From NCBI GenBank assembly GCA_021783215.1, contig JAJXUB010000004.1, positions 1-55,916 of the forward strand: a DNA stretch of 55,916 bases, written 5' to 3'. This document shows, piece after piece, positions 1 to 55,916 of this stretch; within the stretch, counting starts at the first letter, position 1, and each line of letters opens with the position of its first letter. Made by a program: the position numbers and the translations under genes. The notes under the pieces are model-generated. The model was not told where the DNA came from and did no database searches. It worked only from the letters and a program-made list of their open reading frames with translations. This DNA is from Actinomycetes bacterium. Its GTDB lineage: Bacteria > Actinomycetota > Actinomycetes > Actinomycetales > Dermatophilaceae.

Positions 1-246
1 GCCGAACCGCGCGGAGGCGGACGGCGCCGCCGCTGCCGGCACCCGGGCCGCGGCCGCCGGAGCCGGGCGGCGCGCGGCGAGGACGGCGGGGGAGGGGATG
101 AGGCCGGGCCCCGGCTTCGGCACACCCGGGGAGGCCGACGGCCCGTGAGCAGGCGCGCCCGCCTCCGGCCCGGGAGCAGGCGCGCCCGCCTCCGGTGCCG
201 GCGGCTCCTGCGCGGGCTCGGGAACGTCGGTCGGCTCGTCGCTCAC
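1..246 (-). CDS. DUF349 domain protein, N-terminal part (runs off the window)
   Basis: Only the first 82 codons are present, from a GTG at 246 to the window edge. The visible part is a Pro/Ala/Gly-rich disordered tail that reaches a PSPAVLAARRP-like segment. Actinobacterial DUF349 proteins next to a cyclophilin and hisS typically begin this way before their helical DUF349 repeats; the diagnostic domain itself lies outside the window. The start follows the cyclophilin stop by 2 nt, with AGAAGGG as ribosome-binding site, so the two genes are co-transcribed. A 9-residue unit is duplicated in the tail. The function of DUF349 proteins is not established. The assignment rests on context and N-terminal style and is moderate. 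Confidence 0.6.
   Translation of the reverse strand, partial: MSDEPTDVPEPAQEPPAPEAGAPAPGPEAGAPAHGPSASPGVPKPGPGLIPSPAVLAARRPAPAAAARVPAAAAPSASARFG
142..195. repeat. 27-bp tandem duplication in the DUF349 gene
   Basis: Two adjacent 27-bp units (142-168 and 169-195) differ at one base. The duplication is in frame and encodes two copies of a nine-residue block of the type EAGAPAPGP in the disordered tail. It looks like a recent slippage event. Confidence 0.85.
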
Positions 247-248
247 GG

Positions 249-1037
249 TCAACCCTTCTGCTCTGTCACGGTGACCTTCAGGATGCTGATCGCTGCTATG
301 GGCGTGCCGTCGCCCTGGGGCGTCGACCCCTTGGCGGCGATCCTGTCGACAATATCCAACCCCGCGGTGACCCTGCCGAAGATCGTGTAGCCACCGGGGA
401 GCGTCGTGTCCTTGTAGACGATGAAGAACTGGCCGCCGTTGCCTTTCGCCGTGTCCTGGGTGCGGGCCATGGCGAGCGTCCCTCGCGGGTAGAGGTTGTC
501 GGCCGGGGCGTTCTCCACGCCGAAGCCGTAGCCCGGAGTCCCCGTGCCGGTCCCCGTCGGGTCGCCGCACTGGAGGACGTAGATGCCGCTCGTCGTCAGG
601 CGGTGGCAGGGACTGTCGGCCCAGTAGTCGAGCGTGGCCAGCTGGACGAACGAGGCGACCGCCTGGGGAGCCTTGGTCCCGTCAAGGGTGGCCGTGATGT
701 CCCCACAGTTCGTCGTGAAGGTCGCGACGAAGGTCTTGCCCGCGGCCGTCTTCTTGTCCGGAAGCGTCAGCTTCGCTCCCGTTCCCAGGGGGCTCGGGGG
801 CTGAGGGCAGCCGGCCGCGGTCAGTGCCGCCGTCGTCCTCGATGCCGGCGACGTGCTGTCGGCGGACCGGCTCAGGCCGATGGCGACGGTGCCGACGACC
901 GCCAACGCCGCCGCGGCGCTCGCGGCGATCATCGTCTTCTGGCGCCGACGGTCGTGGCTCGCGCGACGCTCGGCGAGGGCGACCTGCCGCTTCTCCCACC
1001 GCCGTCGTGCGCGGGCGCGCTCCTGGGCCTTGGTCAC
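249..1037 (-). CDS. membrane-anchored cyclophilin-type peptidyl-prolyl isomerase
   Basis: This 262-residue protein has a basic, helical N-terminus, one membrane segment at about residues 37-55, a Ser/Thr/Ala linker and a C-terminal cyclophilin domain. Cyclophilin landmarks include the segment GNGGQFFIVY and the FGRVTAGLDIVDRI stretch near the end. It should catalyse prolyl cis/trans isomerisation outside the membrane, helping exported proteins fold. The GTG start lies 6 nt after a TAGACT hexamer (1044-1049) with no ribosome-binding site, so the mRNA is probably leaderless. It is followed almost without gap by the DUF349 gene and is divergent from the metallo-hydrolase gene. Confidence 0.88.
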   Translation of the reverse strand: MTKAQERARARRRWEKRQVALAERRASHDRRRQKTMIAASAAAALAVVGTVAIGLSRSADSTSPASRTTAALTAAGCPQPPSPLGTGAKLTLPDKKTAAGKTFVATFTTNCGDITATLDGTKAPQAVASFVQLATLDYWADSPCHRLTTSGIYVLQCGDPTGTGTGTPGYGFGVENAPADNLYPRGTLAMARTQDTAKGNGGQFFIVYKDTTLPGGYTIFGRVTAGLDIVDRIAAKGSTPQGDGTPIAAISILKVTVTEQKG

Positions 1038-1124
1038 ACGCGAAGTCTAGAGAACCGGCCGTTCGGTCCTCGCGGGCGCCCTGACGAGACGGGTCCTGCC
1101 GAGACGAGTCGGTAGGCTGCCCGC

Positions 1125-1829
1125 GTGCTCACCGTCGCCTTTCCCGCAGCCGCCTTCGGTACGAACTGCTACGTCCTGGCGCCCGCCGCGGGGGAGGAGT
1201 GTGTCGTCGTCGACCCGGGGATCGGTGTCGTCGACACCCTTGGTGAGGTCCTCGCGGAGCACCGGCTCCGTCCTGCGGCCGTTCTCCTGACGCACGGACA
1301 CGTCGACCACGTCTGGTCCGTCACGCCCGTATGCGGTGGGACGCTCGCTGCCTACGTCCACCATGACGACCGCTACCGGCTCAGGGACCCCCTCTCGCTC
1401 GTCGAGCCCGGCGTCCTGGCGATGTTCGAACGGCAGTTCGGGCAGCGCCCGACCTGGGTCGAGCCGAGCGACGTCGTCGAGGTCCGGAACGCGGCGACGG
1501 TCACCGTGGCCGGACTCGACCTCGGCGTGCTGCACGCCCCAGGGCATACGGAGGGGTCGGTCATGTTCGCCGTCGGCGAGGTGCCCGACGCCGTCCAGGT
1601 CGACGAGCCCATCGACGGCACGGTCCTGACCGGCGACGTCGTCTTCGCCGGCTCGATCGGGCGCACGGACCTCGCCGGCGGTTCCGAGGCGGACATGCGG
1701 CGGTCGCTGCGGGACGTCGTCCTCGCGCTGTCGGACTCCACGCTGCTGCTGCCCGGCCACGGCCCGGCCACGACGATGCGCCGGGAGCGGGCCACCAACC
1801 CCTACCTGAAAGGGCTGAGCGCACGGTGA
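1125..1829 (+). CDS. MBL-fold metallo-hydrolase, glyoxalase II-like
   Basis: A 234-residue single-domain metallo-beta-lactamase-fold hydrolase. It carries the metal-binding THGHVDHVW motif (about residues 48-56), then APGHTEGS, a TGDVVF motif with the bridging Asp, and a C-terminal LLPGHGPAT histidine. These are the ligands of the glyoxalase II-type binuclear site. Substrate is unknown; a thioesterase acting on a thiol conjugate is the usual guess for this neighbour of hisS. The GTG at 1125 sits 6 nt after TAGGCT (1113-1118), suggesting a leaderless start. The stop overlaps the hisS start (GTGA), implying translational coupling. Confidence 0.85.
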   Translation: MLTVAFPAAAFGTNCYVLAPAAGEECVVVDPGIGVVDTLGEVLAEHRLRPAAVLLTHGHVDHVWSVTPVCGGTLAAYVHHDDRYRLRDPLSLVEPGVLAMFERQFGQRPTWVEPSDVVEVRNAATVTVAGLDLGVLHAPGHTEGSVMFAVGEVPDAVQVDEPIDGTVLTGDVVFAGSIGRTDLAGGSEADMRRSLRDVVLALSDSTLLLPGHGPATTMRRERATNPYLKGLSAR

Positions 1830-3175
1830 GCACGAAGGTGGCCCCCCTGTCGGGCTTCCCCGAGTTCCTTCCCGCGGACCGGATCGCCGAGCAGCACGTT
1901 CTCGACATCATCCGGCGGACCTTCGAGCTGCACGGTTTCGCCTCGATCGAGACGCGAGCGGTCGAGCCCGTCGAACGGCTCCTCGGCAAGGGCGGCGACG
2001 CCGACAAGGAGATCTACGCCGTGACGCGCCTCGCGGCGGACCGCTCGGAGGCCTCGAGCGGGCAGGACGGCACCCACGAGCTCGGGCTGCACTTCGACCT
2101 CACCGTGCCGTTCGCACGGTACGTCGTCGAGAACGCGGGCAGGCTCCAGCTCCCGTTCCGCCGCTACCAGATCCAGAAGGTGTGGCGCGGAGAACGGCCT
2201 CAGGAGGGCCGTTACCGGGAGTTCACCCAGGCGGACATCGACGTCATCGACGCCGGCACGCTCGCCCCCCACTACGAGGCCGAGGTGCCCCTGGTGGTCG
2301 CCGAGATCTTCCGTCAGCTGCCGCTGCCGGGGTTCCGGATCCAGGTCAACAACCGGAAGATCCCCGAGGGCTTCTACCGCGGGATCGGACTCGCCGACGT
2401 GGCCGGCACCCTGCGGATCGTCGACAAGCTCGACAAGATCGGGCCGGACCGCGTCCGGTCCGCCCTCGTCGAGGCGGGGGCGAGCGCGGAGCAGGCCGCC
2501 CGCTGCCTGGCCCTCGCCGAGATCCGGTCCGAGGACCTGTCCTTCGTCGACCGGGTCCGCGCGCTCGGGGTCTCCCATCCGACCTTGACGGAGGGCCTTC
2601 AGGCCCTGTCCGCGGTCATGCGTGTCGGCCTCGACCTCGCCCCCGGCGCCCTCGTCGCCGATCTGCGGGTCGCGCGCGGGTTGGACTACTACACGGGAAC
2701 GGTCTACGAGACGCAGATCGTCGGGCACGAGGGCTACGGGTCCGTATGCTCCGGCGGGCGCTATGACGCCCTTGCCTCCGACGGGCGCACGACGTACCCG
2801 GGCGTCGGCATCTCCATCGGGGTGTCGCGGCTGCTCGGCTTGCTGGTCCCGCGGCTCGGGCTCACCGGGTCCCGGAGCACGCCGACGTGCGTTCTCGTCG
2901 CGCTGCCGGCCGAGGCCGACCGGGCCGCGGCGATGCGGACGGCCACCACGCTGCGGGCCCGTGGCATACCGACCGAGGTGGCCCCGTCGGCGGACAAGTT
3001 CGGCAAGCAGATCCGGTATGCCGATCGTCGAGGCATCCCGTACGTCTGGTTCGCGACGGCCGAGGGCGACCAGGTCAAGGACATCCGCTCCGGCGAGCAG
3101 ACCGGCGCCGACGTCGCGTCATGGCTGCCCCCGCAGGAGGACCTGCACCCCGGCATACGCCTCCGTCCGAGGTGA
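1826..3175 (+). CDS. hisS: histidine-tRNA ligase
   Basis: This 449-residue class II aminoacyl-tRNA synthetase charges tRNA-His. Visible features are the motif 2 region (KVWRGERPQEGRYREFTQAD), the histidine-specific ARGLDYYTGTVYE motif at about residues 282-294, the motif 3 GGRYDAL segment with a following GVGISIGVSRL, and a C-terminal anticodon-binding domain. Length and order match bacterial HisRS. It overlaps the metallo-hydrolase gene by 4 nt. Its 3' end forms one arm of a bidirectional hairpin terminator shared with the convergent membrane-protein gene. Confidence 0.97.
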   Translation: MSTKVAPLSGFPEFLPADRIAEQHVLDIIRRTFELHGFASIETRAVEPVERLLGKGGDADKEIYAVTRLAADRSEASSGQDGTHELGLHFDLTVPFARYVVENAGRLQLPFRRYQIQKVWRGERPQEGRYREFTQADIDVIDAGTLAPHYEAEVPLVVAEIFRQLPLPGFRIQVNNRKIPEGFYRGIGLADVAGTLRIVDKLDKIGPDRVRSALVEAGASAEQAARCLALAEIRSEDLSFVDRVRALGVSHPTLTEGLQALSAVMRVGLDLAPGALVADLRVARGLDYYTGTVYETQIVGHEGYGSVCSGGRYDALASDGRTTYPGVGISIGVSRLLGLLVPRLGLTGSRSTPTCVLVALPAEADRAAAMRTATTLRARGIPTEVAPSADKFGKQIRYADRRGIPYVWFATAEGDQVKDIRSGEQTGADVASWLPPQEDLHPGIRLRPR

Positions 3176-3212
3176 CCGCAAGCGGAACCCGGTGGCGGGT
3201 CACCTCGGACGG
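3163..3212. terminator. bidirectional hairpin terminator, hisS / membrane protein
   Basis: Perfect 15-bp inverted repeat (3163-3177 and 3198-3212) with a 20-nt loop. The left arm covers the hisS stop codon and the right arm covers the stop codon of the convergent gene. No T-run follows, which is common in GC-rich actinobacteria. Confidence 0.8.
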
Positions 3213-3826
3213 GCGAAGGACGGGGCCGGCGGGCGCAGGCCGGCGTCGCGGAGCTCGAGGAGGGCCAGCGACGCGATGACGTCGGCGTCGCCACGGCGCC
3301 AGGCGCTCCCGGGGTCGTCGCTGATCCGCGCGAGCCTCGTCAGCGGCTGGCGAGCCATCGCTCGCAGGGCGAAGAGATCGAGGTCGGCCGCACCGTCGAT
3401 GAACCGCTGCACCGACGCCGCGCGCCGGATGAACCGGCCGCGGACGAGCGCCCACACGACGACGGCGCACACGCTCGGGACGAGCGCCGTGGTCCAGCCG
3501 AGGACCACGGCGAGCCGGTCGACGCCGGAGACCAACGTCGTGCCGACCGACTCGATGCTGGCGCCCACTCCGGCGGCGTCGCGGAACGGCACTGCGAGCC
3601 GGTCGTCCAGCACGGGCAGGTTGGACAGGTTGTGGCCGGCCGTCGTCATGACCCCGTGGAAGCTGGTCCCGGCCTCCTGCAGCTGGCGCGCGGGGCCGGC
3701 GAGGCTCGTCACGGCATCGTGGACGACGCGCCCGACCCACGCCCAGACGAGGCACCAGAGGAGAACACCGACGTCGGACAGAAGCTGGCCGAGGCGGCGG
3801 GCGGGCAGGTCGGCATAGAGCTTCAC
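3200..3826 (-). CDS. hypothetical two-segment membrane protein
   Basis: A 208-residue protein with one hydrophobic segment near residues 18-35 and a second at about 105-125. Between them lies a roughly 70-residue, probably extracytoplasmic stretch, and the C-terminal half is soluble. It fits a conserved actinobacterial family without known function. The start is GTG at 3826 with GGGAG upstream; the intergenic region to ald contains divergent promoter-like hexamers. It is convergent with hisS. Nothing in the sequence indicates an enzymatic role. Confidence 0.72.
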   Translation of the reverse strand: MKLYADLPARRLGQLLSDVGVLLWCLVWAWVGRVVHDAVTSLAGPARQLQEAGTSFHGVMTTAGHNLSNLPVLDDRLAVPFRDAAGVGASIESVGTTLVSGVDRLAVVLGWTTALVPSVCAVVVWALVRGRFIRRAASVQRFIDGAADLDLFALRAMARQPLTRLARISDDPGSAWRRGDADVIASLALLELRDAGLRPPAPSFARPR

Positions 3827-3947
3827 GGCGGGTCTCCCACGAGAAGGACGGCAACAGGTGCGGGACTAGACTCGCAGCGCGGCTTGAGGACCGCAGCCTT
3901 CCCGGCGGCAATGGCGCCGCCCTGACTCGAAGAAGGAACGGATTTCC
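3827..3947. promoter_or_regulatory. divergent promoter region, membrane protein / ald
   Basis: On the + strand a TAGACT hexamer at 3867-3872 could be the ald -10 element, giving an untranslated leader of about 65 nt. On the - strand TAGTCC overlaps it. No clear operator or riboswitch is visible. Confidence 0.4.
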
Positions 3948-5063
3948 GTGAAGATCGGCATCCCCAGAGAGATCAAGGACAACGAGTTCAGGGTGGGCAT
4001 CACGCCCGTCGGGGTGCATGAGCTCACCGCTCACGGGCACGAGGTGCTCATCGAGAAGGGGGCCGGCGAGGGCTCGTCGATCAGCGACGACGAGTTCAGC
4101 GGCGCCGGTGGCCGCATCGTGGGCGTGGCCGACGACGTCTGGGGCGAGGCCGACATGGTCCTGAAGGTCAAGGAGCCGGTCGAGGCGGAGTACCACCGCC
4201 TCCGGGACGACCTCATCCTCTTCACCTACCTCCACCTCGCCGCCGACGAGCCGCTCACCCGTCAGCTCATGAGCACGCGGACGACGTCGATCGCCTACGA
4301 GACGGTCCAGCTGCCCTCGGGGATGCTGCCGCTGCTCTACCCGATGTCGGAGGTCGCTGGGTGCCTGGCGCCCCAGGTCGGCGCCCACGCCCTCATGAAG
4401 ACGCAGGGCGGCCGAGGGGTCCTCCTCGGCGGCGTCGGCGGCGTCGCCAATGCCAAGGTCGTCGTCATCGGTGCCGGCGTCGCCGGGCAGAACGCCGCGA
4501 ACATCGCCCTCGGGATGGGGGCGAGCGTCACGCTGCTCGACACCGACCTCGACAAGCTCCGTATGTCGTTCTGGCGGTATGACAACCGGGTCGCCCAGAT
4601 CGCCAGCTCGGACATGGCCATCAGGGAGCAGGTCATCGCGGCCGACCTTGTCATCGGCACCGTCCTCATCCCGGGCGCCAAGGCCCCGAAGCTCGTCACC
4701 GACGCGATGGTCGCTCAGATGAAACCCGGCTCGGTCCTCGTCGACGTCGCCATCGACCAGGGCGGCTGCTTCGAGGGAAGCCATCCGACGACCCACTCCG
4801 ACCCGACGTTCACCGTTCACGACGCGGTCTACTACTGCGTCGCCAACATGCCCGGTGCCGTCCCGAACACCTCGACCTGGGCACTCACCAACGCGACCCT
4901 CGCCTATGCCGTCCGCATCGCCGACAAGGGGTGGAAGGACGCGCTGCGCGCCGACAAGGCACTTGCCCTCGGGCTCAACACGTACGCCGGTCAGGTGACC
5001 TGCGGCCCGGTCGCCGAGGCGTTCGGCATGGGCTCGACACCGCTGGACGAGGCGCTCGCCTGA
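3948..5063 (+). CDS. ald: alanine dehydrogenase
   Basis: A 371-residue NAD-dependent enzyme that interconverts L-alanine with pyruvate and ammonia. The N-terminus [20 protein letters not shown] is typical of the family and contains the substrate Arg. Lys and His catalytic regions follow (VLKVKEPV and FTYLHLA). The Rossmann loop is [17 protein letters not shown] near residues 174-190, and [11 protein letters not shown] precedes it. Full family length. The GTG start at 3948 is supported by AAGGA about 10 nt upstream. Besides alanine metabolism, this enzyme can recycle NADH under low oxygen in actinobacteria. Confidence 0.97.
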
Positions 5064-6025
5064 ACACACCGGCGCCCGCGGCGGCTCGCTCGACCCCCGT
5101 CGAGCGGGCCGCGCGCGCGTGGCTCGGTCACCTGCATGTGGAGCGGGGCGTCTCCCCGAACACCCTCGCGTCCTACCGCCGCGACCTTGCCCGGTACGCC
5201 CGTTATCTCGCTGACAGCGGCATCGTGGACCCCTCGGACGTCACCGAGGCCGTCGTCGCCGGCTTCCTCGCCAGCCTGCGCGAAGGCCGTCCGGCGGTGG
5301 GCGACATCCCGGCGGTGACGCCGCTCGCTGCGTCGTCGGCGGCGCGGACACTCGTCGCCGTCCGCGGCTTCCACCGCTTCCTCGCCCTCGAAGGGACGAC
5401 GCGTGACGACCCCGCCGCCGCGGTCGCGCCACCGCGGCCGCCCTCGCGCCTGCCGAAGGCGCTGTCGGTCGCCGACGTCGAGCGGCTCCTCGAGGCCGCC
5501 GTGGGGGACACCCCCGTCGCGCTGCGGGACCGAGCGCTCCTGGAGGTGCTCTACGGGACGGGGGCGCGGATCAGCGAGGCGGTCGGTCTCGACGTCGACG
5601 ACGTCGAGACCGAGACGGGAGTGGTCCGCCTCTTCGGGAAGGGCGGCAAGGAGCGGCTCGTGCCCGTCGGGTCGTATGCCGCGGCGGCGCTGACGGCCTA
5701 CGTCGTCCGCGGCCGGCCGGCCCTGAGCGGCAAGGGTCGCGGCACACCGGCCGTCTTCCTCAGCTCGCGCGGCCGACGGCTCTCGAGACAGAGTGCGTGG
5801 GCGGTCATCCAGGCGTGCGCCGAGCGGGCCCACCTCACCGGGCACGTGTCCCCGCATACGCTCCGGCACTCGTTCGCGACCCATCTGCTCGAAGGCGGCG
5901 CCGACGTGCGGGTCGTCCAGGAGCTGCTCGGGCACGCGAGCGTCACGACGACGCAGATCTACACGATGGTCACCGTCCAGCAGCTACGCGAGGTGTACGC
6001 CCAGAGCCACCCGCGCGCCCGCTGA
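5060..6025 (+). CDS. xerD: site-specific tyrosine recombinase XerD
   Basis: Resolves chromosome dimers at dif with XerC. The protein has an N-terminal SAM-like core-binding domain ([16 protein letters not shown]) and a C-terminal catalytic domain with Arg in GTGARISEA, Lys in [27 protein letters not shown] and the nucleophile Tyr301 in QIYTMV. No ATG, GTG or TTG lies at the expected N-terminus. The next upstream ATG (4931) would put 43 foreign residues inside ald, and the next GTG (5138) would remove the first DNA-binding helix. A CTG at 5060 overlapping the ald stop as CTGA gives a family-length protein of 321 residues. The identity is sure, the start is not. Confidence 0.9.
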
Positions 6026-6063
6026 TAAGGTCTGACGGACCGCACGACCCACGGGGAGAAGGC

Positions 6064-7005
6064 ATGGATCCCGAGGCGATGACCGCGCCGCACACGCAGA
6101 CCGACGCGGCCTCGCCGACCCCTGTGAGCGGCCAGCTGCCTGGGACCGAGAGCGCCGGGACCGGCCAGCTCGGTCCGACCGGGCGCATCCTTCCGGCGTT
6201 CCCGACCCCGCCAGCGCTCGCCTCCCACGGGCCGGCCCGGGTCATCGCCCTGTGCAACCAGAAGGGCGGCGTCGGCAAGACGACGACGACGATCAACCTC
6301 GGAGCGGCCCTCGCGGAGTACGGGCGCCGGGTCCTCCTCGTCGACTTCGACCCCCAGGGCGCCCTGTCCGTCGGCCTCGGCCTGCCGATCAACCGGATCG
6401 ACCTGACGGTCTACAACCTCCTCATGGAGCGGGGTCACGACGTCCACGACGTCATCCACCACACGAAGGTCGACGGGCTCGACGTCATCCCCGCGAACAT
6501 CGACCTGTCGGCCGCGGAGGTCCAGCTCGTCGGCGAGGTGGCCCGCGAACAGATCCTCGCCCGAGTCCTGCGGCCCGTCCTCGACGAGTACGACGTCGTC
6601 CTCATCGACTGCCAGCCGTCCCTCGGGCTCCTCACCGTCAACGCCCTAACGGCGGCCCACGGGGTGCTCATCCCGCTCGAGTGCGAGTTCTTCGCCATGC
6701 GCGGGGTGGCCCTCCTCGTCGAGACGATCGAGAAGATCACCGACCGGCTGAACCCCCGCCTCCAGATCGACGGCATCCTCGCGACGATGTACGACGGACG
6801 CACCCTCCACTCGAGGGAGGTCGTCTCCTCCGTCGTCGAGCACTTCGGCGACCTCGTCTTCCACACGGTGATCAGCCGGACCGTCAAGTTCCCTGACGCC
6901 ACCCTCGCCGCCGAGCCCATCACCTCGTATGCCTCGACCCACGGGGGAGCGAACGCCTACCGGCAGCTTGCCCGGGAGCTCATCGCCCGAGGGGACGCGG
7001 CCTAG
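6064..7005 (+). CDS. ParA-family chromosome partitioning ATPase
   Basis: A 313-residue Soj/ParA-like ATPase. A disordered, Pro/Gly/Ser-rich N-terminal tail of about 55 residues precedes the deviant Walker A motif QKGGVGKTTTT (about residues 66-76). The LLVDFDPQGALS segment and VVLIDCQPSLG Walker B follow. No parB is adjacent. In actinobacteria this copy sits immediately before scpA-scpB and is distinct from the origin-proximal parA. It probably helps chromosome segregation together with ScpAB. ATG at 6064 has GGGGAGAAGG upstream; an ATG at 6079 is an alternative. Confidence 0.93.
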   Translation: MDPEAMTAPHTQTDAASPTPVSGQLPGTESAGTGQLGPTGRILPAFPTPPALASHGPARVIALCNQKGGVGKTTTTINLGAALAEYGRRVLLVDFDPQGALSVGLGLPINRIDLTVYNLLMERGHDVHDVIHHTKVDGLDVIPANIDLSAAEVQLVGEVAREQILARVLRPVLDEYDVVLIDCQPSLGLLTVNALTAAHGVLIPLECEFFAMRGVALLVETIEKITDRLNPRLQIDGILATMYDGRTLHSREVVSSVVEHFGDLVFHTVISRTVKFPDATLAAEPITSYASTHGGANAYRQLARELIARGDAA

Positions 7006-7008
7006 CCG

Positions 7009-7911
7009 ATGACCGAGCAGGTAACGCCGGGAGGCGTCATCACGCGCCGCGCCGCCGAGGACACGTTCGAGGTCCACCTCGACGTCTTCTCCGGTCCGTT
7101 CGACCTTCTCCTCGGGCTCATCGGCAAGCACAAGCTCGATATCACCGAGGTGGCCATTGCCCAGGTGACGGACGAGTTCGTCGCCCATATCCGCGCGGCG
7201 CAGGCGGACGAGCGCGAGTGGGACCTGTCGCAGGCCTCGGAGTTCGTTCTCGTCGCGGCGACGCTGCTCGACCTCAAGGCGGCCCGGCTCCTGCCCAACG
7301 CGGGCCTGGCCGACGACGATGACCTCGCGCTCATCGAGGCGCGGGACCTGCTCTTCGCCCGGCTGCTCCAGTACCGCGCCTTCAAGGACGTCGCGGCGGC
7401 GTTCGCCGAGCGGCTGTCCGGGCCCGGACGGATGACCCCCCGGCAGGCCGGCCTCGAGCCGGAGCTCGCCGGTCTGCTGCCCGAGCTCGTCATGGGCATC
7501 ACACCCGACCAGCTCGCCCGTATCGCCGCGCGGGCCATGGTGCCCCGGACCCCCGAGACGGTCGCCCTGGACCATCTGCACGTCTCCGCTGTCAGCGTCC
7601 GGGACCAGGCGGCCATCCTCGTCAGCCGTCTGCGGCGTGACCGGCAGGCGTCCTTCCGGACGCTCGTCGCCGACGCGGACACGACGCTCGTCATCGTCGC
7701 CCGGTTCCTCGCCCTCCTCGAGCTCTATCGGGACCAGTCCGTCGTCCTCGACCAGGCCGAGGCGCTGGGGGAGCTCACGGTCCGGTGGACCGGGACGGAC
7801 GAGGGCGACCTCGACGTCGGTCGTGAGTTCGACGAGGACGACGCCGACGACCCCGAGGAGGCGCTGGCTCGACTGGCCGCGGCCCAGGAGCAGGATGGTG
7901 ACGATGAGTGA
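7009..7911 (+). CDS. scpA: segregation and condensation protein A
   Basis: A 300-residue kleisin that bridges the SMC heads in the condensin complex with ScpB. The N-terminus has the family signature FEVHLDVFSGPFDLLLGLIG, followed by KLDITEVAIAQVTDEFV. The C-terminal winged-helix region includes FRTLVADADTTLVIVARFLALLEL. A strongly acidic tail (DEDDADDPEEA) ends the protein. It starts 3 nt after the parA stop and overlaps the scpB start. Confidence 0.95.
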   Translation: MTEQVTPGGVITRRAAEDTFEVHLDVFSGPFDLLLGLIGKHKLDITEVAIAQVTDEFVAHIRAAQADEREWDLSQASEFVLVAATLLDLKAARLLPNAGLADDDDLALIEARDLLFARLLQYRAFKDVAAAFAERLSGPGRMTPRQAGLEPELAGLLPELVMGITPDQLARIAARAMVPRTPETVALDHLHVSAVSVRDQAAILVSRLRRDRQASFRTLVADADTTLVIVARFLALLELYRDQSVVLDQAEALGELTVRWTGTDEGDLDVGREFDEDDADDPEEALARLAAAQEQDGDDE

Positions 7912-8533
7912 CGAGCAGCCGGACACCCCGGCGACCGACGAGACCGGCGTGCCTGCGGAGGTGTTCGACGTCGACGACGTCGGTGGCGGCCTACGAGGCG
8001 CGCTCGAGGCGGTCCTCATGGTCGTCGACCAGCCGATCCCTGCCGTCGACCTCGCCGCGGCCCTCGGGCGTCCGGTCACCGACGTCGAGAGCACCTTGGA
8101 CGCCCTCGACGCCGAGTATGCCGAGGCGCACCGCGGCTTCACCCTTCGCCAGGTCGGCGGCGGGTGGCGGATGTACAGCCGCGCCGAGTACGCGCCGGCC
8201 GTCGAACGCTTCCTCCTCGACGGCCAGCAGGCCCGTCTGACCCAGGCATCGCTCGAGACCCTTGCGGTCATCGCCTACCGGCAGCCCGTGGCCCGCTCCC
8301 GCGTCAGCGCCGTGCGCGGGGTCAACGTCGACGGTGTTGTCCGTACCCTGCTGACGCGTGGCCTGATCACCGAGGTCGGCCGTGACGACCACTCCGGCGC
8401 CACCCTCTACGGCACGACGGGCTTCTTCCTCGAGCGGCTCGGCCTCGGCTCGCTCGACGAGCTCCCGGCGCTCGCGCCGTACCTTCCCGAGGCCGACACT
8501 CTCGACGAGATCGCAGAACAGGGGCGCTGGTGA
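7904..8533 (+). CDS. scpB: segregation and condensation protein B
   Basis: A 209-residue winged-helix partner of ScpA and SMC. Family features are GALEAVLMVVDQPI near residue 30, the FTLRQVGGGWRMYSR segment, LETLAVIAYRQPVARS and the VRTLLTRGLITEVG helix-turn region. ATG at 7904 overlaps the end of scpA by 8 nt and has AGGA 8 nt upstream. An in-frame ATG at 7895 is the alternative. Coupled to rluB by a GTGA overlap. Confidence 0.94.
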   Translation: MSDEQPDTPATDETGVPAEVFDVDDVGGGLRGALEAVLMVVDQPIPAVDLAAALGRPVTDVESTLDALDAEYAEAHRGFTLRQVGGGWRMYSRAEYAPAVERFLLDGQQARLTQASLETLAVIAYRQPVARSRVSAVRGVNVDGVVRTLLTRGLITEVGRDDHSGATLYGTTGFFLERLGLGSLDELPALAPYLPEADTLDEIAEQGRW

Positions 8534-9423
8534 CACCTCCCAAGAACCGGACCGGTGGCGAGTCCGCACGGAACGGGAACCCCCCTCGCGGAGGGCGACC
8601 GGCACGGGTCGCCGGACCGCAGCGAACCCCCGGGTCGGGGCGGCGTCCTCGCCGCGGCGCGGCAAAGCCCGCGGTCCCGCAGGTCGACGTCCACGACCCG
8701 GACGGCATACGGCTCCAGAAGCTGCTGGCGCAGGCGGGAATCGGGTCACGGCGCGCGTGCGAACAGCTCATCACCGATGGGCGGGTAGCCGTCGACGGCG
8801 TGGTCGTCCGTGAGCTCGGTGTCCGCGTGGACCCGACCAGGCAGGCCATCCACGTCGACGGCGAGCGCGTCGCCCTCGACGAGACGAGGGTCTACCTCGC
8901 CTTCAACAAGCCGACGGGCGTCGTCACGACGATGGACGACGAGCTCGGCCGGCCGAGCATCCAGGACTACCTGGAGCGCCACCCCGAGCGGCTGTTCCAT
9001 GTCGGCCGCCTCGACGTCGACACCGACGGCCTGCTCCTGCTGACCAACGACGGTGAGCTCGCCCACCGGCTCCAGCACCCGAAGTACGGCGTTCCGAAGA
9101 CCTACGTCGCCGTCATCCCCGCCCCGCTGCCGCGGGATCTCGGCCGACGCCTCCGCGAGGGTGTCGAGCTGGACGACGGGCCGGCTCGCGCCGACGGGTT
9201 CCGAGTCGTCGACAGCCAGCCGGGCAAGGCGATCGTCGAGATCGTCCTCCACGAGGGACGCAAGCACATCGTCCGGAGAATGCTCGAGGCCGTCGGACAC
9301 CCGGTCATCAGCCTGACCCGAACCCAGGTCGGCCCGATCCATCTCGGCGACGTACGACAGGGACGCACCCGCGCCCTGACCGAGGCGGAGGTCCGCGCCC
9401 TCTACAAGGTTGTGGGGATGTGA
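8530..9423 (+). CDS. 23S rRNA pseudouridine synthase, RluB/RsuA family
   Basis: A 297-residue enzyme with a basic, disordered N-terminal extension of about 55 residues. An S4 RNA-binding domain follows (LQKLLAQAGIGSRRACEQLI), then the RsuA/RluB catalytic domain with the GRLDVDTDGLLLLTNDGEL motif holding the catalytic Asp (about residue 160). Typical substrate is a large-subunit rRNA uridine. The basic tail is common in actinobacterial homologues. GTG at 8530 overlaps the scpB stop, and the stop overlaps tyrA. The scpAB-rluB linkage is conserved widely in Gram-positives. Confidence 0.93.
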   Translation: MTPPKNRTGGESARNGNPPRGGRPARVAGPQRTPGSGRRPRRGAAKPAVPQVDVHDPDGIRLQKLLAQAGIGSRRACEQLITDGRVAVDGVVVRELGVRVDPTRQAIHVDGERVALDETRVYLAFNKPTGVVTTMDDELGRPSIQDYLERHPERLFHVGRLDVDTDGLLLLTNDGELAHRLQHPKYGVPKTYVAVIPAPLPRDLGRRLREGVELDDGPARADGFRVVDSQPGKAIVEIVLHEGRKHIVRRMLEAVGHPVISLTRTQVGPIHLGDVRQGRTRALTEAEVRALYKVVGM

Positions 9424-10505
9424 CGCGGGTCCACATCGTCGGGACCGGGCTGATCGGGGCTTCGCTCGGCCTCGCGTTGAGCAAGGCCGGGTATGCCGTC
9501 ACCCTCGCCGACCAGTCGCCCACCTCGGCGGCCCTCGCGAGGGACCTTGGCGCCGGCCGGCTCGACGACCCCGCTGACGCCCCCGATGTCGTTGTTGTCG
9601 CGACCCCGCCGGACGTGACGGCGCGAGTCGTCGTCGAGGCGCTGGGTCGTTGGCCGTCCTCGACGGTCGCCGACGTCGCCTCCGTCAAGGGGGCGATCCT
9701 GCGCGAGGTGACCGCGGCCGGCGCGGACACGAGCCGATATGTCGGGGCTCACCCCATGGCCGGTCGTGAGAGGTCGGGGGTCATCGCCGCCCGGGGGGAC
9801 CTCTTCGAGGGTCGCGCGTGGGTCGTCTCGCCCGGACCGGACGCCCGGCCCGGATGTGTCGAGGCGGTCCGGGCGCTCGGGCACGACGCCGGGGGATCGG
9901 TGGTCATCCTGACCCCCGATGACCACGACGCCGCCGTCGCGGCGGTCTCCCACGTGCCGCAGGTCGCCGCATCGCTCGTCGCCGCACGGCTCGCGGCGCT
10001 ACCCGACTCCGCCGTCGAGCTCGCCGGGCCCGGTGTCCGCGACGTGACGAGGATCGCCGCGAGTGACGCCCAGCTCTGGACCCAGATCCTCGCCGCCAAC
10101 GCCCCGGCCGTGCGGGTCGTCCTCGCCGACGTCGTTGCCGACCTCGAGCGCATCGTCGACGCCTTGGACCGGCTCGCCTCGAGCGAGGGGGGCGCCGCCC
10201 ACGGAGCCCGCGCTGACATTGCCGGCGTCATCGCCGCCGGCAATGCGGGGCGCTCGAGACTTCCGGGCAAACACGGTGGCGCGCAGACGGCATACGCGAG
10301 CGTGTCAGTCGTCGTCCCCGACGAACCCGGCGCCCTGGCCCGGCTGCTCCACGACATCGGCGTGGCGGGCGTCAACCTCGAGGACCTCCACCTCGAGCAC
10401 GGCCTCGGCCAGCCGTTCGGGATCGCGGAGGTCATGGTCGTTCCGTCCGCCCGCGGACAGCTGTCCGGCGCGCTGGAGGCGCACGGCTGGAGGCTTCACT
10501 CATGA
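9420..10505 (+). CDS. tyrA: prephenate dehydrogenase with C-terminal ACT domain
   Basis: A 361-residue NAD-dependent enzyme of tyrosine synthesis that converts prephenate to 4-hydroxyphenylpyruvate. It starts with the dinucleotide loop VGTGLIGASLGLALSKAGY. The catalytic His lies in YVGAHPMAGRERSGV (about residue 115). The C-terminal 75 residues (SVVVPDEPGALARLLHDIGV) are an ACT domain, which suggests feedback control by tyrosine or another amino acid. Overlaps rluB upstream and cmk downstream by 4 nt each. Confidence 0.94.
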   Translation: MTRVHIVGTGLIGASLGLALSKAGYAVTLADQSPTSAALARDLGAGRLDDPADAPDVVVVATPPDVTARVVVEALGRWPSSTVADVASVKGAILREVTAAGADTSRYVGAHPMAGRERSGVIAARGDLFEGRAWVVSPGPDARPGCVEAVRALGHDAGGSVVILTPDDHDAAVAAVSHVPQVAASLVAARLAALPDSAVELAGPGVRDVTRIAASDAQLWTQILAANAPAVRVVLADVVADLERIVDALDRLASSEGGAAHGARADIAGVIAAGNAGRSRLPGKHGGAQTAYASVSVVVPDEPGALARLLHDIGVAGVNLEDLHLEHGLGQPFGIAEVMVVPSARGQLSGALEAHGWRLHS

Positions 10506-11203
10506 CGGCCACAGCGCCGGTGCAGGTCGCCATCGACGGACCGTCCGGATCCGGGAAGTCCAGCGTCTCCAAGGCCGTCGCCCGCGCGCTGGGCGTCGGC
10601 TACCTAGACACGGGAGCGATGTACCGCGCGCTCGCGTGGTGGTGCCTCGACACCGGGGTCGACCTCGGCGACCGCGAGGCCGTCGCCCGAGAGGCCGCTC
10701 GTATGCCGCTGGTCCAGTCCAGCGACCCGTCGAACCCGACCGTCGCGATGGGTGGGCAGGACATCTCCACGGCCATCCGGTCCGAACGGATCACCAAGGC
10801 CGTGACCGCCGTCGCGACCAACACCCTCGTCCGGCCGGTCCTCCAGCAGCGCCAGCGGGAGGCCATGGCGTCGATCGCCTCCGCCACGGGAGGGGTCGTC
10901 GCCGAGGGACGGGACATCACGACCGTCGTCGCCCCGGAGGCGGACGTGCGGATCCTCCTCACGGCGAACGAGGCCGCCCGGCTCGTGCGCCGGTCCACCG
11001 AGATCCACGGCACAGCCGACATGGCAGCCGTCGAGGCGACGAGGGACCAGATCGTCCGCCGTGACGCCGCCGACTCGACGGTTTCGAACTTCATCGACGC
11101 GGCGCCGGGGGTCGTCGTCGTCGACACCTCCGACCTGGACTTCGACGAGAGCGTCGCCGCGGTGCTTGCGGTCGTCGACGGCCGCCCCGGTGAGCGACAA
11201 TAG
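10502..11203 (+). CDS. cmk: cytidylate kinase
   Basis: A 233-residue kinase that phosphorylates CMP and dCMP with ATP. The P-loop [20 protein letters not shown] lies at about residues 12-31, followed by [13 protein letters not shown], the [16 protein letters not shown] motif and the LID region with [14 protein letters not shown] at 10502 overlaps the tyrA stop. The gene precedes der, as in many Gram-positives. Confidence 0.96.
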
Positions 11204-11219
11204 GAGGTCCGCCACCCGC

Positions 11220-12701
11220 ATGCCCGAAGGACCCGTTGTGACCGACACTCCCGCACGGCCCGTCGACGAGGCCGCCATCGAGCGGGCCCTGAGGATCGGG
11301 CTCGACGAGTTCGACCTGTCCGAGGAGGACCGCGCGCTCCTCGAGGGCGCCGACGCCGGCTCAGGTGGTGATGCCGACGAGGGCCCGCTGCCGGTCGTCG
11401 CGGTCGTCGGCCGTCCGAACGTTGGCAAGTCCACCCTCGTCAACCGCATCCTTGGCCGCCGCGAGGCCGTCGTCGAGGACACGCCCGGGGTGACACGCGA
11501 CCGGGTGGCCTACGAGGCGGAGTGGTCAGGACGGCGGTTCACGCTCGTCGACACGGGTGGCTGGGCTCTCGATGCGAGCGGCATCCATCTCCGGGTCGCC
11601 GAGCAGGCCGAGATCGCCGTCGAGCTCGCCGACGTCGTCGTCCTCGTCGTCGATGCCGTCGTCGGCGCCATGGACGACGACGAGGCCGTCGTCCGGATGC
11701 TGCGCCGGTCCGGCAGACCCGTCGTCCTCGTCGCGAACAAGGTCGACGACCAGCGCATCGAGGCGGACGCGACCGCCCTGTGGAACCTCGGTCTCGGCCA
11801 GCCGTGGCCCGTTTCGGCGCTTCACGGACGGGGCAGTGGCGACCTGCTCGACGCGATCCTCGACGTGCTGCCCACGGTGTCGGCGGTGGCCGGGGCCTAC
11901 TCACCCGGTGGGCCGAGGCGTGTCGCCCTCATCGGGCGGCCGAATGTCGGCAAGTCCTCGATGCTCAACAAGCTCGTCGGTAGTGAGCGCGTCGTCGTCG
12001 ACGAGGTCGCCGGGACGACGCGCGACCCGGTCGACGAGCTGATCGAGCTCGGCGGCAGGACGTGGCGGTTCGTCGACACGGCCGGCATCCGTCGGCGGGT
12101 CCACATGACCACGGGAGCCGACTTCTATGCGTCCCTCAGGACCCGGTCCGCGCTCGAGAAGGCCGAGGTGGCCGTCGTCCTCATCGACGCGGGCGACTCG
12201 GTCACCGAGCAGGACGTTCGCGTCATCCAGCAGGTCGTCGAGGCCGGACGCGCGCTCGTCATCGCCTACAACAAGTGGGACACGGCGGACGAGGAACGAC
12301 GGCACTACCTCGAGCGGGAGATCGAGCGCGACCTCGCCCACGTCCAGTGGGCCCCGCGGGTCAACGTGTCCGCCCGGACGGGGCGCCACCTGGAAAAGCT
12401 CGTGCCGGCCCTGGAGACGGCGCTCGCGTCGTGGGACTACCGCGTGCCGACGGGACGCCTCAACGCGTTCCTCGGCCAGGTCGTCGCGGCACACCCGCAC
12501 CCGCTGCGTGGAGGCCGCCAGCCGCGCATCCTCTTCGCGACCCAGGCCGGGACCCGGCCGCCGCACTTCATCGTGTTCGCGTCGGGCTTCCTGGAGGCGG
12601 GGTACCGGCGGTTCCTCGAGCGTCGGCTACGCGAGGAGTTCGGCTTCGAGGGGACCCCGATCGACGTGTCGGTGCGCGTGCGGGAGAAGCGGGCCCGGTG
12701 A
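11220..12701 (+). CDS. der: ribosome biogenesis GTPase Der (EngA)
   Basis: A 493-residue tandem GTPase required for 50S subunit assembly. Two G domains are visible: [14 protein letters not shown] near residue 63 with DTGGW, and [14 protein letters not shown] near residue 239 with DTAGIRRR and NKWD. The C-terminal KH-like domain follows ([21 protein letters not shown]). An actinobacterial N-terminal extension of about 55 acidic residues precedes G1. ATG at 11220 has AGGAGG 11 nt upstream; GTG at 11238 with GAAGGA is an equally credible start. Confidence 0.96.
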
Positions 12702-12804
12702 GCCGTAGGCCGTTCCGGAGCGCCGCGCGCGGGTCGCGAGGCGGTTGGGCCGGCTCCGGCGGGGTCCGGTAGAGTCGCATCCGCTCCGCGAGGGGTGAAA
12801 GCCA

Positions 12805-12878
<74 letters not shown>

Positions 12879-12906
12879 CTGTGTGATCTCTCAAGAGATC
12901 GGCGAC

Positions 12907-12934
12907 AGACCGGACCTACTACTGGGTCCGGTCT
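12907..12934 (+). terminator. hairpin terminator after tRNA-Pro
   Basis: Perfect 10-bp stem (12907-12916 with 12925-12934) and 8-nt loop, followed by TCGTGGTTTCGG. A smaller 7-bp hairpin, GATCTCT/AGAGATC, lies between it and the tRNA and may guide 3' processing. Confidence 0.75.
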
Positions 12935-13119
12935 TCGTGGTTTCGGGGGGTCGTCTGGTGGGTTCTTTGGGTGCTCCGGTGGGCTGGTGGTCGCGGTCGT
13001 CGGTGGTCGGACCGGGCGGCGCAGGAGGGCCCCGGTGCCTGGAGCTCGGCGGTCGTGCTCGGCTGCACGGGTTAGGCGTGCAGCCTGCCTGCCGTGCCGG
13101 CCAGTCGGAGGTGGAGACC

Positions 13120-13335
13120 ATCCCGCTCGCGTCGCGTTCGTCGACGCCTACGCCCGCCGGATCCTGGGGTGGCGGTGCGGCGCGTCGATGACGGCCCAGC
13201 TTGTCCCGGACGCGCCCGAGGACGCGGGGTGGACCCGGCAACGCACCGGTGCCACGGTGGACTCCGTTGTGGAGGCGACAGCTTCGACGACGCCCGGGCG
13301 GGGACGATCAACGGGTCAGACAAGAGCGGGGGGTC
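13120..13335 (+). pseudogene. decayed IS3-family transposase fragment
   Basis: Two pieces of an rve-type integrase core remain in different frames. At 13131-13226 the translation reads VAFVDAYARRILGWR followed by a SMTAQLVPDAPEDA-like segment; this matches the IS3-family strand containing the second catalytic Asp (IDAYSRRILGWR type). At 13271-13327, one frame over, GGDSFDDARAGTINGSDKS resembles the GDSYDNALAETVNGLYK segment around the catalytic Glu, which itself is lost. The HSDRGSQY segment normally between them is deleted. No terminal repeats were seen. The remainder of 12940-13350 shows no gene. Family placement is from remembered motifs only. Confidence 0.75.
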
Positions 13336-13354
13336 GTTCTTCCCTGCAGGAGAG

Positions 13355-13442
13355 TGGTGTCCGAGGGGGGACTTGAACCCCCATGCCCTATGTGGGCACT
13401 AGCACCTCAAGCTAGCGCGTCTGCCAATTCCGCCACCCGGAC
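13355..13442 (-). tRNA. tRNA-Leu (GAG)
   Basis: Reverse strand, with a long variable arm as expected for leucine. Acceptor GTCCGGG pairs with CTCGGAC (one G-T). D-arm contains GGAATTGGCAGAC. Anticodon stem CTAGC/GCTAG encloses TTGAGGT (anticodon GAG). T-arm is GGGGGTTCAAGTCCCCC. Discriminator A at 13358 is followed by an encoded CCA (13357-13355). It reads CTC. Confidence 0.96.
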
Positions 13443-13523
13443 AAGGTGTGTTGATGCGCGGGGAGACGTTAGCACGGCCGCGACCCGCGCACGAAACCTG
13501 GCCGCCGGCATACCCTGTCCGCC

Positions 13524-14840
13524 ATGGCGCAGGCACCGGAGGAGGAGGTCGTCCGGCTCTGCCAGGACCTCATCCGCATCGACTCGTCCAACTACGGCGA
13601 CGGACGGGGAGACGAGACGGAAGCGGCCGCCTACGCCGTCGCGCGGTTGCGGGAGGTCGGACTCGACCCGCAGACGTACGAGTCCGCGCCCGGCCGCCCC
13701 TCGGTCGTCGTGCGGATCCCCGGGCGAGACCCAAGCCGTGGTGCCCTGTGCGTCCACGGCCACCTCGATGTCGTGCCGGCCGACGCCGCGGACTGGCAGG
13801 TCGACCCGTTCTCCGGTGAGCTGCGCGACGGGTGCGTGTGGGGACGTGGCGCCGTCGACATGAAGGACATGGTCGCCATGATGCTGGCCTCCGTCCGGCA
13901 CCTGGCGCGCACCGGCGTGCAGCCCCCACGGGACCTCCTCCTCGTCTTCTTCGCCGACGAGGAGGCCGGCGGTCTGTGGGGCAGCCACTGGATGGTCGAG
14001 CACCATCCCGAGCTCTTCGACGGCGTCACTGAGGCAATCTCGGAGGTCGGCGGCTTCAGCGTCACCCTGCCGAACGCCACGACGGGACACGCCCAGCGCG
14101 TCTACCTCCTCCAGACGGCCGAGAAGGGCATCGCCTGGCTGCGGATCACGGCGCACGGCACCGCGGGCCATGGCTCGCTGCCGGCGGGCGAGACGGCGAT
14201 CACACGCCTCGCTGCCGCCGTCACCCGCATCGCCGAGCACCCCTGGCCGCGAGAGGTCACCTCGTCCGTCGAGGACCTGCTGCGCGGGGTGGCACGGATC
14301 ACCGGTGGGTCGTATGCCGGTGGCGCACCCGAGGACTTCCTTGCGCACCTCGGCGGGGCGGCGACGTTCGTCCGCGGGACGCTGCAGAACACGGCCAACG
14401 TCACGATGCTGGCGGCCGGCTACAAGCAGAACGTCATCCCGGCGTCCGCCTCGGCGAACGTCGACGCCCGGTTCCTCCCCGGCCAGGAGGACCTGCTCAT
14501 GACGACCATCCGCTCCCTCGCCGGGCCGGGCATCGACGTCGAGGTGCTCCACCGCGACGTCGGGCTCGAGGCACCCTTCGAGACCCCCCTCGTGGCGGCC
14601 ATGACGGCGGCGCTCACCGCCGAGGACCCCGGTGCCGAGGTGCTGCCGTATGCCCTGTCCGGCGGCACCGACAACAAGGCGCTGTCGACGCTCGGCATCT
14701 CCGGCTACGGGTTCGCCCCGCTGAAGCTGCCCGTCGAGCTCGACTTCGCCGGGATGTTCCACGGCGTCGACGAGCGCGTCCCGGTGGATGCGCTGCAGTT
14801 CGGGACGCGGGTCCTCCTGCGGTTCCTCGCGACCTGCTGA
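13524..14840 (+). CDS. M20/M25/M40-family metallo-hydrolase
   Basis: A 438-residue zinc-dependent peptidase or deacylase. Zinc-site motifs are CVHGHLDVVPAD (His near residue 79), WGRGAVDMKDMVA (bridging Asp) and LVFFADEEAGG (catalytic Glu pair). A dimerisation domain sits between about residues 195 and 310. Substrate is unknown; dipeptides or N-acyl amino acids are usual. TACCCT at 13511-13516 lies 7 nt before the ATG, so the mRNA is probably leaderless. The pairing with the DUF5703 gene is conserved in actinobacteria. Confidence 0.9.
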   Translation: MAQAPEEEVVRLCQDLIRIDSSNYGDGRGDETEAAAYAVARLREVGLDPQTYESAPGRPSVVVRIPGRDPSRGALCVHGHLDVVPADAADWQVDPFSGELRDGCVWGRGAVDMKDMVAMMLASVRHLARTGVQPPRDLLLVFFADEEAGGLWGSHWMVEHHPELFDGVTEAISEVGGFSVTLPNATTGHAQRVYLLQTAEKGIAWLRITAHGTAGHGSLPAGETAITRLAAAVTRIAEHPWPREVTSSVEDLLRGVARITGGSYAGGAPEDFLAHLGGAATFVRGTLQNTANVTMLAAGYKQNVIPASASANVDARFLPGQEDLLMTTIRSLAGPGIDVEVLHRDVGLEAPFETPLVAAMTAALTAEDPGAEVLPYALSGGTDNKALSTLGISGYGFAPLKLPVELDFAGMFHGVDERVPVDALQFGTRVLLRFLATC

Positions 14841-14856
14841 GCCGCCCGTCGGCGAG

Positions 14857-15063
14857 TCAGGCTGGGCGCGGCTGCGTCGTCGGGCGGCGCGGGGCGCGGA
14901 TGATCCGACGGCGCAGCCAGGTGCGCCGTCGGCCGCCGCGGTAGACCCGCGTCCGGTGCAGCTCCCAGCGGCCGTACTCCGCATGCTCGACGAGGGCTTG
15001 ACGGACGTCCTCCCGCGGCAGGACGCCGGGGAAGTCGATGACGAGGTACTCGTACTCGACCAT
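14857..15063 (-). CDS. DUF5703 family protein
   Basis: A 68-residue protein beginning MVEYEYLVIDFPGVLPREDV and ending in a strongly basic tail rich in Arg (GGRRRTWLRRRIIRAPRR). It matches the small DUF5703 family found convergent to the M20 hydrolase in actinobacteria. Function unknown; the basic tail could bind nucleic acid or membrane. ATG at 15063 is the natural start, since longer readings enter the neighbouring acidic-protein gene. Confidence 0.78.
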   Translation of the reverse strand: MVEYEYLVIDFPGVLPREDVRQALVEHAEYGRWELHRTRVYRGGRRRTWLRRRIIRAPRRPTTQPRPA

Positions 15064-15102
15064 GGGCACCCATTCTCGCCCGAATGCCGATACCGTCGAG
15101 CC

Positions 15103-15450
15103 ATGACCGCTGACCCGCGTGCCGCGCTCAACGCCCTCGTCGCCGCCTTCGAGCGCCACCTCGAGGCGTGCTCGGAGGCACGCGGCAAGGAGGACCCGGC
15201 GGTGGCATCGGCGGCCGACCACCTTGCCGACGCCTTCGAGGCGTATGACGACGCTCTCCTCGCCGCCTACGGCGAGCTCACCCCCCTCGAGGTGTACGGC
15301 GACGACGAGGACGACGAGGACAGCGACGACGAGGACGACGACGAGGACGACGCGTCCGAGGACGTGGACCCGCACGACGACGAGGACGGCGAGGACGGGG
15401 TCTACTCCGGCTTCGACGGCGACTACGACGTCGAGGAACAGCGGGGCTGA
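15103..15450 (+). CDS. small acidic protein with Asp/Glu-rich tail
   Basis: A 115-residue protein. The first 60 residues look helical (AALNALVAAFERHLEACSEA); the last 50 are almost entirely Asp and Glu with a few Gly, Ser and aromatic residues. The codons of the tail are GAC/GAG repeats. ATG at 15103 lies 6 nt after TACCGT, so it is likely leaderless. Function unknown. The opposite charge of the divergent DUF5703 protein is notable, but no interaction is shown. Confidence 0.72.
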   Translation: MTADPRAALNALVAAFERHLEACSEARGKEDPAVASAADHLADAFEAYDDALLAAYGELTPLEVYGDDEDDEDSDDEDDDEDDASEDVDPHDDEDGEDGVYSGFDGDYDVEEQRG

Positions 15451-15465
15451 CCGGGTGGCGACGCC

Positions 15466-16410
15466 CTAGAGCGAGCCGAGCGACACCTCGTCGAGGGCCA
15501 GGCGGATCTCGTTCGGAACCACCGTGTCGAGGCCCACGAGCACCTGGGCGAGCTGCCGTTCCGTCCGGCACCCGACGACGGCGCACGCGACGGCCGGCCG
15601 GGCGAGCAGCCAGGCCAGGGACAGGGCCGCCGGCGTCGTCTCCAGACCTCGGGCCGCCGTGCCAACGGCATCGACCACCCCGCGGTTCGCCTCACCGAGC
15701 CGCGACTGCACCATCCCGGCGAAGGCGGCCGAGGCGCCGCGGGAGTCCGCCGGGGTCGAGTCGCGGTACTTTCCGGTGAGGATTCCTCCGCCGAGCGGCG
15801 ACCATGCCATGAGGCCGACTCCCAACGATGCGGCCGCCGGCACGAGCTCGTGCTCGGGCACGCGTTCAAGCAGGGAGTACTCCACCTGGTCGGCGACGAG
15901 CGGCATACGGGCCGTCTCGGCGAGCGAGTACGCGCGGGCAAGCTGCCACCCGGCGTAGTTGGAGACTCCGACGTAGCGGGCCCGGCCGGAGCGCCAGGCC
16001 CACTCGAGGGCGCCGATGGTCTCCTCGAGCGGCACCGAGTCCGACCACGTGTGCGCGAGCCATAGGTCGACGTGGTCGGTGGCCAGCCGCGCCAGGGACG
16101 TGTCGAGCTGGGCCATGAGGCCCCGGCGGGAGACGTCGACGACGCGTCGTCCGCTCGTTCGGGAGATGCCGGCCTTCGTGCACACCGTCACGGCGTCCCG
16201 GCCGACATCGGCGAGCAGCCCTCCGAGAATCGTCTCGCTCGCGCCGTCGCCGTACGTGTGCGCCGTGTCGACGAGGTCCCCGCCGGCGTCGAGGAACCGG
16301 GCGAGGAGCCCGCGGGCCTCGTCCGGCGGGGTCCGCGTGCCCCACGTGAGCGTCCCGAGAGCAACGGCTCCCGTCGTCAGGCCCGAGCGGCCTAGGCAGG
16401 AGCGTCGCAT
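15466..16410 (-). CDS. aldo/keto reductase
   Basis: A 314-residue NADPH-dependent oxidoreductase with a TIM-barrel fold. Family landmarks are the catalytic Asp and Tyr in LVDTAHTYGDGASE, Lys in TVCTKAG, His in VDLWLAHTW, and the cofactor-binding GVSNYAGWQ and SPLGGGILTGKY segments. The sequence groups with the YajO/YccK-like reductases acting on sugar or quinone carbonyls; the substrate cannot be named. ATG at 16410 is 6 nt after TAGCCT on the minus strand, so it is probably leaderless. Confidence 0.9.
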   Translation of the reverse strand: MRRSCLGRSGLTTGAVALGTLTWGTRTPPDEARGLLARFLDAGGDLVDTAHTYGDGASETILGGLLADVGRDAVTVCTKAGISRTSGRRVVDVSRRGLMAQLDTSLARLATDHVDLWLAHTWSDSVPLEETIGALEWAWRSGRARYVGVSNYAGWQLARAYSLAETARMPLVADQVEYSLLERVPEHELVPAAASLGVGLMAWSPLGGGILTGKYRDSTPADSRGASAAFAGMVQSRLGEANRGVVDAVGTAARGLETTPAALSLAWLLARPAVACAVVGCRTERQLAQVLVGLDTVVPNEIRLALDEVSLGSL

Positions 16411-16524
16411 GGACCGAGGCTAACCGCCTTGGGGTCCCCCTTGCGGCACCGTCGCCGCGTCGTATGTCACCCTGGAGCATCAGCGCCCGCGCCGCCCGGG
16501 CTCGACGTTCTGACCGGAAGAGAC

Positions 16525-17382
16525 ATGGACCTCAGCTACCTGCATTCCTTGATCCTTGGCGCCGTCGAGGGCATCACGGAGTTCATCCCCGTGTCCTCCA
16601 CCGCCCACTTGCGCATCGTCGAGTCGATCATGAAGATGAAGACGGACGATGCGACGGTCACGGCATACACGGCGATCATCCAGGTGCCGGCGATCCTGGC
16701 CGCGCTCATCTACTTCTGGGGCAAGATCGTCCGGCTCGTCGTCGCGTGGTTCCGGGGGGTCAGGGACCCGGAGGCCCGCAAGGCGCATGACTACACCCTC
16801 GCGTGGGCGGTCATCGTCGGCTCCATCCCCATCGGCATCGTCGGGCTCGCCCTCAAGGGCGTCATCGAGAAGATGAGCAACCTCTGGGTGGTCTCCCTGT
16901 CCCTGATCATCTTCAGCGTCGTCCTGTGGCTCGCCGAGCGCCGCCATGACCAGCTCGAGGCCAAGGAGCTCCAGCGTGGCGAGGGTGAGGTGACCGTGAA
17001 GGACGGGCTTGTCCTCGGCCTGGCCCAGTGTCTGTCGCCGATCCTCCCTGGCGTCTCCCGCTCCGGGGCCACGATCTCCTTCGGCCTCTTCCAGGGGCTC
17101 ACCCGAGTCGCCGCCACGGAGCTGTCCTTCTTCCTCGCCATCCCGGCCCTCGTGGCCGCCGGCGGGTACGAGACATACAAGGAGCGTCACGGGCTGTCCC
17201 AGCTCCCCGCCGGCCCCCTCATCCTCGGGCTCGTCGTGTCCTTCGTTGTCGCGTACGCCTCGATCGCCTGGCTCCTGAGGTTTGTCTCGACGAACAGCCT
17301 GCGCTCCTTCGTCACCTACCGCGTCGCGGCGGGCGCGGCCATCGTCGTCGCCCTGCTCGCCGGGTGGGTCTCCGCAACCTGA
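16525..17382 (+). CDS. uppP: undecaprenyl-diphosphate phosphatase
   Basis: A 285-residue integral membrane enzyme (BacA type) that dephosphorylates undecaprenyl diphosphate and so recycles the peptidoglycan lipid carrier. Signature motifs are GAVEGITEFIPVSSTAHL near the N-terminus and PGVSRSGATISFGLFQGLTR in the middle. About eight membrane helices. ATG at 16525 is chosen because the segment upstream is not conserved and GGAAGAGA precedes it. Confidence 0.95.
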   Translation: MDLSYLHSLILGAVEGITEFIPVSSTAHLRIVESIMKMKTDDATVTAYTAIIQVPAILAALIYFWGKIVRLVVAWFRGVRDPEARKAHDYTLAWAVIVGSIPIGIVGLALKGVIEKMSNLWVVSLSLIIFSVVLWLAERRHDQLEAKELQRGEGEVTVKDGLVLGLAQCLSPILPGVSRSGATISFGLFQGLTRVAATELSFFLAIPALVAAGGYETYKERHGLSQLPAGPLILGLVVSFVVAYASIAWLLRFVSTNSLRSFVTYRVAAGAAIVVALLAGWVSAT

Positions 17383-17385
17383 CCC

Positions 17386-18093
17386 GTGGCGACCTGTCTC
17401 CTGGTCCGGCACGGACACTCCGACGGCAACGCCGCCGGAGTCCTGTCCGGACGTACGCCGGGGGTCCTCCTCACCGACCGTGGCCGCGACGAGGTCGAGT
17501 CACTGGCCATGGCCCTGTCGGGCGCGCCCCTCGTCCGGCTGGTCTCCTCGCCGCTGGAGCGCTGTGTCGCAACGGCGGAGGCCATCGCCGCGGATCGTGA
17601 CGGCCTCACCGTCGAGACGGACGAGCGCCTCGTCGAGTGCGGCTACGGCGCGTGGACCGGCCTGCCGCTGACGGAGCTGGTCGAGGACCCTCTGTGGCGG
17701 GTGGTCCAGGACCGGCCCGAGGACGCCCGGTTCCCGGCCTCGGACACCTACGTCGCCGAGTCGGTCGCCGAGATGGCGGCCCGCGCGGTGGCCGCGGTGC
17801 GTGGGCTGGACGCCGAGGTCGAGGCGACCTACGGGCCGCGCGCCGCCTGGGTCGCCGTCAGCCACGGGGACCTGCTCAAGGCTGTCGTCGGCGAGGCGGC
17901 CGGGAGCCCGCTGCGCACCTTCCAACGGATCGTCGTGGAACCCGCCTCCGTGGCTGTCGTCCGGTTCACCCCCGAGCGCCCGTTCCTCCTCGGCCTCAAC
18001 ACCGACGCCGGCCGAGTCGCCGCGCTCATCGCGGCGCATGCGAGCGCCGGGCACGACGCGACGCCGGGCGGCAGCACGGGTGAGGGGAGCTAG
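17386..18093 (+). CDS. histidine phosphatase, MSMEG_4193 type
   Basis: A 235-residue phosphoglycerate-mutase-like protein. The RHG motif appears as LLVRHGHSDGN at the N-terminus, the second Arg in LVSSPLERCVATAEA, a Glu in LVECGYGAWTG, and the second His in WVAVSHGDLLKAV. It belongs to the branch annotated as a putative phosphomutase that travels with DUF3090, SCO1664 and mshC. A role in mycothiol metabolism is guilt by association only. GTG at 17386 lies 3 nt after the uppP stop, implying co-transcription. Confidence 0.88.
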   Translation: MATCLLVRHGHSDGNAAGVLSGRTPGVLLTDRGRDEVESLAMALSGAPLVRLVSSPLERCVATAEAIAADRDGLTVETDERLVECGYGAWTGLPLTELVEDPLWRVVQDRPEDARFPASDTYVAESVAEMAARAVAAVRGLDAEVEATYGPRAAWVAVSHGDLLKAVVGEAAGSPLRTFQRIVVEPASVAVVRFTPERPFLLGLNTDAGRVAALIAAHASAGHDATPGGSTGEGS

Positions 18094-18102
18094 GGTCGGA
18101 CC

Positions 18103-18606
18103 ATGCCGATGACCGAGTACGACCCGCCGGAGCGCTTCGTCGCGGGCACGGTCGGGCCTCCCGGGCAGCGGACGTTCTTCCTCCAGGTTCGGTCCGGGAT
18201 TCGGGTGACGAGCGTCTCGCTGGAGAAGGAACAGGTCGCCGTCCTCGCCGAGCGCATCGACGCCCTGCTGGACGGCCTCGCCTCGGCGGGGCTGGCGGCC
18301 GAGCCCGGTCCGCCCGACAACGAGCCGCTCGACGTGCCGTTGGACGACGAGTTCCGCGTTGTCGCGTTGTCGCTTGCCTGGGACCCGGTCCGACGCCGCA
18401 TCGTCGTCGAGTGCCACGACGGTGACCCCGAGGGAGAGGAGCCCACCGCGTCGGTCCGTGTCGTCCTCACCGCGGACCAGGCGCGGTCGTTCGCGCGACG
18501 TGCCGCCGGTGTCGTCGCCGCCGGCCGGCCGCCGTGCCCCTTCTGCGGCGGCCCCCTCGACCCCGAGGGCCATATCTGCCCACGCGCGAACGGGTACCGG
18601 CGCTGA
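18103..18606 (+). CDS. DUF3090 family protein
   Basis: A 167-residue protein with the family start (MTEYDPPERFVAGTVG), an FFLQVRSG strand, and a C-terminal CPFCGGPLDPEGHICPRANG motif that could form a zinc knuckle with Cys, Cys, His and Cys. Function unknown. TAGGGT at 18091-18096 overlaps the previous stop and lies 6 nt before the ATG, so an internal leaderless promoter is possible. Neighbours are conserved across mycothiol-producing actinobacteria. Confidence 0.88.
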   Translation: MPMTEYDPPERFVAGTVGPPGQRTFFLQVRSGIRVTSVSLEKEQVAVLAERIDALLDGLASAGLAAEPGPPDNEPLDVPLDDEFRVVALSLAWDPVRRRIVVECHDGDPEGEEPTASVRVVLTADQARSFARRAAGVVAAGRPPCPFCGGPLDPEGHICPRANGYRR

Positions 18607-19385
18607 CCGACGACGACCTCCTCCACGCACCGCTCCTGGTGGTCGGCCGGATCGAGCCCGCGTCGAACGTCGTCCTGCTCGTCCGGCTCGGTCCCGACGG
18701 GCGGTACGCCGTCCACAAGCCCGTCGCCGGCGAACGGCGACTGTGGGACTTCCCCGACGGGACGCTGGCCGGACGTGAGGTCGCCGCGTTCCTCGTCAGC
18801 GAGGCAGGCGGCTGGGACGTCGTGCCGAGGACGGTCCTCCGGTCCGGGCCCTACGGCACCGGGTCGACCCAGCTGTGGATCGGGGTGCCGGGGACCCCGC
18901 TGACGTCCGTCGCCGCGGTCGTCCCGGCCGCCGAGGTGCCCGACGGGTGGGTCGCTTCCTTCTCGGCGCAGGACGAGCAGGAGCGGGAGCTGACGGTCAT
19001 CCATGAGTCGGCTGCCGACGTGCGGTCGCTCGCGGTCCTCGACGCCGTCCTCAACAACTCCGACCGGAAGGGAGCGCACGTCGCCCGCGACGACGCCGGG
19101 TGCCTTTGGGGCTTCGACCACGGGGTGACGTGCCACGTCGACCCCAAGCTGCGGACCGTCCTGTGGGGCTTCGTGGGCGCCCGGATCGAACCGGCGGACA
19201 GTGAGCGCCTCGACCGCCTGCTGGCCGCCGCACGCGTGGGCGGGGAGCTGCGGAAGTCGCTGTCCGCTCACCTGACCGAGCCCGAGGTCGAGGCGCTGAT
19301 CGGTCGGGCGCGGAGGCTGCGGCATACGGGGGTCATGCCGGGGCCGGCACCGGGCTGGCCGAGCGTCCCGTGGCCGCCCCTGTGA
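18603..19385 (+). CDS. SCO1664-family protein
   Basis: Conserved motifs include GRIEPASNVVLLVRL, YAVHKPVAGERRLWDFPDG, GPYGTGSTQLWI and a C-terminal NNSDRKGAHV plus GFDHGVTCHVD. These resemble a phosphatidylinositol-kinase-like fold (HipA/PI3K type) with a catalytic Asp in the last motif. The role is unknown. No ATG, GTG or TTG fits the N-terminus: GTG 18639 would remove family residues, and GTG 18534 lies deep within DUF3090. A CTG at 18603, overlapping the DUF3090 stop as CTGA, gives the expected length of 260 residues. The start is uncertain. Confidence 0.85.
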   Translation: MTDDDLLHAPLLVVGRIEPASNVVLLVRLGPDGRYAVHKPVAGERRLWDFPDGTLAGREVAAFLVSEAGGWDVVPRTVLRSGPYGTGSTQLWIGVPGTPLTSVAAVVPAAEVPDGWVASFSAQDEQERELTVIHESAADVRSLAVLDAVLNNSDRKGAHVARDDAGCLWGFDHGVTCHVDPKLRTVLWGFVGARIEPADSERLDRLLAAARVGGELRKSLSAHLTEPEVEALIGRARRLRHTGVMPGPAPGWPSVPWPPL

Positions 19386-19408
19386 CGTGCCCCCGTTAGG
19401 CTGCCCGC

Positions 19409-20644
19409 GTGAAGTCATGGTCGGCGCCCGACATCCCGACGATTCCCGGCCATGGTGAGCCGCTTCGCCTGCGCGACACGTCCACAGGCGAGGTGCGTCC
19501 CGTGGGCCGCGGAGAGCGGGTCGGCGTCTATGTCTGCGGGATCACGCCGTACGACGCCACCCATCTCGGGCATGCGGCCACATACGTCGCGTTCGACGTC
19601 GTGGTTCGGGCGCTGCGGGACGCCGGCCACGCGGTCACCTACGTCCAGAACGTCACCGACGTCGACGACCCGCTCATCGAGCGCGCCGTGCATACGGGCG
19701 TCGACTGGGCCGACCTCGCCGCGTCGGAGACGGCGCTGTTCCGCGTGGACATGGAGGCCCTGCGGGTCATCCCGCCGGACGCGTACGTCGGGGTCGTCGA
19801 GTCCGTCGACCGGATCGCCGAGGACGTCGTCGCGCTCCTTGACACCGGGCATGCCTACACCGTCGCGGTGCCCGACGGGCCCGGCGAGGACGTCTACCTC
19901 GACATCGCCTGCTGCCCCCGGTTCGGCTCCGTCAGCGGCTGGACCCGGGCAGAGATGCTCGCTGTCTGGGTCGAGCGCGGCGGCGACCCCGAGCGCGTGG
20001 GCAAGCGCGACCCGCTCGACCCCCTCCTGTGGCGCGCCACCCGACCGGGGGAACCGCGGTGGCCGCACCCCCGGCTCGGGGAAGGTCGGCCGGGCTGGCA
20101 CATCGAGTGCACGAGTATCGCCCTGGATCGCCTCACCGTGCCGTTCGACATCCAGGGAGGCGGCTCCGACCTCATCTTCCCTCACCACGAGATGAGCGCG
20201 GCCCAGGCCGAGGCCCTCACCGGCCGGACGCCGTATGCCGAGGCCTACGTCCACCAGGGGATGGTGGGCTTCGAGGGGTCGAAGATGAGCAAGAGCAAGG
20301 GGAACCTCGTCCTCGTGTCCCGCCTCCGGGAGGACGGCGTCGACCCGATGGCGATCCGGCTCGTCCTTCTGGCGCACCACTATGCCGAGGACTGGGAGTA
20401 CACCGATGACCAGCTCGAGCGGGCCGGGGAGCGGCTCGCGACCTGGCGGTCGGCCTTCGACCGCGACGCCGGGCCCGATGCCTCACCGGTGGTGGCCGCC
20501 CTGCGTGCCGCGGTCGCCGACGACCTGTCGACACCGCGCGCCCTGGAGATCATCGACAGGTGGGCGAGCAAGCCGGGGGCATCGCCCACGGCGCCCGGCG
20601 CGGTCGCGTCGGCCGTCGACACGCTGCTCGGCGTCCACGGCTAG
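19409..20644 (+). CDS. mshC: cysteine-1-D-myo-inosityl 2-amino-2-deoxy-alpha-D-glucopyranoside ligase
   Basis: A 411-residue enzyme that joins cysteine to glucosaminyl-inositol in mycothiol synthesis. It is built like cysteinyl-tRNA synthetase without the tRNA-binding tail. The zinc-site Cys lies in VYVCGITPYDATHLGHA, which also holds the HLGH nucleotide motif. GWHIECTSIA and FPHHEMSAAQAEA complete the zinc and substrate site, and KMSKSKGN is intact. TAGGCT at 19397-19402 is 6 nt before the GTG start. Its presence marks the host as a mycothiol producer. Confidence 0.97.
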   Translation: MKSWSAPDIPTIPGHGEPLRLRDTSTGEVRPVGRGERVGVYVCGITPYDATHLGHAATYVAFDVVVRALRDAGHAVTYVQNVTDVDDPLIERAVHTGVDWADLAASETALFRVDMEALRVIPPDAYVGVVESVDRIAEDVVALLDTGHAYTVAVPDGPGEDVYLDIACCPRFGSVSGWTRAEMLAVWVERGGDPERVGKRDPLDPLLWRATRPGEPRWPHPRLGEGRPGWHIECTSIALDRLTVPFDIQGGGSDLIFPHHEMSAAQAEALTGRTPYAEAYVHQGMVGFEGSKMSKSKGNLVLVSRLREDGVDPMAIRLVLLAHHYAEDWEYTDDQLERAGERLATWRSAFDRDAGPDASPVVAALRAAVADDLSTPRALEIIDRWASKPGASPTAPGAVASAVDTLLGVHG

Positions 20645-20664
20645 ATGCCTGCGAGCCGGGGCGC

Positions 20665-21519
20665 TCAGGCGTCGGGCGGGTCGCTGCCGCGGCGGCGAAG
20701 GTACCGCTCGAACTCGCGGGCGATGGCGTCACCGCTGGCCTCCGGGAGGTCGGCCGTGTCCTGGGCCTCCTCGAGATCGGAGACGTAGTCGGCGACCTCT
20801 TCGTCGCTCTGGGCGAGCTCGTCGACCCCGCGCTCCCAGGCGCGCGCGTTCTCCTCGAGGTCGCCGTGCCGGATCGGTGCGTCGAAGAGCTCCTCGAGCC
20901 GGGACAGCAGGGCCAGGGTCACCTTGGGCGACGGGGAGTGCGGAGCGTAGTGGGGGACCGCCGCCCAGCAGGAGATCGACTCCAGGCCGGCCTGCGCCGC
21001 CGCGTCGGCGAGTATGCCGACGATCCCCGTGGGCCCCTCGTAGGTGCTCGGCTCGAGGTCGTGGCGATGGCGGGTGTCCTCGTCGTCGGACGTCGTCGTG
21101 ACGGGGATTGGCCGTGTGTGGGCGACGTCGGCCATGAGCGCGCCGAGCGTGACGACCGTTGTCACGTCGGCGTCTCGGGCCAGCTCGAGGATCTCGATGG
21201 CGAAGGCCCGCCAGTGGAACGAGGGCTCGATGCCCTGGATGAGGATGACGTCCCGGCCGAGGGAGGTGTTGGTCGCGACGAGGATCCGCGTGGTGCGCCA
21301 GTGGATCCGGCGCTGCCCGCTGTCGACGACGACCCGTGGGCGCGTCACCTGGAAGTCGTAGTACTCCTCCGGGTCGAGGGCGGCGACGGGCTCCGCGCTC
21401 CAGAGGTCGGCGAGGTACTCGATGAGAGCCGTGGCCGCCTCACCGGCGTCGTTCCAGCCCTCGAAGGCCGCAATGAGGACGGGGTTGTCCAGCTCGGGCA
21501 GGTCCTCCAGCTCGATCAT
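20665..21519 (-). CDS. PAC2 family protein
   Basis: A 284-residue protein with the PAC2 start MIELEDLPELDNPVLIAAFEGWNDAG and a Rossmann-like core including VILIQGIEPSFHWRAF. Eukaryotic PAC2 relatives are proteasome assembly chaperones; the bacterial function is unknown, and a link to the proteasome genes here is only suggestive. ATG at 21519 has GGGAGG about 8 nt upstream. A seven-codon leader ORF ends on this start. Confidence 0.88.
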   Translation of the reverse strand: MIELEDLPELDNPVLIAAFEGWNDAGEAATALIEYLADLWSAEPVAALDPEEYYDFQVTRPRVVVDSGQRRIHWRTTRILVATNTSLGRDVILIQGIEPSFHWRAFAIEILELARDADVTTVVTLGALMADVAHTRPIPVTTTSDDEDTRHRHDLEPSTYEGPTGIVGILADAAAQAGLESISCWAAVPHYAPHSPSPKVTLALLSRLEELFDAPIRHGDLEENARAWERGVDELAQSDEEVADYVSDLEEAQDTADLPEASGDAIAREFERYLRRRGSDPPDA

Positions 21520-21539
21520 GTGCAGCCTCCCGTCGCCAT
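21516..21539 (-). CDS. possible seven-residue leader peptide before PAC2
   Basis: A short ORF, MATGGCT, begins with an ATG 6 nt downstream of TAGGGT (21546-21551) and ends with a TGA that overlaps the PAC2 ATG as ATGA. It would be a leaderless mini-ORF coupled to PAC2. It may equally be a plain 20-nt untranslated leader. Confidence 0.3.
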   Translation of the reverse strand: MATGGCT

Positions 21540-21782
21540 GGCGCCACCCTACGTCCCGGCGCTGCGAGTCGGCCTCAACCGTCGGTCAGGTGCGGCGGCG
21601 TTGAGTCTCTCGATGGTCAGCGGTGGCGCCGCTGAGGGGCGCGGGCACGGGTGACCTCGTTCTCGAGGCGGGGCACCCGGGTGGCCGTCACGCCCCGGAG
21701 CGAAGGTCGCGGACGGGGCGACCGGGATGGATCTAGGGTGGGTCGCTGCAGTGCTGGTGCATGCGGAGCTTCGGAGGTCATT

Positions 21783-22496
21783 CTGAGCAACACGATTCCC
21801 GGTGAGTCGACTGGTCAGCGCGAGAGCGAGGGACTGCTGTTGCCGAAGGCCGTCCTGTGGGACATGGATGGGACCCTCGTCGACACCGAGCCGACGTGGA
21901 TCGCCGCCGAGTACGCGCTTGTCGAGTCCTACGGGGGCTCCTGGAACGACGGGCACGCGCACAACCTCGTCGGGTCGGACCTGCGTGCCTCGGCCCGCTA
22001 CATCCGTGAGCACACCTCCGTGACGCTGTCCGTCGACGGCATCGTCGAGCGGCTCACCGCCGAGGTCGCCGGCGCCATGGGGCGGGACGTCCCCTGGCAG
22101 CCGGGTGCCCTGGACCTCCTCGGCGAGGTGCGCGCCTGCGGCATCCGGACCGCGCTGGTGACGATGTCGTGGCGCCCGCTCGTGGACATCGTCCTCGCGG
22201 CGCTGCCACCAGGGTCGTTCGACACGGTGATCACCGGCGACGCCGTGACGCACGGGAAGCCGCACCCCGAGCCGTATGCCACGGCCTGCCGGGAGCTGGG
22301 CGTGGCACCCGCCGACTGCCTCGCCCTCGAGGACTCGGCCACCGGGGCGAGGTCTGCGGTCGGCGCGGGCTGCCGCGTCGTCGTCGTGCCGCATACGGTG
22401 CCCGTCGCGGCCATCGAGGGAACCGTCGCGGTCACCACGCTCGAGGGGGCCGGCATCGAGCGGCTCGCCATGCTGGCGGGGTTCTCGGGCGGCTGA
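21783..22496 (+). CDS. HAD-family hydrolase
   Basis: A beta-phosphoglucomutase-like phosphatase. Motif I is WDMDGTLVDTEPTW, motif II lies in TALVTMSWRP, and motifs III/IV are HGKPHPEPY and LALEDSATGARSA. Substrate unknown. The start is unclear. TTG at 21840 would begin directly before motif I with GAGGG upstream. A CTG at 21783 is preceded by a strong GGAGG (21773-21777) with 5-nt spacing and adds a 19-residue tail. GTG 21651 lies upstream of the promoter-like TAGGGT at 21734-21739 and is unlikely. Confidence 0.88.
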   Translation: MSNTIPGESTGQRESEGLLLPKAVLWDMDGTLVDTEPTWIAAEYALVESYGGSWNDGHAHNLVGSDLRASARYIREHTSVTLSVDGIVERLTAEVAGAMGRDVPWQPGALDLLGEVRACGIRTALVTMSWRPLVDIVLAALPPGSFDTVITGDAVTHGKPHPEPYATACRELGVAPADCLALEDSATGARSAVGAGCRVVVVPHTVPVAAIEGTVAVTTLEGAGIERLAMLAGFSGG

Positions 22497-22504
22497 AGAC
22501 CGGC

Positions 22505-23353
22505 TCAGTCGTCGGCGGGCTCGACGTGGCCGGTGGCGGCGGGGTCGACGGCACGGCTCGTCGCATCGGCGGGCAGCGGCGGCGGCGTCCCGCCCCACGC
22601 GGGACACAGGTCACGGAAGTCGCACCAGTCGCACAGCCGCCCGGGGCTGGGGCGCCAGTCGCCGGTGTCGGCGGCCCTCTCGATGGCGGCCCACACGGCC
22701 TTGACGTTGGCCTGGAGGCCGAGGAGGTCGCGCTCCTCAGGGTAGTACCGCACGACCTGGCCGTCGCCGAGGTAGACGAGCTGGAGCAGGGTGGGAATCT
22801 CGCCGCGCAACCGCCAGAGGACGAGGGCGTAGAACTTCATCTGGAACAGGGCCTTGCCCTCGTAGCGCTCGGCAGGGGAGCGGCCCGTCTTGTAGTCGAC
22901 GACCCGCATGGCCCCGGTGCCCGGGGCAACGTCGAGCCGGTCGATGTAGCCGCGGAGGGTGAGCCCGTCGACGTCGGTCTCGACGTAGAGCTCGCGCTCC
23001 GCGGGTTCGAGGCGAACCGGGTCCTCGAGGGTGAACCAGCGCTCGATGAGGCCACCCGCCTGGGCGAACCAGCCCGCTTCATCGAGATCGGGCGCGTCCT
23101 CGATCATGGCGACGAGACCAGGCTCCTCCTCGGTGAGCTCGGCCCACAGGCCGGGCAGGAGGCCGATGGCGTTCGCCGGGGTGCGTTCACCGGCCGGCAG
23201 GTCGAAGAGCCGCTCGAGGACCGCATGGACGAGCGTGCCCCGCGCGGCCGCGGGCGACGGAGGCGACGGGAGCCGGTCGACGACACGGAACCGGTAGAGC
23301 ATGGGGCACTGTTTGAAGTCCGAGGCCCGGCTCGGGGACAGGGCAGGCGGCAT
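22505..23353 (-). CDS. RecB-family exonuclease, PD-(D/E)XK nuclease
   Basis: A 282-residue single-domain nuclease of the Cas4/RecB class. It begins LSPSRASDFKQCPMLYRFR, with the first cluster Cys. The catalytic core includes GTLVHAVLERLF, GYIDRLDV and VVDYKTG (the D/E-x-K motif). Three further Cys in the C-terminal CDWCDFRDLCPAW would complete a [4Fe-4S] cluster together with the first Cys. It probably works in DNA repair. ATG at 23353 is preferred over the longer reading from 23410. Confidence 0.92.
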   Translation of the reverse strand: MPPALSPSRASDFKQCPMLYRFRVVDRLPSPPSPAAARGTLVHAVLERLFDLPAGERTPANAIGLLPGLWAELTEEEPGLVAMIEDAPDLDEAGWFAQAGGLIERWFTLEDPVRLEPAERELYVETDVDGLTLRGYIDRLDVAPGTGAMRVVDYKTGRSPAERYEGKALFQMKFYALVLWRLRGEIPTLLQLVYLGDGQVVRYYPEERDLLGLQANVKAVWAAIERAADTGDWRPSPGRLCDWCDFRDLCPAWGGTPPPLPADATSRAVDPAATGHVEPADD

Positions 23354-23497
23354 ACGCAACTCACTCCCAGGATCGACAGGCCAACCGTATGCCGCACCCC
23401 CGACAGCCACCCGGCTCCGCCCACGGCCCTCGGGTTCTAGCCCCCGGCGCAGAGACCCGGGCCGTCGCGCTGGAGCCCCGCAGGGTCGGGGAGGGTG

Positions 23498-27277
<3,780 letters not shown>

Positions 27278-27323
27278 GAGGAGCAAGTATCCCTTGTCGC
27301 TCCGGGTCGCATAGGGTCGGACC

Positions 27324-28427
27324 ATGTCCCAGGCGGCGGGGTCCGGCGTGCGGATCGGGACCGTCGCCGGAGCGCCGGTGCGGATCGGCGCCTCGTGGTT
27401 CGTCCTCGCCGCCCTCGTCGCCGTGGCCTATGGGCCGGGTATCCACGCGCAGCGTCCCGACCTCGGCGGGTGGGCCTATGTCGTCGCCCTCGGCTACGCC
27501 GCGTTCCTTCTCGTCTCGGTCCTCGTCCACGAGGGCGCCCATGCGTGGGCCGCCCGCGGGTTCGGCCATCGGGTCCACGTCATCGCGGCCGACCTCCTCG
27601 GCGGGCACACGAGCTTCGACCCCTCCGACCTGCGCCCCGGTCCCGCGGCCGTCATAGCCCTGGCCGGCCCCGCCTCCAACCTCGTCCTCGGCGGCATCTT
27701 CTGGTGGGCCTCGCAGGGGCTGCCCGAGGCAAGCGTCGCTCGGCTGCTCATCGGTGCCGCCGGCGTCGTCAACCTCCTCCTCGGGGTCTTCAACGCTTTG
27801 CCGGGCCTTCCGCTGGACGGGGGCCAGGCCGTCGAGGCCGGGGTCTGGCGGCTCACCGGCCGGCGCTCGACGGGGACCCGGGTCGCGGCCGTATGCGGTC
27901 TGCTCGTCACGGCGGCGATCCTCCTGTGGTGGGTCGTTCTGCCGGTGCTCAACCACCAGGGCATCGGGCTCGGGGTCGTCTGGAGCGTCCTCATCGGCAT
28001 GTCCATGTGGCGCGGCGCCCAGCAGGCCCTCGTCCGGGCGAGGTTCACCGACCGGATCGACGGGCGGACGGTCGCCGACGTCCTCCTCCGTGTGCCGGTC
28101 GTCCCCGTCCAGACCCCGTTGGCCGCGGTCGCCGAAGCGGTGTCCCGCGGCGGCGTCGTCACCGAGCTCGGCCGCCCGGTCGGGCTCATCGACCCCACCC
28201 TCCTGATCGCCGCCGGCGCGACGCCGCCACCAACGACGACGGTCGCGGCGGTCACCGTGCGCCAGCCGGACGGTTGGGTCATCGAGGTGAGCACCGGCGC
28301 CCCGCTCCTCGTGCTCGTCCAGCGGCTCGCGGTGAGCCGGGCTCCCATCGCCGCCATCGTCTCCGACGGCGTGGTCGAGGGCATTGTCCGGGCTGCCGAC
28401 GTCAACGCCCTTCTCTCCGGCCGCTGA
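27324..28427 (+). CDS. M50-family site-2 protease with CBS region
   Basis: A 367-residue integral membrane metalloprotease. The zinc motif HEGAH is at residues 69-73 in [16 protein letters not shown], and the third ligand Asp165 is in [15 protein letters not shown]. About five to six membrane segments precede a cytosolic region resembling a CBS pair (residues 235-367). Such proteases cleave membrane-bound regulators; the substrate is unknown. TAGGGT at 27312-27317 is 6 nt before the ATG, so leaderless expression is likely. Confidence 0.92.
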
Positions 28428-28472
28428 GGCGGCGCGGAGCGGCATCCACGCCGGTCGCTAGACTCCGCGGCC

Positions 28473-29471
28473 ATGACCGCCGTGGGCGCCGAGCTGCGCA
28501 GGGGACCGTTCCGAGCGGGGGAGCGGGTCCAGCTGACCGACTCCAAGGGCAGGCTCCACACCATCGTCCTGCAGCCGGGGCGGGAGTTCCACACCCACCG
28601 CGGGCACCTGCGGCACGACGACCTCATCGGCCGCCCGGACGGCTCGACGGTGACCAACACGGCGGGCATCGAGTACCTGGCCCTGCGGCCACTCCTGCCG
28701 GACTACGTCATGTCGATGCCCCGCGGTGCGGCCGTCGTCTACCCCAAGGACGCCGGGCAGATCGTCACAATGGCGGACGTCTTCCCGGGCGCGCGTGTCG
28801 TCGAGGCCGGAGTCGGCTCCGGCGCCCTGGCGATGTCCCTGCTGCGCGCCGTCGGCGAAGACGGCCGGCTGTGGTCGTTCGAGCGACGCGAGGACTTCGC
28901 CGAGATCGCCCGGGCGAACGTCCGACTCCTGTTCGGGGTCGAGCACCCCGCCTGGGTCGTCACCGTCGGCGACCTCGTCGAGCGCCTCCCGGCCACCGTG
29001 CCCGCGGGGACGGTTGACCGGGTCGTCCTGGACATGCTCGCCCCGTGGGAGTGCCTCGACGTCGTCTATGACGCCATGACGCCCGGGGCCGTCCTCATCT
29101 GCTACGTCGCGACGACCACCCAGCTGTCCCGGCTCGCCGAGACGGTCCGCGGGCACGGCGGGTTCACCGAGCCCGCCGCGTGGGAGTCCCTCATCCGCGA
29201 CTGGCACCTCGAGGGGCTCGCCGTCCGGCCCGAGCACCGGATGCACGGGCACACGGGGTTCCTCCTGACCAGCCGGCGCCTGGCTGACGGGGTGGCGCCA
29301 CCGCTGCGGAAGCGCCGGCCGGCCAAGGGGGCTTACGGGCAGGACGGCGCCGAGCCGATGCCGGAGGGGGAGTGGACGCCTGAGGACGTCGGCGAGCGCA
29401 TCCCCTCCGAGAAGCGCGTCCGCCGCGTCCGCCGCGCCGTGACGGAATCCTCGGGGCCGACCACGGCTTGA
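28473..29471 (+). CDS. trmI: tRNA (adenine-58-N1)-methyltransferase
   Basis: A 332-residue class I methyltransferase making m1A58 in the T-loop of tRNAs, as Rv2118c does. An N-terminal beta domain is followed by the AdoMet motif [20 protein letters not shown] (about residues 110-129) and [12 protein letters not shown] with the catalytic Asp. Directly precedes the proteasome ATPase gene, as in mycobacteria and streptomycetes. TAGACT lies 8 nt before the ATG. Confidence 0.95.
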
Positions 29472-29548
29472 TCGCCTATGGTCGAGGAGTGGCCGACGGC
29501 GACGACGGCCACAGGGGCAGACTCACGGCGATGAGCGGAGGTGGCCAC

Positions 29549-31210
29549 ATGACCGAGACGGGCAGCGCGGCCGACCGGGTGCGCATACGGGACCTCGAGG
29601 CGACGGTCCGGCGGCTCGAGTCGAAGCTCACGTCGATGTCGGGCCAGAACGACCGGCTCGTGCGCACCCTCAAGGAAGCCCGGGGCCAGCTCGTCAGCCT
29701 CAAGGGCGAGGTCGAGCGGCTCGCCCAGCCGCCGTCGGCGTTCGGAGTCGTCCTTGAGACGTTCGACGACGCGACGGCGGACGTCATGACCGGGGGCCGC
29801 AAGCTTCACGTCGCCGTCAGCCCGACGGTCGACGAGGATCTCGTCGTCGGCTGCGAGGTCGTCCTCAACGAGGCCCTCAACGTCGTCGCGGTGCGGGGCT
29901 TCGAGCGGGTCGGCGAGGTCGCCCTGGTCAAGGAGCTCATCGGCGAGGACCGCGCCCTCGTCGTCGCCCGCGGTGACGAGGAGCGTGTCGTCCGGCTGTC
30001 GGCGCCGCTGGTCGACGGGGCCGTTCGGGTCGGCGACGCGCTCATGCTCGAGCACCGGACGGGACTGGCCTACGAGCGGATCATGAAGTCCGAGGTCGCC
30101 GACCTCGTCCTCGAGGAGGTTCCGGATATCTCGTACGAGGACATCGGCGGCCTCTCCGGCCAGATCGAGGCGATCCGCGACTCCATCGAGCTGCCGTACC
30201 TCCATCCCGACCTGTACGACCAGCACCAGCTGCGGCCACCGAAGGGCGTCCTCCTCTACGGCCCGCCCGGCTGCGGCAAGACGATGATCGCCAAGGCCGT
30301 CGCCGCGTCGCTCGCCCGCAAGGTCGCCGAGAAGGAGGGCAAGCCGCTGGCGACGGCGTACTTCCTCAACATCAAGGGCCCTGAGCTGCTCAACAAGTAC
30401 GTCGGCGAGACCGAGCGGCACATCCGGCTCATCTTCCAGCGGGCCCGGGAGAAGTCGGACTCCGGCAACCCGGTCGTCGTCTTCTTCGACGAGATGGACA
30501 GCCTGTTCCGCACCCGCGGCTCCGGGGTCTCCTCGGACGTGGAGACGACGATCGTGCCTCAGCTGCTCTCCGAGATCGACGGGGTGGAGCGGCTCGACAA
30601 CGTCATCGTCATCGGCGCAAGCAACCGCGAGGACATGATCGACCCGGCGATCCTGCGCCCCGGTCGGCTCGACGTGAAGATCAAGATCGAGCGCCCCGAC
30701 GCCGAGGCGGCGCAGGACATCTTCGCCAAGTACCTGACGCCCGACCTCCCCCTCCACGCCGACGACCTCGCCGAGCACGGCGGGTCCGCGCAGGAGACCG
30801 TCGACGACATGATCCGGGCCGTCGTCGGGCGGATGTACGCCGAGACCGAGGAGAACGAGTTCCTTGAGGTCACCTACGCCGGGGGCGACAAGGAGATCCT
30901 CCACTTCAAGGACTTCAACTCCGGTGCGATGATCCAGAACATCGTCGACCGGGCGAAGAAGACGGCGATCAAGGACTTCCTCACGGCGGGCCACTACGGG
31001 CTGCGCGTCGAGCATCTTCTCGCGAGCTGCGTCGACGAGTTCAAGGAGAACGAGGACCTCCCGAACACGACGAACCCCGACGACTGGGCCCGCATCTCCG
31101 GCAAGAAGGGCGAGCGCATCGTCTACATCCGCACCCTGGTGTCGGGCAAGTCTGGCTCGGAACCGGGTCGGACGATCACGACCGTGCAGAACACCGGCCA
31201 GTACCTCTGA
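29549..31210 (+). CDS. mpa: proteasome-associated ATPase (ARC/Mpa)
   Basis: A 553-residue hexameric AAA+ ATPase that recognises Pup-tagged proteins and unfolds them into the 20S core. Domains in order: N-terminal coiled coil that binds Pup (about residues 10-55), two OB folds, then the AAA+ domain with GPPGCGKTM (about 236-244), FFDEMDSLF and the Arg-finger region. The C-terminus ends Gln-Tyr-Leu; the penultimate Tyr is the gate-opening residue in the family. ATG 29549 is chosen because GGAGG lies 7 nt upstream; ATG 29531 is the alternative. TATGGT at 29477-29482 could be its -10 element. Confidence 0.97.
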
Positions 31211-31220
31211 GCCGTGGGCC

Positions 31221-31242
31221 CGCGCCGGTCAGGGTCGGCGCG
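31221..31242. terminator. bidirectional hairpin, mpa / DUF3054
   Basis: CGCGCCG (31221-31227) and CGGCGCG (31236-31242) form a 7-bp stem with an 8-nt loop between the mpa stop and the last codons of the convergent DUF3054 gene. No T-run. Confidence 0.5.
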
Positions 31243-31606
31243 CCTCGACACGGTCGGCGACCCAGCGCCAGCCGAGGAGGAAGAGGCCGAGGAAGCACGC
31301 GGCGACGACGACGAAGGCCACGGCGACGCCCTGGTGGGTGACGGCCCGCAGCACCATCCCGAGGACGACGGTGACGACCCACACGACGACACCCCCGCGG
31401 AGGGTGTCGGGCCGACGCGTGCGGGCCACGACCCAGCCGACAAGGGCCCCGACGATGAACGGGTACGCCGTCAGGAGCCAGCCGTAGAGACTCAGGCCCT
31501 CGTGATGTGACAGGCGTCCGATGGCGGCGAAGAGGAGGATGAACACGGCGTCGAGGGACTCGGCCCACCGGCGTGGTGGGGGTTCCATGGCAGTGGCGTC
31601 GGTCAT
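31229..31606 (-). CDS. DUF3054 family membrane protein
   Basis: A 125-residue protein with four predicted membrane helices. It matches DUF3054 in the motif AVFILLFAAIGRLSHHEG and in the later PFIVGALVGW. Function unknown. ATG at 31606 is 6 nt after TAGGCT on the minus strand; an ATG 18 nt downstream is also possible. It sits between mpa and dop on the opposite strand, which breaks the usual co-directional proteasome run. Confidence 0.85.
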   Translation of the reverse strand: MTDATAMEPPPRRWAESLDAVFILLFAAIGRLSHHEGLSLYGWLLTAYPFIVGALVGWVVARTRRPDTLRGGVVVWVVTVVLGMVLRAVTHQGVAVAFVVVAACFLGLFLLGWRWVADRVEARRP

Positions 31607-31692
31607 GCTGCGAGCCTAACGAGCGGCCCGACCGACACCATCCGTGCAGGGCCGGGGGACCTCGTCGCCGGACGGCCCATAGGGTGAAGGGC

Positions 31693-33231
31693 ATGACCGT
31701 GCGCCGCGTCATGGGGATCGAGACCGAGTACGGCGTCTCCATGCCCGGCGTGCCGACGGCGAACCCCATGGTGCTTTCCGGGCAGGTCGTCACGGCATAC
31801 GCGCGCAGCCGCGGGATCCGGTCGACGCGGGCGACGTGGGACTACGCGACGGAAGCGCCGCTGCGGGACGCCCGGGGGTTCGACATGGGTCGCGACCTCG
31901 CCCATCCGAGCCAGCTGACCGACGAGTGGGTCCTCGACGAGGACCCCACGATGGCCAACGTCGTCCTGACGAACGGCGCCCGGCTCTACGTCGACCACGC
32001 GCACCCGGAGTACTCCTCGCCCGAGGTGACGAACCCGCGCGACGCCGTCGTGTGGGACCGCGCCGGTGAGCTCGTCATGCGCGAGGCGGTCGGTGTCCTG
32101 GCCGGCTCGCCGCCAGGTGTCAACCTCTACAAGAACAACACCGACGGCAAGGGCAGCTCGTACGGCACCCACGAGAACTACCTCATGTCGCGGGCGACCC
32201 CGTTCGCCGACATCGTCGCTCACCTGACGCCGTTCTTCGTCGTCCGGCAGGTCATGTGCGGCGCGGGCCGGGTCGGCGTCGGCGTGGACAGCAGGCTGCC
32301 GGGCTACCAGGTCTCCTCGCGGTCGGACTTCTTCGAGACGACCGTCGGGCTTGAGACGACGCTCAAGCGGCCGATCATCAACACGCGCGACGAGCCCCAC
32401 GCCGTCCCCGAGAAGTACCGCCGTCTCCACGTCATCATCGGCGACGCCAACCAGTGCGACGTCGCCAACCTTCTCAAGCTCGGCACGACGTCGCTCGTCC
32501 TCGCGATGATCGAGGACGGGTTCATCACCGAGGACCTCTCGCTCACCGCCCCCGTTGCGAGCCTCCGGGCGGTCTCTCACGACCCGACGCTGACGACCGC
32601 CGTCGAGCTGGCGGACGGCCGGAGGCTCATGGCCCTCGAGCTGCTCGAGCACTACCGGGACCTCGCCGCGGCGTACCTGGACGAGCGCCACGGTGGCACG
32701 CCGGACGAGGACACGGCCGAGGTCATGCACTGGTGGGGGGTCGTCCTCGACCACCTCCGTGCCGACCCCATGTCGGCGGCGCGGGAGGTCGACTGGGTCG
32801 CCAAGCTGGCCCTTCTCGAGGGCTACCGCGAGCGCCATGGGCTCGACTGGGGCGACAGCCGCCTGCGCGCCTTCGACATCCAGTGGTCCGACGTCCGTGC
32901 CGAGAAGGGCCTCTTCCACACCCTGGCGGCCGCGGGCCGGGTCGAGTCCCTGGTCGGCGAGGCCCAGGCCGCCGACGCCATGGCGACCCCCCCGGAGGAC
33001 ACCCGGGCCTGGTTCCGAGGGCGCTGTCTCGCCCGGTTCCCCGAAGCCGTCGCCGCGGCGAGCTGGGACTCCCTCATCCTCGAGGTGCCCGGGCAGACGG
33101 CGCTGCGCCGCATCCCCATGCTCGAGCCACTCCGTGGTACACGGGAGCACGTCGGCGACATCATCGACTCCGCGGCCGACGTCAACGCCCTCCTCGACGG
33201 CCTCGTCGCCACCGGGGAGGCCCCCGACTAG
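31693..33231 (+). CDS. dop: Pup deamidase/depupylase
   Basis: A 512-residue enzyme of the carboxylate-amine ligase fold. It converts the C-terminal Gln of Pup to Glu and removes Pup from substrates. Features are MGIETEYG at the N-terminus, the Dop-specific loop (about residues 45-84) that PafA lacks, the nucleophilic Asp101 in [32 protein letters not shown] and [15 protein letters not shown] at 31680-31685 lies 7 nt before the ATG. Pup in this locus ends in Gln, so Dop is needed. Confidence 0.97.
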
Positions 33232-33302
33232 GGTTGGTGACACCCCCGTACGCCGCGACCGGCCTGCGGGCGCCCCGCCCGAGCACCTTCGAGGAGGACC
33301 CG

Positions 33303-33500
33303 ATGCCCAGCCAGGAACGCTCGCGTCACGATCGGCGCGACGACGGCCCCGACGACGGCGCCGACGCGCCCGTGCCCGCCGCCCCACAGGGGGCCGCGGT
33401 CGACTCGGACATCGACGGGATCCTCGACGAGATCGACGGTGTCCTCGAGAGCAACGCCGAGGAGTTCGTCCGCGGGTTCGTCCAGAAGGGTGGCCAGTGA
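33303..33500 (+). CDS. pup: prokaryotic ubiquitin-like protein Pup
   Basis: A 65-residue, highly charged and disordered modifier. The C-terminal third ([20 protein letters not shown]) is the helical ATPase-binding region, and the chain ends VQKGGQ. The final Gln must be deamidated before ligation to lysines. ATG at 33303 has GAGGAGG upstream. The stop overlaps the prcB GTG, so Pup and the proteasome subunits are made from one message. Confidence 0.98.
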
Positions 33501-34330
33501 CCGCCGGCCGAGGCGGCGCCGGTGGACGCCTGCCCGACGCCTACTTCGCCCCCGGCACCTCGTCCTTCACGGACTTCATCGCCGCGCATGCCCCCTCGCT
33601 CCTTCCGTCGCGTCGCCCGCTGCCGCCGTCCATGACCCTCGAGGCGCCGCATGGGACGACGATCGTCGCCGTCGCCTATGAGGGCGGCGTCGTCATGGCC
33701 GGCGACCGGCGCGCGACGATGGGCAACCTCATCGCCAACCGAGACATGGAGAAGGTCTTCATCGCCGACGAGTACTCCGCGGCCGGGATCGCCGGCACCG
33801 CGGGTATCGCCATCGAGATCGTCCGGCTCTTCCAGGTCGAGCTCGAGCACTACGAGAAGATCGAAGGCGCCCTGATGTCCCTCGAGGGCAAGGCGAACCG
33901 GCTCGCCTCGATGATCCGGGGCAACCTCGGCATGGCCATGCAGGGACTGTCCGTCGTGCCGCTGTTCGCCGGGTTCGACCTCGACGAGCGCCGAGGCCGC
34001 ATCTTCTCCTACGACGTCACCGGCGGGTGCTACGAGGAGCACGACCACCACTGCGTCGGGTCAGGCTCGCTCTTCGCCCGCGGCTCCCTGAAGAAGCTGT
34101 GGCGCCCCGGGCTCGACGCCGAGCACGCCGTCGCCGTGGCGCTCGAGTCCCTCTACGACGCTGCGGACGACGACTCGGCGACCGGCGGCCCGGACCCCGC
34201 GCGCCGGATCTGGCCCACCGTCGCCCTCCTCGACTCAGAGGGCGCGCGCTTCGTTGAGACCGCCGCCGTCGGCGATGCCGTCGACCGGATCATCGCCGGC
34301 CGCCAGGGCAACCCGGGAGGTGCGCGATGA
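33497..34330 (+). CDS. prcB: proteasome subunit beta
   Basis: A 277-residue precursor of the catalytic 20S subunit. A propeptide of 53 residues ends in APHG, after which Thr54 ([11 protein letters not shown]) becomes the N-terminal nucleophile. Catalytic Asp/Lys partners are in [13 protein letters not shown] and the following Lys. [20 protein letters not shown] is typical of actinobacterial PrcB. GTG at 33497 overlaps the pup stop and the stop overlaps the prcA ATG. Confidence 0.97.
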
Positions 34331-35130
34331 CGCAGATGCCCTTCTACGTCTCGCCCGAGCAGCTCATGAAGGACCGGGCGGACTTCGCCCGCAAGGGGAT
34401 CGCCCGCGGCCGGTCCGTCGTCGTCCTCGGCTACGACGGGGGGATCGCCTTTGTCGCCGAGAACCCCTCGCGTGCTCTCCACAAGGTGAGCGAGATCTAC
34501 GACCGGATCGCCTTCGCCGCGGTCGGCAAGTACAACGAGTTCGAGAACCTCCGGGTCGCCGGGGTCCGCTACGCCGACCTGCGTGGCTACTCCTACGACC
34601 GCACGGACGTCAGCGCCCGTGGTCTCGCCAACGCGTACGCCCAGACGCTCGGAACGATCTTCACGCAGGAGTCGAAGCCTCTCGAGGTGGAGATCGTCGT
34701 CGCCGAGGTCGGGTCGACGGCGGCCACCGACCAGATCTACCGGCTCATGTACGACGGTTCCGTCGCCGACCAGGAGGGCTTCGTCGCCATGGGGGGCGCC
34801 GGCGACTCCATCGAGGAGGCTCTCACCGAGCGGTGGCATCCCGGGCTGAGCCTCTCGGAGGCGCTCGGTCTCGCCGTCGAGCTTCTCGGCCGGGACCCTG
34901 CCGGCAACGGCGCCGACCGACAGCTCGGACCCGACCAGCTCGAGGTTGCCGTCCTCGACCGGCAGCGGCCCCGACGGACGTTCCGCCGGATCTCCGGCAG
35001 CCTCCTCGACGCCCTCCTGAGCACCGATGACCCGATGACCGACGCGCCGACCGTCGACGAGGCCGCAACCCCGCGACACGCGTCGAGCAACCCCCAGACC
35101 CAGCGCGCCGACGACGAGTCGGGCGCGTAG
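34327..35130 (+). CDS. prcA: proteasome subunit alpha
   Basis: A 267-residue structural subunit forming the outer gated rings of the 20S proteasome. The N-terminus ([20 protein letters not shown]) is the gating helix region; [20 protein letters not shown] and [20 protein letters not shown] are conserved. The last 50 residues are an unstructured, acidic tail. Overlaps prcB by 4 nt. Confidence 0.97.
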
Positions 35131-35173
35131 CCCGGCCCGGCCGAGCCCTCCCGGGCCGCCCGGCGGGACGGCA

Positions 35174-35179
35174 TACAGT
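35174..35179 (+). promoter_or_regulatory. pafA -10 element (leaderless)
   Basis: TACAGT, 7 nt before the pafA ATG, with no ribosome-binding site between. It overlaps a copy of the recurrent GGCATAC heptamer (35170-35176). Confidence 0.55.
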
Positions 35180-35186
35180 GGCCGCC

Positions 35187-36557
35187 ATGGAGCGCCGGAT
35201 CTTCGGGATCGAGACCGAGTTCGGCATCACGTGCGCCGTCGACGGGCACCGGTCCCTCACACCCGACGAGGTGGCGCGCTACCTTTTCCGGTCCGTCGTC
35301 GCGTGGGGCCGGTCGAGCAACGTCTTCCTCGGCAACGGCTCCCGCCTCTACCTCGACGTCGGCTCGCACCCCGAGTACGCGACGCCCGAGTGCGATGACG
35401 TGCGTCAGCTCGTCATCCACGACAAGGCGGGGGAGCGGATCGTCCACGACCTCGTGCTCGACGCGCAGGCGCGGCTGGCGGAGGACGCGGTTCCCGGGAC
35501 GATCTACGTCTTCAAGAACAACACCGACTCGGCAGGCAACAGCTACGGCTGCCACGAGAACTTCCTCCTCGCCCGGACCGGGGACTTCCAGGAGGTGTCT
35601 GAACGTCTCCTGCCCTTCCTCATCAGCCGGCAGCTCATCGTCGGGGCCGGCAAGGTCGTCCGGACGGCACAGGGTGCCGCGTACACCTTGAGCCAGCGGG
35701 CGGACCACATCTGGGAGGGCGTCTCCTCGGCGACGACGCGGAGCCGGCCGATCATCAACACCCGCGACGAGCCCCACGCCGACGCCGAGCACTACCGGCG
35801 GATGCACATCATCGTCGGCGACTCGAACATGTCGGAGACGACGACGATGCTCAAGGTCGGCTCGGCCGACCTCGTCCTGCGGATGCTCGAGGAGGGTGTC
35901 GTGCTCCGCGACCTCACCCTCGACAACCCGATCCGGGCCATCCGGGAGATGGCCGGCGACGTCACCGGCCGTCGCACGGTCCGCCTCGCCAACGGCCGCT
36001 CCCTGTCGGCCCTGGACCTCCAGCGTGAGTACCACGAGCGCGCGAGCACGTTCGCCGAGCACGCCCGGGTGACGGACGAGACCTCGCTCGCCGTCCTCGA
36101 CCTGTGGGGCCGGACCCTCGAGGCCGTGGAGAGCGACAACCTCGCGTCGGTCGAGACCGAGATCGACTGGGTCATCAAGAAGAGGCTCATCGACACGTAT
36201 GCCGCCCGTCACGGGCTCGGCCTCGACGACCCCCGGATCGCCCAGCTCGACCTCGCCTACCACGACATCGACCCCCGACGTGGCCTGTTCTACCTCCTCC
36301 AGGCCAAGGGGCTCGCCGCCCGGATCTCCAGCGAGGAGGAGGTCACGGCGGCCATGGCGACCCCGCCACAGTCGACGCGGGCGAAGCTGAGGGGAGACTT
36401 CGTCCGCGCGGCCCAGGAGGCCGAGCGGGACTTCACCGTCGACTGGGTTCACCTCAAGCTCAACGACCAGGCGCAGCGAACCGTCCTCTGCAAGGACCCT
36501 TTCGCCTCGACCGACCCGCGTGTCGACCGCCTCATCGCCGGGCTCGGTCCCCGCTGA
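35187..36557 (+). CDS. pafA: Pup-protein ligase
   Basis: A 456-residue ligase that forms the isopeptide bond between Pup Glu and substrate lysine, using ATP. It shares the fold of Dop but lacks the Dop loop. Landmarks are FGIETEFGI, the catalytic Asp57 in [53 protein letters not shown] and a C-terminal domain that binds Pup. ATG 35187 follows a TACAGT by 7 nt. The gene has its own promoter after prcA. Confidence 0.97.
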
Positions 36558-36561
36558 CGTC

Positions 36562-36582
36562 CGGCCTTCATGGGGAAGGCCG
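36562..36582 (+). terminator. hairpin after pafA
   Basis: CGGCCTTC (36562-36569) pairs with GAAGGCCG (36575-36582) around a 5-nt loop, directly after the pafA stop. It is followed by TATGGT (36584-36589), the likely -10 of the next gene. Confidence 0.6.
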
Positions 36583-36626
36583 TTATGGTGGAGGGCGTTT
36601 GTGGCTCTCCGACGCAAGGAAGACCC

Positions 36627-37607
36627 GTGGTCACCCCCCTCCGTAAGCTCCGTCCGGCCGCTGCCGCGGCCGCGCTCATCGTCGTGGCAAGCCTCGCCCT
36701 GACCGGGTGCGGGTCGAAGTCCGGCCCGACCACGACGGCCTCCACGGCCGGCGGGCCGGCCGACATGTCGCAGATCACGGTCACCGACTCGGGCGGCAAG
36801 CCGTCGGTGAAGTTCGCGAAGCTGCCCTTCTCCGTCGGCTCGACGACGACCCGGGTCCTCAAGGAGGGGACCGGCACCGGTCTGACGACCGCCGACATCG
36901 CCACGACGAACATCGCGCTCTACAACGGCAAGACGGGAGCGCTGGCGACGAGCACGTTCGGCCAGTCACCCGCAGGGCTCTACCTCGGGGAGTCCGGGCT
37001 CCTGCCGTGCCTCAAGGCCGGCCTGACCGGGCAGCGGATCGGCGCCCGTGTGCTCATCGCAGCCCCGCCCTCGGCCGGCTTCGGCAGCACCGGCAACACG
37101 ACTCTGAAGTTCGGGGCGACGGACCCGCTCGTCTTCATCGTCGACGTCATCTCCGCGACGAGGATGCTCACCTCGGCGACCGGCACCGCCGTCGCTCCCA
37201 AGGCGGGCCTTCCGACGGTCACGGTGACGCCCGGCAAGGCGGCGACGGTGACGATCCCCAAGGGCGTCAAGCCGCCGACCTCGCTCGTCGTCCAGCCCCT
37301 GATCCGAGGCACGGGCGCCGTCATCAAGGCCGGCCAGATTGCGCGGGTCACCTACACGGGGGTCCTCTGGCGGGACGGCTCGAAGTTCGACTCATCGGCC
37401 GACCACACCGACGGTTACTTCGAGTTCCCCGTCGGCGGCGGCCAGGTCATCTCCGGCTGGGACAAGGGTGTCGTCGGGCAGCGGGTCGGCTCGCGGCTGC
37501 TGCTTGTCGTCCCGCCCGCGGAAGGCTACGGCGCGGCCGGCAGCGCGCCGAAGATCAAGGGCACCGACACGCTCGTCTTCGTTATCGACATCCTCGCCGC
37601 CTACTGA
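36627..37607 (+). CDS. lipoprotein with FKBP-type peptidyl-prolyl isomerase domains
   Basis: A 326-residue exported protein. The signal peptide ends in a lipobox (LALTGC, Cys near residue 30). Two FKBP-like segments follow: a degenerate one at about 75-195 and a good one at about 230-326, with GQIARVTYTGVLWRDGSKFD, QVISGWDKGVVGQRVGSR and a final TLVFVIDILAAY. It should assist folding at the outer membrane face. GTG 36627 is supported by AAGGA 7 nt upstream. Paired with a cytosolic FKBP gene. Confidence 0.9.
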   Translation: MVTPLRKLRPAAAAAALIVVASLALTGCGSKSGPTTTASTAGGPADMSQITVTDSGGKPSVKFAKLPFSVGSTTTRVLKEGTGTGLTTADIATTNIALYNGKTGALATSTFGQSPAGLYLGESGLLPCLKAGLTGQRIGARVLIAAPPSAGFGSTGNTTLKFGATDPLVFIVDVISATRMLTSATGTAVAPKAGLPTVTVTPGKAATVTIPKGVKPPTSLVVQPLIRGTGAVIKAGQIARVTYTGVLWRDGSKFDSSADHTDGYFEFPVGGGQVISGWDKGVVGQRVGSRLLLVVPPAEGYGAAGSAPKIKGTDTLVFVIDILAAY

Positions 37608-37613
37608 CAGGAC

Positions 37614-38009
37614 ATGACCGGAATGCCGTTCGACCCTGCGACCGAGAAGCCCGAGATCGACGTCCCCGGTGACGCCCCGCCCACCCGCCTCGTTGTCGAG
37701 GACGTCAGCCTCGGCGACGGTCCGTCGGTCAAGGCCGGCGACACCGTGACGACCCACTACGTCGGCGTGGCCCACTCGACCGGCGAGGAGTTCGACGCCT
37801 CGTGGAACCGGGGAGCCCCCCTGTCGTTCCGCGTCGGGGTCGGCCAGGTCATCCAGGGCTGGGACGAGGGCCTCATCGGGATGCGGGTCGGCGGCCGGCG
37901 GAAGCTGACCATTCCGCCTCACCTGGCCTACGGCGAGCGCGGGGCGGGCTCTGCCGTCGCTCCCGGCGAGACCCTCATCTTCGTCGTCGACCTCGTCGAC
38001 GTCAGCTGA
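37614..38009 (+). CDS. FKBP-type peptidyl-prolyl cis-trans isomerase
   Basis: A 131-residue single-domain FKBP without signal peptide. Motifs are VTTHYVGVAHSTGEEFDASW, GQVIQGWDEGLIGMRVGGRR and IPPHLAYGERGAG, all of the active-site pocket. Starts 6 nt after the lipoprotein gene. Its stop overlaps the DUF3866 stop of the opposite strand within the palindrome TCAGCTGA, so the two genes converge with an 8-nt overlap. Confidence 0.94.
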   Translation: MTGMPFDPATEKPEIDVPGDAPPTRLVVEDVSLGDGPSVKAGDTVTTHYVGVAHSTGEEFDASWNRGAPLSFRVGVGQVIQGWDEGLIGMRVGGRRKLTIPPHLAYGERGAGSAVAPGETLIFVVDLVDVS

Positions 38010-39108
38010 CCTCGACGAGCCGGGCGGCGAACCGTCCGGCCACGGCGGCGGCGACGAACGGCTCGGGGTCCACCTCCAGCCCACGACCCATCGTCGAAAG
38101 TGTGACCGGGCACGCGTCGAGCGCCTCGCGGATGCCGTCCTGCTCGACGAGGGCCAGCCGGGGATGCCCGGCGGCGGCGCCGACGAGCTCCCGAGCCTCG
38201 GTGACGATGCGCTTCTGGAACGCGTTGCACCCGGCGGCGACCGGGATGTCGAACGCCCCGAGGGCGACTCGCCCGTAGGCCGTCAGGCTGTGGTGCGAGA
38301 TCCCGCGGTGCCGCTGCCGGGTGTCGCTGTCGGAGACGCGCAGGGACGCGACACCCCGTCCGTGCAGGGTCGTCGCGGCGGTGAGCGCTTCGCCCGCGGC
38401 GATGCCGGAGAACCCCCACCGCGTGTCCGTCCCGACGTTGCCGGGGCCCTGGACGACGACGGCCACGTCGGCCCCGAGGGCATACCGCGCGGCGACCAGC
38501 CCCGAGTGGAGCGTCACCGCCTCGTACTGACCGCCATAGGCCTGCCCGACGGTGATCGTCGTGTGCAGCCAGCCCGACTCCGCCAGCCCGGCGACGGTGC
38601 GGGAGAAGGCGATCGGCAACGCCCCTCCATCGGTCATGAGGTAGGCGACCCGCAGCTCCGGCCGCTCGAGCCGCAGCCCCGCGAGGATCGCGGGTAGTGC
38701 CGAGTGAAGATCGGCGACGACGACCGGCATACCGCCCAGGTCACCCTCCTCCGCCGGACCGGAGAGGACCGCGTGGTGCGGGGAGTCCTGCTCGTCGACG
38801 GCGAGGAAGAGCTGCTGCTGCGGGGTGTAGCGAGCCTTGACGATATGGCCGCGCCTGTGCTCCGGGTCGGGCGGCAGACGCTCCGGCACGGCGACGACGA
38901 GAGCGACCCCACCGGTGCCGAGCCCGCGAACCGCCGCCGACACGTTGAGCAGGACCCGGTCCCCGACGTGCGGCGCCCCCGTGACGGCCGGGTAGGCGAG
39001 GGCACGCAGCGGTCGGTCGTCCCCGCCGGCGACGTGGACGGCATACTCGACGGCCCCCGGCCATCGGCTCAGCTCGCGGTCCACCGTGCCCTCGCGCCAC
39101 TCCATCAC
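38002..39108 (-). CDS. DUF3866 family protein
   Basis: A 368-residue protein of unknown function. Characteristic segments are GGMPVVVADLHSALPAILAG, YLMTDGGALPIAFSRTV and DVAVVVQGPGNVGTDTRWGF. It may have a Rossmann-like core; no catalytic motif is recognisable. The start is taken as GTG 39108, because TAGTCT (minus strand, 39116-39121) is 7 nt upstream in the leaderless arrangement; ATG 39105 is the next codon. Divergent from pafB. Confidence 0.86.
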   Translation of the reverse strand: MMEWREGTVDRELSRWPGAVEYAVHVAGGDDRPLRALAYPAVTGAPHVGDRVLLNVSAAVRGLGTGGVALVVAVPERLPPDPEHRRGHIVKARYTPQQQLFLAVDEQDSPHHAVLSGPAEEGDLGGMPVVVADLHSALPAILAGLRLERPELRVAYLMTDGGALPIAFSRTVAGLAESGWLHTTITVGQAYGGQYEAVTLHSGLVAARYALGADVAVVVQGPGNVGTDTRWGFSGIAAGEALTAATTLHGRGVASLRVSDSDTRQRHRGISHHSLTAYGRVALGAFDIPVAAGCNAFQKRIVTEARELVGAAAGHPRLALVEQDGIREALDACPVTLSTMGRGLEVDPEPFVAAAVAGRFAARLVEVS

Positions 39109-39150
39109 GCTCCGCAGACTATCGGCGCCGCTGCGGCTAGGGTCGGGCTC

Positions 39151-40143
39151 ATGAGCGCAGTACCCGGTCCCGCGGCGAAGACCGAGCGGCTGCTCAACCT
39201 CGTCATGTGCCTGCTCTACACGCGGCGGCCCCTGCCCAAGGCGCGGCTGCGCCAGCTTGTCCCGCAGTACGCCGCCGCGACCTCGGACGAGTCCTTCGAC
39301 CGGATGTTCGAGCGTGACAAGGACGAGCTGCGGGAGCTGGGAATCCCCCTCGTCATCGAGGACATCAACGGCGTCTGGGACGACGACACCGGCTACCGGA
39401 TCCACCGGCGCGAGTACGCCCTGCCCGACGTGTCGTTCACCCGTGAGGAGCTCGCCGTCCTCGGGCTCGCGGGTCGTGCGTGGGCACAGGGATCGCTCGC
39501 CGGGGAGGCCGCGGCGGCGATCCGGAAGCTGCAGGCCGACGGCATCGAGCGGGATGAGGACTCCCTCGTCGGCATCGAGCCCCGGCTGCGCACGTCCGAG
39601 CCGGGCTTCGACCACGTGCGGCGCGCCGTGACGACGAGCACGCCCCTGACCTTCGACTACCGCCGCCCGGGCGGGGACACCGTCACCCGGCGCGTCCAGC
39701 CATGGGGGATGGCGAGCTGGCATGGCCGGTGGTACCTGACGGCATACGACCTCGACCGCGAGGACCAGCGGGTGTTCCGGCTCTCCCGGATCAGCGGCCC
39801 CGTCCGGACCTCCGGCAGGCCGGGTTCGTATGCCGTCCCGGCCGACCACGACGCGCGCGCGGTCGTCGCCGCCTCCGTCGCCGACAGCACCGAGGCGACC
39901 CACACGGCCGTTCTCCGCGTCCGGCAGGGGCGTGGGAACGCCCTCCGTCTCCGGGCGCACGCGGCGCACGACGTCGACGGAGGCTGGACCCGGCTCCAGC
40001 TCGACTACGGCGACGTCGACGCCCTCGCCGACGAGGTCACCGGCTTCGGCGCCGACGTCGTCGTCGAGGAGCCGCCCGAGCTCGTCGACGGAGTCGTCCG
40101 CCGCCTGACGGGCGTCGCCGCGGCTCATGGAGGCGACCGATGA
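39151..40143 (+). CDS. pafB: WYL-domain DNA-damage regulator PafB
   Basis: A 330-residue protein with an N-terminal winged helix (TERLLNLVMCLLYTRRPLPK), a WYL domain (FDYRRPGGDTVTRRVQPWGM with GRWYLTAYD) and a C-terminal WCX region. PafB and PafC act as a heterodimeric activator of the mycobacterial LexA/RecA-independent DNA-damage response; the WYL domain senses single-stranded DNA. ATG 39151 follows TAGGGT by 7 nt. The stop overlaps pafC as ATGA. Confidence 0.94.
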   Translation: MSAVPGPAAKTERLLNLVMCLLYTRRPLPKARLRQLVPQYAAATSDESFDRMFERDKDELRELGIPLVIEDINGVWDDDTGYRIHRREYALPDVSFTREELAVLGLAGRAWAQGSLAGEAAAAIRKLQADGIERDEDSLVGIEPRLRTSEPGFDHVRRAVTTSTPLTFDYRRPGGDTVTRRVQPWGMASWHGRWYLTAYDLDREDQRVFRLSRISGPVRTSGRPGSYAVPADHDARAVVAASVADSTEATHTAVLRVRQGRGNALRLRAHAAHDVDGGWTRLQLDYGDVDALADEVTGFGADVVVEEPPELVDGVVRRLTGVAAAHGGDR

Positions 40144-41135
40144 GCGGGCCCGGGTCGGTGCCGGAGACGGCCACCCACCGGCTCGCCCGGCTCCTGACCC
40201 TCGTCCCGTGGCTTGCGCACCGGCCGGGGATCAGCGTCGCGGACGCGGCCCGCGGCCTCGACATCACCCCGGACCAGCTGCGGGCAGACCTCGACCTCAT
40301 CTTCCTGTGCGGCTACGGGTCGATGCCCGACGAGCTCATCGAGGTCGACGCGGACGGGGACCGCATCGTCGTCCGCAACGCCGACACGATCGACCGGCCC
40401 CTCCGACTGGGGCTCGACGAGGCCATCACCCTCATGGTCGGGCTGAGAGCGCTGGCCGACGTCGCGGGCCTCACCGACCGGGACGCGCTGGACAGCGCGC
40501 TCGCCAAGCTGGAGGAGGCCGCCGGTTCCGTCGCCGACGTGACCCGCCGGGTGCAGGCGGACCTCACCGACGACGCCGGTGCGGACGCCCTCGCCGCGGC
40601 GCGGCGGGCCCTGGCCGAGCATCGCCGCCTCCACCTGCGCTACCTCGTGCCGAGCCGGGACGAGACGACCGAGCGCGACGTCGACCCGATGCGCCTGGTC
40701 AGCCTCGACGGCCACTGGTACCTCGAGGGCTGGTGCCACCGGGCCGAGCAGACGCGCCTCTTCCGGCTCGACCGGGTCGAGGCGATCGAGCTCCTCGACG
40801 TCGACGGCACGCCGCCGTCGCAGGCGACGCCGAGGGACCTCGCCGCGGGCACCTTCCAGCCCGGGCCCGGCACCGAGGCCGTCACCCTGCGGCTCGCGCC
40901 CGGAGCCGCCTGGGTCGCCGACTACTACCCGGTCGACGCCGTCGTCCAGGGGGAGGGCGCAGCCCTCGAGGTCACGCTGCGCACCGCCGACACGGCCTGG
41001 CTGCGCCGGCTGCTGCTCCGGCTCGGGGGACAGGGCGCCATCCTCGCACCGGCCGCGCTCGCCGCGGAGGTGGGTCAGGCCGCCCGCGCGGCGCTGGCGG
41101 CCTACAGCGGCGAGGAGCCGCCGGCGAGGCGCTGA
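40140..41135 (+). CDS. pafC: WYL-domain DNA-damage regulator PafC
   Basis: A 331-residue partner of PafB with the same build: N-terminal helical DNA-binding domain (THRLARLLTLVPWLAHRPGI), WYL domain (LRYLVPSRDETTERDVDPMR with GHWYLEGWC) and C-terminal WCX domain. Overlaps pafB by 4 nt, so equal amounts are expected. In most actinobacteria tatA and tatC follow, as here. Confidence 0.94.
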   Translation: MSGPGSVPETATHRLARLLTLVPWLAHRPGISVADAARGLDITPDQLRADLDLIFLCGYGSMPDELIEVDADGDRIVVRNADTIDRPLRLGLDEAITLMVGLRALADVAGLTDRDALDSALAKLEEAAGSVADVTRRVQADLTDDAGADALAAARRALAEHRRLHLRYLVPSRDETTERDVDPMRLVSLDGHWYLEGWCHRAEQTRLFRLDRVEAIELLDVDGTPPSQATPRDLAAGTFQPGPGTEAVTLRLAPGAAWVADYYPVDAVVQGEGAALEVTLRTADTAWLRRLLLRLGGQGAILAPAALAAEVGQAARAALAAYSGEEPPARR

Positions 41136-41223
41136 CGTGCGGACCGGCGGCGAAGCGCTGCCGTGCGGATCCGCGACGTAGACTGACCCCGTCACGCGTA
41201 GCGGTCCCAAGGAAGGCACCGAC

Positions 41224-41493
41224 ATGTTGAAAGGCCTCGAGGGCTGGCACATCGTCATCCTGGCCCTCCTGCTCATCGCGCTCTTCGGCGCGAAGCGCCT
41301 GCCTGACGCCGCCAGGAGCCTCGGCCGGTCCATGCGCGTGTTCAAGTCCGAGATGGACGGGATGAAGAGCGACGGCAAGTCGCCGGCGAGCAGCGCGACC
41401 GTCCCCGGGGAGACCGTGCCGCCCGCGACGTCGACGTCACCGGTGAGCGAGAAGGTACCGCCGGCGGACGACCAGGCCGGCCACTCCGCCTGA
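41224..41493 (+). CDS. tatA: Sec-independent translocase subunit TatA
   Basis: An 89-residue protein with a short N-terminal membrane helix (GWHIVILALLLIALFGAKRLP), the FGAKRLPDAARSLG hinge and amphipathic helix, and a disordered Ser/Pro-rich tail. It oligomerises to pass folded twin-arginine proteins. ATG 41224 has AAGGAAGG upstream; TAGACT at 41179-41184 could be its -10. Confidence 0.95.
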   Translation: MLKGLEGWHIVILALLLIALFGAKRLPDAARSLGRSMRVFKSEMDGMKSDGKSPASSATVPGETVPPATSTSPVSEKVPPADDQAGHSA

Positions 41494-41514
41494 CGGCCGC
41501 AGCCGTCCTCCTCC

Positions 41515-42333
41515 ATGCCCATCTGGCGCCGTCGCCCACGGGACCCCGAAGGGCGGATGACGCTCGCCGAGCATCTGCGCGAGCTCCGCAACCGGCTCGT
41601 CAAGGCGGCCATCGCGGTCGTCGCAGGCACCGTCGCCGGGTGGTTCCTCTACGACAGGGTCTACCTGCTCCTTCGCGAGCCGCTCGACCACTACATCCGG
41701 GTCCACCCCGATCGCGCGGGTGACGTCAAGCTCATCCTCAACGGGATCACGACGGCCTTCTCGCTCCAGCTCAACGTCGCCATCTTCATCGGGCTCATCA
41801 TCTCCAGCCCCGCGTGGCTCTACCAGGCGTGGGCGTTCATCGTCCCCGGGCTGACGACGAAGGAAAGGCGGATCTCGGTTGCGTTCATCGCGGCCAGCGT
41901 CCCGCTCTTCGTCGTCGGGATCGTCCTGGCCCACTGGTCCCTGCCGCTCGTCGTCGGGGTCCTGCTCAACTTCACCCCGACAGGGGCGGCCAACTTCCAG
42001 AACCTGTCGGACTACATCTCCTTCGTCACCCGGTTCTCCCTGGGGTTCGGGTTCGCCTTCCTCCTGCCGGTCTTCCTCGTCGCCCTCAACATGATCGGGA
42101 TCCTGCCGAGCCGGACCATGCTGAGGGTGTGGCGGCCGGCCGTGTTCGGGATCTTCGTCTTCGCCGCCATGATGATGCCGACCCCGGACCCCTACTCGAT
42201 GCTTCTCCTCGCGGTGCCGCTCACCATCCTCTACTTTGCGGCGGTGCTCGTGGCCCGGCTGCTCGACCGCCGGAAGTCGACCAGGCGCCTTGACTGGCTC
42301 GACGTCGACGACGAGCACGCCTCGTCCCTCTGA
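41515..42333 (+). CDS. tatC: Sec-independent translocase subunit TatC
   Basis: A 272-residue protein with six membrane helices that binds twin-arginine signal peptides. Conserved features are MTLAEHLRELRNRL near the N-terminus, PAWLYQAWAFIVPGLTTKER, FLLPVFLVALNMIGI and PTPDPYSMLLLAVP. No tatB lies nearby, as usual in actinobacteria where it is separate. Starts 21 nt after tatA. Confidence 0.96.
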   Translation: MPIWRRRPRDPEGRMTLAEHLRELRNRLVKAAIAVVAGTVAGWFLYDRVYLLLREPLDHYIRVHPDRAGDVKLILNGITTAFSLQLNVAIFIGLIISSPAWLYQAWAFIVPGLTTKERRISVAFIAASVPLFVVGIVLAHWSLPLVVGVLLNFTPTGAANFQNLSDYISFVTRFSLGFGFAFLLPVFLVALNMIGILPSRTMLRVWRPAVFGIFVFAAMMMPTPDPYSMLLLAVPLTILYFAAVLVARLLDRRKSTRRLDWLDVDDEHASSL

Positions 42334-42354
42334 GACGTCCGTTAGGGTCCCCCC

Positions 42355-43236
42355 ATGCGGTACGGGATCATCGTGAACCCCACGGCGGGGAAGGACACCG
42401 GCTCCCACATCGGCCTCGAGGCAACGAGGCTGCTCCGGGCGGCCGGTCACGATCTCCTCGACCTGTCCGCCCTCGACGCCGAGGGCGCCCTTGCCCGTGC
42501 CAGGGAGGCCATCGGCGCGCGCTCCATCGACGCGCTCGTCGTCGCCGGCGGCGACGGTATGGCACACCTCGGCGTCAACGCCTGCGCGGGAACCGGGGTG
42601 CCGCTCGGGATCGTCGCCGCCGGGACCGGCAACGACATCGCCCGCGAGCTCGGCTTGCCGGTCCGGGATGCGGCGAAGTCCGTCGAGCGGATCGTCGAGG
42701 ACCGGGTCCGCCATATCGACGCGGGTCGCCTCCTGTCCGACGGGCACGAACGGTGGTTCCTCGGGGCCCTGGCCGCGGGCTTCGACGCCGTCGTCAACGA
42801 GCGGGCCAACACGTGGCGGTGGCCGAAGGGCCAGATGCGCTACAACCTCGCGATCGCCCGCGAGCTGCCCGGCTTCCGGGCGATCCCGTACGTCCTGACC
42901 ATCGACGGCGTCCGGCGCGAGGTCGACGCGATGCTCGTCGCCGTCGGCAACGCGCCGGCCTACGGAGGGGGCATGCGGATCGTCCCCGACGCGCAGTTCG
43001 ACGACGGGCTCTTCGACATCCTCATCCTCCACAAGCTCTCGATACCCGGCTTCGTCCGGGTCTTCCCCAAGGTCTTCTCGGGACGGCACACGACCCACCC
43101 GAAGGTCGAGATCATCCAGGGCCGCTCCGTGCGGATCGAGGCGACGGGGATCGTCTCCTACGCCGACGGCGAACGGTTCGCCGCCCTGCCGGTCGATCTC
43201 GAGGTCGTCCCCGACGCGCTGGGAGTCCTGGCCTAG
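42355..43236 (+). CDS. diacylglycerol/sphingosine kinase-family lipid kinase
   Basis: A 293-residue DagK/YegS-type kinase. The nucleotide motif VVAGGDGMAHLGVNA and the downstream GIVAAGTGNDIARELGLP are intact, and the N-terminus has IVNPTAGK. It phosphorylates a lipid alcohol, most likely diacylglycerol. TAGGGT at 42343-42348 lies 6 nt before the ATG. Confidence 0.93.
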   Translation: MRYGIIVNPTAGKDTGSHIGLEATRLLRAAGHDLLDLSALDAEGALARAREAIGARSIDALVVAGGDGMAHLGVNACAGTGVPLGIVAAGTGNDIARELGLPVRDAAKSVERIVEDRVRHIDAGRLLSDGHERWFLGALAAGFDAVVNERANTWRWPKGQMRYNLAIARELPGFRAIPYVLTIDGVRREVDAMLVAVGNAPAYGGGMRIVPDAQFDDGLFDILILHKLSIPGFVRVFPKVFSGRHTTHPKVEIIQGRSVRIEATGIVSYADGERFAALPVDLEVVPDALGVLA

Positions 43237-43245
43237 CCTGGGCCC

Positions 43246-46023
43246 ATGGCGGACGGTGAGGGGACCGGGGAGCTGCTCCGCTTCGCCGACACGATGCCGT
43301 TCCCGCTCGACCCCTTCCAGGCCGAGGCGTGCGCCGCGGTCGAGGCCGGCCGAGGCGTCCTCGTCGCCGCGCCGACCGGGGCGGGCAAGACCGTCGTCGG
43401 GGAGTTCGCCGTCCACCTCGCCCTCGCAACCGGACGGAAGGCGTTCTACACGACGCCGATCAAGGCCTTGTCGAACCAGAAGTTCCACGACCTCGCGCAG
43501 CGGCACGGCGTCGGCCGCGTCGGTCTGCTCACGGGCGATGTCTCCGTCAACGGGGACGCGCCCATCGTCGTCATGACGACGGAGGTGCTCCGGAACATGC
43601 TGTATGCCGGTTCGCCCACCCTCGCCGGCCTCGGGTTCGTCGTCATGGATGAGGTCCACTACCTCGCCGACCGGTTCAGGGGCGCCGTGTGGGAGGAGGT
43701 CATCATCCACCTCCCCATGGACGTCCAGGTCGTGTCGCTCTCGGCGACCGTGAGCAACGCCGAGGAGTTCGGCGACTGGCTCGCGCAGGTCCGGGGCAAC
43801 ACCGACGTCGTCGTCTCCGAGGTCCGGCCGGTTCCCCTGTGGCAGCACATGCTCGTCGGCCGCCAGCTGTACGACCTGTTCGCCGACGGTGGTCCGCCCC
43901 CGTCCGGCAGCACCCCGCGGATCGACCCCGACCTGGCCCGGGCCGTCCGGAACGCCGAACAGCGTGACCGGCTCACGTCGACACACCGGGACGCCCCCGG
44001 GACGCGTGGCGGGCGCGCTGGTCACCGGGCCCCGGCGGGCCGAGGGCGCGTGGGGACGTCCGGACGCCTCGGCGCCGTTCGCCCCGGTCGGCCGGGCGGG
44101 GGCGCGAGCCGCGCCGAGGTGGTCCGCGAGCTGGACCGCGGTGCCCTCCTTCCCGCGATCGTCTTCGTCTTCAGCCGGGTCGGATGCGACGCGGCGGTCG
44201 GGCAGCTCCTGCGGGACGGCATACGCCTCATCCCCGAGAGGGAGGGCAAGCGGAACCGGCGCCTCGTCGAGGAGCGCCTCGAGCCGATCGCGGAGGAGGA
44301 CCTCGCCGTCCTCGGTTACTGGGACCTCCTCGACGGCGTCGAGCGCGGGTTCGCCGCCCATCACGCGGGCATGCTGCCGCTCTTCCGGGAGGTCGTCGAG
44401 GAGCTGTTCACCGAGGGCCGCATCCGGGTCGTCTACGCCACCGAGACCCTCGCCCTCGGCATCAACATGCCGGCCCGAACCGTCGTGCTCGAACGGCTCG
44501 TCAAGTTCAACGGAGAGACGCATGCCCAGGTCACGCCGGCGGAGTACACGCAGCTGACCGGACGCGCGGGCCGCCGGGGCATCGACATCGAGGGCCACGC
44601 CGTCGTCCAGTGGGCGCGCGGCCTCGACCCGACGGCGGTCGCCGGGCTCGCGTCGACCCGGACCTATCCGCTCCGCTCGTCCTTCCGTCCGACGTACAAC
44701 ATGGCCGTCAACCTCGTCGCGCAGGTCGGCCGCGACCGCGCCCGCGAGATCCTTCAGACGTCCTTCGCGCAGTTCCAGGCGGACCGGTCCGTCGTCGGGC
44801 TCGCGACGTCCGCCCGGCGCAACGCCGAGGTCCTCGCCGGGTACGCCGACGCCATGAAGTGCCATCTCGGCGACTTCGCCGAGTATGCCGCGCTGCGCCG
44901 CGACCTGGGCCGGCTCGAGAAGGAGGGTGCCAAGCGCCGGTCGGCATCGATCCGGGCCGAGGCCGTGCTCAGCCTGGGCGCCCTGGAGACCGGCGACATC
45001 ATCCGCGTCCCCTCGGGGCGCCGGGCCGGATGGGCCGTCGTCGTCGTGCCGGATGCCGGACGTCCCGGGCACGCGCCATCGCCGAGCGTCGTCACCGAGG
45101 ACCGGCAGCTGCGCCGGCTCACGGCGTCCGACGTCCCTTCGCCTGTTAGCGCGGTGGCCCGGATGAAGGTGCCGAAGCATGTCAACGTGAAGTCGCCGAA
45201 GGCGCGGCGCGACCTGGTCAGCGCCCTCCGCACCGCCCTCCCGCCGGACCTTCCGCCGGTGCGCAGGGGGACCGTCCAGGAGGACCCCGACGAGCGCATC
45301 GAGGCGCTACGGCGGCAGATCCGGGCGCACCCGTGTCATCGGTGCCCGGACCGCGAGACGCACGCGCGGTGGGGCGAGCGCTGGCTGCGACTGGGCGAGG
45401 AGAGTGCCGCGCTCTCGCGCCGGGTGGAGGGCCGCACCAACTCGGTGGCGCGGACGTTCGACCGGATCTGCGGGTTGTTGGCCGACCTCGGCTACCTCAG
45501 CGATGACGGGTCGGTCATCACCGACCGGGGTTCGGTCCTCCGGCGCCTCTATGCCGAGAAGGACCTCCTCGCCGGGGAGGCCATGCTCCGCGGCACGTGG
45601 CGCCGGCTCGACCCGCCGGCCCTCGCCGCCGTCGTGTCGACCCTCATCCACGAGCCGCGCGGCGGCGACACGGACGTCCAGCCGCGGATGCCGACGGACG
45701 ACGTCGCGCTCGCCGTGGGCGAGATGGAGCGCGTGTGGGGCGAGATCGAGGAGCGCGAGGAGGCCGCCTCGCTGCCAGCCACGGGCAAGCCCGACGGCGG
45801 GATCGCCTGGATGGTCCATCGGTGGGCCTCGGGTCAGCGGCTCGACGTCGTCCTGCGGGGGGGCGAGATGGCTGCGGGGGACTTCGTCCGCCGGTGCAAG
45901 CAGGTCGTCGACCTCCTCGACCAGATCGCCGACGCGACCGACGACGACCGGCTCCGTCGAACGGCCCGGCAGGCCGTCGACGCCGTGCTCCGGGGGGTTG
46001 TCGCCGCCGACCGCCTCGACTGA
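43246..46023 (+). CDS. Ski2/Mtr4-like DEAD/DEAH-box helicase (HelY)
   Basis: A 925-residue superfamily 2 helicase. Walker A is APTGAGKT (about residues 44-51), motif II is DEVH in VMDEVHYLAD (about 135), motif III is SATVSN, and the second RecA domain has YATETLALGINMPART with QLTGRAGRRGID. A C-terminal helical region resembles the DSHCT domain. Such proteins unwind RNA in decay. Between residues 235 and 285 lies a low-complexity Arg/Gly-rich linker that aligns poorly. TAGCCT at 43234-43239 overlaps the previous stop and is 6 nt before the ATG. Confidence 0.95.
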   Translation: MADGEGTGELLRFADTMPFPLDPFQAEACAAVEAGRGVLVAAPTGAGKTVVGEFAVHLALATGRKAFYTTPIKALSNQKFHDLAQRHGVGRVGLLTGDVSVNGDAPIVVMTTEVLRNMLYAGSPTLAGLGFVVMDEVHYLADRFRGAVWEEVIIHLPMDVQVVSLSATVSNAEEFGDWLAQVRGNTDVVVSEVRPVPLWQHMLVGRQLYDLFADGGPPPSGSTPRIDPDLARAVRNAEQRDRLTSTHRDAPGTRGGRAGHRAPAGRGRVGTSGRLGAVRPGRPGGGASRAEVVRELDRGALLPAIVFVFSRVGCDAAVGQLLRDGIRLIPEREGKRNRRLVEERLEPIAEEDLAVLGYWDLLDGVERGFAAHHAGMLPLFREVVEELFTEGRIRVVYATETLALGINMPARTVVLERLVKFNGETHAQVTPAEYTQLTGRAGRRGIDIEGHAVVQWARGLDPTAVAGLASTRTYPLRSSFRPTYNMAVNLVAQVGRDRAREILQTSFAQFQADRSVVGLATSARRNAEVLAGYADAMKCHLGDFAEYAALRRDLGRLEKEGAKRRSASIRAEAVLSLGALETGDIIRVPSGRRAGWAVVVVPDAGRPGHAPSPSVVTEDRQLRRLTASDVPSPVSAVARMKVPKHVNVKSPKARRDLVSALRTALPPDLPPVRRGTVQEDPDERIEALRRQIRAHPCHRCPDRETHARWGERWLRLGEESAALSRRVEGRTNSVARTFDRICGLLADLGYLSDDGSVITDRGSVLRRLYAEKDLLAGEAMLRGTWRRLDPPALAAVVSTLIHEPRGGDTDVQPRMPTDDVALAVGEMERVWGEIEEREEAASLPATGKPDGGIAWMVHRWASGQRLDVVLRGGEMAAGDFVRRCKQVVDLLDQIADATDDDRLRRTARQAVDAVLRGVVAADRLD

Positions 46024-46049
46024 GGTCCACGGGGGGCTGCGACCCGTCG

Positions 46050-47033
46050 TCAGATCCCGAGGGCGTTCAGGACGCGGTTGACGGTGTTCGTCAGCCCGTA
46101 GCCGCTCGCGAGGCGGCTCATGAGGGCCGCGTCGGCGACGGAGGCCGGCCGTCGCAGGTCCGCCCCGGCGGGCACCGGGGCGTCGAGGGCCACGGCGACG
46201 ACGCGCGGTGCCACGTCGAGGTAGTCCCTGCCCTCCTCGAGCCGCGCCCGCTGGGCGCCCTTGATCGCCGGGTCCCCACGGTCGACGGCCGCGCGAAGCC
46301 GTTCGAGACTGCCGTACGCCGTGATGAGGGCGGCCGCCGTCTTCTCGCCGATGCCTCGGACCCCGGGCAGCCCGTCGCTGGTGTCGCCCCGCAGCACCGA
46401 CATGTCGAGATACGCCGCGCCGTCACGGACCCCGTACGACTCGCGCAGGTAGGCCTGGTCGACGACGACGGCGTCGCGGACCCCGGATCGGGCCGTGTAG
46501 AGGATGCGCACGGGTGCCGCGTCGTCGACGAGCTGGAACAGGTCCCGGTCCCCGGTGACGACGTCGACGGGCATACGGCCCCGGTATGCGGCGCACAGGG
46601 TGCCGATGACGTCGTCCGCCTCGTAGCCGTCCGCGCCGACGCGGGCGATGCCGAGCGCGGCGAGCACGTCGACAATGACCGGCACCTGGGGCTCGAGGTC
46701 GTTGGGGACCGCCTCGGCGAGCCCACCGGTCGCCGGGTGCGCCTGGTCCGGAACCTCGCCCACGGGGACGGCTGCGGCGGGCGCCGCGACGCGGTGCGCC
46801 TTGTAGGAGGGGATGAGGTCGACCCGCCACTGCGGCCGCCAGTCGTTGTCCCAGCAGGCGACGAGATGCGTGGGGGAGTGTTGCTGGACGAGGGTCGCCA
46901 GCATGTCGAGGAAGCCGCGCACGGCGTTCGTCGGAGGTTCGGACGGGCTGCGACGCTGGTCCGGAACGCCGTAGAAGGCGCGGAAATACAACGACGCGGC
47001 GTCGAGCAGCAGGAGGCGGTCGTCCGTCGGCAT
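46050..47033 (-). CDS. 5'-3' exonuclease of the DNA polymerase I N-domain type
   Basis: A 327-residue stand-alone flap nuclease. The acidic metal ligands are visible in LLLLDAASLYFRAFYG, ADGYEADDVIGTL and VVTGDRDLFQLV. The helix-hairpin-helix segment is DGLPGVRGIGEKTAAALI. It removes RNA primers or flaps and backs up DNA polymerase I. ATG 47033 follows TAGGCT by 6 nt. Confidence 0.92.
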   Translation of the reverse strand: MPTDDRLLLLDAASLYFRAFYGVPDQRRSPSEPPTNAVRGFLDMLATLVQQHSPTHLVACWDNDWRPQWRVDLIPSYKAHRVAAPAAAVPVGEVPDQAHPATGGLAEAVPNDLEPQVPVIVDVLAALGIARVGADGYEADDVIGTLCAAYRGRMPVDVVTGDRDLFQLVDDAAPVRILYTARSGVRDAVVVDQAYLRESYGVRDGAAYLDMSVLRGDTSDGLPGVRGIGEKTAAALITAYGSLERLRAAVDRGDPAIKGAQRARLEEGRDYLDVAPRVVAVALDAPVPAGADLRRPASVADAALMSRLASGYGLTNTVNRVLNALGI

Positions 47034-47126
47034 ACCTCGAGCCTAGGGGTGCCTCGGGCTCGCTTCCCCGCTCCGCAGACGCCACGGAGGCAAGGCCCGG
47101 CGCGCGTCGCCGGTGGGGCCGGGGGT

Positions 47127-47360
47127 TCAGCGGGGCGACGTGCCGTTGCGGCCGACGGCGAAGTAGGCCATGGGAAGGACCCCGGCGGAGTTGACGACGC
47201 CGAGTGCCGTCGCCCACACCGCCTTGCGTCCACGGATCTGGCTCGCCGGGCGCCGCGAGAGGTCGACGAGGGCAGCGATCCGCAGCCCCACGTCGAGAAC
47301 GCCCCCGACAACGACCCATCCTCTGGTCTGCTTGCTGAGCTGGTTCCACCTCGTGGCCAT
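47127..47360 (-). CDS. small membrane protein, PLDc_N-like
   Basis: A 77-residue protein with two hydrophobic segments, WVVVGGVLDVGLRIAALVDL and ALGVVNSAGVLPMAYFAVG, joined by an RRPASQIRGRKAVW loop. This resembles the phospholipase-D-nuclease N-terminal domain found alone in many actinobacterial membrane proteins. Function unknown. ATG 47360 is taken; in-frame starts lie a few codons upstream (for example ATG 47369). Confidence 0.72.
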   Translation of the reverse strand: MATRWNQLSKQTRGWVVVGGVLDVGLRIAALVDLSRRPASQIRGRKAVWATALGVVNSAGVLPMAYFAVGRNGTSPR

Positions 47361-47435
47361 GCTCACCATCATGCCCCTGGCGCCGCGTCGCCGCGCCGTC
47401 GCGTCCTGCGACGGACCGGTGCGTAGGCTGGCCGC

Positions 47436-47858
47436 GTGGAAGAGATCGACCGGCGCATCGTCGAACACCTGCGCGCCGACGGGCGGATGAGCTACACCGA
47501 CCTGGGCCGGGCGATGGGGCTGTCGACGTCCGCCGTGCACCAGCGCGTTCGCCGGCTCGAGGAACGGGGCGTGCTCACCGGCTACTCCGCCCGCGTCGAC
47601 CATGCGGCCCTCGGCACGCCGATGACCGCGTTCATGTCGATCACGCCGCTCGACCCCGGGGCGCCCGACGACATCCCCGAGCGCCTGCGCCACCTCGGCG
47701 AGGTCGAGGCGTGCTACTCGGTCGCCGGCGACGAGAACTACATCCTCAAGGTGCGCGTCGCCGGCCCCGTCGCCCTCGAGGAGCTCATCGCCCGCGTCCG
47801 CGGGTCGGCGAACGTCGCAACCCGGACGACGGTCGTCCTGTCGACACCCTGGGAGTGA
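47436..47858 (+). CDS. Lrp/AsnC-family transcriptional regulator
   Basis: A 140-residue feast/famine regulator: N-terminal helix-turn-helix (MSYTDLGRAMGLSTSAVHQR) and C-terminal RAM ligand domain (EVEACYSVAGDENYILKVRV). Such proteins sense amino acids, often Lys, Leu or Asn. It lies 2.0 kb from kamA and is the only amino-acid-responsive regulator in the window, so it is a candidate controller of the lysine cluster. GTG 47436 follows TAGGCT by 6 nt. Confidence 0.93.
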   Translation: MEEIDRRIVEHLRADGRMSYTDLGRAMGLSTSAVHQRVRRLEERGVLTGYSARVDHAALGTPMTAFMSITPLDPGAPDDIPERLRHLGEVEACYSVAGDENYILKVRVAGPVALEELIARVRGSANVATRTTVVLSTPWE

Positions 47859-47883
47859 GGTCGGCTCCAGCGGACTTCGCCTC

Positions 47884-48381
47884 TCAGCGTCGGGCGATCG
47901 GCGCATAGGTCGCCCGCGTGACCCGGCACAGGTCGTCGGGGTCGATCCCGATGTCGAACCCCCGTCGCCCACCGGAGACCCAGATGACCCGGAGGCCACG
48001 GGCGGACTCATCGAGCACCGTCGGCAGTGAACGCTTGTGGCCGACGGGGGAGATCCCGCCGACGACGTAGCCGGTCACGCGCTCGGCGAGGGCCGGGTCG
48101 CACATGGCGACCTTCTTCAGGCCCAGCGCCGCGGCGACCGCCTTGAGGTCGAGGCGCGCGTCGACGGGGACGATCCCGACCCCGAGGTGGCCGTCACCGT
48201 CGACGAGAAGGGTCTTGAAGACGGTCGCCGGGTCGAGGCCGAGGGCGGTCGCGGCTTCGAGCCCGAAGGAGCCGACGGACGGGTCGTGCTCGTAGGTCCT
48301 CGGCTCGAACGCCACGTCGGCCCGGGTGAGTGCGACCGTGGCCGGGGTACCCGGGGTACCCGGGGTGTCCTTGCGCGGCAT
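47884..48381 (-). CDS. YbaK/EbsC-type aminoacyl-tRNA deacylase
   Basis: A 165-residue editing enzyme that hydrolyses Cys-tRNA-Pro made in error by prolyl-tRNA synthetase. Visible features are VFKTLLVDGDG with the active-site Lys, KKVAMCDPALAERVTGYVVGGISPVGH and the final FDIGIDPDDL. The N-terminus holds a Thr-Pro-Gly tandem. ATG 48381 is chosen because TACGGT is 7 nt upstream; a GTG at 48390 lies inside that element. Confidence 0.9.
   Translation of the reverse strand: MPRKDTPGTPGTPATVALTRADVAFEPRTYEHDPSVGSFGLEAATALGLDPATVFKTLLVDGDGHLGVGIVPVDARLDLKAVAAALGLKKVAMCDPALAERVTGYVVGGISPVGHKRSLPTVLDESARGLRVIWVSGGRRGFDIGIDPDDLCRVTRATYAPIARR
48342..48368. repeat. 9-bp tandem repeat, three units
   Basis: Two exact CCGGGGTAC units and one variant (CCGGGGTGT) in a row. 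On the minus strand they encode Thr-Pro-Gly repeats at the start of the YbaK-type protein. They are a likely slippage site. Confidence 0.8.
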
Positions 48382-48409
48382 ACGCGCCACCGTAGGCCGG
48401 ACGTCGCCG

Positions 48410-49858
48410 TCAGGGAACGAGGCTCGCCTCCCGGGATGCGGCGGCAGCCTTCGTGTTCGTCTCGTGTGTCGCGGCGGCGTCGTGCTGCTCGCGCCACCAC
48501 TCCTGGCCCGCCGCCGGGAGGGTGTGGATCGGGTCGTAGTAGACGTACTGGCGCGAGAGGGCGGCGACGTCCTCGGCCTCGATGGAGGTCCGGTAGTTCT
48601 TCCGCCAGAACGACATGCCCTTCTCCGTGTCGTAGCTGTCGACCTGGTGGACCCACCGCTTGCCGACGAACGGGACGTCGCAGACGATCCGAGGCGTCGC
48701 GAAGCCCGGCAGGTAGCCCATGATCGCGTGCTGGAGCCCCTGCGCCTGCCTGAGGGACAGCCGCCAGTGCTCGCTGAACGGGATCATGTCGCACATGTAG
48801 AAGTAGTACGGCTGGATCATCGCGTCGTCCTGGAGCGTGAAACACAGGTCGAGCAGGTCCTTCGGCGTCGCGTTGACCCCACGCATGAGGACGCCCTGGT
48901 TGCGCACGGCGCCGACGCCGGCGGCGATCATCGCCTTGGCGGCCTTCGCGACGAGTGGGGTCACCGACTGGGCGGCGTTGACGTGGGTGTGGACGGCGAG
49001 GTTGACGCCGCGCTGGCGGGCGATGAGGGCCACGCGCTCCATCCCCTGGAGGACCTCGTCGGAGAGCCAGTGCTGGGGCAGGCCCATGAGGGCCTTCGTC
49101 GCCAGCCGGACGTCGCGGATGTTGTCGATCCGCAGGAGGCGGTCGAGGAAGGACTCGAGGCTCCTCCACGGCATGTTGGCGACATCACCGCCGGAGACGA
49201 CGACGTCGCGGACCGTCGGCGTCCGCTGAAGGTAGTCGAGCATCGCCGCCTGCCGGTCCATCGGCTTGAGGTCGAACTTCAGCTTGGTCACCTGCGGGGT
49301 GCTGTTGCCGACGAGGTCCATGCGCGTGCAGTGGCCGCAGTACTGCGGGCATGTCGAGAGGAGCTCGGCGAGGACCTTCGTCGGGTAGCGGTGCGTGAGC
49401 CCCTCGGTGACCCACATGTCGTGCTCATGGAGGCTGTCGCGGCTCGCGAACGGGTGAGTCGGCCAGTCGGTCCGCCGGTCCGAGAAGACGGGAAGCATGT
49501 AGCGGCGGACCCGGTCCGCCCGGAAGGCGCGGGTGAAGTCCTCGCCCGCGGCGGGCATCCGGCCGTCGGCCCACATCTCCTCGCTGACCATCGTGTTGAG
49601 CATCTGGGGCGTGACGAGCATCGACATCGTCGCGCGCTCGGCCTGGTCACGGGCCAGGTCGGCGTAGAGCTCGTCGGTGAGGAGGTCGCCCATGAGGGAC
49701 TGGAGCTGGCGGACCGACTTGACGCAGTGGGCACGCTGCCACTGGACGTCGGCCCACTCGGTGGCGGTGACATGGGACCAGCCCGGGAAACGCCGCCAGT
49801 CGGGCTCGACGACGGCCCGTCGCCGGTACGTGTAGGGCTGCTCGATCGCGTCACTCAT
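48410..49858 (-). CDS. kamA: lysine 2,3-aminomutase, divergent KamA
   Basis: A 482-residue radical-SAM, PLP-dependent mutase converting L-lysine to L-beta-lysine, the first step of the cluster pathway. The [4Fe-4S] motif is C170-x3-C174-x2-C177 in CPQYCGHC. Substrate-binding Asp residues appear in YMCDMIPF and VCDVPFVGK. The last motif also carries the presumed PLP Lys, but reads Phe-Val-Gly-Lys where clostridial enzymes have a glycine run. VSGGDV and AVHTHVN are conserved. ATG 49858 is preferred because TATCAT lies 7 nt upstream; ATG 49867 overlaps that element. Divergent from kdd. Confidence 0.9.
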   Translation of the reverse strand: MSDAIEQPYTYRRRAVVEPDWRRFPGWSHVTATEWADVQWQRAHCVKSVRQLQSLMGDLLTDELYADLARDQAERATMSMLVTPQMLNTMVSEEMWADGRMPAAGEDFTRAFRADRVRRYMLPVFSDRRTDWPTHPFASRDSLHEHDMWVTEGLTHRYPTKVLAELLSTCPQYCGHCTRMDLVGNSTPQVTKLKFDLKPMDRQAAMLDYLQRTPTVRDVVVSGGDVANMPWRSLESFLDRLLRIDNIRDVRLATKALMGLPQHWLSDEVLQGMERVALIARQRGVNLAVHTHVNAAQSVTPLVAKAAKAMIAAGVGAVRNQGVLMRGVNATPKDLLDLCFTLQDDAMIQPYYFYMCDMIPFSEHWRLSLRQAQGLQHAIMGYLPGFATPRIVCDVPFVGKRWVHQVDSYDTEKGMSFWRKNYRTSIEAEDVAALSRQYVYYDPIHTLPAAGQEWWREQHDAAATHETNTKAAAASREASLVP

Positions 49859-49865
49859 AAGTGGC

Positions 49866-49871
49866 ATGATA
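49866..49871 (-). promoter_or_regulatory. kamA -10 element (leaderless)
   Basis: TATCAT on the minus strand, 7 nt before the kamA ATG at 49858, with no ribosome-binding site. The inverted repeat 49877-49901 lies directly upstream, between the -10 and the expected -35. Confidence 0.5.
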
Positions 49872-49876
49872 CGAGA

Positions 49877-49901
49877 TGAAGTGAGGTCTACGTACACTTC
49901 A
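49877..49901. promoter_or_regulatory. inverted repeat, possible operator between kamA and kdd
   Basis: TGAAGTG (49877-49883) and CACTTCA (49895-49901) form a perfect 7-bp dyad with an 11-nt spacer in the divergent promoter region. Its place over the kamA promoter suggests repression. The right arm abuts the CAGCCGCAAGAT motif. Confidence 0.55.
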
Positions 49902-49911
49902 GCCGCAAGAT
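49900..49911 (+). promoter_or_regulatory. CAGCCGCAAGAT motif in the kamA/kdd promoter region
   Basis: Twelve bases identical to 51623-51634 in front of kamD. Present here as a single half-site. Likely binding half-site of a regulator shared by both kam promoters. Confidence 0.55.
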
Positions 49912-49943
49912 TTCGCGCCGTTGTCGAGCGAACTGGAGATTCT

Positions 49944-51059
49944 GTGATCGCCACCCCGTCCTCGCCCATCGGCCTGCATCGGGTCCTCGAGCCACTCGTC
50001 GACGGCGTCCCGTCCGTTCTGCCGCAGCTGGCCGCCCGGCTCGACACACGCCGGGAGCTGTGGCCGGACGAGGTCCGGGTCGCCGTCGAGACACTCAACC
50101 TGGACGCCGCGTCGTACCGCCAGCTGGCGACGAAGCACACCCACCGCGGCACCCTCGACGCGACCGCACTGCGCGCGGAGGTCCTCGACATCGTCGCGAC
50201 CCGCGGCAAGATGCAGAACCCCGTCACCGGCTCGGGCGGCATGCTCATCGGGGCGGTCGAGGAGGTCGGGCCGGCGTCCACGCTCGGGCTGGCCGTGGGC
50301 GACCACGTGGCCACGCTCGTGTCGCTGTCCCTGACGCCGCTGGTCATCACCGACGGGCTCGCCCGCTGGGACGGGTGCGAGGAGCGGGTGCCCGCCGAGG
50401 GCTACGCGGTCCTGTTCGGCCGCTCGATTGCCGCGCGACTGCCGGAGGACATGGACCCCGAGCTCGCGCTCATGGTCATGGACGTCTGCGGCGCTCCGGC
50501 CCTCGTCCGAAAGGTCATCTCCTCCTACGCCGGCTCCGGGCCGGCACCGACCGTCCTCGTGCTCGGGGCAGCGGGGAAGTCGGGGTCGCTGTCGCTCGCG
50601 GCGGCCCTGGAGGCGGGCGCGGGCCGCCGGATCGCCGTCGTCCCCAACGAGGCCGAGGCGGCCACGTTGTCCGGGACCGGCCTCGCCGACATCGTCGTCG
50701 TCGCCGATGCGCGCTCCCCGCTCGGGCTGTCGGAGGCCGTCGCCGCGGCCGGCGGCCCCGCCGACGTCACCGTCGTCTGCGTCGACGTTCCCGGATGCGA
50801 GCAGCCGGCGATCCTGTCGACGGCTCCCGGGGGTTCGGTCGTCTTCTTCTCGATGGCGACGAGCTTCGCCGCGGCGGCCCTCGGCGCCGAGGGCGTCGCC
50901 GCCGACGTCACCATGCTCATCGGCAACGGCTACACCCCGGGCCACGCGGCCTACGCGCTCGACCTGGTGCGCCGCGTCGACGCGGTGCGCCACCTGTTCG
51001 AGTCTCGGCTGGGCCGCCGCCCGGCTCGGACACCTCGCCGGGGTGATATCGCGCCGTAG
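49944..51059 (+). CDS. kdd: L-erythro-3,5-diaminohexanoate dehydrogenase
   Basis: A 371-residue NAD-dependent enzyme that oxidises 3,5-diaminohexanoate to 3-keto-5-aminohexanoate in lysine degradation. Family landmarks are RGKMQNPVTGSGGMLIG near residue 90 and the dinucleotide loop VLVLGAAGKSGSLSLAAALE (about 210), plus GNGYTPGHA near the end. GTG 49944 is chosen because GGAG lies 5 nt upstream and the preceding codons to 49866 cover the promoter region. Its 3' end forms the left arm of a terminator. Confidence 0.93.
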   Translation: MIATPSSPIGLHRVLEPLVDGVPSVLPQLAARLDTRRELWPDEVRVAVETLNLDAASYRQLATKHTHRGTLDATALRAEVLDIVATRGKMQNPVTGSGGMLIGAVEEVGPASTLGLAVGDHVATLVSLSLTPLVITDGLARWDGCEERVPAEGYAVLFGRSIAARLPEDMDPELALMVMDVCGAPALVRKVISSYAGSGPAPTVLVLGAAGKSGSLSLAAALEAGAGRRIAVVPNEAEAATLSGTGLADIVVVADARSPLGLSEAVAAAGGPADVTVVCVDVPGCEQPAILSTAPGGSVVFFSMATSFAAAALGAEGVAADVTMLIGNGYTPGHAAYALDLVRRVDAVRHLFESRLGRRPARTPRRGDIAP

Positions 51060-51084
51060 AGCGCGCGTTATCACCCCGGCGAGG
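51033..51084. terminator. bidirectional hairpin terminator, kdd / nitroreductase-like
   Basis: Perfect 16-bp inverted repeat (51033-51048 and 51069-51084) with a 20-nt loop between the convergent genes; the left arm covers the last codons of kdd. It isolates kdd from kamDE, so the two need separate promoters. Confidence 0.82.
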
Positions 51085-51107
51085 AACCGGCGTAACGCCG
51101 GGCGACG

Positions 51108-51518
51108 TCAGCGGATGGGTCGAAGGGTGACGACGGGGATCGTCCGGGTCGTCCTGCGCTGGTACTCGGCAAAACCGGGCATCTTGTCGACAATGAGCCC
51201 GTAGAGCCGCTCGCGAACGGGTCCGTCCGTGTGGACCGTCGCCCTCATGGGGATCCTCTGGGAGCCCACCTCGACCTCGACATCCCGGTTCGCCGTGATG
51301 TTGGCGTACCAGTCGGGGTTGGTCGGCGCGCCGGCCTTAGACGCGGCGACGACAAGGTCCTCGCCGTCGCGGGCATACGCGAGGGGGGTGACGCGCTCGG
51401 TCCTGGAGCGGGCGCCGGTCGTGTGCAGGAGGAGAAGGTCGCCACCGGCGAACGGTCCGCCGACCCTACCGGCGTTGGCCCGGAACTCCTCGATGATCCG
51501 CTCGTTGAAGCTGCTCAT
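51108..51518 (-). CDS. DDN-type nitroreductase family protein (deazaflavin-dependent)
   Basis: A 136-residue split-barrel protein of the family that includes mycobacterial Ddn. Conserved parts are GDLLLLHTTGARSRTERVTPLAY, DLVVAASKAGAPTNPDWYANI and the C-terminal RTIPVVTLRPI. Such proteins usually bind F420. ATG 51518 is preferred over the longer reading from 51551, and GAGGT lies just upstream. It sits antisense inside the kam cluster; a role in lysine breakdown is not evident. Confidence 0.86.
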   Translation of the reverse strand: MSSFNERIIEEFRANAGRVGGPFAGGDLLLLHTTGARSRTERVTPLAYARDGEDLVVAASKAGAPTNPDWYANITANRDVEVEVGSQRIPMRATVHTDGPVRERLYGLIVDKMPGFAEYQRRTTRTIPVVTLRPIR

Positions 51519-51596
51519 GGACCTCGCAACAGCCCGGGGGAGGGGCTCCATTCCGCGGCAGGTCGGCCCGGGGCACGACGCGGCGACGCATGGGCC

Positions 51597-51638
51597 GTCG
51601 ATCTTGCGGCAAACGACCGACCCAGCCGCAAGATCGAC
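51597..51638. promoter_or_regulatory. 14-bp dyad operator upstream of kamD
   Basis: GTCGATCTTGCGGC (51597-51610) and GCCGCAAGATCGAC (51625-51638) form a perfect inverted repeat with a 14-nt spacer. The right arm contains the motif shared with the kamA/kdd region and overlaps the expected -35 of the kamD promoter. No T-run follows, so a regulator site is more likely than a terminator. Confidence 0.65.
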
Positions 51639-51649
51639 AGTCGTATTGG

Positions 51650-51655
51650 TATTCT
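51650..51655 (+). promoter_or_regulatory. kamD -10 element (leaderless)
   Basis: TATTCT, 6 nt before the GTG at 51662. No ribosome-binding site is present, so transcription probably begins at or next to the start codon. Confidence 0.55.
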
Positions 51656-51661
51656 GCAGGT

Positions 51662-53260
51662 GTGTCTGCGCGTCCCACTGGTCTGCTCGAACTCGATCCC
51701 GCCGTCGTCCGCCAGGCCAGGGCCCTGTCCCGTCGTGTCGGCAGGCCGGTCGTCAACATCGCCCGGAGCCATACGACGGTCTCCGTCGAGCGGGCGACGC
51801 TCCGGCTCGCCGGCCTGTCCGGTGCCGACCACGACCAGGTGCCCTGGGTCAACCACCTCGTCGACGCGGTTCGCGCCGACGTCGGCCTCGAGCACGGCGT
51901 CACCTCGCCTGTGTGGAACGCGCTCCGCCAGGGGGAGGCTGCGGATCTGCTGACCCTCGCGCAGAAGGCCGCCGCCGGCGCCGTGACGTTCCACCTCCCC
52001 GAGGGTCGCGGGGCCGGAGCCACCCAGCGGGCCGCGCGGGCCGCGGTGGCGCGTGGCATACGGGCCATCGACCGACAGCGGGCGACCCGGCAGCGGCTCA
52101 TCGCACGCTACGGGGACCCCGCGCGGAAGCCGTGGGTCTACCTCATCGTCGCAACGGGCGACATCATGGAGGACATCCCGCAGGCGCAGGCGGCCGCGCG
52201 TGAGGGCGCCGACATCATCGCCGTCATCCGCAGCACGGGCCAGTCCCTCCTCGACTACGTCCCCGAGGGCGCGACCCGCGAGGGCTTCGCCGGCACGTAT
52301 GCCACGCAGGAGAACTTCAGGCTCATGCGCGCCGCCCTCGACGAGACGAGCAAGGAGCTCGGGCGCTACATCCGCCTGACGAACTACGCGAGCGGTCTCT
52401 GTATGCCGGAGATCGCCGCCCTCGCCGGTCTCGAGCGGCTCGACATGATGCTCAACGACTCGATGTACGGCATCCTCTTCCGCGACATCAACCCCGTGCG
52501 GACCTTCGTCGACCAGCGGTTCTCCCGGCAGATCCACGCTCGCGCCGGCATCATCATCAACACGGGCGAGGACAACTACCTGACGACGGCCGACCCCGTC
52601 GAGGCCGCGCACACGGTGACCGTGAGCCAGCTGCTCAACGAGTACTTCGCCAAGGAGGCGGGGCTGGAGGACTGGCAGCTCGGACTCGGGCACGCCTTCG
52701 AGATCAACCCCGACATCCCCGACAGCTTCCGGCTCGAGCTCGCCCACGCCCTGCTCGCCCGAGCGCTCTTCCCCAACGCGCCGCTGAAGTGGATGCCCCC
52801 GACCAAGCACATGACCGGCGACGTCTTCAGGGGCTACCTGCTCGACGGCTTCTTCAACCTCGTCGGCGCCCTGACCGGACAGAGCATCCTCCTCGTCGGG
52901 ATGATGACGGAGGCCGTCGTGACACCGTGGCTCTCCGACCGGGACCTGGCCCTCCAGAACGTCCGGTACGTCATGAACGCCGCCGGGGGACTCACCGAGG
53001 ACTTCCACCCGCCACGCGACGGGCTCATCCAGACCCGCGCCCGCCAGGTCCTCGGCGAGGCGGTCGACCTGCTGACGCGGATCCTCGGCGATGCGGACAA
53101 CGCCAAGGACGCCCCACTGCTCGCCGCCATCGGCGACGGCACCTTCGGCCTCATGAAGCGGCCCCCCACCGCGGGAAAGGGCCTGGACGGCGTCGCGACC
53201 AAGGCCCCGGACTACGTCAACCCGGCGATCGACCTCCTGCAGGAAGGAGCGAGCCGATGA
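51662..53260 (+). CDS. kamD: beta-lysine/D-lysine 5,6-aminomutase, alpha subunit
   Basis: A 532-residue subunit of the adenosylcobalamin- and PLP-dependent mutase that moves the terminal amino group of beta-lysine to carbon 5. Segments conserved in the family include TNYASGLCMPEIAALAGLER, LNDSMYGILFRDINP and KWMPPTKHMTGD. The chain forms a TIM barrel that closes over the cobalamin in KamE. GTG 51662 gives MSARPTGLLELDP as N-terminus, of normal family length. The stop overlaps kamE. Confidence 0.95.
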   Translation: MSARPTGLLELDPAVVRQARALSRRVGRPVVNIARSHTTVSVERATLRLAGLSGADHDQVPWVNHLVDAVRADVGLEHGVTSPVWNALRQGEAADLLTLAQKAAAGAVTFHLPEGRGAGATQRAARAAVARGIRAIDRQRATRQRLIARYGDPARKPWVYLIVATGDIMEDIPQAQAAAREGADIIAVIRSTGQSLLDYVPEGATREGFAGTYATQENFRLMRAALDETSKELGRYIRLTNYASGLCMPEIAALAGLERLDMMLNDSMYGILFRDINPVRTFVDQRFSRQIHARAGIIINTGEDNYLTTADPVEAAHTVTVSQLLNEYFAKEAGLEDWQLGLGHAFEINPDIPDSFRLELAHALLARALFPNAPLKWMPPTKHMTGDVFRGYLLDGFFNLVGALTGQSILLVGMMTEAVVTPWLSDRDLALQNVRYVMNAAGGLTEDFHPPRDGLIQTRARQVLGEAVDLLTRILGDADNAKDAPLLAAIGDGTFGLMKRPPTAGKGLDGVATKAPDYVNPAIDLLQEGASR

Positions 53261-54081
53261 CACCACGGAACAAGGACGACGCGGTCCGTCGTCGCGAGCC
53301 CGCCGTCCCCGGGGAGCCGAGCCTCACCGAGTCCGGCCCGCTGGTGCGGCCCTACGGGGACCGGACCGGCGACGGCATGATGCAGATGTCGTTCACGCTC
53401 CCGCTGCCGCATGACAAGCGGGCCGAGGGGGCAGCCCTCCAGCTGGCCCGGAAGATGGGCCTCGACCCGGCGATCCTCGTGCACGCCAAGGCGATGGGGC
53501 CCCACTTCACGTTCTTCGTCGTCTACGGGTCGGTCACCCACCTCGTCGACCTTCGCGACGTGGCGGTCGTCCGCAGGGCCTACCCCCTGCTCTCCCACAA
53601 GGACGTCAGCTCGGCCGTCCGGCGCCGGCTCCGGCGCCGGATGGTCGTCGTCGGGGCGTGCATCGGGACGGACGCGCATACGGTCGGGATCGACGCAATC
53701 CTCAACATCAAGGGGTTCTCGGGGGAGAAGGGGCTGGAGTCCTACCCCGAGCTGCGGGTCGTCAACCTCGGCGCCCAGGTCCTCGTCCCGGACCTCGTCG
53801 AGCGGGCGCGGCGCGAGAAGGCGGACGCCGTCCTCGTCAGCCAGGTCGTCACCCAGCGGGAGGCGCACATCCACAACACGAAGGCGATGACGGCGGCGTT
53901 CCGTGAGGCATACCCTGCCGGGAAGGTGCCACTCCTCGTCGTCGGCGGACCCCGGTTCGAGGACGGTACCGAGACCGAGCTCGGTGTGGACCGGATCTTC
54001 GGACGCGGGACGACACCGGATGAGGTTGCCAGCTACCTGGTCCACGCGATCTGCCCGCTGCCCGAGGAGGCCAGCCGATGA
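53257..54081 (+). CDS. kamE: beta-lysine/D-lysine 5,6-aminomutase, beta subunit
   Basis: A 274-residue cobalamin- and PLP-binding subunit. The DxHxxG motif is D139-A-H141-T-V-G, with His141 as cobalt ligand. Lys152 in NIKGF is the presumed PLP Schiff-base lysine; the 11-residue spacing between them is the same as in the clostridial enzyme. An N-terminal dimerisation segment precedes these. AGGAAGGAG stands before the ATG, which overlaps kamD as ATGA. Confidence 0.96.
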   Translation: MTPRNKDDAVRRREPAVPGEPSLTESGPLVRPYGDRTGDGMMQMSFTLPLPHDKRAEGAALQLARKMGLDPAILVHAKAMGPHFTFFVVYGSVTHLVDLRDVAVVRRAYPLLSHKDVSSAVRRRLRRRMVVVGACIGTDAHTVGIDAILNIKGFSGEKGLESYPELRVVNLGAQVLVPDLVERARREKADAVLVSQVVTQREAHIHNTKAMTAAFREAYPAGKVPLLVVGGPRFEDGTETELGVDRIFGRGTTPDEVASYLVHAICPLPEEASR

Positions 54082-54473
54082 CGACGACGCCCGAGGCCGG
54101 CCTGACGGTGACCCACCGTCGCTACGTCCCCTACTCGCACGCTCACTACGCGGGAAACCTCGTCGACGGGGCCTACTCCCTCGCGGCGTTCGGTGACGTC
54201 GCCACCGAGATGTGCATCCGGACCGACGGGGACGAAGGGCTCTTCGCGAGCTACTCGGACGTGCAGTTCAGGGCCCCGGTCCGAGCGGGAGACGTCATCG
54301 AGATCGAGGCGCGGCTCGTCCGGGTCGGCAGCCGGAGCCGCGAGATGGACTTCGTGGTCAGGGTCGTCGGCCGGGGGGCTCCCGAGCGTGGCGAGAGCGC
54401 CGCAGACCTCCTCGAACCGGCCATTCTCGCCACGACCGCCCGCGGAGTGGTCGTCGTCCCCGCACGGGGCTGA
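54078..54473 (+). CDS. kal: 3-aminobutyryl-CoA ammonia-lyase
   Basis: A 131-residue hotdog-fold enzyme that releases ammonia from 3-aminobutyryl-CoA to give crotonyl-CoA, the last step of the aminomutase route. The family motif is SHAHYAGNLVDGAYSLAAFG followed by DVATEMCIRTDGDEGLFASY. Overlaps kamE by 4 nt. The preceding enzyme of the pathway, Kce, is absent from this operon. Confidence 0.92.
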   Translation: MTTTPEAGLTVTHRRYVPYSHAHYAGNLVDGAYSLAAFGDVATEMCIRTDGDEGLFASYSDVQFRAPVRAGDVIEIEARLVRVGSRSREMDFVVRVVGRGAPERGESAADLLEPAILATTARGVVVVPARG

Positions 54474-54522
54474 CCGCTGCGCGAGACGCCCGGCGAGTCT
54501 GTCGCCGACACGCCGAACGGGT

Positions 54523-54574
54523 TTGCTCAGGCTCGGTCCCTTGACTACGTTCGTCGACATAACGACCTGAGCGA
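54523..54574. other. hairpin downstream of kal
   Basis: GCTCAGG (54525-54531) pairs with CCTGAGC (54566-54572); one wobble and one Watson-Crick pair extend it outward. A small CGTT/AACG stem lies within. Could be the kal terminator or part of a larger RNA with the next element. Confidence 0.45.
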
Positions 54575-54584
54575 TCACGGTCGA

Positions 54585-54667
54585 CCAGAGCCCGCGCGCC
54601 AAGTAGAAAACACCCGTGGATCCTTGTGATTCACGACGGGTGGCCCCAACGGCGACGCGGGCTCTGG
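54585..54667. other. candidate structured RNA or complex terminator between kal and lnt
   Basis: Outer stem: 54585-54600 pairs with 54651-54667 (16 bp, one bulged A at 54655). A 10/8-nt internal loop follows, A-rich on the left side. Inner hairpin: 54611-54622 pairs with 54628-54642 (12 bp including one G-T, with a 3-nt bulge 54634-54636) and a 5-nt loop. The element ends 18 nt before the lnt -10, so it is not in a leaderless lnt mRNA. Strand and function are undetermined. Confidence 0.55.
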
Positions 54668-54685
54668 TGTTCCCGGCGCGTGGCC

Positions 54686-54691
54686 TACAGT
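54686..54691 (+). promoter_or_regulatory. lnt -10 element (leaderless)
   Basis: TACAGT, 6 nt before the GTG at 54698; no ribosome-binding site. Confidence 0.55.
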
Positions 54692-54697
54692 GCCCTG

Positions 54698-55916
54698 GTG
54701 ACCACGCGACGGGAAGCCGGGAGCCGGCGGCTGGTGCCCCTCGCACGTCTCGTCCTGGCGGTCGGGGGAGGGTACCTGGTCGGTCTCGCCTTCCCCGGCG
54801 CGAACCTCTGGTGGGCCGCCCCGCTCGGTGTCGCCCTCCTCGGCCTCGCCGGCTGGCGAGCGCGTCCGGCTAACGGCCTCGTGGCCGGTCTCGGCGCCGG
54901 GCTGGCCTACTTCGCGCCGGTCCTCTCATGGGCCGGGACGTACGTCGGCGACCTTCCCTGGCTCGCCCTGGCGACCGTCGAGTCCCTCTACGTGGCCGTC
55001 ATGGTGTGGCTCACGGTCCTCATCCAGCGGCCCCTGATCGCAGCGGGCCGCAACGGCCTCGCCTGGGCGGTCGTCCCGCTCGGCTGGGTCGTCGAGGAGC
55101 TGGCCAGGTCGACGACCCCCTACGGGGGCTTCCCGTGGGCCCGGCTCGCGTTCTCCCAGGCGGACAGCCCACTCGCTCGCGTCGCGGCGTATGCCGGTGC
55201 GCCGGGCGTGACCTTCGCCGTCGCCCTCGTCGGGACCCTCCTCGCCGGCGCCGTGGTCGCCCTGGCCGGCCGACGTCCCACCGGTGCCATCCCCCTGGTT
55301 GCCGCCGTCGCCGTCGTCGTCCTCGCCGGCCTCATCTGGCTCCCGACGGGTGGGCGACCGGTCACCGTGGCCCTCGTCCAAGGGAACGTCCCACAAGCGG
55401 GCCTCGCGTTCAACGCCCAGCGCCGCGCGGTCCTCGACGACCACGTGCGTGAGACCCTGGCCCTGGCGGCCCACCGGCCGGCCGATCTCGCCCTCGTCGT
55501 GTGGCCGGAGAACGCGAGCGACATCGACCCCATCGCGAACGCGGACGCCGCCGCGGAGATCCGCAAGGTCGTCACGGCCATCAAGGTCCCGCTGCTGCTC
55601 GGCGCGGTCATCGACGGCCCGGGACGGTACCTGAGCAACACCTCGCTCCTGTACCGGACGCCGACCTCGACGCCGGAACGCTACGTCAAGCAGCATCCCG
55701 TGCCGTTCGCCGAGTACATCCCGGACCGGTCCTTCTTCCGCCGGTTCAGCGACAAGGTCGACCTCGTCAGACGCGACTTCATCGCCGGAGGCTCCCGCGG
55801 AGAGTTCCACCTCACCGGACCTGCCGGCCCGTTCACCGTCGTCCCGACGATCTGCTTCGAGATCGCCTATGACGGGCTCGTCCGAGACGAGGTGACCCAC
55901 GCCGGTCCCGACCCGT
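54698..55916 (+). CDS. lnt: apolipoprotein N-acyltransferase (3' end beyond window)
   Basis: The first 406 codons of a membrane enzyme that N-acylates the lipoprotein Cys. About seven membrane helices are followed by a carbon-nitrogen hydrolase domain with the catalytic triad Glu271 (VVWPENAS), Lys331 (YVKQHPVPFAEY) and Cys386 (PTICFEIAY). In actinobacteria Lnt is often fused or adjacent to a polyprenol-phosphate-mannose synthase; that part is outside the window. GTG 54698 follows TACAGT by 6 nt. Confidence 0.93.
   Translation, partial: MTTRREAGSRRLVPLARLVLAVGGGYLVGLAFPGANLWWAAPLGVALLGLAGWRARPANGLVAGLGAGLAYFAPVLSWAGTYVGDLPWLALATVESLYVAVMVWLTVLIQRPLIAAGRNGLAWAVVPLGWVVEELARSTTPYGGFPWARLAFSQADSPLARVAAYAGAPGVTFAVALVGTLLAGAVVALAGRRPTGAIPLVAAVAVVVLAGLIWLPTGGRPVTVALVQGNVPQAGLAFNAQRRAVLDDHVRETLALAAHRPADLALVVWPENASDIDPIANADAAAEIRKVVTAIKVPLLLGAVIDGPGRYLSNTSLLYRTPTSTPERYVKQHPVPFAEYIPDRSFFRRFSDKVDLVRRDFIAGGSRGEFHLTGPAGPFTVVPTICFEIAYDGLVRDEVTHAGPDP

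Follow-up and report, generated by a model that had tools for sequence, protein, structure and literature searches.

The 224-nt gap between the genes kal and lnt of the window (the whole stretch of 55,916 nt analyzed here) contains, at 54584-54668, a conserved RNA hairpin of the + strand whose two stems covary around a fixed internal loop, which usually occurs once per genome, and behind which lnt has a separate promoter. From the sequence comparisons that follow, we consider the element to be probably, though not certainly, a stand-alone small RNA gene; it would belong to an undescribed family that is spread through the Actinomycetota and has this two-level hairpin as its constant domain.

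The gap extends from the kal stop codon at 54473 to the GTG start codon of lnt at 54698. The upstream gene, kal (54078-54473, + strand; NCBIfam NF052388 equivalog, E 1.5e-55), encodes 3-aminobutyryl-CoA ammonia lyase and lies outside the RNA; the downstream gene, lnt (54698-55916, + strand; TIGR00546 equivalog, E 3.6e-47), encodes apolipoprotein N-acyltransferase and is cut by the window end. NCBIfam models identify the two genes 5' of kal as lysine 5,6-aminomutase subunits. With kal, these alpha and beta subunit genes make up a cluster for lysine fermentation at 51590-54473, here in an actinobacterium. The adjacency of kal and lnt is kept in many relatives.

The segment 54584-54670 folds with a minimum free energy of -51.7 kcal/mol, compared to -29.9 +/- 3.2 in dinucleotide shuffles (z -6.8; none of 200 as good). 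The fold reproduces the shape that had been described in an earlier note on this DNA, a nested and bulged hairpin with an outer stem, an A-rich loop, a 12-bp inner stem, a 3-nt bulge and a 5-nt loop. The outer stem consists of 17 bp, in which 54584-54600 pair with 54649-54668, with a single 1-nt bulge at 54655 and two extra weak pairs inside it. An A-rich internal loop separates it from the inner stem, in which 12 bp are formed between 54611-54622 and 54628-54642, with the 3-nt bulge at 54635-54637 and the 5-nt loop at 54623-54627. The reverse strand of the hairpin is equally stable on folding (z -7.1), so that fold stability alone does not give the strand of the RNA. The entire gap folds with a z of -3.8. 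The separate 9-bp hairpin that the earlier note had seen upstream is likewise present, at 54523-54574 (z -3.6); because it overlaps a candidate promoter, it may function as a dyad in the DNA and not belong to the RNA.

Searched at the nucleotide level against 58 genomes, the 224-nt gap returned only chance matches besides the window itself; the family becomes visible only when kal-lnt gaps are compared with the flanking genes as anchors. Relatives were assembled as 80 named loci collected via kal, and both lnt and kal were searched in the 58 related genomes. The best kal matches are from Pedococcus, Phycicoccus, Tetrasphaera, and Knoellia, which places the window in the Intrasporangiaceae/Dermatophilaceae group. 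In close relatives the distance from kal to lnt is commonly close to zero, about 400-520 nt, or larger still. Gaps of 400-520 nt carry, right in front of lnt, a hairpin that is built alike but from other stem sequences. The same core is also found outside the window's group, in loci of Nocardioides, Kribbella, Micromonospora, Catellatospora, and Actinomadura. In alignments of family members the internal-loop core reads AGUAGANAAC on its 5' strand and GGNCCNAANG on its 3' strand; members were first gathered by the motif AGTAGANAAC, a selection that accounts for part of the invariance of that stretch, and model matches with ACUAGACAAC or CGUAGACAAC in its place exist. The window copy is a CAAC, short-form variant, and its conserved loop strands in the A1 and A4 alignments are AGUAGAAAAC (5' strand, 54602-54611, + strand) and GGCCCCAACGG (3' strand, 54642-54652, + strand). 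The inner hairpin (54611-54642, + strand) differs in length and sequence by species while its pairing is retained.

Both stems covary strongly, and the lack of compensatory changes among relatives that the earlier note had named as grounds for abandoning the element is not what the alignments contain. The sequences were split into two groups by the pairing register of the outer stem, a division that favors the percentage paired in that stem: 90.4% of cells are paired in the first register (n = 23 sequences) and 87.1% in the second (n = 13). Sorting alone does not explain the two-sided changes inside each group, which occur in 14 of 19 and 15 of 18 pairs, respectively. The covariation score is 0.554 in the group of 23, compared to 0.252 when shuffled and at most 0.15 with the partner slid, and 0.692 in the group of 13, compared to 0.248 and at most 0.18; relatedness is corrected for by the slid control, not by the shuffle control. 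The pairs also indicate the strand. G-U pairs outnumber A-C mismatches by 68 to 13 in the first group and by 24 to 9 in the second, and since G-U would turn into A-C on the other strand, the conserved RNA is that of the + strand.

The window copy was recovered by a covariance model that had not seen it. R2, made from 61 sequences with the window copy left out, matches 54586-54667 with 55.1 bits (E 2.8e-8), the sole match in its own 2.28-Mb genome, and the constant internal loop between covarying stems is thus present in the window as in the family. At E<=0.01, model R1 matches 147 of the 297 genomes, or about half, sampled from the class, a large one to which the antibiotic-producing actinomycetes belong, usually with one copy each; these include all listed genomes of one large-genome genus (g59, 6-11 Mb), which by size and context we infer to be Streptomyces-like. 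R2 matches 69 of 396 genomes sampled from the phylum, some of them in lineages outside the class, and 21 of 36 genomes of the window's own family have a match at E<=0.01. Several complete genomes in which kal and lnt abut have no RNA copy anywhere, indicating that the RNA can be lost. Two matches per genome are seen in G356, G377, G392, G406, G436, G444, and G451, mostly of family f97, the second being shorter and lower in score. An R1 match in G011 (E 0.13) looks like coding sequence and was set aside as fortuitous. Carriage by phages is not supported: a loose motif pattern yielded 120 viral-contig stretches, from which 80 loci were kept, and of these none passes R1 (E<=1, 705 kb), which supports the specificity of the model.

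In many relatives the RNA appears to be a transcription unit of its own. A TTGACA-N16-TANNTT promoter is found at recurring offsets from the core, about -200 in long forms and about -88 and -57 in short forms, and the predicted transcript, starting from this promoter and closed by the hairpin, would be about 95-260 nt long. The shortest forms would be little more than the hairpin, about 95 nt, as their predicted start sits at the base of the outer stem. In the Streptomyces-like and Micromonospora loci, conservation spans the whole predicted transcript (about 230-260 nt), a folded 5' domain precedes the hairpin, and the promoter spacer is nearer 19. This 5' domain (L152 and related loci) is about 150 nt long, highly conserved and has a closing helix; it is missing in the window copy. 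At the other end, a T-run or T-rich segment adjoins the outer stem in two lower-GC members, L170 and L171, which makes the hairpin the likely end of the transcript.

Many relatives also have a dyad, TGACCTGC-N16-GCAGGTCA, preceding the -35. An exact search for TGACCTGC-N13-17-GCAGGTCA found it in 15 of 58 relatives, mostly at the small-RNA locus only, compared to one match for a reversed-pattern control. Being present in part of the family, the dyad is optional and hence not a defining feature. In the form (G)CTGACCTGCG-N14-CGCAGGTCAG, about 8 bp 5' of the -35, it is close to unique per genome (loci L109, L111, L113, L114, L121, L016, L048, L061, and L152); rare copies away from the locus (G035:C1:243902, G050:C168:7693, and G040:C11:725326) may mark further targets or the gene of the regulator itself, or may be fortuitous. 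For the relatives, these motifs strongly suggest a dedicated sigma-70-type promoter with an upstream dyad resembling a regulator's site.

The corresponding sequences in the window are poorer. By its position and by comparison with the TTGACA-N16-TANNTT of relatives, the candidate small-RNA promoter is TTGCTC (54523-54528), N17, TACGTT (54546-54551) on the + strand; its -35 is weak, whereas a TTGACA-type promoter is clear in many relatives. Transcription is predicted to start near 54558, giving a short form of about 110 nt (about 54558-54668). An exact search for TGACCTGC-N16-GCAGGTCA found no occurrence in the whole genome of the window. Expression of the window copy could accordingly be weak, or the copy could be in decay, although both stems are preserved. 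A stronger version of this idea is that the family is real and the window copy a decayed relic that is no longer transcribed. The absence of the dyad and the 5' domain, the weakness of the best promoter, and the existence of several genomes in the window's family without any copy are consistent with such decay. On the other hand, both stems are fully paired with sequences unlike those of the relatives, the loop core is intact, the blind model gives 55 bits, and short forms without the 5' domain but with good promoters occur in the family. We regard a relic as a minor but not negligible prospect.

The position of the element relative to its neighbors bears on the remaining alternatives. The RNA is located between an amidohydrolase or kal gene and lnt or ppm, with strand and gene order alike in nearly all loci. 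This constant place on the same strand, just 5' of lnt or ppm, is the best remaining argument for a role in cis and leaves room for a main rival to the small RNA gene, namely that the element is a 5' leader of lnt/ppm (an attenuator or riboswitch-like) whose outer stem acts as a terminator under control of the internal loop. The T-run of L170 and L171 gives the outer stem the capacity of a terminator, and ligand-binding RNAs typically combine conserved internal loops with helices that vary. However, lnt seems to be transcribed from behind the hairpin. Its -10 hexamer, TACAGT (54686-54691, + strand), follows the TANNNT-N6/7-GTG arrangement seen before lnt in relatives; a TANNNT hexamer stands 6 or 7 bases 5' of the lnt GTG in 22 of 22 relatives checked, five with the RNA and 17 without it between kal and lnt. 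Since the hexamer is kept with and without the RNA, the lnt promoter is independent of the RNA and 3' of it, in agreement with the earlier note, which had put the element upstream of the lnt promoter. Throughout the group lnt looks leaderless, and its -35 region falls within the hairpin or within kal (54686-54700 and relatives). Distance also argues against a leader: in deeper lineages the core and lnt are separated by about 850 nt, a gene-sized gap, and in Micromonospora an extra GC hairpin followed by TTT lies between the RNA and lnt. Moreover, around the RNA copies of L165, L170, and L171, neither lnt nor ppm was detected within about 1.5 kb. (The neighbor in L170 is a phytoene-desaturase-like gene and that in L165 an EfeU iron permease gene.) On balance, a leader is unlikely.

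The earlier note had left two options, the 3' end of kal or an independent small RNA, and it is the latter that the comparison favors. An origin as the upstream gene's terminator or processed 3' end, persisting as a stable 3' UTR fragment, would fit the window in that the element is directly 3' of kal on the same strand and has a terminator-like outer stem. Yet the upstream gene varies by lineage (kal, amidohydrolase, or a GlmL/MutL-family gene) while the RNA is retained, the outer stem in the window is followed by no U-tract, and kal in relatives has a palindrome of its own, CGGCGTGTCG..CGACACGCCG, with a promoter between it and the element. A weak palindrome after kal in the window, GGCGaGTC..GACaCGCC (54491-54515, + strand; fold -12.1 kcal/mol, z -1.8), is apparently a relic of that palindrome, as judged from L016, L018, L020, and L023. 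A kal 3' end is thus improbable. Least probable by far is a DNA-level or mobile repeat, such as a REP- or MITE-like palindrome; the element is palindromic and intergenic, but it is single-copy in its own genome, it is inherited in vertical synteny, and its covariation is strand-specific, with G-U pairs.

If the element is a small RNA gene, as we favor, the alignments point to the part that would do the work. The loop is fixed, the stems are free to change so long as they pair, and the apical hairpin is variable, suggesting that the working part is the internal loop and not base-pairing by the apical loop. The GAAG variant has AGUA opposite GAA between C-G and G-C pairs, which we take to be the bulged-G (loop-E) arrangement; the CAAC variant, including the window copy, departs from this canonical module. 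We envisage a transcript that ends with the outer stem, which would form and protect its 3' end, and in which the loop-E-like internal loop, held between two interchangeable stems, would offer a conserved partner a rigid site to bind. Loop-E modules usually contact protein or RNA; on that basis the partner would most likely be a protein and the RNA would act in trans, which is our leading proposal for the mechanism, plausible though somewhat short of an even chance. A broader and more speculative possibility, doubtful as a whole, is that the window copy represents, in reduced form, a new and deep-rooted class of regulatory RNAs in actinobacteria, switched by a dedicated transcription factor via a near-unique operator and acting through its loop-E core on a conserved cellular partner. 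If this were true, it would be a usually single-copy regulatory RNA on the scale of 6S or Ms1 RNA. Few RNAs are known across the Actinomycetota. In this family the structure is strongly conserved, a promoter is predicted and a regulator site is proposed, and every listed genome of the Streptomyces-like genus has a copy. The novelty would lie in the family itself; stand-alone structured small RNAs are not an unusual kind of gene.

The earlier note recognized no RNA family in the element, and database searches agree. At gathering scores, Rfam 15 has no match in the element region of the window or in sets of 8 and 20 related loci, and permissive searches gave nothing relevant to the element; a che1 match of 16.9 bits (gathering 54.1), mostly inside kal, was put down to chance. 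No description of the locus was found in the open-access papers searched, which are a partial set of the literature, so that a mention in a Streptomyces small-RNA table is possible.

Several known RNAs nevertheless resemble the element in one respect or another. The local AGUA opposite GAA is shared between the GAAG variant and loop-E/bulged-G modules (sarcin-ricin loop, 5S rRNA loop E); the likeness is confined to this motif, and the window's CAAC variant departs from it. 6S RNA is likewise a long hairpin with a central internal loop, but the loop here is small and fixed in sequence, the shortest forms are about 95 nt, and RF00013 (6S RNA) has no match in the window element or the related loci. 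The Lnt RNA motif of Weinberg and colleagues is also a conserved RNA 5' of an lnt gene; it was described from a different phylum, the Chlorobi, as probably cis-regulatory (PMC2864571), and its model, RF01711, does not match the window element even with E allowed up to 10. The best-known RNA of such breadth in the phylum is Ms1, and the two are alike in being stand-alone structured RNAs that are widespread in Actinobacteria and have a single locus with conserved gene neighbors. Ms1 (Mycobacterium; scr3559 in Streptomyces) adjoins a HAD-IB hydrolase gene (PMC9130861), whereas the flanking genes here are kal and lnt, and in relatives amidohydrolase or kal and lnt or ppm. By description and gene context the present family is set apart from Ms1, and it differs further in what is constant in it, namely a short two-level hairpin whose internal loop is fixed in sequence.
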